Shown here: one piece after another, positions 1 to 29,608 of the stretch
Layout of the letters: every line of letters begins with the position of its first letter
How positions within the stretch are numbered: the first letter of the stretch is position 1
Translations under genes and position numbers: made by a program
DNA from: a virus
Direction: 5' to 3' (one strand)
DNA length: 29,608 nucleotides
Virus record (IMG/VR): IMGVR_UViG_3300031657_000007
Location: 1-29,608 of that record
Notes under the pieces: generated by a model
What the model was told of the DNA's origin: nothing
The model's database searches: none
What the model saw: the letters and a program-made list of their open reading frames with translations, nothing else

Positions 1-343
1 TTAAATCATATTCTCCGTCTGTTATAGAGAAAAATACCCGCATGTATATACTACTATCACTTCTGTCTTGAATCACGAACAGATGCCTGTAATACTTCCA
101 TACAGCATCGCTTTGTAAATCATTAAAGAATGTAAAATCATTATGCGAGGGAGTGTTTTTAAATACTAAATTTCCCGACAATCCCTCTCTAAAGAAAAAA
201 CTTTTATCATCTTTAGTCCAAGTCTTTTTTTGTGTATCCGCATTAATAGGATAGACCTGCCTAACTAATTGCGTATAACTATCAACGTCATATGGATCAG
301 ACGATGTATTGGTTAATCTATATATGTAATAATCAAAGTTCAT
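1..343 (-). CDS. Partial tail-region protein of unknown function
   Basis: The reading frame opens at the ATG complementary to 341-343 and stays open to the window edge (114 codons), so the C-terminus is missing. Its start overlaps the tape-measure stop by one base (TAATG), which suggests translational coupling in the tail operon. The visible protein starts MNFDYYIYRLTN and is rich in aromatic and acidic residues, with no signal peptide or membrane segment. In siphophages the gene after the tape measure usually encodes a distal tail or baseplate protein. That is an inference from position only; I recognise no domain. Confidence 0.75.
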   Translation of the reverse strand, partial: MNFDYYIYRLTNTSSDPYDVDSYTQLVRQVYPINADTQKKTWTKDDKSFFFREGLSGNLVFKNTPSHNDFTFFNDLQSDAVWKYYRHLFVIQDRSDSSIYMRVFFSITDGEYDL

Positions 344-3300
344 TAACTCATTATTATAATTCGCGTTCTACTACCAAATTTCTCAATTCTTTTATTTCCT
401 TCAAATCTAATGTTTCTTTGTTTTAGGTTTTTATACAATAGATTATTCATTTTATCTATTTGCTTACTATCATCAAGATTTACACTTTGGCTTACATTAA
501 TATTTGAATCATTAACTTTTCCAAATGCTCCTTGATTTAAAAACACATCTAATTTATCTTTATTTATAGCATCGGTCAATCCAGATATTAGAGGTTGGTG
601 TTTTTTAGTAGCATTTCTGTTAAATATTGACATCATTTCACCACCCTGTGCTTCTCTGCCATTACCTAAAGGTATTCCACCATTTGTATGACTCTTACCT
701 TGTAATATTTCCCATCCGCCTCTTTCGTATTTTGTTAAAGCGGAAGAATCAGCTTTAAATCCCTTAAATGCTTGTAATAAAGCTGCTATTGCAACTATAC
801 CTAATCCTAATCCAAAAATAGGAATTTTTCCAACATAATCTTTTAAAAGAGTAGATGCTGTAGTTGCTAAATTTATAGACTGAGATATACTCTCGATATA
901 TTCTTGTTTTTTAAGTGCTTTTTCTCTGTCCTTTAATGACTGATCTCTTGCTTTTTTAGCATCTGCTAATTCTTGCTTTCTTACATTTACATTATTTGCA
1001 AGTCCTTGTTCAGCTAAACGCATTTCAATTTCTAATGCACTTTGTTGTTCTGAAACCTGCGTATTTAAAGCATCTACAATTCTTTCTGATTTATCAACCG
1101 CTGCATCCGCTATACTTCCATAGGCATCTACAATACTACCCATAGTAGGTAAAAACTTTTCTGCATTTTCGTCTAAATCCTCTACAAATTTTTTCCAACC
1201 AGTAAGTTCGGCGGGTCTAGCTTCTAACATTTTAACTTTTACACCAGCAGCCTCAAGTCGAATTATTAAATTATCTACTTTTAATTGTAACTGTTCAATT
1301 TCTTCAGCAGTTGCGTTAGTTCCATCGCTTCTTAACCTTAATTCCATTTGCGCTACCGCTACTTCTGCATCTAACATTTCTTGATCTAATTTTGCTTTTC
1401 CAATAGCTGTTTTTCTTCTTATTTCAACTTCAGTGTTACCATCTTTTTCCCATTGTGCTTTTTTTTCAGCTAAGTTTTTTTCTAATTTTGATTTTAATAT
1501 ATCATTTTTAAGGTCTTCTGCTTCAATTACAGCATCTATGGAATTACCATTTATTTCTAAAAGATTATTTGCGTGATTCTGATGTGCTGCTTCTTTATCT
1601 ATCAGTATTCCTTTAAGTGCAGTAACATTACCCTTTAATAATTTTTTTTCTTCATCTAAAATAGCAATTGTTAAATCACGCTCAAGTTCAGAAAGTTTAG
1701 TTTCTTTTTCTTTAGTATCTTTTATTAATTCTAATTCAGATTTAGCAAGCTCATATTTAGATTTTAATAAATCTTTATTATTTTTAATTTCTTCCTTTAA
1801 AGCAGAGTCTTTTTTTGCTGCTTTACCTTCTTCTTTTCTTATTCTTGCTTCTAAAACAGCTATTTCTTTAAGAAGTACAACCTTTTGTTTTAAGCCTTTT
1901 TCAGTACCAATATCTATAGAATCCCTAAGTTCCTTTAATGCTGTTAATTCTTCCTTTAATGTATTTATAGACACTACGGGAAATGTAAATTCTTTTTGTT
2001 CTCTTAAAGCAACTTTAATATCCTCAAGATAACCCAATTCCTTTTTTAATTCTTGATTTTTATATTCTATATATCCTATATCAGCAATAGCTGTTTCTCT
2101 ACCTTCTTTTTTTGCAAGTTTAAAATCTGCTATTGTTTTGCTGTTAATATTAGATTCCTTTTTCTTACTTATTAATAAATTTGTAATACGCTTTTTTTCA
2201 TCATCAAATTGCTCCCTTGTAAAATTAGTAAGAGTTTTTCTATATTCTTCTAATGCAGTCTTTTTTTCTTCTAATAGGTTTTTTTCTTCTTTGGTTAATT
2301 CTTGTGTCTTTTTATTTGTTTCTTCTATTTCTATTTGCTCTTTAGCGTAAGCATCTTTATATAATCGTAAATAATTTATTGGATCAATTATTAATTCAGC
2401 TAATGTTTTATCAGTATGTTTTATAACTAAAGTCCACCCTTTTAATAAACCACCAAAACTACCAACCATATTAGTTAAACCACCTTCTTGATCTAAACCA
2501 ATTTGAATCCACATAGCCTTCCAAGCATTAGTAACTTGAATTGTTTGACCTTTAAGTGTTTTTTTAATTACTTCAGCCATTTTTTCACCAGCACCAGTTA
2601 CTTCATTCATTTCCTCTCTAAATAACCTTAACTCTTCAGTATTGTCAGCAATAATTAAAGCTGCTGTTACCGACCTTTTAGCAAACATATCTAAAAATTC
2701 AGTCATATCAGCACCTTGTTCATTTAATATTTCAAAGGCTTTAATAAAATCATCAAGACTTTTAACTGTAAAACCAACTCTTTTTGAAAGTTTCCCCGCT
2801 GCATCAGCAGAGGCTAAAAAGATATTTCTAAGACCAGTACCAGCTAATGAACCATACAACTGAGCATCTGCAAGTTTTGCTAAAACACTTGCAACACCTT
2901 CGATCTCAATACCAACTCTTCTTGCTACTGGTGCAATATATTTTATAGATTCTCTAAATTTAGCAACATCTAATCCAGAAGAGGTGAATGAGGCAGCCAT
3001 TACATCAACAACTCTTTGAGTTTCTGAAGCCGCATATCCCATACCTCTAATAGTAGAAGCTACTAAAGTAGCAGTTGATTCTAAAGCCTCACCTGTTGCT
3101 GTAGCAAGCTGCGCAATAGGTTCTAAAGATACTGTTATTTCGTTTATAGAATAACCAAGTTTTGCTAATTTTAATTCAAGTGTAGAAAGTTCTTTTGGGG
3201 AAAATATACCATTACCACTTACTTTTAATGCGGCTTCACTTAGCATTTTTATTTCCTCTGTTGTAGCACCTAAAACAGCAGATACTTTTGCCATTTCAAA

Positions 3301-3828
3301 TTCAAACTCAGCAAATGTTTTTACGGTGTCCTTTATTCCTCTAATAATAGCATAAGCTCCAAAAGTAGATAACATCACCCCCCTTAGCTGCCTAAACATC
3401 ATATTTGATTTTTGGGTGGATTTAGATACCCTATTTTGAGAAGCTGCTACTTTATTATTAGTATTAACAACTTGTTTATTTACAGAAGCGTTCTTTTTTA
3501 ATTCAGCATCTAATTTTTTAACAGCAATTCGTTCTTTATCAAGCTCCTTAACTTTTTTTTCTATAGCCTTAAGTTGTCTAATATCTTCCGATGTATTAAC
3601 ACTTTTCTTAGCCTTCTGTCTTAGTATTATTAATTGCTGAATAATACTTAATTCTTTACGAAGTTTATTATTTAATATCTGACTTTCAGTTGTTAATCTC
3701 CTATACCCCTGACTACCAACATCCTGTAATTGTTTCTTAAAATTACCCGCAACAGTATTTAAACTCTGTAACTGTTGTTTTAAATTGACCAATTGGTCAA
3801 CCATTGCTGTTAGTTCAACTTGTGGCAT
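343..3828 (-). CDS. Tail tape measure protein, TP901 type
   Basis: This 1161-residue protein sets tail length and is ejected ahead of the DNA in siphophages. Residues 1-115 are Lys/Glu/Gln-rich coiled coil. Roughly residues 165-400 resemble the TP901 tape-measure core, with an Ala/Gly-rich segment around the motif GSLAGTGLRNIFLAS. A long charged coiled coil follows (about 500-930). A hydrophobic segment near residues 990-1015 (IPIFGLGLGIVAIAALL) is probably membrane-active, and the C-terminus is basic. At the usual rule of about 0.15 nm per residue, the tail would be roughly 170 nm if the whole protein acts as ruler. The gene follows the chaperone region directly (stop, one base, ATG) and is coupled to the next gene by TAATG. 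Confidence 0.93.
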   Translation of the reverse strand: MPQVELTAMVDQLVNLKQQLQSLNTVAGNFKKQLQDVGSQGYRRLTTESQILNNKLRKELSIIQQLIILRQKAKKSVNTSEDIRQLKAIEKKVKELDKERIAVKKLDAELKKNASVNKQVVNTNNKVAASQNRVSKSTQKSNMMFRQLRGVMLSTFGAYAIIRGIKDTVKTFAEFEFEMAKVSAVLGATTEEIKMLSEAALKVSGNGIFSPKELSTLELKLAKLGYSINEITVSLEPIAQLATATGEALESTATLVASTIRGMGYAASETQRVVDVMAASFTSSGLDVAKFRESIKYIAPVARRVGIEIEGVASVLAKLADAQLYGSLAGTGLRNIFLASADAAGKLSKRVGFTVKSLDDFIKAFEILNEQGADMTEFLDMFAKRSVTAALIIADNTEELRLFREEMNEVTGAGEKMAEVIKKTLKGQTIQVTNAWKAMWIQIGLDQEGGLTNMVGSFGGLLKGWTLVIKHTDKTLAELIIDPINYLRLYKDAYAKEQIEIEETNKKTQELTKEEKNLLEEKKTALEEYRKTLTNFTREQFDDEKKRITNLLISKKKESNINSKTIADFKLAKKEGRETAIADIGYIEYKNQELKKELGYLEDIKVALREQKEFTFPVVSINTLKEELTALKELRDSIDIGTEKGLKQKVVLLKEIAVLEARIRKEEGKAAKKDSALKEEIKNNKDLLKSKYELAKSELELIKDTKEKETKLSELERDLTIAILDEEKKLLKGNVTALKGILIDKEAAHQNHANNLLEINGNSIDAVIEAEDLKNDILKSKLEKNLAEKKAQWEKDGNTEVEIRRKTAIGKAKLDQEMLDAEVAVAQMELRLRSDGTNATAEEIEQLQLKVDNLIIRLEAAGVKVKMLEARPAELTGWKKFVEDLDENAEKFLPTMGSIVDAYGSIADAAVDKSERIVDALNTQVSEQQSALEIEMRLAEQGLANNVNVRKQELADAKKARDQSLKDREKALKKQEYIESISQSINLATTASTLLKDYVGKIPIFGLGLGIVAIAALLQAFKGFKADSSALTKYERGGWEILQGKSHTNGGIPLGNGREAQGGEMMSIFNRNATKKHQPLISGLTDAINKDKLDVFLNQGAFGKVNDSNINVSQSVNLDDSKQIDKMNNLLYKNLKQRNIRFEGNKRIEKFGSRTRIIIMS

Positions 3829-3829
3829 T

Positions 3830-4000
3830 TTATTTCTGTTTTTGTTTTTGTTTATTAGCTTGGTTTTCGTAATTCACAACTAATAAAAAAAACTCATTAA
3901 TATCTAATACTTGTAACTCAAAATAACTCAAAGCACCTTGAGAAGCTATCTTAGTCAACAAATCCGCCCAAAAAAGGTCAGCTTTTATACATCTTTCTTT
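3830..4000 (-). CDS. Downstream frame of the tail assembly chaperone (putative -1 frameshift product)
   Basis: Between the 171-residue chaperone candidate and the tape measure, the -1 frame relative to the chaperone is open and ends with TAA at 3832-3830, two bases before the tape-measure ATG. Past the chaperone stop it encodes about 52 residues, including LFWADLLTKIASQGALSYF, then a hydrophobic FFLLVV stretch and a Lys/Gln tail. No ATG occurs in this frame, so it is probably expressed as a C-terminal extension of the chaperone, as in lambda G/GT and analogous pairs in other long-tailed phages. No canonical X XXY YYZ heptamer is visible. Near matches are A AAG AAA at 4000-3994 and T TTA ATG further upstream. 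The frame stays open well upstream, so the exact slip site and left limit are uncertain. Reinitiation near the chaperone stop is the alternative. Confidence 0.6.
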   Translation of the reverse strand, partial: KERCIKADLFWADLLTKIASQGALSYFELQVLDINEFFLLVVNYENQANKQKQKQK

Positions 4001-4500
4001 ATAGATTCTAATTCCTTCTTCACTTTTTCCATTAAAGTATTTTGAGAAATTTCCTCGTAAATTGGTATAAAGTCTGTTGCGAAATTTGCTGAAAAGCGAA
4101 AAAAATCAGCCATTGCGATCCCCTCCTTCTCCCAATCGGAAATCTTTTGTTCTGCAAAGGATTCATCCCATTGAGTTAAATCTTCATCCTTAGTAACCAT
4201 AAACAAAGTACAAGCTAATAAAGCTGGGTGTTGTTTATCCTCTAATTTACTACCAATTCCATCCATTAAATTTAAAATGATATTCCAAGCCTCGATAGTT
4301 TTACCTTTATTAGCAAATTCTACACAATTCTTTAAATCATCATAAATCTCCTTAAAAGACTTACCAAATGCAAAGTGATTTTCTAACTTTTCCCATTCTC
4401 TAAATCTCTTGATATTCAAAGTATTTTTTATAAAATACTCATTTCCGTTAGCCTTAAAAAACTTCGCGTCAAGAGAAATGTGTTTTAATTTTTTACTCAT
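3985..4500 (-). CDS. Putative tail assembly chaperone (short form)
   Basis: The 171-residue soluble, mostly helical protein (starts MSKKLKHISLDAKFF) lies immediately before the tape measure. This is the fixed position of tail assembly chaperones that coat the tape measure during tube assembly. Its length is in the usual range. The -1 frame continues past its stop to the tape-measure start, as expected of a G/GT-like pair. The ATG at 4500 overlaps the end of the upstream membrane-protein gene by 8 bases. I see no sequence motif that proves the function; the call rests on gene order and the overlapping second frame. Confidence 0.65.
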   Translation of the reverse strand: MSKKLKHISLDAKFFKANGNEYFIKNTLNIKRFREWEKLENHFAFGKSFKEIYDDLKNCVEFANKGKTIEAWNIILNLMDGIGSKLEDKQHPALLACTLFMVTKDEDLTQWDESFAEQKISDWEKEGIAMADFFRFSANFATDFIPIYEEISQNTLMEKVKKELESIKKDV

Positions 4501-4804
4501 TTATTATCCTTTTTGTTGTTTTTAATAATATTATCATAAAAATTCCCATACCTATAAATAATAAGTGACTTATAAGATTATAAGTATCCCAATTAAAGTA
4601 TAAATATCCCCACAAAGATAACTGCCCTGCTACGCAATAAGGACAATCACATAATGGTTTTAATAAAAATTCGTTTTTAATTACCCTATGTAACCATTTA
4701 CACCACCAACCTAATACTTCTTTAGGTTCAGTTAGTATTTCTGTATAAACCCATGCCAATACAGCAATCTGAAATGATAAAAATATTTGTTCTAAACTTA
4801 GCAT
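4493..4804 (-). CDS. Small membrane protein with a CxCPYC cluster
   Basis: The 103-residue protein has a hydrophobic N-terminal helix (about 5-22), a Trp-rich cytoplasmic-looking patch (LGWWCKWLH, 31-39), a cysteine cluster CDCPYC at 52-57, and one or two C-terminal membrane segments (about 62-70 and 78-95) ending in a Lys/Arg-rich tail. The closely set cysteines could bind a metal or form a redox pair. It overlaps both neighbours (7 bases with the upstream gene, 8 with the chaperone), so it is translated within the tail operon. A membrane protein between tail-completion and chaperone genes is unusual; a holin or an exclusion role is possible but not shown. Confidence 0.75.
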   Translation of the reverse strand: MLSLEQIFLSFQIAVLAWVYTEILTEPKEVLGWWCKWLHRVIKNEFLLKPLCDCPYCVAGQLSLWGYLYFNWDTYNLISHLLFIGMGIFMIILLKTTKRIINE

Positions 4805-5385
4805 GCTGTCGGGTTTAAAGTTGTATTATCTAAACATGTTTTAGGTGTTCTAAAAGATACATTAAATGTTAATGAAAAACAATCATAAGGATATGTTACA
4901 TATTGAGTTTCTTTTTCAAAAAATGTATATTTATTAAACATATCCTCTTTATTTTCATTTTGACCTACATATTCTAAAACCATACCATTAAGATAGTTTG
5001 GTACATTTGGTAGAGTTGTTGGCATATTATGTAATATATCTAATATCAATCTACTGGGTTCTACCATATCTTGATCTATTAACTTATAATTAACCCATAC
5101 AAGAAGTTTTATATTAACACTCCATTCGACATGATTAATCATATTCTTTTCAGCTATTGCGGGTTCAGCCTCAAAAAACAAAACACTCTTTTTTACACTG
5201 GTGGGCACTAATGATTTTAAATCACTATTATCACAAGCGGAAGATACATTTTTGCAAGTGGGGATTATAATTTCAGTATTATTTAAACCTGCTGTTTTTG
5301 TAGCTTTTGCTAATCCACCTATGGTTTCTACCCAAGTAACAGATGAAATTTCGTCTTTCAAAAGATTTGCTATTTTACTTATCAT
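4798..5385 (-). CDS. Putative tail terminator/completion protein
   Basis: The 195-residue protein lies between the gp10-like neck gene and the tail chaperone, where siphophages place their tail terminator or tube genes. Residues 90-190 look like a mixed alpha/beta domain with a helix (RLILDILHNMP) and aromatic beta strands (YPYDCFSLTFNVSFR), compatible with a gpU-like terminator fold. It has six cysteines, several paired near the ends, which is odd for a cytoplasmic tail protein. It overlaps the upstream gene by 4 bases. The function is inferred from order and general composition; a tail tube protein is the main alternative. Confidence 0.55.
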   Translation of the reverse strand: MISKIANLLKDEISSVTWVETIGGLAKATKTAGLNNTEIIIPTCKNVSSACDNSDLKSLVPTSVKKSVLFFEAEPAIAEKNMINHVEWSVNIKLLVWVNYKLIDQDMVEPSRLILDILHNMPTTLPNVPNYLNGMVLEYVGQNENKEDMFNKYTFFEKETQYVTYPYDCFSLTFNVSFRTPKTCLDNTTLNPTAC

Positions 5386-5867
5386 ATACCATTCTTTTTC
5401 AAATAATCACTTATAAATTTATTAACCTTATCCCAAAACATACCTACCTCGTTCTTAGAAGGACTTATTATAGAATCAGCTACCGTACCACGTCTCTTTT
5501 CAACATCGTCATGTCCTGAAGCGATTCTGTTGGCTTTACCATTATTAAATCCAATAACAACAGTTACTTTATCTGGTGCAGAAATAGTTTTTTCTGGTTT
5601 TAAATTAAAACTATCCCACATAGCACCTGTAAACTTAAAATTCTTTTTAGAGATACTTAAACCAGCCTTTTTTCGTTTAGACCTATGACTTTTACTTGTA
5701 TAGGGTGAAAATGAACCACCTGTTTCACTTCTTCCAGAAATAGTCCTTTTTTTTATAGTTACTGAAAGTTTTTGAGCTTCCTGTTCCATAAAAGCAACAA
5801 CTGCTGGATGTAAAGTGTCCACGGTAACTTTAAAATTAGCTATATAGTCAAAAAACTTATTTATCAT
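5382..5867 (-). CDS. Neck / head-tail joining protein, HK97 gp10-like
   Basis: This 161-residue basic protein resembles HK97 gp10 or gpG-like head-tail joining proteins. It has an N-terminal helix with VDTLHPAVVAFMEQEA, a long flexible basic loop (about 40-75: KSHRSKRKKAGLS), then FTGAMWDSF, the typical 'ltGnlr/mw.sf' segment of this family, and a beta-rich C-terminal half with VTVVIGFNNGKANRIASGH. It lies between the connector candidate and the tail-completion candidate with 4-base overlaps on both sides, which agrees with a role in closing the neck. Confidence comes from combined motif and position. Confidence 0.65.
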   Translation of the reverse strand: MINKFFDYIANFKVTVDTLHPAVVAFMEQEAQKLSVTIKKRTISGRSETGGSFSPYTSKSHRSKRKKAGLSISKKNFKFTGAMWDSFNLKPEKTISAPDKVTVVIGFNNGKANRIASGHDDVEKRRGTVADSIISPSKNEVGMFWDKVNKFISDYLKKNGI

Positions 5868-6946
5868 GCTAAAATTCCATCTATTCCCATGTGATGTTTA
5901 CATATAAAACAATCATTATTTGTTATATCTACATTATCAATTATATAGGATAACAACCCTTCATACTTTTCTTCGTAGGTGTCAATATCAGCCCTTACTT
6001 GATCTTTATTCGTTATAGTGTCAATATTTAATTGAGGGCTTCTTAAAATATCTTGCAATAGAAGTGAAGCAGCTTTATATCTTACAGTATGTGATAACAC
6101 CATTGCTAAAGGATTAGCTTCAAAATCTAAGCTATCTTTGCAAAGCAACTCACCTATTTTACATCTGAGAGTTATATCTAATATAAGTCCATACATTAAA
6201 CAAGATGAAGTTCCAGTAATATCAGATAAATCCGATATATCTGACATATTAACACCTTCTACTGTTAAATAATTACTCCACCCATAAGTTCTGTCAGGAG
6301 CGTTGCTTCTATAAAATGGATTGCTTGTATCAGAATTTTCGTTATTTTTAGGATAGATAGTGCCATCTAATTTGAATATTAAAAAATATTCCATATTATC
6401 AGCATAGCTATTCTCTAAAGGTAGTGTTATATTTATAATATCGTTTTCGGTCACACCAGCCGAAGTAGTTAAAGATACTGAATTAACTAATTCATTAAGA
6501 TTATTATATATATATAAGGTAATAGCACCAACGCTATTCATTAATGTAGTAACTTTATTTAATACCAATTCCCCTGATACAATATTAGCACATTTTAGTC
6601 TTACTCCTACATAATTACCTGTAGTTAAAGTGTCTAATGTTTTAGTGTTTTTTTGTTTACCGATTTTACCATAAAACGGTTTTCTTCTTAAAGCATACTG
6701 AGAAGCAGCTAATCCATTAAAGTCTCCTTTAAAAGATAAAATAGCCTGATCTCTGGCGTTACTAAAATAATTCCAAATATCGCTACCTGTTTCACAATTT
6801 AATAAAGATGAAATTCTTCTTAATCCAGATAATTCATCAAGATATAATCCAGAGTTGGATATTTTCGTAGGCACTGCCTCGTAACAAGCACATGCGGTTC
6901 TTGATAAACCTATAATATTATCAAAACAGTCTAAATTTATTGACAT
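5864..6946 (-). CDS. Putative head-tail connector with a beta-rich insertion
   Basis: The 360-residue protein is the first gene after the capsid terminator. Its N-terminus (MSINLDCFDNIIGLSRTACAC) and C-terminal helical region (RADIDTYEEKYEGLLSYI, then a Cys-containing end) flank a central beta-rich domain of about 150 residues (roughly 115-265) with Thr/Ser-rich strands such as VGAITLYIYNNLNELVNSV. This looks like a small helical adaptor carrying an inserted, possibly surface-exposed beta-sandwich. Position between major capsid protein and neck genes suggests a connector. I cannot assign a named family. The start follows a very A-rich leader, typical here. Confidence 0.5.
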   Translation of the reverse strand: MSINLDCFDNIIGLSRTACACYEAVPTKISNSGLYLDELSGLRRISSLLNCETGSDIWNYFSNARDQAILSFKGDFNGLAASQYALRRKPFYGKIGKQKNTKTLDTLTTGNYVGVRLKCANIVSGELVLNKVTTLMNSVGAITLYIYNNLNELVNSVSLTTSAGVTENDIINITLPLENSYADNMEYFLIFKLDGTIYPKNNENSDTSNPFYRSNAPDRTYGWSNYLTVEGVNMSDISDLSDITGTSSCLMYGLILDITLRCKIGELLCKDSLDFEANPLAMVLSHTVRYKAASLLLQDILRSPQLNIDTITNKDQVRADIDTYEEKYEGLLSYIIDNVDITNNDCFICKHHMGIDGILA

Positions 6947-7018
6947 CTTTTTATTTTTTTTTAAATAATTATAGAGTAAAAGTACAACATAAAATACTCT
7001 TAAAAAATAACCATAAAA

Positions 7019-7049
7019 AAAAGCCTAACATTTATTTTGTTAGGCTTTT
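7019..7049 (-). terminator. Intrinsic terminator after the major capsid gene
   Basis: Perfect 12-bp stem (7019-7030 with 7038-7049, arm AAAAGCCTAACA) with a 7-base loop. On the minus strand the stem is followed by a run of Ts (the As at 7015-7020). It is the clearest terminator in the window and lies 110 bases past the capsid stop, separating the abundant head transcript from the neck and tail genes. The A-rich 5' side means it could also work in the opposite direction. Confidence 0.9.
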
Positions 7050-7161
7050 AATATTAATTTAATTTAATGCCCCTGCTATTCATTATATTTACAAGATACC
7101 CCTCATTGTGGGTTGATTTCTTTTGAGTTTTCACATTAAATTACCTTATTAACAACAATGA

Positions 7162-8181
7162 TTATGCTGGTGCGCCACAAATGAATGAAAGGACTCCTGT
7201 ATTATGGTCGTCACATCCAGTTGGGTTGTTAAATAAATCAGCTACTAATTTAATTTTAAAATTATGCTGAATTAAATCGTTAGTTGTGCAGTCATTGTCA
7301 TAAAATACATCATACTTCATGCCTGGTATAAATTTACTGTCCATAGTATAGCGAGTAAAAACTCCATTAACTACTTCTGGTACATCAGGATTAAGGTTTC
7401 TACTAGCTAAAGCTAAAGAACCTGAAGATAACATGTATGTAACTAAATCGTCACTATTAACAGCATCAATATTTACAAGGTCAAAGTAAAATCTCATTCC
7501 GTTATAAAGAATGGCTTCACCTTTACCATCTGCATTAGCTCTTTTTGCTTCTGCAACAAACATTTGTTCAAATAAATTTTGACCACTTGCATAAGCAGGC
7601 GATGTTATTTTATTTGATTTCTCTACTCGTTTTAAGTAGGCTGCTAAAGTAGCATCCCAATATGCGGGAAGAATGTATGTGTTAGTTCCATCAACAACAC
7701 CCTTTCCGTTAGTTCCTAAAGTATTAACACCCTTAAAGGTATTAATTCTACCAACGCAGTAAACAGCAAATGCCTCTGCCATTGTTTTGTCAGCGTTTAA
7801 AATATCTTTAGCTATTGCTGTTTCAATATCAAATTCGTTATCAATAAAGTCAGCTTCATCTTCAGTAAACTTAACCATTCTTTCAAATGCTAAGTCATAA
7901 TCCTTGATATTAGTAGAGGATTTAGCTCCACCAATTTCGCATGTAACATTATCTTCTGCGGACTGTCCACAAACATTCTGCCACATTACATCAACACCAA
8001 CTATTTTATTGCGTGCCTTACTCGGATATACTGTTGCAGTTTGCACAGCAGAAATAGCTTTAAAAATATCTACATCTGGTACAAACTGTTGTTTAATTCT
8101 ATCATCGAACATTATCGCATCGGCTTTCACCCGAATGTCCGTCAAAATGGTTTCATCAAAGTAACCTGCGGTTGTACTCAT
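7162..8181 (-). CDS. Major capsid protein
   Basis: The 339-residue protein lies directly after the scaffold candidate and before a strong terminator, the expected place and transcript structure for the most abundant virion protein. It starts MSTTAGYFDETILTDIR and has an N-terminal helical arm, a central stretch with an acidic helix (FTEDEADFIDNEFDIETAIAK) like the long spine helix of HK97-fold capsids, and beta strands near the C-terminus. It contains several cysteines, including a C-terminal pair region (PTGCDDHN, SFICGAPA). The ATG follows an AT-rich leader with no SD site. The call rests on size, composition and order. Confidence 0.8.
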   Translation of the reverse strand: MSTTAGYFDETILTDIRVKADAIMFDDRIKQQFVPDVDIFKAISAVQTATVYPSKARNKIVGVDVMWQNVCGQSAEDNVTCEIGGAKSSTNIKDYDLAFERMVKFTEDEADFIDNEFDIETAIAKDILNADKTMAEAFAVYCVGRINTFKGVNTLGTNGKGVVDGTNTYILPAYWDATLAAYLKRVEKSNKITSPAYASGQNLFEQMFVAEAKRANADGKGEAILYNGMRFYFDLVNIDAVNSDDLVTYMLSSGSLALASRNLNPDVPEVVNGVFTRYTMDSKFIPGMKYDVFYDNDCTTNDLIQHNFKIKLVADLFNNPTGCDDHNTGVLSFICGAPA

Positions 8182-8269
8182 AATTTTTTTGTTTTAAAAA
8201 GTTAATTAAAAATAAATAATTTGCATCAACTTTTTAAAAGAGTAGTTGCGAACTCACCATAGCAAATTT

Positions 8270-9136
8270 TTAGTTTGCTCCTCTTGCACTATCGTATGCC
8301 TGTTTAATGGCAATTCTTTCCTCTGGTGTTTTTGCTTCAGCTACCATTCTCGAATACTCTGCTTTTGTTGTTGGTATTTGAGGTGTAGCTGTGTTTTTAT
8401 TATGATTTCCAGCACTTCCTTTAGGATTCTGTGCTGCAAATGTAAAATGTTTATTTGCTAAACCTTCCACAAATGAATTAAAATTTATTAAAGCTCCATG
8501 TGGCGTTTCTAACCTTTTACCATCTTTTAATACTATCTTCTCGTTATTAACTATTTCATAATCATATTCACCCAATTTTTCAAGAAAGTCTTTTCTACGT
8601 TGTTCTCCAACGATACCCTCTTCAATATTTGGATTACGTTTTAATGTATCATTCCAAGCATCTATTTGAACATCTTTTAAAACAGTTCCTTTAGTTTGAT
8701 CCTTTTTATAATTATCAAAATCATCCATTATCTTCTGATAATCTTCTTTCGGAACTGAAGATGTTTCAAGCGATAAAAATAAAGGATGCTTTTTAATATC
8801 ATCATCGGTAATTTTTGTAGCTGTTTTTAGGCTGTCAGCATAAGCTATATATAAATCATTGCCTGTTAAGTCAGAAACAAAACCTGTTTTTTCTTTAAAA
8901 TCCTTTTCTTGTTTACTTAAACTTTCACTTTTTCCTTTAGCATGACCATCATTAAATTTAGTAGTGCTTTCTTCTTTAAGCCTAGTAACTCTGGCAGCAT
9001 CGCTTTCTATTAACAATGTTGCTGCATCTTCTTTTAATTTACCTTCTTTATCATATAAAAGAGCGGTTAATTCATCATCTGTTTTGTTTAACATTTTTGT
9101 TGTCAGCGACAATAATACTTCCTTCTCGTTTGCCAT
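8270..9136 (-). CDS. Putative capsid scaffolding protein
   Basis: The 288-residue protein is highly charged, Lys/Glu/Asp-rich and predicted mostly helical, with little hydrophobic core, as expected of scaffolds that organise the procapsid and then leave. It directly precedes the major capsid gene. The N-terminal part (about 1-110) is coiled-coil-like, and the C-terminus is basic with Pro/Gly linkers (AAQNPKGSAGNHNKNT) and ends in a helix, matching the capsid-binding helix of many scaffolds. No protease catalytic motif is seen. Its first 62 bases overlap the end of the upstream gene in another frame. Confidence 0.65.
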   Translation of the reverse strand: MANEKEVLLSLTTKMLNKTDDELTALLYDKEGKLKEDAATLLIESDAARVTRLKEESTTKFNDGHAKGKSESLSKQEKDFKEKTGFVSDLTGNDLYIAYADSLKTATKITDDDIKKHPLFLSLETSSVPKEDYQKIMDDFDNYKKDQTKGTVLKDVQIDAWNDTLKRNPNIEEGIVGEQRRKDFLEKLGEYDYEIVNNEKIVLKDGKRLETPHGALINFNSFVEGLANKHFTFAAQNPKGSAGNHNKNTATPQIPTTKAEYSRMVAEAKTPEERIAIKQAYDSARGAN

Positions 9137-9413
9137 TCTCTTTTTTATTTTTTTGTGTTTCTCTTCTTTTTGGTTTTACTTCTTTAAGTAAAATTTTTTT
9201 CTCCTTAATTATTTTTTTCTTAATTGGCTTTATTACATCTTTAATAAGAATTTCCTCAATATTAGATGGAAATGCAATTCTATTTGACTTTAAATTATCA
9301 TCAGAACCATCAATTACTCTAAAATTAACATAAAACCCAAGCTCTTTTAATTTAGCCCATCCATCTTGGCTAATATCATGCAGGTTTCCGCTTTTTATTG
9401 ATTCTATTATCAT
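9075..9413 (-). CDS. Hypothetical Lys-rich protein before the scaffold
   Basis: This 112-residue protein has a folded-looking N-terminal half (starts MIIESIKSGNLHDISQDGW) and a very basic tail from about residue 60 (repeated KK and RR pairs). It begins with a 4-base overlap to the upstream gene and ends 62 bases inside the scaffold candidate in a different frame. The N-terminal half could be a short head-fibre or adaptor domain. I do not recognise it. The basic tail might contact DNA or the acidic scaffold, but that is inference. Confidence 0.65.
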   Translation of the reverse strand: MIIESIKSGNLHDISQDGWAKLKELGFYVNFRVIDGSDDNLKSNRIAFPSNIEEILIKDVIKPIKKKIIKEKKILLKEVKPKRRETQKNKKENGKREGSIIVADNKNVKQNR

Positions 9414-9817
9414 TTTGTTAATTTTGATTTAACTAACTTAACTACCGATTTTCTACTATCAGTTCCAAGTTTATTAATATCCTCTTGGAGTAATTTACCC
9501 TTAGATAACATATCCTTTATTTTAGCGTGTGATAAACTAAAAGGATACTCTTTTGCAGTAACAGTAACAGGTTTAACCTGACTTACTTGCTCGATAATCA
9601 CATCATCATCAAGGGGAATCTTAATTTTTTCAATACTAAGAGGAACTTTAGTTTCTCCGATACTGGTTTCGATTAAGTTTTGTTCGCTATCCTTATTTGA
9701 TGTTTCGGCTAAATTTCCTCTTCCACCCTTACCAAGTATATCCCATGAATATCTACTCATGTGACCTGTTCTACCGTCTTTGGTATCTATCCAAAAGACA
9801 ACTCCACTTTCTGCCAT
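9410..9817 (-). CDS. Hypothetical first gene of the capsid operon
   Basis: The 135-residue protein starts MAESGVVFWIDTKDGRTGHM and is the first gene after the promoter at 9844-9874, so it heads the scaffold and capsid transcript. Residues 1-35 look beta-rich (FWIDTKDGRTG), the middle is acidic and linker-like, and the C-terminus is a basic helix (KSVVKLVKSKLTK). It overlaps the next gene by 4 bases. A small domain followed by a flexible linker and terminal helix may suggest a head-associated protein. No family is recognised. Confidence 0.65.
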   Translation of the reverse strand: MAESGVVFWIDTKDGRTGHMSRYSWDILGKGGRGNLAETSNKDSEQNLIETSIGETKVPLSIEKIKIPLDDDVIIEQVSQVKPVTVTAKEYPFSLSHAKIKDMLSKGKLLQEDINKLGTDSRKSVVKLVKSKLTK

Positions 9818-9843
9818 AATTTCTTTTTCTTTTTATTAAAAAA

Positions 9844-9874
9844 CAAAGGTACAAAATAAAAATAGCTTTGTCAA
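9844..9874 (-). promoter_or_regulatory. Promoter P1 for the capsid operon
   Basis: Minus-strand TTGACA (TTG at 9874-9872), 20 bases, then TACCTTTG (9851-9844), the Bacteroidota -33/-7 pattern. Upstream (9886-9908) are two 10-bp phased copies of ATTATTTTTA, which may bend the DNA or act as an UP element. It lies between the last glycosyltransferase gene and the first capsid-operon gene. Confidence 0.85.
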
Positions 9875-9908
9875 GTTTTTTTGCAATTATTTTTAATTAT
9901 TTTTAATT

Positions 9909-10730
9909 TTACCTTCCATCACCACTTTTTTTGTACTGATCCCTCTTTGAATCAACACCCGAATCTAAATTAAAGTTTTCCGCATTTACCCACACTTTTT
10001 TACCTTTTAATCCAAACTGATAAAAAGTAAATCCAAAAAATCTTGCGTATGTTTTTATTTTACTTTTAAATTCAAATAATCTAAAAATACCCACTCCCCC
10101 CACATGCGCAGCACTTGTAAAAGAACTATCTTTTATAGAACACCCTAACCCACTCTCTCGCATAGCTGCTATAGTTATATCTTTATTATTTTCCATTATA
10201 TTATACATATAATCAAATGATCCTTTAGGAATAATAATATCATTATCTATTTTATATAAATATTCAGTATTAACTGTACTTATACAATAATTTATTTGAA
10301 TGCAAGAACTATAAAAAACCCTTCTTAAATATTTATATTTTTTACCTAACTTTTCTTCTATATTTAAACTTTGTAAATACTGAGTAGTATCCTCCTTAGA
10401 ACAGTCATCAAAAACAATTAACTCTTTTACAACATTACTATTTTTACACTCTTCAATAACTACAGGAAGTGTTTTAATAGTATATTCTAATCTATTTCTA
10501 AGTAAATAAATAACAGTTATTCCTTTCTTGTTTTTTTCAGAAATATAAGAAGATTTGGCTATTTTATTAAATTTAGCACTAAGGGGGGAATATACTATTT
10601 GTCGAAATTCAGCACTTTGTAGCGGTGCTGCTAAAACTATAAAATTATCCTTTATTCCCCTATCTAATCTATCCCAATCATAATCTAAAATAACCGAACT
10701 CTTGTTAGTCTTTTTTGACTTTATAATCAT
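9909..10730 (-). CDS. Glycosyltransferase-like protein, GT-A fold
   Basis: The 273-residue protein has a GT2-like core preceded by about 65 extra residues. Visible landmarks are a beta strand and Arg at 71-80 (ITVIYLLRNR), the nucleotide-binding acidic turn VFDDCS at 106-111, and a DxD-type metal and sugar-nucleotide motif IDNDI at 161-165. The C-terminal third (FFGFTFYQFG, NFNLDSG) may form an acceptor-binding part. The start joins the upstream stop directly (TAAATG). It is the last of four GT genes inserted between the MuF-like gene and the capsid operon, so it probably transfers a sugar to a virion protein or host surface glycan. Donor and acceptor are not readable from sequence. Confidence 0.75.
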   Translation of the reverse strand: MIIKSKKTNKSSVILDYDWDRLDRGIKDNFIVLAAPLQSAEFRQIVYSPLSAKFNKIAKSSYISEKNKKGITVIYLLRNRLEYTIKTLPVVIEECKNSNVVKELIVFDDCSKEDTTQYLQSLNIEEKLGKKYKYLRRVFYSSCIQINYCISTVNTEYLYKIDNDIIIPKGSFDYMYNIMENNKDITIAAMRESGLGCSIKDSSFTSAAHVGGVGIFRLFEFKSKIKTYARFFGFTFYQFGLKGKKVWVNAENFNLDSGVDSKRDQYKKSGDGR

Positions 10731-10997
10731 TTACTTATTTTTATTTTTTATCAAAATTCTTTTTCTTTCGTCTCTATATTTTTTCAAAGTTCTATAGTAA
10801 CTCATTAATACATTGGATAATGGCATACTATCTTCAAACATTCCAAAATCTTCAATAAACAGCAGTGCTGCTTGTTTTAAACTTAAAGATGGCAAAACTT
10901 TTTGCGCACCCTGAATATATGAAAAAATCCAATCATCTATCTTATCATTCCTATATATCTCCTCCATTGTCAGAATGAATGGTTTTTTTCTTGGCAT
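10731..10997 (-). CDS. Small helical protein inside the GT cluster
   Basis: The 88-residue protein starts MPRKKPFILTMEEIYRNDKI and looks all-helical, ending in a very basic helix (RDERKRILIKNKNK). It overlaps the upstream GT gene by 47 bases in another frame and is joined end to start with the next GT gene. Its clear amphipathic pattern and tight packing argue that it is real. I do not recognise the family. It could bind DNA or RNA through the basic tail, or be an unrelated cargo gene. Confidence 0.65.
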   Translation of the reverse strand: MPRKKPFILTMEEIYRNDKIDDWIFSYIQGAQKVLPSLSLKQAALLFIEDFGMFEDSMPLSNVLMSYYRTLKKYRDERKRILIKNKNK

Positions 10998-11658
10998 AAT
11001 TTACTTTTATTTTTGCTTTATTATATTTTTTTAATTGATCTCTTGTTAAATTTAAATTCCTTTCTCTTGGCTGAACTCCTAAAGTTTTACTACCGCCATC
11101 AATGTGTGTGACAAATGAGTTGCAAATTAAACCATGTTTTATCTTAGCCTTTATAAGCTGATTTGCATAAATATTATCAGAATACCAAAACTCTACATCG
11201 TCATTAATTTTTCCTATTTTTTCAAGTATATCTCTATCTATTGCGATACACCATCCAGCCACATGCCTTGCTATTTGATAACCCTGTAATATATGATTGC
11301 CAATATCTTTATTTCTTAATGTTCTTTTACAGTAAGGTGATAAAGACATAAACCCCGCTTTAAATCCCTTAAATAGATTTTCAGCCCATTGCTTATGAAA
11401 CTGTAAATCATTATTACATAAGACTACATATTTATTTTTAGTTTTAGAAATACCTAAATTTAAACATTTATTATAATTAAATTTAAAATCATAATTGATA
11501 GTTGTAGCGTTTTCATAAGCTATTCCCTTAATCTGCTCAATCACAATAATATTAAAATCTATTTGACCTTTACTTGATAAAATAGATTTTATAGCATTTT
11601 CTGTAAAAGATTTTCCTTTTCCTGTAGCATTGCTTACTAATATAATATCAAATGTCAT
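10951..11658 (-). CDS. GT2-like glycosyltransferase
   Basis: This 235-residue protein has the order of a small GT-A enzyme: IILVSNATG near the N-terminus, NYNKCLNLGI at 61-70 (a GT2-like helix after the second strand), and the acidic motif VVLCNNDLQ, with NND at 82-84 in the DxD position. Later come FWYSDN at 157-162 and HIDGGS at 185-190, matching the late Asp/His positions of rhamnosyl- or galactosyl-type GT2 proteins. The C-terminus is Lys/Arg-rich. The first Asp of DxD is Asn, as in several active families. The start overlaps the upstream GT gene by 4 bases. Confidence 0.8.
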   Translation of the reverse strand: MTFDIILVSNATGKGKSFTENAIKSILSSKGQIDFNIIVIEQIKGIAYENATTINYDFKFNYNKCLNLGISKTKNKYVVLCNNDLQFHKQWAENLFKGFKAGFMSLSPYCKRTLRNKDIGNHILQGYQIARHVAGWCIAIDRDILEKIGKINDDVEFWYSDNIYANQLIKAKIKHGLICNSFVTHIDGGSKTLGVQPRERNLNLTRDQLKKYNKAKIKVNYAKKKTIHSDNGGDI

Positions 11659-12233
11659 TGAGTCTCGCTTATTGAGTGTGAAAAATTATAATAATACAAG
11701 ACTTTATCAATTCTTGCTTGGCGTTTAATAAAACTCTTTAACTTTACAGCATACGCAGCATCCTCGCCCATTTGTACGTTTGGAAATCTTACCTTTCTGG
11801 CAATATCTCTTTTAACACACATAATATGATTAGGAAGTCTCTGAAAACTATTAGCTAAGTTTAAATCCTTTTTAAATCCAGCATTATAAACAACTTTTTT
11901 ATATTTACCACCCTCAATAGAAATATTTACATCAAATACAATTATATCAGCATTTGCCCGAACTGCACCTAATAAGCTCTTTACATAATCATCTGATATA
12001 TCATCATCATCATCAACAAATGCTACATATTTACCCTGCGCCATATCTAAAAGATTATTTCTTTTAGTTCCAACAAGTCTTTTCTTATTGTCTATTATAT
12101 AAATTAATTCAACAGGTCTTTCGCCTATTTGAGATTCTAATTTTTTGATTATTTTAAAACTTCGCCCTTCCATTAATCTGCGTGTAGTTCCGCAGAGAAG
12201 AATAGATAAAACAACTCTACGCCTTTGTATCAT
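11655..12233 (-). CDS. GT2-like glycosyltransferase
   Basis: The 192-residue protein contains RNNLLDMAQGKYVAFV followed by five Asp residues (74-78), a textbook GT2 nucleotide-sugar and metal site, and a later GEDAAYAVKL at 156-165 that holds the ED general-base pair. Upstream, VELIYIIDN (41-49) is the strand that normally ends in the uracil-contacting Asp. It is compact, lacks membrane segments, and probably acts in the cytoplasm. Its ATG lies inside the end of a small zinc-ribbon gene (17-base overlap, other frame). Confidence 0.85.
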   Translation of the reverse strand: MIQRRRVVLSILLCGTTRRLMEGRSFKIIKKLESQIGERPVELIYIIDNKKRLVGTKRNNLLDMAQGKYVAFVDDDDDISDDYVKSLLGAVRANADIIVFDVNISIEGGKYKKVVYNAGFKKDLNLANSFQRLPNHIMCVKRDIARKVRFPNVQMGEDAAYAVKLKSFIKRQARIDKVLYYYNFSHSISETQ

Positions 12234-12339
12234 GTAATTTTATTTTTTTTGAACCACAGTTTTTGCACCTTGCGCCACATTTACACCCTGAATGAGTAAA
12301 TATATGCCCGCATTTTGTACATATATAAGTTGCCTTCAT
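12217..12339 (-). CDS. Zinc-ribbon microprotein
   Basis: A 40-residue ORF (ATG at 12339, TAG at 12217) starting MKATYICTKCGHIF. Cysteines at 7, 10, 19, 21, 25 and 28 form CxxC, CxC and CxxC pairs, clearly a small zinc-binding protein. It has a typical A-rich Bacteroidota leader (AAAAACACA before the ATG) and fills the gap between two glycosyltransferase genes, overlapping the next one by 17 bases. Its partner is unknown; zinc ribbons of this size often bind nucleic acid or other proteins. Confidence 0.75.
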   Translation of the reverse strand: MKATYICTKCGHIFTHSGCKCGARCKNCGSKKIKLHDTKA

Positions 12340-12352
12340 ATTGTGTTTTTAA

Positions 12353-12979
12353 TTAATGATCTAATAAATTAGGCACATGACAAACTTCATACCCAACGGT
12401 TTTTAATTTTTTATATTTTTTACTTGTTAATTTCAATAAATTAATAAACATAAAATCATCTAAAGCATATCGGGTTTCAACGTACCAATATAAGCCTAAA
12501 CTTTTTTTATGAAGAATATTTGAAGTACCACACTGCCCCTTTCTTTTTACATTAGCGGTACGCACATTAAACACTTTTCCACCTCTATCCCAAGAGTATT
12601 CATCCAACCAAAACCAATCAAAAGTGTTATCTATTTCATTATTTAGATTCTTTAGATAATCTTTATTATAACTATCATCTGAATCAAGGTAAATAATCCA
12701 ATCATTTACGGCTTTAGATATACCAGTGTTTCTAACACGACCACCCCACATCTTTTGCTTCTTAATCTTAAAAAGCCTCACTCTTTTATCGCCTGTAAAC
12801 TTTTTGGCAACTTCTACAGTTTTATTACAACCATCGGATACAATAATCAATTCCCATTTTTTATAAGATTGATTAATAACAGATTTAATAGCTCTTTCGA
12901 GTTTTTCCTCTCTGTTAGTTGCGGCAGTGGGGTAATCACCTAAATATGAGGGCATGATTATGCTAAAAGATGCTTTCAT
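12353..12979 (-). CDS. GT2 family glycosyltransferase
   Basis: The clearest glycosyltransferase in the cluster (208 residues). It has the N-terminal strand FSIIMPSY (5-12), LERAIKSVINQSYKKWELIIVSDG (the GT2 signature helix and uracil-site Asp, ending at residue 50), GGRVRNTGI at 79-87 and the DxD site IIYLDSDDSYN at 95-105. The C-terminal part ends early compared with typical 250-300 residue GT2 enzymes, but retains ALDDFMF, where an acidic pair may supply the base. It begins with a 4-base overlap with the upstream gene. Donor and acceptor are unknown. Confidence 0.92.
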   Translation of the reverse strand: MKASFSIIMPSYLGDYPTAATNREEKLERAIKSVINQSYKKWELIIVSDGCNKTVEVAKKFTGDKRVRLFKIKKQKMWGGRVRNTGISKAVNDWIIYLDSDDSYNKDYLKNLNNEIDNTFDWFWLDEYSWDRGGKVFNVRTANVKRKGQCGTSNILHKKSLGLYWYVETRYALDDFMFINLLKLTSKKYKKLKTVGYEVCHVPNLLDH

Positions 12980-13230
12980 TTCTTACGCTTTTTTTCCCAC
13001 GCTTTTAAAATAACAGCCAATTTATCAGTATCCTCTTTTGTGAGTTCTACATCTTTGGGTGGCTCTGTTTTAATTGTATGATAAATTTTTCGCTTTTTAT
13101 ATTTCTTAAAATATTCATCGGTAACGCAATCCCATCCATACTTAAACTTTACAATATGTATGTCACCGAAAATATCACCAACTTCTTTTCCAAGTAATAT
13201 GGCTGATTTTATTGCTTCCTTTTTTGTCAT
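12976..13230 (-). CDS. Small hypothetical protein after the MuF-like gene
   Basis: The 84-residue protein starts MTKKEAIKSAILLGKEVGDI and has an N-terminal helix, a short beta hairpin around FKYGWDCVTDEYF, and a charged C-terminal helix ending KAWEKKRKK. It is coupled to the upstream MuF-like gene by TAATG and to the downstream GT gene by a 4-base overlap, so it is certainly in the operon. No family is recognised. It sits at the junction where the glycosyltransferase cluster begins. Confidence 0.65.
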   Translation of the reverse strand: MTKKEAIKSAILLGKEVGDIFGDIHIVKFKYGWDCVTDEYFKKYKKRKIYHTIKTEPPKDVELTKEDTDKLAVILKAWEKKRKK

Positions 13231-14015
13231 TATTTTCCACTTTTATATTTTTTAGCAGCCTCGTCACTAATCCATTCGAGGTGATGGCGACAATTCCATC
13301 TGCCTAATTCAATCAAGGGATTATAACTTTCCTTTGTTGATGGTTGCGGAAGGCTGACATCATTTTTCCACGTTTTAGCATCATCGCGGCTAAATAACTT
13401 ACCATCACGTTTGATGCAAAATTCTCTGGATGTTTCAATCAGCCCTCCCGTGTAAAAGAAATAATTTAATCCTAATTTGTCTGCATAGAAATTGTTTCCA
13501 GTACGCTCGAACTGCATGTAAGTATCGTACACATATTGATTATAATACTTTTGCAATATCCCCGACTTTTCTCCACTTCCTACCACTATTTCCTCAAATC
13601 CTTTAGCAAACTCAGTTAAGGACTTTCCCTGCGAAAGAGAATTAATTACATAGCGTTGTAGTTCGTCTTTAATCGCTGCACTTTCAACTACATTGCCTAA
13701 CCAACCACCTTTAACAATAGCACCTTTAGAAATTCCAAGTTTTGTGTATAAAAACTTTAATTGATTTGTAATTTTAAGTATCTCCGCTGAAGATGCAATC
13801 TCCATGAAATACTCTGAATGAAACTTGTTTATTTTAAATAAATCGGTTACAAGCCCCTGTAATAATGGAATCTGATACTTTTTGTTAAACTCTTTAAAGA
13901 TAGAATTTATGGAAACCCTTGATAGGTTACTACCTGAAAACCTTAGATTACCTTGAGTGGTACTAAACTTAGTTAAATACGATGATAATATTAATGCTAA
14001 TAACGCATCTTGCAT
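13230..14015 (-). CDS. MuF-like minor head / morphogenesis protein
   Basis: Minor head protein of the Mu gpF / SPP1 gp7 type, following the portal as in most siphophages. The C-terminal diagnostic motif is present: REFCIKRDGKLFSRDDAKTW, then GRWNCRHHLEWIS. The N-terminal two thirds are helical. The frame could extend to a TTG at 14126, but that codon is the -33 element of promoter P2 and the intervening codons contain the -7 element. I therefore place the start at the ATG at 14015 (261 residues, starts MQDALLALILSSYL), which follows an A-rich leader. The last base overlaps the next gene's ATG (TAATG). Confidence 0.85.
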   Translation of the reverse strand: MQDALLALILSSYLTKFSTTQGNLRFSGSNLSRVSINSIFKEFNKKYQIPLLQGLVTDLFKINKFHSEYFMEIASSAEILKITNQLKFLYTKLGISKGAIVKGGWLGNVVESAAIKDELQRYVINSLSQGKSLTEFAKGFEEIVVGSGEKSGILQKYYNQYVYDTYMQFERTGNNFYADKLGLNYFFYTGGLIETSREFCIKRDGKLFSRDDAKTWKNDVSLPQPSTKESYNPLIELGRWNCRHHLEWISDEAAKKYKSGK

Positions 14016-14095
14016 CTTTTTAACCTCTGTTTTTAGGTTCTCTTCGGATTTCCCGATAAATTCTATTTTCTGTTTTGAAATATTATTCACTGGTA

Positions 14096-14126
14096 CAAAT
14101 ATACTATATTGAAATTTAAAAGTCAA
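14096..14126 (-). promoter_or_regulatory. Promoter P2 for the MuF-glycosyltransferase operon
   Basis: TTGACTTTT (TTG at 14126-14124), a 20-base spacer, then TATATTTG (14103-14096). The extended -33 block AATTTACTTGACTTT is shared with promoters at 20134, 24486 and 27173. It lies 8 bases past the portal stop and should drive the MuF-like gene and the whole glycosyltransferase cluster down to 9909. Confidence 0.85.
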
Positions 14127-14134
14127 GTAAATTA

Positions 14135-15982
14135 CTATATTTCTTCTGCCTTTTTTACAGGCTCTATAAACATAGGTTCTCTATCCTTTATCTCTTTTTC
14201 AATATCCTTAATTAAATCAGCTATTTTTTTATCAATAAATTTTTTCTGACGTGATTTATCTAATTCATAAAAGTTTATACCTTTATTATCTTTAGAAATT
14301 TGAAGTGCTAAAAAGTCGAATATCCATCCAAAGTTAGCCCATAATACCTTAATTTCTAAGGGTAATAAATCACCAGAAACCAACATAGCTATTTCTTTCT
14401 CAGTTTTTCCAGAGAATGGAAAAAAGTTTCTTTCGGTTTGATATTTCATATAACCTTGTTCATCATCTGTGTACATAATACGAGCTATATCATGTTGAAT
14501 ATCAGCTTTTATAAAATCATCCCCTTTACTATCAGCAACAATCTTTAAATCATTATAAAGATCAGTTTTTGTTTTTAATTTAAAATCCTTATTAAAAATA
14601 TACTCAGAAACAAGATTTTCCTCTAAATCGGTTATATCAGCAATAGTTTGCACACCAAATTTCCAATCTTTAGAAAAGGCAATAGCTAATGGGTATAAAG
14701 CATCGTAAACATTATCTAAATCAATGCTTCTTCCTGTAGCTGTTTCTGCAACTTGTTTTTTACTAAATATTTCTGTATTATAGAGTGCTTCCTTGCAATA
14801 AGCTGTTAAATCTTTAGTGTATTGATCTTGAAATTTAACTAAGTCAACAGGGGGAGATATATATTTTATAACATTGTCAAAATTAATAACATCCTCTTTA
14901 TTTTTAGGAATTTCAATCCACATAACATCTTGAGCGGTTTTATGAACCTCTTTTCCTGTTCCGCCACATACAGGACATTTAGTACCATCAGCCCTCTGAC
15001 CGTTATTACAATCTTGAGCAGGGCATCTTCGTACAAGCTGAATCTTTTGAGGAAATGCGTGTAATGCCATAGTTAAATCTAATTCAGAATTAGCCTTAAC
15101 TAACTTCATTAATATTGGCACAGCATCATCTATGGTAGATAACTTAGTTACTCCATCTGTATATAAATCTCTATTATACCCAACCATAAAAGCTGGCACA
15201 TAACCTAAATCATGTATGCTTTCTTTATGACTATATGCTTTGTTTCTAATTCTAATAATTTGAGTTGAATCGGTTGTATCATTAGGATTAGCATAAACTA
15301 TCTCGTCTTTTGCAATATTAGGAAAATTTTTAAGTTCATCATCCTCTAATGTTTCTAAAACAATGCTGCTATTTAATCCATAAAGAGTATAACGCGTTCT
15401 CTCTTTTTTATCTCCTTCGTCATTATAATAAGCAATAATGTTTTTAGAAATTAAATACTGTAAAATACTTTTTTCACTATATTCATACATTATAGCTGCC
15501 TCTGAAGATATTTCAAAAGGATATGGAGAGGCATGTTCAATTGTATTATCAAATTCACCCCATTCTATGGCAATAAAAGTATTAGGATCAGTATTATTTA
15601 ACTCAATCCATCTGGTCTGCATCCACTTATCAAAACTCTCATCTCCCCAAAACTTTTTAAGAATTTTTTCAAACTTATTTTTTTTCTGATTTTCATTATC
15701 TTCAGTATAAGCTAAAATCCTTTGAGCAGCGTTGCTTCTGGGTACTTTATATTCGGGTTTAATTAAATTCCTTGCTACAGTTGATGTTATTTGTTGTGTA
15801 ATATCACAACGTTGATTAAACATTGTAGTACTCTCTCTTTTGTTAAACCTTTTCATATAAGGTTTCATATTTTCCCCTGTAATAAGAGCTAAATAAAGCT
15901 CTGCTTTTTCGACAGTTCTAATATAATTAGAGTGTCTAATACTTTTTTTTATTACGTTTATTAATGTTTGTAGTTCATTCAT
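14135..15982 (-). CDS. Portal protein with zinc-knuckle insertion
   Basis: A 615-residue protein downstream of TerL and the HU-like gene and upstream of the MuF-like gene, the normal portal position and size. The helix-rich N-terminus, central mixed region and acidic/Lys-rich C-terminal helices (EKEIKDREPMFIEPVKK) fit a portal subunit, twelve of which form the DNA entry ring. A cysteine cluster at C320, C325, C336 and C339 (CPAQDC, then CPVCGGTG) makes a DnaJ-like zinc knuckle in the middle of the protein, which is not part of the core portal fold. The start follows the HU-like gene by 2 bases. Confidence 0.82.
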   Translation of the reverse strand: MNELQTLINVIKKSIRHSNYIRTVEKAELYLALITGENMKPYMKRFNKRESTTMFNQRCDITQQITSTVARNLIKPEYKVPRSNAAQRILAYTEDNENQKKNKFEKILKKFWGDESFDKWMQTRWIELNNTDPNTFIAIEWGEFDNTIEHASPYPFEISSEAAIMYEYSEKSILQYLISKNIIAYYNDEGDKKERTRYTLYGLNSSIVLETLEDDELKNFPNIAKDEIVYANPNDTTDSTQIIRIRNKAYSHKESIHDLGYVPAFMVGYNRDLYTDGVTKLSTIDDAVPILMKLVKANSELDLTMALHAFPQKIQLVRRCPAQDCNNGQRADGTKCPVCGGTGKEVHKTAQDVMWIEIPKNKEDVINFDNVIKYISPPVDLVKFQDQYTKDLTAYCKEALYNTEIFSKKQVAETATGRSIDLDNVYDALYPLAIAFSKDWKFGVQTIADITDLEENLVSEYIFNKDFKLKTKTDLYNDLKIVADSKGDDFIKADIQHDIARIMYTDDEQGYMKYQTERNFFPFSGKTEKEIAMLVSGDLLPLEIKVLWANFGWIFDFLALQISKDNKGINFYELDKSRQKKFIDKKIADLIKDIEKEIKDREPMFIEPVKKAEEI

Positions 15983-15984
15983 GG

Positions 15985-16374
15985 TTATATATTTTTAGTT
16001 ATTCTCATTTTTTTCTTCCATTTAGTCATAGTATCTATTTTTACTTTTCTAATTTCCTTTTGCAATATACTTGATACTTTAAACTTAACAACAAAATGTG
16101 CTGCTCTCTGATAGGTTTCTCTTTTTACTCCATCATAAAATCTCCTACCGAGCATATAATGTAAACGGAATGAGCCTAAATCCTTAATGGCTACATTATT
16201 CCCCTCACGTAAATTAAAACCTATGTGTCTCACAAATGCAGCGGTTGTTGATGCTACTACGGCTCTACTAAGACCTAATTCCTCTGAAATATCATTATCT
16301 ATCTCAGACTTACGTTTTTTAAACATTTTTCCGCTTGCGCCTTTTGGGCGTACCATTTTTCTTCTTTCTTCCAT
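15985..16374 (-). CDS. HU/IHF-like DNA-binding protein
   Basis: Basic protein of about 129 residues containing an HU-type core: ISEELGLSRAVVASTTAAF (dimer helices), then LREGNNVAIKDLGSFRLHY, the HU 'G..V.l..fGsF' beta region, and a conserved-looking VVKFKVSSILQKEI at the C-terminal end of the core. It has a basic N-terminal extension (KGASGKMFKKRKSE) and tail. HU-like proteins bend DNA; between terminase and portal it may assist packaging or cos/pac recognition. A TTG start six bases upstream is possible, but the ATG at 16374 is preferred. It overlaps the preceding small gene by about 55 bases. Confidence 0.75.
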   Translation of the reverse strand: MEERRKMVRPKGASGKMFKKRKSEIDNDISEELGLSRAVVASTTAAFVRHIGFNLREGNNVAIKDLGSFRLHYMLGRRFYDGVKRETYQRAAHFVVKFKVSSILQKEIRKVKIDTMTKWKKKMRITKNI

Positions 16375-16528
16375 ACTCAAAACCTTTTATAATAGCTCTT
16401 GGTGGGTCACCATTTCTTAATTCATCTAATTCAATCAATAAAACTTCTTTATCAAAATCTAAAGATAATAATGCAGCATTAATATCTGCTATTTTGCCTA
16501 ATATTTTATTTTTTTTATTAATATCCAT
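16319..16528 (-). CDS. Small coiled-coil protein between TerL and the HU-like gene
   Basis: The 69-residue ORF starts MDINKKNKILGKIADINAAL and has a leucine-rich helical N-terminal half with heptad-like spacing and a very basic end (RKKKNGTPKRRKRKNV). Its ATG overlaps the terminase end by 11 bases and its 3' end overlaps the HU-like gene in another frame. Strong composition bias and tight overlaps on both sides favour a real gene, but it could be a shadow of the HU-like frame at its end. It may bind DNA through the basic tail. Confidence 0.5.
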   Translation of the reverse strand: MDINKKNKILGKIADINAALLSLDFDKEVLLIELDELRNGDPPRAIIKGFEYGRKKKNGTPKRRKRKNV

Positions 16529-17864
16529 TTAGTAATAAATCATCAAAATAGCTTTCAAAAGCAGAACATAAAAAATAATCAGCAGAATCAGATAAATGAC
16601 CATACTTTTCGTATGCTACTTTAGTTATTTTATCTCTAGCTATTTGTTTTTTCTTTTTACCATCAGCATCTTCGATTACAGATTCAAAATCAGTAATAAG
16701 TAATTTACATTTATCGCTAATAGTCATATCTATATTATAACCACCTTTAAGTATTTTATTTACAAAAACACGCCTTTGACGTACTGGTGGATTGGATTTT
16801 GGCACTCTTATTGATGTGTTATTAAGATAGTCCTTTAAAGTAGATTCAATAACATCATAATCATGAAAGTTATTAGCAGTTCGCCTTGATCTACCTGAGG
16901 CGTCTCCATAAATAAATAAGTCACCACGTTTTAAACCCTTACCATATTTTTTAATAAATTCATCACAAACATACTCAGTCATATTTCTAGGATTTTTTAA
17001 CGCAAATTCATCTATACAAAAAACATTATAAATTCCTTTTTCATTACGCTGTATTTGCCATAAAGTGGCTGGCATATAGGGGTTTACATTAAAGTCAAAG
17101 CTAAGATGATATGCAGAACCTCTAAATAATAAATTTGATTTTATTACATGTCTTGAATATTTAAATGCTGAGTAAAATTCCTGACCTGTAACAATTCTTC
17201 CGAATTTACCTTTTACATAGATTCGGTACATATTTTCATCGTATATATATCTTTCTCTCAGCATCTTCTTATAAGGTGCATCTAAAAAGCCATTATGTTC
17301 AAAAGTAGAGTGAATAATAAATACGTCATTAGATTTTCTATCAAAAAATACTTTTTTAAGCCAATGTGTTTCTGATATTGGGTTAAAAGAAATCATTATC
17401 TGCTTATAATAAGGAGAAATACCACGTAAACGTAAATCTAATTGAGTTAAATCACCTTCATCGAGTTCCGTAGCTTCTTCTATCCAAATAGAGGTAATAT
17501 TGGTAATAGATTTTAGTTTTTCAACATCATCAAGACCAGAGGTAATAATTTCAGCACCATTGTTAAACTTAATAGACATATCGGTTTGATTAACCTTAAC
17601 ATAGGTGCTTAACTCTAAATCACTAATTTGGTCTCTTAATAATTTAAAAACTGATTCCTTAATAGATGATTTTATTTTTCTAACACATAAAAATCTATGT
17701 GTATTCCCCCCCTTAGACTCACCCAAACATCGTGTAATTATCTTTTGTGCGATTGATACAGATTTACCACTACCAGCACCCCCGTAACTGACCGCGTACC
17801 TTTTCCTTGTTTTAAAAAAAGGTATAAAGTGTTCGTTAATTTTTAAATCAATATTATTCGCCAT
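16518..17864 (-). CDS. terL: Terminase large subunit
   Basis: The 448-residue packaging motor ATPase and nuclease. Walker A GGAGSGKS is at 28-35, Walker B IWIEEA at 126-131, the coupling motif SFNP at 159-162. The nuclease domain has LSFDFNVNP with Asp257, IYGDASGR with Asp321, and LSDSADY near 424-430 with two Asp residues, completing the RNase H-like metal site. This order matches Terminase_3 / PBSX-type TerL. It starts one base after the upstream TerS candidate's stop and ends in an overlap with a small gene. Confidence 0.97.
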   Translation of the reverse strand: MANNIDLKINEHFIPFFKTRKRYAVSYGGAGSGKSVSIAQKIITRCLGESKGGNTHRFLCVRKIKSSIKESVFKLLRDQISDLELSTYVKVNQTDMSIKFNNGAEIITSGLDDVEKLKSITNITSIWIEEATELDEGDLTQLDLRLRGISPYYKQIMISFNPISETHWLKKVFFDRKSNDVFIIHSTFEHNGFLDAPYKKMLRERYIYDENMYRIYVKGKFGRIVTGQEFYSAFKYSRHVIKSNLLFRGSAYHLSFDFNVNPYMPATLWQIQRNEKGIYNVFCIDEFALKNPRNMTEYVCDEFIKKYGKGLKRGDLFIYGDASGRSRRTANNFHDYDVIESTLKDYLNNTSIRVPKSNPPVRQRRVFVNKILKGGYNIDMTISDKCKLLITDFESVIEDADGKKKKQIARDKITKVAYEKYGHLSDSADYFLCSAFESYFDDLLLNGY

Positions 17865-18380
17865 TTACTCCTCACTAATATCAATCGTTTTATTCTCTAT
17901 TTCTTTAACATTATTATCACCTGTGAGTGCTGTTAAGTTAATAGTAATTCCTTCACTATTTTCAACCTTAGATTCTACCCTGCTAATTTTAGGTTGGGAA
18001 AATTCTAAAAATTGTAATATTATCTTTAAATAATCCATACCATGTAAGCCTCTTAATTCAGCCTGAATTTTCTTTTTTTGGCTAAAGTTAAAATGTTCAA
18101 GCCAACCCTTTAGCTTTTCGGGGTCAGCTATATCTTTCGCAATCTCTTTCTTTTTCTGCTTTTTTAATTCACCAGAGAAACGTTTATGATCCTCTGTTCC
18201 CCTTCGGTAAGGGTTTTTACCTTTAAATTTAGGCTCTGGGGTATTATGTCCATTCTCACCCACGTTTACACATTCTTTGCAGGCAATATTATAACCATCG
18301 GCTACCATTCTATCTTTATGGAACTCCTCAATCTTTTTTAATTTCCCACAAATGCTACACTTTTTCTTTTGTACTGCCAT
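17865..18380 (-). CDS. Putative small terminase subunit with N-terminal zinc finger
   Basis: The gene directly abuts terL. The protein (171 residues from ATG 18380, starts MAVQKKKCSICGK) has a CxxC-x22-CxxC zinc finger (C8, C11, C34, C37), a basic linker (KNPYRRGTEDHKRF), a helical region with GLHGMDYLKIILQFLEF, and an acidic C-terminal tail. Gene order strongly suggests TerS; the helical segment could be the oligomerisation part, with the zinc finger recognising DNA. A longer TTG-started form from 18404 is possible, because a GGAGGA lies 12 bases before it. An HNH nuclease is unlikely, as the paired HN..H residues are not seen. Confidence 0.6.
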   Translation of the reverse strand: MAVQKKKCSICGKLKKIEEFHKDRMVADGYNIACKECVNVGENGHNTPEPKFKGKNPYRRGTEDHKRFSGELKKQKKKEIAKDIADPEKLKGWLEHFNFSQKKKIQAELRGLHGMDYLKIILQFLEFSQPKISRVESKVENSEGITINLTALTGDNNVKEIENKTIDISEE

Positions 18381-18444
18381 ATAAAAAAATAAGAAACGTG
18401 ACAATGTTATCTCTCTCCTCCGGTTTTTTCCTGCACTTAAACAT
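18355..18444 (-). other. Possible 29-residue leader peptide
   Basis: Reads MFKCRKKPEERDNIVTFLIF and ends inside the TerS-candidate gene in another frame. It lies within the P3 leader and spans the GGAGGA at 18422-18417. It may be a small upstream ORF controlling TerS translation, or chance. Confidence 0.25.
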
Positions 18445-18496
18445 CGCCACGTAATCTCAAAAACTAATTATTAACTAAAAACTTAAAATGAAAATA

Positions 18497-18527
18497 CAAA
18501 TATAATACAATAAAACGTAAAAGTCAA
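18497..18527 (-). promoter_or_regulatory. Promoter P3 for the packaging operon
   Basis: TTGACTTTT (TTG at 18527-18525), 20 bases, TATATTTG (18504-18497). Upstream are phased GATTATTTT repeats (about 18538-18558), as at P1 and P7. It gives the TerS-TerL-HU-portal transcript a leader of about 110 bases, which contains a GGAGGA at 18422-18417. Confidence 0.85.
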
Positions 18528-18566
18528 GTTTTTTTAGGATTATTTTTGATTATTTTAAAGTTAATA

Positions 18567-18905
18567 CTATTTTAGCTTTTTAAAATAATTTTTAATAGTT
18601 CCTATTTTAAAATGTTTTCTCTCATCATTAGTTAATTCTCTCCTTTTGCCACATATTGAACATTCCATTTTAGAAAATTCATTTGGATAAGTTTGAGTTA
18701 TTTTATAATTATGTTTACCGTCATTTAGACAATTAGCTTTTTCGGGTTCGTAAAAAAATAAAACAGATGTTTCAAACACAAATGATTTACCACAATATTT
18801 GCACTCCATTTCATGTTTTATACCTTCCTCGTATCCAAAACCATCATCGTGGTTTACATCAAGTTCTTTTCCGCAATAAGGGCATTCTAAATCTTTTGTT
18901 TCCAT
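18567..18905 (-). CDS. Zinc-ribbon protein
   Basis: The protein has 112 residues from ATG 18905 (starts METKDLECPYCGKELD). It contains three CxxC pairs, CPYC, CKYC and CSIC, plus a lone Cys in the middle (ANCLNDGKHNY), giving one clear zinc ribbon and possibly a second. An upstream in-frame ATG at 18953 lies inside another small gene and is rejected; the chosen start follows an A-rich leader. It is the second of two adjacent zinc-ribbon genes. Role unknown; such proteins in phages often act in transcription control or as adaptors. Confidence 0.75.
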   Translation of the reverse strand: METKDLECPYCGKELDVNHDDGFGYEEGIKHEMECKYCGKSFVFETSVLFFYEPEKANCLNDGKHNYKITQTYPNEFSKMECSICGKRRELTNDERKHFKIGTIKNYFKKLK

Positions 18906-18915
18906 AATTTTATTT

Positions 18916-19041
18916 TTAATACCCCCACGAACAGGCAGCACAGCAAAATCCATTATATTGAGTTTCGTTATGTTTGCGCCCGCAATGTGGACATGTTTTT
19001 TCTTCTTTTTTATTAGGTTTTAGGTTGTTGGTTTTTTTCAT
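18916..19041 (-). CDS. Zinc-ribbon microprotein
   Basis: A 41-residue ORF from ATG 19041 to TAA at 18916, starting MKKTNNLKPNKKEEK. Its second half holds CPHC and, after 12 residues, CCAAC, forming a zinc ribbon (CPHCGRKHNETQYNGFCC). It has a Lys-rich N-terminal leader and is followed after 10 bases by the next zinc-ribbon gene, so the two are probably cotranslated. Function unknown. Confidence 0.7.
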   Translation of the reverse strand: MKKTNNLKPNKKEEKTCPHCGRKHNETQYNGFCCAACSWGY

Positions 19042-19054
19042 TAATTATTTATTT

Positions 19055-19142
19055 TATACCTTATTAGGTACAATATTATCCAATGAATGATATATCATAC
19101 CTTATTGGGTATAATACCACTTAATGAATGATATATCATACT
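19055..19142 (-). repeat. Two 41-bp tandem repeats with conserved hairpins
   Basis: Units 19056-19096 and 19097-19137 match at 34 of 41 positions, and a third copy begins and runs into the end of the epimerase gene. Each unit carries a short inverted repeat (ATACCT/AGGT-type stem with TATT loop, where the second copy replaces an A with G yet keeps pairing) and a 10-bp palindrome TGATATATCA. It lies just downstream of the epimerase stop, so it may act in 3'-end formation or as a protein-binding array. Confidence 0.8.
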
Positions 19143-20081
19143 TTATTTCCAATTATCAATAGTTTTTCTTAACCCAACTTTAAAATCAGTAAATTTAATC
19201 CCAAGTTCTTTTTTAACTAAAGAATTATCAATTTTAAAGTTAATAATATCACCTTCTTGCCAATATGTATATTCAACTCTATTTTTACCTGAATCATCAT
19301 TAATAATAGTCTGAATCTCTCGAACTAACTCATGTAGGGTAATAGCTTTGTTATTAGCCACATTAAATATACCACAATCATAATCTATTGCAGCAATATT
19401 AGCGAAAACTACATCTTTAACGTATGTAAATAACCTCTTTTGTTCACCATCACCAAAAATAGTCATTGGTATCCCATTAAGCATATTATTGATAAAAATA
19501 GCAACAACCCCGCCTACATTAGAGCAATCTTGTCTTTCTCCATAGACGTGAAAGTATCGTAGTATGGTAGCATTTAATCCATGATGTTTGGCATAGAGGT
19601 TGACATAATTTTCACCAGCTAACTTAGAAATACCATAGTAAAAACAAGGGGTGCGGTAAGTGCTCTCACATAAAGCAACCTTATGTTCACCATATACGCT
19701 ACCAGTAGAGGTATGTATAAATTTCTTAACATTATATTTTTTAGATAATTGAAGTAGGTTTAATGTTCCTTTGGCATTTACATCACAGTCTTTTTTAGGA
19801 TCGGCTAAACAAACAGTCTTTTTAGAAGCCATTTGGTTAAAAACTATTTCAGGGTTGTAATTCTTAAAAATCCATTCTAATAGTGGAGTTTCTAATACAT
19901 CACCCTCTATAAATTTAAAAGATTTTGACGGAGTAATACCTATAGGTTTTAAGTGATATATATTTTCCATTTTACCCGCAGAGAGGTTATCTATTCCTAT
20001 TACATCATATCCTTTAACGATTAACTCCTCGCAAAGATGTGAGCCTATGAAGCCTGCTGCTCCTGTAACTAAACATTTCAT
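19143..20081 (-). CDS. NAD-dependent sugar epimerase (extended SDR)
   Basis: A 312-residue extended short-chain dehydrogenase. The Rossmann motif GAAGFIG is at 7-13, with Asp31 to bind the NAD ribose; the active site has STGSVYG (125-131) and Tyr149-x3-Lys153 (YGISK). LRYFHVYGERQ (174-184) is the family's substrate-side motif, with His replacing the usual Asn. The STGSVYG form (not TDEVYG) favours a nucleotide-sugar 4-epimerase such as UDP-Glc/UDP-GlcNAc epimerase over a 4,6-dehydratase. It has its own promoter (P4). It probably supplies an unusual sugar nucleotide to the phage's own glycosyltransferases. Exact substrate unknown. Confidence 0.92.
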   Translation of the reverse strand: MKCLVTGAAGFIGSHLCEELIVKGYDVIGIDNLSAGKMENIYHLKPIGITPSKSFKFIEGDVLETPLLEWIFKNYNPEIVFNQMASKKTVCLADPKKDCDVNAKGTLNLLQLSKKYNVKKFIHTSTGSVYGEHKVALCESTYRTPCFYYGISKLAGENYVNLYAKHHGLNATILRYFHVYGERQDCSNVGGVVAIFINNMLNGIPMTIFGDGEQKRLFTYVKDVVFANIAAIDYDCGIFNVANNKAITLHELVREIQTIINDDSGKNRVEYTYWQEGDIINFKIDNSLVKKELGIKFTDFKVGLRKTIDNWK

Positions 20082-20103
20082 ATTCTTTTTATTTTATTTT
20101 CTA

Positions 20104-20134
20104 CAAATATACAACACTAAAATGTAAAAGTCAA
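20104..20134 (-). promoter_or_regulatory. Promoter P4 for the epimerase
   Basis: TTGACTTTT (TTG at 20134-20132), 20 bases, TATATTTG (20111-20104), 23 bases before the epimerase ATG. Shares the 17-base segment AGTGTTGTATATTTGTA with promoter P6 at 25591-25621. Confidence 0.87.
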
Positions 20135-20149
20135 GTAAATTACAAATAT

Positions 20150-20407
20150 TTATTCCTTACCATATTTATAATTATTACTTTTTCTCCTGATACCATCTTC
20201 ATTGGCAGTTGGGTTTTTATCCCATACCTTATAAAAATTAGGTTCATATTTAGTTAATGCTATGCTCATCCGCTTAGACTTATCTTCGGATTCAGCAAGT
20301 AGGTTTCTAACTTTTTTATCTAATTCTGTATCGCCTTGAAATAAGTCATTAATCTTTCTTAACACCTCGCAAGGACTTCTATAAACACTAAAATTATTCA
20401 TGCTCAT
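20150..20407 (-). CDS. Small hypothetical protein
   Basis: The 85-residue protein starts MSMNNFSVYRSPCEVLRKI and is charged and helical in its first 60 residues (VRNLLAESEDKSKRMS), with a polar Lys/Asn-rich C-terminus. It begins 2 bases after the stop of the DUF616-like gene and so belongs to that transcript. No family recognised. It may be a small partner of the glycosyltransferase, but only position suggests it. Confidence 0.7.
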   Translation of the reverse strand: MSMNNFSVYRSPCEVLRKINDLFQGDTELDKKVRNLLAESEDKSKRMSIALTKYEPNFYKVWDKNPTANEDGIRRKSNNYKYGKE

Positions 20408-20409
20408 AA

Positions 20410-21081
20410 TTATGCAAATCTATCTGTACCATGTTTATAAATATCGAAAAATTCTCCATGTAATAAATCCCAATAAAATATCGGAAACCAATGATGGGTA
20501 CACTCAGCAGCGTAACGCCATCGAACGTAGTCAAAACTAAGCTGGTCTCTGGTACTGCCATTAATAACTTCATGCCACCACAATCTTTCAAATTTAGCAA
20601 CTTGCGTATTATGTTTTCTGCCAATGATACCAGAGGCTGATAATCCAAAATTCTCAGGCAAGCCTTGTTTTTTGTAACGTTCTATCTGCGGATTTACATT
20701 ATAGTCTTTATCAATATTTTCCCTAACTACACAAGCAGCTTCTTGGTAAATATCAGTTCGGCAAGGGTGTTTCATTAAATTAAAGTCCTTACTCGTATCA
20801 AATTGCTCTCTCACAAATTTATCTAAATCACCTTTAACTTCAATCTGACCACCGACCATAATAGAATAATCATACTCGGGGAGATATTTATGGGAGTTGA
20901 TATATACATGCCTTGCTGCTGAAAAATTAGGTAAATCTAAATCTACCTTTCTTATTTCCCAATCTTCACTTGTAATATCATTATTGGTAAAACAGATATA
21001 GTCCCAACCTTTTGTTTTAGTGTGAGGCTTGCGGAGTTTATCATATCCACCGAAATTTACTGTAAAAATACATTTTTTCAT
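20410..21081 (-). CDS. DUF616-type glycosyltransferase-like protein
   Basis: The 223-residue protein matches the DUF616 (TOD1/MUCI70-like) glycosyltransferase family. It has VNFGGYDKLRKP near the N-terminus, DYICFTNND (27-35), SAARHVYINSHKYLPEYDYSI, and the C-terminal block GLSASGIIGRKH followed by WWHEVINGSTRDQLSF (168-183), which is diagnostic. At 75-82 the family's usual 'D-G-N/Q' acidic motif reads MVGGQIEV, so the Asp is Gly. No membrane segment. It probably works with the neighbouring epimerase to modify host or phage glycans. Confidence 0.85.
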   Translation of the reverse strand: MKKCIFTVNFGGYDKLRKPHTKTKGWDYICFTNNDITSEDWEIRKVDLDLPNFSAARHVYINSHKYLPEYDYSIMVGGQIEVKGDLDKFVREQFDTSKDFNLMKHPCRTDIYQEAACVVRENIDKDYNVNPQIERYKKQGLPENFGLSASGIIGRKHNTQVAKFERLWWHEVINGSTRDQLSFDYVRWRYAAECTHHWFPIFYWDLLHGEFFDIYKHGTDRFA

Positions 21082-21095
21082 TTAATTGTTTTAAT

Positions 21096-21175
21096 TTATA
21101 TGTAAAGAAAACCACTAAAACTGTACACATTTAACTTATATGTACATAAAATAGTAAAATCTGTACATTGTTATT
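21096..21175. repeat. Two 40-bp repeats with four phased TGTACA-like boxes
   Basis: Units 21096-21135 and 21136-21175 both begin TTATATGTA and contain CTGTACA. TGTACA palindromes lie at 21122, 21141 and 21162, and a variant TGTAAA at 21101, about 20 bp apart (two helical turns). The array is directly upstream of the DUF616 gene, where no standard TAnnTTTG promoter is visible. It looks like an operator or activator array. Confidence 0.7.
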
Positions 21176-21395
21176 TCTTTTCTTTTTCTCTAAAATAAGC
21201 ACAAGCTACAGCAAAGAAGCTAGACAGCATATATATGTCTCGGATATAACGAAAGGTGTCATTAATATTCTTTCTAATATCAATATGCTTTACACTACCT
21301 TTTTTCTCTTCGATATATTTCTCCACAACAAATACCATCTCAGATTCGTTGAAAGGAGATGTTTCGGGGCGGTTAATTATTTCTTTAAAATTCAT
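21171..21395 (-). CDS. Small hypothetical protein
   Basis: The 74-residue protein starts MNFKEIINRPETSPFNESEM and has a helix around EMVFVVEKYIEEKK and a second helical segment with a hydrophobic face (MLSSFFAVACAYF) and basic end. The latter is not clearly a membrane segment. It overlaps the upstream 305-residue gene by 4 bases, and its stop lies beside the TGTACA repeat array. No family recognised. Confidence 0.65.
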   Translation of the reverse strand: MNFKEIINRPETSPFNESEMVFVVEKYIEEKKGSVKHIDIRKNINDTFRYIRDIYMLSSFFAVACAYFREKEKK

Positions 21396-22309
21396 TTGGT
21401 TTTAAATTTTAATTCCACCATACTAATAGATTCGTTTAGTTTCTTTTTTGTAGATACATAATAATCGTATGTTTTATTTTTAGTATCCACATTGGAAAGT
21501 AAATTTTTACAATGATTTAATTTTAATAATAACCCCTCAAAATCAAAATCATTAGCATCTATTCTACCAAAATGTACATTATATTTATTTTGAATAATAA
21601 TTTCTAATGCCTTTTTATCATTATTATAATCACTTAAAAGTTTTCGTAAATCGCCCTTTGTGTTATAAGTATTTTTCCAAACATCTGAAAAAATATAAGT
21701 ACCAAATGCAACAACATATTGTATGCAAGAATGTGTAGAATTACCCCATATTCTTTTATTATTTGTGTTTCCGTATGAAATACCCGCATTAAATACCATA
21801 TCTAATGACTTAAACTTATTAGCTACTATAGCCAATAAAGCACTTTGTCTATTATAGTCAAATAATAATGGCTCTTTACCGCCATTAATATAATTAGAAG
21901 TAATAAATTTATTCCCAGTATCTATTTGGGATTCTTCTATTTCAACAGAATACGGTTCTCCTTTTATTTCAATATTCTTTTTAATAGGTTTCCATTTTTC
22001 TAAAAACTTTCTATAAATAAATTCAGCATCCAATGAATCCCAAATATATTCATCACCATCATATTTTCTATTGATTAATAAAGCATCCTGTTGTTTTTTA
22101 TATAATTTAACAGATAATTTATCATCACCATTAGAGGTATAATAATTTACTACAGTAGTTCTTGTTATAGGTATAATGTTTTTAATATCTTTAACTTGAA
22201 ACATACCATTGTAATTATGAACCTCAAAAATTTTTCCATCAATTAAATAAATACCTCTATTTAAATTAACTGAATATAATTCTTTTTCTTTAAATTTTAT
22301 TGCTTTCAT
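21392..22309 (-). CDS. Hypothetical protein, 305 residues
   Basis: Starts MKAIKFKEKELYSVNLNRGI. The N-terminal 80 residues are beta-rich (YLIDGKIFEVHNYNGMF) and the rest mixes helices and Asn-rich loops, with no membrane segment. A segment NAGISYGNTNNKRIWGNSTHS may be a loop or binding site. The leader AACACAAAAAAA before the ATG matches that of the 117-residue Cys-motif gene at 22911. I recognise no family. Confidence 0.75.
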   Translation of the reverse strand: MKAIKFKEKELYSVNLNRGIYLIDGKIFEVHNYNGMFQVKDIKNIIPITRTTVVNYYTSNGDDKLSVKLYKKQQDALLINRKYDGDEYIWDSLDAEFIYRKFLEKWKPIKKNIEIKGEPYSVEIEESQIDTGNKFITSNYINGGKEPLLFDYNRQSALLAIVANKFKSLDMVFNAGISYGNTNNKRIWGNSTHSCIQYVVAFGTYIFSDVWKNTYNTKGDLRKLLSDYNNDKKALEIIIQNKYNVHFGRIDANDFDFEGLLLKLNHCKNLLSNVDTKNKTYDYYVSTKKKLNESISMVELKFKTK

Positions 22310-22321
22310 TTTTTTTGTGTT

Positions 22322-22549
22322 TTATAATTGATCTTTAAAAATATTCCAATCCATTGTCACATCGTCACCGTTTAGGTTAAATATTTTACCGTCAGCCTCA
22401 TGTAAAAAATCAGGTAGTTTTAAAGAGGTTTTCCATCTAATTTGTTCTCTGCGCCAATCCCCTAAAAACACTTTTATATATGGAATGGTAAAAGTATCAT
22501 CTCTGGCTCGAAGCTCAATTAATCCTAATAATTCATTTAATGGGTTCAT
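22322..22549 (-). CDS. Small hypothetical protein
   Basis: The 75-residue acidic protein starts MNPLNELLGLIELRARDDTF, with an N-terminal helix and a Trp-containing central strand region (VFLGDWRREQIRWKTS). It lies 8 bases after the upstream gene's stop, so it is probably cotranslated with the Cys-motif protein. No family recognised. Confidence 0.65.
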   Translation of the reverse strand: MNPLNELLGLIELRARDDTFTIPYIKVFLGDWRREQIRWKTSLKLPDFLHEADGKIFNLNGDDVTMDWNIFKDQL

Positions 22550-22557
22550 GGGTTTTT

Positions 22558-22911
22558 TTATTTAGGTTCAAAATCTTTTATAGCGTTTTTAAATTTTACA
22601 ATAACTTCGAGTGATGTATTTTTATCTATTAAAAGATTTACAGCTATTTTAAGGTAATCTATTAATACCTTTTTATCAATAAGCAACATCTTATAATCAA
22701 GTTCGCTTATAATAGGTTCTTTGGGTAATACTCCTTTAAGTTTGTAGATGTAGCCTTCTGTGCATTTGTGTATTATTTTACCTACTAATTCATTACTGTT
22801 ATCCAAACAATTATATAATGGGTTGTTGTTAAAAAAACAACCTTCACAATCGTTTTTTTTTATTTCTTTTACCACTATAAAATCCTCTGGTGTTAATTTT
22901 TTATTTTTCAT
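22558..22911 (-). CDS. Four-cysteine module protein
   Basis: The 117-residue protein carries one copy of a four-Cys module also found twice in the large fusion protein at 25811-27121. The pattern is C22-x2-C25-x9-C35-x14-C50 followed by YIYKLK. The module begins after a conserved-looking acidic/hydrophobic lead (LTPEDFIVVKE) and ends before a helical C-terminal domain (about 75-117). The cysteines are likely to bind zinc or an Fe-S cluster. The role is unknown. The start follows an AACACAAAAAA leader. Confidence 0.75.
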   Translation of the reverse strand: MKNKKLTPEDFIVVKEIKKNDCEGCFFNNNPLYNCLDNSNELVGKIIHKCTEGYIYKLKGVLPKEPIISELDYKMLLIDKKVLIDYLKIAVNLLIDKNTSLEVIVKFKNAIKDFEPK

Positions 22912-22958
22912 TTTTTTGTGTTTTTGTAGTTATTTTTAGTAACTAATAGAAATGTAAT

Positions 22959-23426
22959 TTATTTTCTATAACCATTTTCTTTCAACCAAGCCCAATATCC
23001 TTCTTTCGTTGGTTTTCTCAATTTTAATCTACAAACTTTCTCTCTTATTATTGAGGTTGTAAATTTTTCATTTTCTGACTTTGAAATATAAGAATATCCA
23101 ATTGCATCACAAAGAGTAAGTGAACCAGTTAATGTAAAATAATCATGATTTTGACCCCATATTATTGAACTTGCATCATAATAAGAAGAATATTCTTTAT
23201 ATTCAGGACACGGAAATACATTCCATGCTGTATCAACAGGAATTAATTTCAAGTCGCCATTTACTGGGTTAATATCATAAGTGACCGTTCCTTCTTCAAT
23301 AACGGTGTCGCTAACTATCACTGAACATTCATCGTGATATTTATTCCATAACTTTAAATACTCACTATCTTGCGCCATTACCTGAACAGCAAACATGATT
23401 AGTACTATTGTAATTAGTTTTTTCAT
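22959..23426 (-). CDS. Secreted/periplasmic protein with signal peptide
   Basis: About 155 residues (start ATG 23426, or 23432 two codons earlier). The N-terminus KKLITIVLIMFAVQVMA followed by QDSE is a Sec signal peptide with predicted cleavage after VMA. There is no lipobox Cys. The mature part has five Cys, several of which may form disulfides, and a beta-rich body with Trp/Tyr residues, ending KEGYWAWLKENGY. It directly follows the 51-residue gene (TAA then ATG). An exported phage protein expressed among early small genes suggests a moron: superinfection exclusion or altered host envelope. That is inference. Confidence 0.75.
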   Translation of the reverse strand: MKKLITIVLIMFAVQVMAQDSEYLKLWNKYHDECSVIVSDTVIEEGTVTYDINPVNGDLKLIPVDTAWNVFPCPEYKEYSSYYDASSIIWGQNHDYFTLTGSLTLCDAIGYSYISKSENEKFTTSIIREKVCRLKLRKPTKEGYWAWLKENGYRK

Positions 23427-23432
23427 AGGCAT

Positions 23433-23588
23433 TTATTCATCCATTGGTTTTATATCTGTTTCTTCCATTACCCAATCTAAGGTAGCTTTTACACCGTCTT
23501 CATAACTCATTCCATGAAATCCTTCACCATTTTCTTGTTTTTCAGATGCTTTATCAACTTGCTCACACATCTCATCATTTGTTCTCAT
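23433..23588 (-). CDS. Small acidic protein
   Basis: A 51-residue ORF (ATG 23588, TAA 23433) starting MRTNDEMCEQVDKASEKQEN. It is acidic and helical, with DGVKATLDWVMEE in its second half. Its stop abuts the next gene's ATG (TAAATG), which argues for real, coupled translation. No family recognised. Confidence 0.6.
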   Translation of the reverse strand: MRTNDEMCEQVDKASEKQENGEGFHGMSYEDGVKATLDWVMEETDIKPMDE

Positions 23589-23618
23589 AATATTTTACTT
23601 TTTTATATAGTTAAGTTT

Positions 23619-23888
23619 TTAAATATCAATGTTATCAATACCTAATAAATCTATTAATTCTATCATTTCGTTTGCGTCCCATTCTTTTTCAATATCAAAC
23701 TCATTTTCCGAATCAACTAATTTATCCTGTATATCTTTGTCTTTTACCTTAACGCCCCACCAGTTATGATCTGATGCAAGTGTTAATATATCTTTATTGT
23801 CGATAATTGTTTTTATTTTTGCCCTGAATGTCATTTTATTAAATCGTTTAGACATTCGCTCGTATTGTTCTATTGTGAATTTTTTCAT
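23619..23888 (-). CDS. Small hypothetical protein
   Basis: The 89-residue protein starts MKKFTIEQYERMSKRFNKMT. It is helical and basic at the N-terminus and very acidic at the C-terminus (EKEWDANEMIELIDLLGID). The charge polarity could suit a nucleic-acid mimic or a protein-binding function, but nothing specific is visible. It has an A/T-rich leader. Confidence 0.7.
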   Translation of the reverse strand: MKKFTIEQYERMSKRFNKMTFRAKIKTIIDNKDILTLASDHNWWGVKVKDKDIQDKLVDSENEFDIEKEWDANEMIELIDLLGIDNIDI

Positions 23889-23963
23889 AATTCAGTTTTA
23901 ATTAAACATAGCAACAATTTCTTAGGCATTTATTAATTTGAACTGTTTGTAATATAATATAAT

Positions 23964-24104
23964 TTATTCGTAATCAGTCCATCCATAACCGCCAAATTTG
24001 TCATCTAATTCGCCAATAATTTCAACTTCTGTTACTCCAAATGGAACGTATAATATTTTTTTATCTCCATTTTTAAGTGTTACGATAATTTTTCTTTTTC
24101 CCAT
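23964..24104 (-). CDS. Small hypothetical protein
   Basis: A 46-residue ORF (ATG 24104, TAA 23964) starting MGKRKIIVTLKNGDKKILYV. It looks like a small beta-hairpin domain with an acidic C-terminus (ELDDKFGGYGWTDYE). A typical A-rich leader precedes the ATG, and the codon pattern is like its neighbours'. Function unknown. Confidence 0.65.
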   Translation of the reverse strand: MGKRKIIVTLKNGDKKILYVPFGVTEVEIIGELDDKFGGYGWTDYE

Positions 24105-24119
24105 TTTTTTATTTTTGGT

Positions 24120-24425
24120 TTAATTTTTGCTTAAAACGTCAATAACTATTTTTAGTGTACACAATTTAATACTAAATCGCTGTTCAAATAATCCTTTTCC
24201 TTTATAGGTTTTTAATAATTTAAAATTATCATATAATTCAAAATTATCTGTTAAAACTAATTTTCTTATAATTAATGCGGCTTCAGTTGTATCGCTTGTT
24301 ACTACTAAAAATGATTGTTTAGCAAACTCGCCATTATTAGTTTTTGATTTAATAAAAAAATGGGGCACAATAACACCTATATTTCCTACCTTATTTTTTA
24401 TAGTATTATTAGTTTCTCTTTTCAT
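24120..24425 (-). CDS. Hypothetical first gene of the small-gene operon
   Basis: The 101-residue protein starts MKRETNNTIKNKVGNIGVIV and lies 31 bases downstream of promoter P5, so it heads the transcript of the small unknown genes. Alternating beta strands and helices with a Lys-rich end suggest a single compact domain. No motif or family recognised. Confidence 0.7.
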   Translation of the reverse strand: MKRETNNTIKNKVGNIGVIVPHFFIKSKTNNGEFAKQSFLVVTSDTTEAALIIRKLVLTDNFELYDNFKLLKTYKGKGLFEQRFSIKLCTLKIVIDVLSKN

Positions 24426-24455
24426 AATATTTAGTTTTATTTTTTTTTATTTCAA

Positions 24456-24486
24456 CAAAGATAATATAATAAAATAGTAAAGTCAA
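24456..24486 (-). promoter_or_regulatory. Promoter P5 for the small-gene operon
   Basis: TTGACTTTA (TTG at 24486-24484), 20 bases, TATCTTTG (24463-24456), with the shared upstream AATTTACTTGACTTT. Starts the transcript beginning at the gene at 24425. Confidence 0.87.
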
Positions 24487-24546
24487 GTAAATTGGGAAAT
24501 ATTTTTAAAAAGATATTAATTGGTAACTTATATATACGACAAAAAG

Positions 24547-24601
24547 CCCCTATTGGGGAATGTGTTTAAAAATAAGATAAACTTATAAAGTCTATAAGTT
24601 T
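24547..24601 (-). terminator. Tandem terminator hairpins after the winged-helix gene
   Basis: Ten bases past the stop is a perfect 9-bp stem (AAACTTATA with TATAAGTTT, 24579-24601, loop of 5) followed on the minus strand by ATCTTATTTTT. About 20 bases on is a second stem of CCCC/GGGG (24547-24558) followed by CTTTTTG. Either or both should end the 25552-24611 transcript before promoter P5. Confidence 0.75.
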
Positions 24602-24610
24602 CTCCTACAT

Positions 24611-25552
24611 CTAATATTCCAAAAGAGAATCAGAAGAAGAATGTGAGGGGAGTTCGTATGTAGATTTCTCTATATGTTTATCCCTCGCTGAAATTATATC
24701 CTTATTATTTAGATATACATTTCTCTCGCTATTCTTATTACTAACTGATTTGAAATATTCACTCTTTTTTTCTTTTAGCGATTTAAAATAACTTGAGTAA
24801 AGACATTTAATACTTAATCCGAGATGAACGATCCTACGCCCACCTCTAAAGTAAGAATATCCTTTATTATAGAGATTCCAAACATTAACCATACTGGGAG
24901 TGGCTGCTTCCATAGAAATAACACGCTCCTTCATACTAATATATCCCATATCTTCCATAATATGTAAGTACCTAGCTGCTGTAGCTTTACTTACTCCCCA
25001 TAATTTTGAAATACTAAAAGTTGAAAAGTGTATGCCTGTACGAAATGTTGCTTGCCTCTTTTGTTCATAACGTTTTTTGTAACGTTTCAAGTCCTTCCGA
25101 GACACAAGACCGTTTACTTTATTTTGCATGCCATTTTCAGTAGCGTGCCGACACTTTTCTAACCAACTCTGTTGAGAATGGTTATATTCTATTATTTTTG
25201 CTAATATTCTGAATTTTAATTGCTTAAAGGTAGTCCATGCTTTAGAATCTACTAAAACATATTTTGAAGAGACTTTATGCTCATTACATACCTTTAACTG
25301 ACCTCTAAATAAGAGATTGCCGTCTCTTAATTCAGTCATTCCCTTTTTCTTTAATATAGAAACGTATTTACGAACTGTGTTTGGAGATAAGCCAGATAAT
25401 AATGATATTTTCTCTGGGCTGTAGTTGTAAATAATACTCTTTTTGAATTTACTCTTAACCAGATAGTATAACACATAGCTGTTTAACTCAACCGCTCCAT
25501 GCAGCTGCTTAAATAATTCTGGTGCTATGTTTATCTGTTTACTTTTTTTAAT
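24611..25552 (-). CDS. Two-winged-helix protein, likely regulator or replication initiator
   Basis: The protein has an N-terminal HTH (about 45-75: ISLLSGLSPNTVRKYVSILK) and a second HTH (about 175-205: ISKLWGVSKATAARYLHIME), separated by a basic linker, with a Ser/Lys-rich C-terminus. Two wHTH domains are typical of phage or plasmid replication initiators and some regulators. Starting at the GTG at 25474 gives 287 residues. The frame stays open upstream through a well-formed segment (KKSKQINIAPELFKQLHGAV) to an ATT at 25552, giving 313 residues, and I prefer that start. A 10-bp palindrome at the probable transcription start suggests autoregulation. Whether it controls early genes or replication is unresolved. 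Confidence 0.7.
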   Translation of the reverse strand: MKKSKQINIAPELFKQLHGAVELNSYVLYYLVKSKFKKSIIYNYSPEKISLLSGLSPNTVRKYVSILKKKGMTELRDGNLLFRGQLKVCNEHKVSSKYVLVDSKAWTTFKQLKFRILAKIIEYNHSQQSWLEKCRHATENGMQNKVNGLVSRKDLKRYKKRYEQKRQATFRTGIHFSTFSISKLWGVSKATAARYLHIMEDMGYISMKERVISMEAATPSMVNVWNLYNKGYSYFRGGRRIVHLGLSIKCLYSSYFKSLKEKKSEYFKSVSNKNSERNVYLNNKDIISARDKHIEKSTYELPSHSSSDSLLEY

Positions 25553-25578
25553 GGTATTATTTTTTTACGAGTTTTTTG

Positions 25579-25588
25579 ATTCGCGAAT
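25579..25588. promoter_or_regulatory. Operator-like palindrome ATTCGCGAAT
   Basis: Perfect 10-bp palindrome two bases downstream of the P6 -7 box and about 27 bases before the ATT start of the winged-helix gene. It overlaps the predicted transcription start and is GC-rich for this genome, which suggests a repressor site, possibly for the encoded protein. Confidence 0.55.
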
Positions 25589-25590
25589 TA

Positions 25591-25621
25591 CAAATATACA
25601 ACACTTTAGGGCTGTAAAAAA
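25591..25621 (-). promoter_or_regulatory. Promoter P6 for the winged-helix gene
   Basis: TATATTTG at 25598-25591, but the expected TTG 20 bases upstream is TTT, so the -33 element is weak. The 17 bases AGTGTTGTATATTTGTA are identical to promoter P4. A weak -33 plus an operator fits a regulated gene. Confidence 0.65.
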
Positions 25622-25652
25622 TTACGATAAAAAACTACGTTACTTTATTTAG

Positions 25653-25725
25653 TAGCGGGAGATGGACTCGAACCACCGCACTCAGGGATATGAGCCCTGC
25701 GGGCTTCCAACTGCCCCACCCCGCA
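25653..25725 (-). tRNA. tRNA-Met(CAT), initiator-like
   Basis: A 73-base cloverleaf: acceptor TGCGGGG with TCCCGCT and discriminator A, D stem GGGC/GCCC, anticodon stem CAGGG/CCCTG with loop CTCATAT (anticodon CAT), T arm GGTGG-TTCGAGT-CCATC. Three features of bacterial initiator tRNAs are present: a mismatched first pair (T1-T72), three G:C pairs at the base of the anticodon stem (GGG/CCC), and a purine-pyrimidine 11-24 pair (G11-C24). The 3' CCA is not encoded (CTA follows). tRNA-Ile2 (lysidine) is the main alternative, but it lacks these three features. Confidence 0.92.
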
Positions 25726-25735
25726 ATATAATTTA

Positions 25736-25766
25736 CAAAGATACAAAAAAATAAACCCGAAGTCAA
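25736..25766 (-). promoter_or_regulatory. Promoter P7 for the tRNA
   Basis: TTGACTTCG (TTG at 25766-25764), 20 bases, TATCTTTG (25743-25736), ending 10 bases before tRNA position 1, so the 5' leader would be only a few bases. Upstream are tandem 11-bp ATTTTTAAATT repeats (25781-25808). Confidence 0.87.
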
Positions 25767-25780
25767 GTTTTTTCAGGTTT

Positions 25781-25808
25781 ATTTTTAAATTATTTTTAAA
25801 TTATTTTT
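25781..25808. repeat. Phased 11-bp AT repeats upstream of P7
   Basis: Two exact copies of ATTTTTAAATT (25781-25791, 25792-25802) and a partial third. T/A tracts at helical spacing can cause intrinsic curvature. Similar 10-11 bp repeats precede P1 (9886-9908) and P3 (18538-18558). They also fall at the 3' end of the neighbouring gene. Confidence 0.7.
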
Positions 25809-25810
25809 AT

Positions 25811-27121
25811 TTATATCAGTTCTTTGGCGGTTTCAATTAAGTCACGATATTTTTCAAGGAACTGATCTCGGATTTCTCTTGATTTAAAAATTAATACACA
25901 AGACATATTACAAAAAGATTCAGTTTCAATACTATTTCTAAATTTTCGTATAACATATTTGTAATTTTGGTCTTTTTCACTCCAATCAGGAAACCAACCT
26001 TCATTAGCATAATCCCTTAAACGAATTAGCTGCATTAAGGCTAAAAAGGCTTCTGCGGTAGATTTTCTTTCGATGGTGTTTAGGTCAGATGAATCCATAG
26101 CATTTTTTATAACTTCAATTGTGCCATCATCCATTATATAAGAATATTCATTTAGTTTAGGTAAATATGCAACACCATTAGGCAATCCCCTTTTAACTTT
26201 TTTAAATACTACTTTACATTCTGCGAGATTAGTGTTTTCAAGGTCTATCTCGTGACCGTCTGGAATTTTAATCTGTAAATTGTTCATGTTTTTTGTGTTT
26301 AATGATTTAATTGTTTCTTTTAATTTTTCTAACGCATATTTTGTTATATAATTATTTGTATATTCAAATGATAGAAATAAATTATCAAGGTTTATTTTTT
26401 TAGAATTACCTAAAGCATTTTCTATGCATTTAAGTCCATTTAATTTTTCTGATTTTATTGGATTATATTCCCAATCTAATACGGCTCTTACTCTTTTATT
26501 AAAAAATTTTAAATATTTAAATAGTGATTCAAATTCAGGTTTGGTTATTCCAGCTAATTTTCCAGTTTCAATAACCTTACACATTTCTTGTTTTTTCTTT
26601 AAATCATCTAATATAATTTGATGTAATACTTGGAATCGGTTTGGTTTTTCTTTTAGTTTATAACTAAAATGATGTCTAAAACAATCACCAAAATAGCTTT
26701 TTAAATTTTCAGGTTCACGGCATCCAAGAGGAACGCTAAATATACAGTTTTCACATGATCTATTATTAACTATCTCAACATCATTAATAGTTAGTTTTTC
26801 TAATTCTTCTTTTTTTATGATTATAAGTTTTTGGTTTTTTCTAATTTTAGCAATTTTAGCTATCTCTTTATTAAAAAGACTTGCTTCAGAAGCTATATTT
26901 TTTAAAGATTGCTGAAACGCTTTAAATGGATCTGGCTTTTCTTTTAGTTTATAGATGAAATTATTAGCTCCACATCCTCCAAAATGATCTTGGAATAAGT
27001 CTGGTTCAGTGCAAGGGATACTACCACCATTAAATATACAATGGTCACAACCATTAGATACTTTACACGGTACTATTTCAACATCACTGAAATTTAATTT
27101 ATTTGATTCTTCTTTTTCCAT
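25811..27121 (-). CDS. Fusion protein: two four-Cys modules plus a C-terminal Bacteroidota phage domain
   Basis: 436 residues from ATG 27121 (starts MEKEESNKLNF). The nominal start at 27145 is a TTG inside promoter P8's -7 box and is rejected. Residues 14-63 hold module 1 (C25, C28, C37, C50, then FIYKLKEKP). Residues 110-160 hold module 2 (C123, C126, C134, C147, then FSYKLKEKP). A helical region follows, and from Met 279 (position 26287) comes MNNLQIKIPDGHEI, starting a domain that resembles a protein frequent in Bacteroidota phages: AEAFLALMQLIRLRDYANEGW, FPDW, and REIRDQFLEKYRDLIETAKEL. The module joints look like old gene leaders (see findings). Internal translation from 26287 (158 residues) is possible. 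Function unknown. Confidence 0.8.
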   Translation of the reverse strand: MEKEESNKLNFSDVEIVPCKVSNGCDHCIFNGGSIPCTEPDLFQDHFGGCGANNFIYKLKEKPDPFKAFQQSLKNIASEASLFNKEIAKIAKIRKNQKLIIIKKEELEKLTINDVEIVNNRSCENCIFSVPLGCREPENLKSYFGDCFRHHFSYKLKEKPNRFQVLHQIILDDLKKKQEMCKVIETGKLAGITKPEFESLFKYLKFFNKRVRAVLDWEYNPIKSEKLNGLKCIENALGNSKKINLDNLFLSFEYTNNYITKYALEKLKETIKSLNTKNMNNLQIKIPDGHEIDLENTNLAECKVVFKKVKRGLPNGVAYLPKLNEYSYIMDDGTIEVIKNAMDSSDLNTIERKSTAEAFLALMQLIRLRDYANEGWFPDWSEKDQNYKYVIRKFRNSIETESFCNMSCVLIFKSREIRDQFLEKYRDLIETAKELI

Positions 27122-27142
27122 GATTATAAGTTTTATTTTCAG

Positions 27143-27173
27143 CAAAGATATGCTAAAAAATATCGAAAGTCAA
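27143..27173 (-). promoter_or_regulatory. Promoter P8, leftward from the control region
   Basis: TTGACTTTC (TTG at 27173-27171), 20 bases, TATCTTTG (27150-27143), 21 bases before the ATG at 27121, with upstream AATTTACTTGACTTT. It drives the fusion-protein gene. Confidence 0.87.
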
Positions 27174-27444
27174 GTAAATTAACAATTATTTTTAAAAAAC
27201 TTATTATTTTAAATAGTATTTGGTATTATTAAGGTATATGGTCTATAACTAAGTTTTTAGTTGAACACTTAGTCATTTATTATATTATTAGTACCAAACC
27301 CATTTCAAAACCTGAAAAAATTTAAACAGAGTACCCCGCACCCTCCCAAATTAGGAAAATTCTCCCCCCACCCCCCTAATTCCCATAAAGAGAAAGCATC
27401 ACCCAATAGTCTGAACGATAGTGCTTTGACAGAACAACAGGGGC
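27174..27444. other. Non-coding control region, left half
   Basis: No convincing gene here. It holds nested inverted repeats at 27219-27298 and a hairpin with a C-rich loop at 27349-27381 (arms AATTAGG/CCTAATT, loop with two runs of six Cs). The first 70 bases past P8 are AT-rich and plain. Together with the right half (iterons and P9) this is the best candidate for an origin or early regulatory region. Confidence 0.6.
27219..27298. repeat. Nested inverted repeats (possible structured element)
   Basis: Outer arms TTTGGTATTATTAA (27219-27232) and 27285-27298 pair with two mismatches. Inside, ACTAAG (27248-27253) pairs with CTTAGT (27268-27273), and an alternative stem AACTAA/TTAGTT (27247-27262) overlaps it. 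The two inner stems exclude each other, so it could be a switch, a terminator or an origin structure. Confidence 0.5.
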
Positions 27445-27621
27445 ATGACATTCTGTCTACTTAACATAATAGTTATTATAGGACTTTTATTAATTTTTAT
27501 GTCGTTGGTTGTTAGATGGTTAAAAATTAGTGGATCGGTTCTCTGTCATTATGTCAGGTATTTAACTGTTTTGACCAAATGGTCAAATAATAATGATTTA
27601 GGGTACTTTATTGTGTTTTGA
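27445..27621 (+). CDS. Possible small single-membrane-span protein
   Basis: A 58-residue ORF (ATG 27445, TGA 27619-27621). The start reads MTFCLLNIIVIIGLLLIFMS, giving one strong transmembrane helix (about 3-24) followed by an Arg/Lys-containing soluble part. It lies between the divergent promoters and contains the 27571 palindrome in its frame. There is no clear promoter or ribosome site. It may be a leader membrane peptide or chance in AT-rich DNA. Confidence 0.3.
   Translation: MTFCLLNIIVIIGLLLIFMSLVVRWLKISGSVLCHYVRYLTVLTKWSNNNDLGYFIVF
27571..27586. promoter_or_regulatory. Operator-like palindrome TTGACCA-N2-TGGTCAA
   Basis: TTGACCAAATGGTCAA has perfect 7-bp arms around a 2-base centre, extending to 9 bp per half with the flanking T and A. 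The same arms occur once more in the window at 3785-3800 (with AT in the centre), inside the tape measure gene. Such dyads are typical of TetR-like repressor sites, but no such repressor is seen here. Confidence 0.55.
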
Positions 27622-27655
27622 GGTAGTGGATTGATTGTGGAGGCGGTCGTGTACA

Positions 27656-27688
27656 TTGTTAATAACTTGTTAATAACTTGTTAGTAAC
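27656..27688. repeat. Three tandem 11-bp iterons
   Basis: TTGTTAATAAC at 27656-27666 and 27667-27677, then TTGTTAGTAAC at 27678-27688, one helical turn apart. Each contains the dyad GTTA-N-TAAC. The complement TTATTAACA in the first two matches a DnaA box (TTATCCACA) at 7 of 9 positions. They lie 26 bases upstream of the -33 box of P9, so they may be an origin or an operator array. Confidence 0.75.
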
Positions 27689-27714
27689 TTATATAAAAAT
27701 AATTACTATTTTAC

Positions 27715-27743
27715 TTGATTTTCAATAAAAATGATTATCTTTG
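27715..27743 (+). promoter_or_regulatory. Promoter P9, rightward from the control region
   Basis: TTACTTGATTTT (TTG at 27715-27717), 18 bases, TATCTTTG (27736-27743). The spacer is 2 bases shorter than in the minus-strand promoters. It is 43 bases before the first plus-strand gene and should drive 27787 onward. Confidence 0.8.
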
Positions 27744-27786
27744 CCCTGTATTAAAGAAATTAATTGCTAACTAAAAACATAAAATC

Positions 27787-28410
27787 ATGGAAACAGTAAA
27801 AAAGGTAATTATTGACAAAGTAGAAATTTCAATAAATAAAAACAACGAGGTTACCTTATTAATACCTCGCGGCATGACAGGTAAAAATCTTCTTAAATGG
27901 AAGGCACGCAACAAAGAGGCTTATAAGGCATTTTTAACAGCCAATAAGGGAGTTGTTATTATTAATACAGTTCAGGCAGCTAACAGCCCTATAATTGCAG
28001 TTATTATTGCAAACACTATGAAAACAAAAAAACCAACGTACAAAGCACGTGCAACCTCTGAACAGGTGAACGTCCGCAACCTACCAGCCCACACAATAGA
28101 AGCAACTATACAGGGCCTAATGAGAAAACAGACAGCCTTCACCTATCCCAAACCAACCCAACAGATTGGCTATATGGTTGCTATATCTGAAGAGTATGAC
28201 ATTTCACAAATTAATAGAGTGGTAAGGGAGTTTTTAAGCGGCCACTTATATTATATTGGTTGCTATACCTACAACAGCGTTAAAAAAGTGCTTGAATTAT
28301 CTCAAATATTCAACGATAAAGATATTGCATTTTTTGTTGCCAAAGTAAACCATCAATTTTCAATCTGGGATATTGCAGCGAAAAAAGAGATTGATATTAA
28401 TTATTTTTAA
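27787..28410 (+). CDS. Hypothetical protein, first rightward gene
   Basis: The 207-residue protein starts METVKKVIIDKVEISINKNN. It has a basic N-terminal third (MTGKNLLKWKARNKEAYKAF), then beta strands (VVIINTV), and a C-terminal half with a Cys/Tyr patch (GHLYYIGCYTYNSV). It is the first gene from P9 and so is likely expressed early. No membrane segment or recognised motif. Its start follows an AAAAACATAAAATC leader. Confidence 0.75.
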   Translation: METVKKVIIDKVEISINKNNEVTLLIPRGMTGKNLLKWKARNKEAYKAFLTANKGVVIINTVQAANSPIIAVIIANTMKTKKPTYKARATSEQVNVRNLPAHTIEATIQGLMRKQTAFTYPKPTQQIGYMVAISEEYDISQINRVVREFLSGHLYYIGCYTYNSVKKVLELSQIFNDKDIAFFVAKVNHQFSIWDIAAKKEIDINYF

Positions 28411-28421
28411 AACATACAACT

Positions 28422-28595
28422 ATGAAAAGATATATTAATACAAATGACAACGGAGTTGAAACAATAGATGAGTTTGATTATAACAACAGGGCTGAGCGCA
28501 AAGAAGCTCATAGATGCTTAACTGAGTATCGAATGTACTGTGCTACTTTTATATGGTTAAGCCAAAGATGTACAAAAGAATGGAAAAACAAATAA
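28422..28595 (+). CDS. Small hypothetical protein
   Basis: A 57-residue ORF (ATG 28422, TAA 28593-28595) starting MKRYINTNDNGVETIDEF. It is charged and helical, with a Cys/Trp-rich end (FIWLSQRCTKEWKNK). The leader ACATACAACT before the ATG is identical to that of the next gene. Proteins with this general form are common in Bacteroidota mobile elements, but I cannot name the family. Confidence 0.7.
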   Translation: MKRYINTNDNGVETIDEFDYNNRAERKEAHRCLTEYRMYCATFIWLSQRCTKEWKNK

Positions 28596-28616
28596 CTAAC
28601 ATAAAAACATACAACT

Positions 28617-28901
28617 ATGAAAAAAGCAAAAAGAGTACCATGTTCTGACTGGCATTTAGGCTGGGGACTTGGTGGAATGAATAAACTAGGCAACCTTACA
28701 AAAGATGACAAAGATGTTTATGTATGGACTGGACACTCGCAAGGCAGGCACGGGCAAACATGGAATAAAGGCGCAAAATTAGTCTTCACCTATAATAACG
28801 GCGAAGCTAAAGGTTTTCACCTCATTGATATTATCAGTCAAAAAGGTTTCCATCCTATTGTTTCGGAATTAATAAACTCAATCAATGAATTAAACAAATA
28901 A
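28617..28901 (+). CDS. Hypothetical protein with Gly/Trp-rich N-terminus
   Basis: The 94-residue protein starts MKKAKRVPCSDWHLGWGLGG. It has several Trp and Gly residues and an invariant-looking WTGHSQGRHGQTWNKG stretch. The C-terminus is an ordinary helix (VSELINSINELNK). It carries the same leader as the previous gene and follows it by 21 bases. Function unknown. Confidence 0.7.
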   Translation: MKKAKRVPCSDWHLGWGLGGMNKLGNLTKDDKDVYVWTGHSQGRHGQTWNKGAKLVFTYNNGEAKGFHLIDIISQKGFHPIVSELINSINELNK

Positions 28902-28959
28902 TACAACGTAATTGTAATAAAAAAGAACTAATTAACTTATAAACTTAAAATAAAACACA

Positions 28960-29608
28960 ATGAAACAAACAAAAAAAGAAATTTTAGCAGGCTGTATAAA
29001 AGAAGTAAAATTAGCAAAGATAATTGATAATAACACTCTAAAAATAGAGTATGCAGACAATACAATAGCAATTAGATTACATGATACTGATATTTTAACC
29101 TTTGTTAAAAACAAAATTATTGTAAATTCTGGCGGTTGGGATACTCCAACAACACGTGACCGAATAAATAAATACAGCCCTTTGCGTATTTATAGAGATA
29201 AGGGATTGCCATACATTAACGGTTTTTCTTTTTACGATGGTATTATATTCAATAAAGAAGGTAAATTGTTATCAAAGAAAAAACCTCACAATACTAAAAA
29301 GATCAATAAATTAAAAGCACAAATAAAAGGGTATTGTAATTTAATTACTAAGGATAATTTGCCTTTACCATCTAATGGAGATTGCTGGTTTTGTTTAATG
29401 ATAACTGACAAAGGCGAAACGTTGGGAGATACAATAAGCAATACAGATCACTTATTTCAGCACATAAAAGAAGGATACCTGCACGGCTCTATCTTGGTTA
29501 ATTCTATGAAGTTTGCAGGTTTTGACAACAGACGAATTGGTTTTCATTATCAACTTAAGGTAATTGATACTTTTAAAAGAAACTTACGTAAATATCTTAT
29601 TAAAAAAC
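28960..29608 (+). CDS. Partial protein with GGWDTPTT-type motif
   Basis: Open from ATG 28960 to the window edge (216 codons), so the C-terminus is missing. It starts MKQTKKEILAGCIKEVKLAK, and around residues 58-72 has SGGWDTPTTRDRIN, close to a Gly-Trp-x-Thr-x-Thr motif seen in many phage proteins of unknown role. The rest mixes beta strands and Lys-rich helices. No catalytic motif visible. It probably continues the rightward P9 operon after a 58-base AT-rich gap. Confidence 0.75.
   Translation, partial: MKQTKKEILAGCIKEVKLAKIIDNNTLKIEYADNTIAIRLHDTDILTFVKNKIIVNSGGWDTPTTRDRINKYSPLRIYRDKGLPYINGFSFYDGIIFNKEGKLLSKKKPHNTKKINKLKAQIKGYCNLITKDNLPLPSNGDCWFCLMITDKGETLGDTISNTDHLFQHIKEGYLHGSILVNSMKFAGFDNRRIGFHYQLKVIDTFKRNLRKYLIKK

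Follow-up and report, generated by a model that had tools for sequence, protein, structure and literature searches.

VapC of Shigella and Salmonella cuts the initiator tRNA between A38 and C39 (PMC4105405, citing Winther and Gerdes 2011). It has been proposed that phage tRNAs escape anticodon nucleases via changes in the loop (PMC10264068), and phage tRNAs overcoming tRNA-cutting defences were shown for Tyr and Lys (PMC11555353). In the enteric case, phages generally avoided encoding tRNA-fMet (PMC10264068). Here we describe an initiator-type tRNA gene in a 29,608-nucleotide stretch of viral DNA (IMG/VR record IMGVR_UViG_3300031657_000007), which we call the window. Like the nuclease-insensitive phage tRNAs (PMC10264068) and the tRNAs that overcome retron-Eco7 or PrrC (PMC11555353), the window tRNA could stand in for a host tRNA that a defence system has destroyed. 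Those tRNAs are not initiators, whereas the window tRNA is one, and its escape from cleavage is a possibility read from its sequence.

Initiator tRNAs are not rare in phages, and carrying one is already known for them. A search with the initiator core matched 725 of 50,697 curated phage records, a number that includes some host contamination or doubtful relatives. Fetched examples of the initiator type come from Lak phages, crAss-like cr60_1, Sphingomonas phage PAU, CcrSC, Erdmann, PHB04 and others. The initial annotation stated that most phage tRNAs are elongators; this may well be true, but the initiator type is common enough not to surprise. Lak phages, crAss-like cr60_1, CcrSC, mycobacteriophage Erdmann and Stenotrophomonas phage QDWS359 likewise have an initiator tRNA in a phage genome. 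Their initiators keep A38, and several are in much larger genomes or beside other tRNAs. Unlike these, the window phage has U38 in the sole tRNA of the window. Clavibacter phage CN1A, DSS3_MAL1, Phaeobacter phage MD18, Klebsiella phage pKp20 and 19 distinct viral-contig tRNAs have U or C at position 38, but they differ from the window phage in host and in acceptor end, and no genes common to the window and these other phages were found. In four initiator-like viral tRNAs (L095, L097, L105 and L346), the T-arm region was also seen to be longer by about six bases, as in GTCATAAACGGTTCGAATCC.

The IMG/VR entry is classed as a virus record, and terminase and tape measure genes were identified in the window. 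The phage probably infects a Bacteroidota bacterium. A long minus-strand gene block includes, at 10731-12979 and 19143-20081 (minus), ORFs that by eye resemble glycosyltransferases, as well as an NAD-dependent epimerase (Pfam PF01370). One relative, L002, is about 87-95% identical to the window elsewhere but does not align with 22928-24444, and a small predicted secreted protein (22959-23432) lies inside this segment. The contig of the nearest relative, G001, ends at window position 25641, 12 bases short of the tRNA. RF00005 found no initiator tRNA in 33 more distant records, many of which are fragments. When curated phage DNA was searched with the tRNA and its flanks, matches were essentially to the tRNA alone. 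A search pattern of the exact loop and stem was dropped, as it gave mostly chance matches.

ARAGORN called a single tRNA within the window, tRNA-Met(cat) at 25652-25725 on the minus strand, and Rfam RF00005 matched 25653-25725 of the same strand (53.8 bits, E 4e-9). We take the gene as 25653..25725 (minus). It was parsed as the cloverleaf TGCGGGG TG GGGC AGTTGGAA GCCC G CAGGG CTCATAT CCCTG AGTGC GGTGG TTCGAGT CCATC TCCCGCT A. Minimum-energy folding did not return this cloverleaf, as is common for an unmodified tRNA, and the family model was used instead. The 3' end lacks an encoded CCA (it ends ...CGCTA-CTA), so the host must add it.

The initiator hallmarks claimed in the initial annotation are present in the parsed cloverleaf. 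The anticodon is CAU, and U1·U72 is unpaired. The G-C pairs 29-41, 30-40 and 31-39 (CAGGG/CCCTG) give the G29G30G31/C39C40C41 stem, and G11-C24 satisfies the purine 11-pyrimidine 24 rule. The textbook initiator has C1·A72 (PMC11497404). In Bacteroidota hosts, however, U·U was the commonest 1-72 combination (10 of 20 distinct tRNAs, from 29 loci), followed by C·U (8 of 20). Thus, the phage tRNA bears a host-type end without a Watson-Crick pair. We compared it with Bacteroidota tRNA-fMet, as had been suggested, and the two agree in U1·U72, the TGCGGGG/..CCCGCT acceptor stem, the GGG/CCC stem, purine 11-pyrimidine 24 and CAU. The window tRNA departs from tRNA-fMet in having U38 for A38, G11-C24 for A11-U24, A20 for U20 in the D loop, and UG for GU at 46-47, and the two are about 80% identical. 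Of these departures, U38, A20 and the UG at 46-47 go unmentioned in the initial annotation. To its nearest relatives, the window tRNA is only 81-84% identical. A profile built from 21 initiators among the CAU tRNAs of Bacteroidota genomes scored it at 45.6 bits. By its sequence, the window tRNA is a well-supported initiator.

Bacterial initiator tRNAs have A38 in the loop CUCAUAA, which is conserved, although it is not an initiator-defining feature. The window tRNA does not keep this loop. Its anticodon loop (25688..25694, minus) is CUCAUAU, and the final loop base, position 38, is U, whereas it is A in Bacteroidota and nearly all bacterial initiators. The A38U substitution sits at the VapC cut, A38-C39. 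This U38 is a previously unreported feature.

We searched IMG/VR with a pattern for an initiator tRNA with any base but A at position 38 and found 27 viral stretches. They contain 19 distinct non-A38 viral tRNAs whose T loop can be recognised; 15 of these have U, four have C and none has G, the base that would pair with C32. The same pattern in 84,980 species genomes (one per species) gave only 14 stretches. One of them (L122) is not a tRNA, at least three sites within them are broken copies (two in L121, one in L126), and one (L127) is an extra copy alongside two normal ones. Five intact cases (L123, L129, L131, L132 and L133) adjoin integrase, terminase or portal-like genes. A general pattern matched 71% of 296 Bacteroidota, 46% of 80 Pseudomonadota and 68% of 81 Bacillota genomes, and the listed sites were all A38 except in the centre genomes of the samples, which were picked for having a non-A38 copy. 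For the viral A38:U38 ratio we used a narrower pattern, whose matches were listed in full; it found 31 A38 and 5 U38 stretches in viral contigs, with 23 and 3 distinct tRNAs. Compared with about 300 listed cellular sites with no U38, this gives a Fisher p of ~4e-4, although the sequences are partly dependent on one another and the cellular count was estimated by hand from the rows listed. Host DNA at the ends of contigs probably accounts for some of the viral A38 cases, which would make the true bias larger. Among the fetched curated phages, which were chosen partly by matching a U38 query, U38 is found in CN1A, pKp20, DSS3_MAL1 and MD18, the last of which closely resembles MAL1. Furthermore, two syntenic phages whose DNA is 74% alike differ at this position, one having C38 (L099) and the other U38 (L129). 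Loss of A38 is close to phage-specific and shows a strong phage bias.

Two of the curated tRNAs have further peculiarities. The tRNA of the T4-like Klebsiella phage pKp20 (L384, 72068-72142) is annotated as tRNA-OTHER, and as tRNA-Met in similar records; it has the GGG/CCC stem, U1·C72, U38 and an odd D stem. The search by which it was found matches more than 100 records from Klebsiella phages. The U38 initiator-type tRNA of CN1A (L364, at about 292-367 of the locus) has a weakened stem and is unannotated in its record.

What does this tRNA do? We lean towards a working phage initiator tRNA of Bacteroidota host type, in which nuclease escape is only a possible extra. Host RNA polymerase would transcribe the gene from its own promoter. 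Host enzymes would process the transcript, add CCA and charge it with methionine, and they would formylate it because 1-72 is unpaired. The GGG/CCC stem would direct it to the ribosomal P site, where it would serve ordinary AUG start codons. The phage tRNA may thus back up the host initiator during infection, when the host copy is limiting or cut. That the phage supports its own translation start, as the initial annotation had proposed, is reasonable and is helped by the promoter, whereas we infer charging, formylation and use in initiation itself from the features of the tRNA. The escape part goes further. A38U would take away the adenosine 5' of the VapC-cut bond, and with this adenosine lost the phage tRNA may resist such a nuclease. 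This is plausible but speculative, and rather less likely than not. Equally tentative is the broader proposal that phages of several host phyla have repeatedly and independently changed the nucleotide at the VapC scissile bond, so that translation could start after the toxin destroys the host initiator. PIN domains were found in 32 of 41 Bacteroidota genomes, where the counted proteins are PIN matches with no targets assigned, and a literature search found no recognition rules for initiator-cutting VapCs. Against escape, many phage initiators keep A38, including those of Lak phages, cr60_1 and Erdmann. The low identity of the window tRNA to its nearest relatives and the lack of such a tRNA in the more distant records, many of them fragments, also weigh against the reading that we prefer.

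The main rival to escape is relaxed drift, because position 32 varies in phages too. Here the tRNA would be a dosage supplement that raises initiation capacity, and U38, A20 and UG46-47 would be tolerated changes, selection being weaker on the phage copy than on that of the host. We give this about an even chance. It denies only the escape extra and therefore overlaps with the explanation we prefer, so that the two confidences do not sum to one. U32 in place of C32, a normally fixed base, was found in 22 viral stretches (L311-L332; 17 distinct; all variants were U32) and in none of the 296 Bacteroidota genomes. This indicates that the loop also changes away from the cut site, and that the phage-biased change concerns the 32-38 pair and not position 38 alone. 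Weakened GGG/CCC stems in CN1A and cr60_1 also favour drift. On the other hand, changes at position 37 are far rarer (only five viral stretches), and loss of A38 is near phage-specific, with different bases in syntenic relatives, both of which speak against drift. The 32-38 combinations observed are C-U, C-C and U-A, and never C-G. A C-G pair at 32-38 would shrink the anticodon loop. Its absence among the allowed changes argues for retained function, and we count it also on the side of drift. The 32-38 pattern cannot tell nuclease escape and relaxed selection apart.

A third reading is that the gene is a relic or an integration-site copy, that is, a host tRNA that was captured and has fallen out of use, or one retained to repair a host gene that integration disrupted. 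Attachment sites of phages and prophages often lie in tRNA genes, and the distant relatives have no such tRNA. However, the cloverleaf is complete, and no integrase match was found among the tested neighbouring genes. Several positions of the tRNA also depart from host initiators, among them both sides of 11-24, which are changed yet paired. Moreover, it has a phage-type promoter of its own. A perfect sigma-A-type Bacteroidota promoter, TTGAC-N18-TATCTTTG (25736..25766, minus), ends 10 bases before the tRNA and matches TAnnTTTG, which mapping in Flavobacterium psychrophilum gave as the sigma-A consensus (PMC9723704). TTGAC-N18-TAnnTTTG with identical spacing occurs at seven sites in the window (27173-27143, 25766-25736, 24486-24456, 20134-20104, 18527-18497, 14126-14096 and 9874-9844, all minus), all on the gene-bearing strand and none on the opposite one, against 0.036 expected. 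These seven promoters provide a map of the phage transcription units, all with a host-type sigma-A signal. The tRNA is thus wired as the other transcription units of the phage are and would be expressed from its own promoter. By direct reading, an inverted repeat with a T run, AAATAAACC...GG(G)TTTATTT (25749..25785, minus), overlaps the tRNA promoter and probably terminates the gene upstream (25811-27145). We regard a relic or integration-site copy as quite unlikely.

Still less likely is that the phage tRNA alters start-codon selection and thereby aids genes such as its ATT-started neighbour, a possibility raised by the initial annotation. The neighbour is the downstream gene (24611..25552, minus), which has a weak match to a DnaD-like/HTH replication protein and probably starts at the ATT of 25552-25550. 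Its first GTG is preceded by 30 codons with five substitutions relative to G001, all at third positions (0,0,5). The ATT is kept in G001, and indels in this stretch lie only upstream of it. The ATT start is therefore likely, and this counts for altered selection, as does the contact of 16S A790 with the tRNA backbone at position 38 (PMC11497404). The anticodon is nevertheless the normal CAU, and G29-31/C39-41 are intact. These three G-C pairs of the anticodon stem affect start-codon discrimination. In addition, G001 keeps the ATT, although its contig does not reach the tRNA site. When we asked whether ATT starts are common in the phage, this was the only window gene with a conserved ATT-started coding region; ATT starts as a general habit were rejected, as no other window gene needs such a start and nothing points to altered start-codon use across the phage. 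Finally, an elongator Met or lysidine-modified Ile2 tRNA would share the CAU anticodon, but we rejected this identity with near certainty because the profile of 15 Bacteroidota elongator/Ile2 CAU tRNAs gives 8.1 bits, compared with 45.6 bits from the initiator profile, and the collected Bacteroidota elongator/Ile2 tRNAs have G-C at 1-72 and C11-G24 and lack the GGG/CCC stem.

The phage initiators found here qualify the statement in the literature that tRNA-fMet is generally avoided by phages. A base other than A at position 38 is a simple marker that points to phage, not cellular, initiator tRNA genes. All translation depends on the initiator tRNA, which makes it a single point of failure, and VapC toxins are known that cut this tRNA. 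If selection has favoured the loss of A38 in phage initiators, this would predict an initiator-cutting arm of defence in many bacteria, with one base to test. If the scissile-bond reading is true, nuclease-proof phage tRNAs would extend from elongation to initiation.
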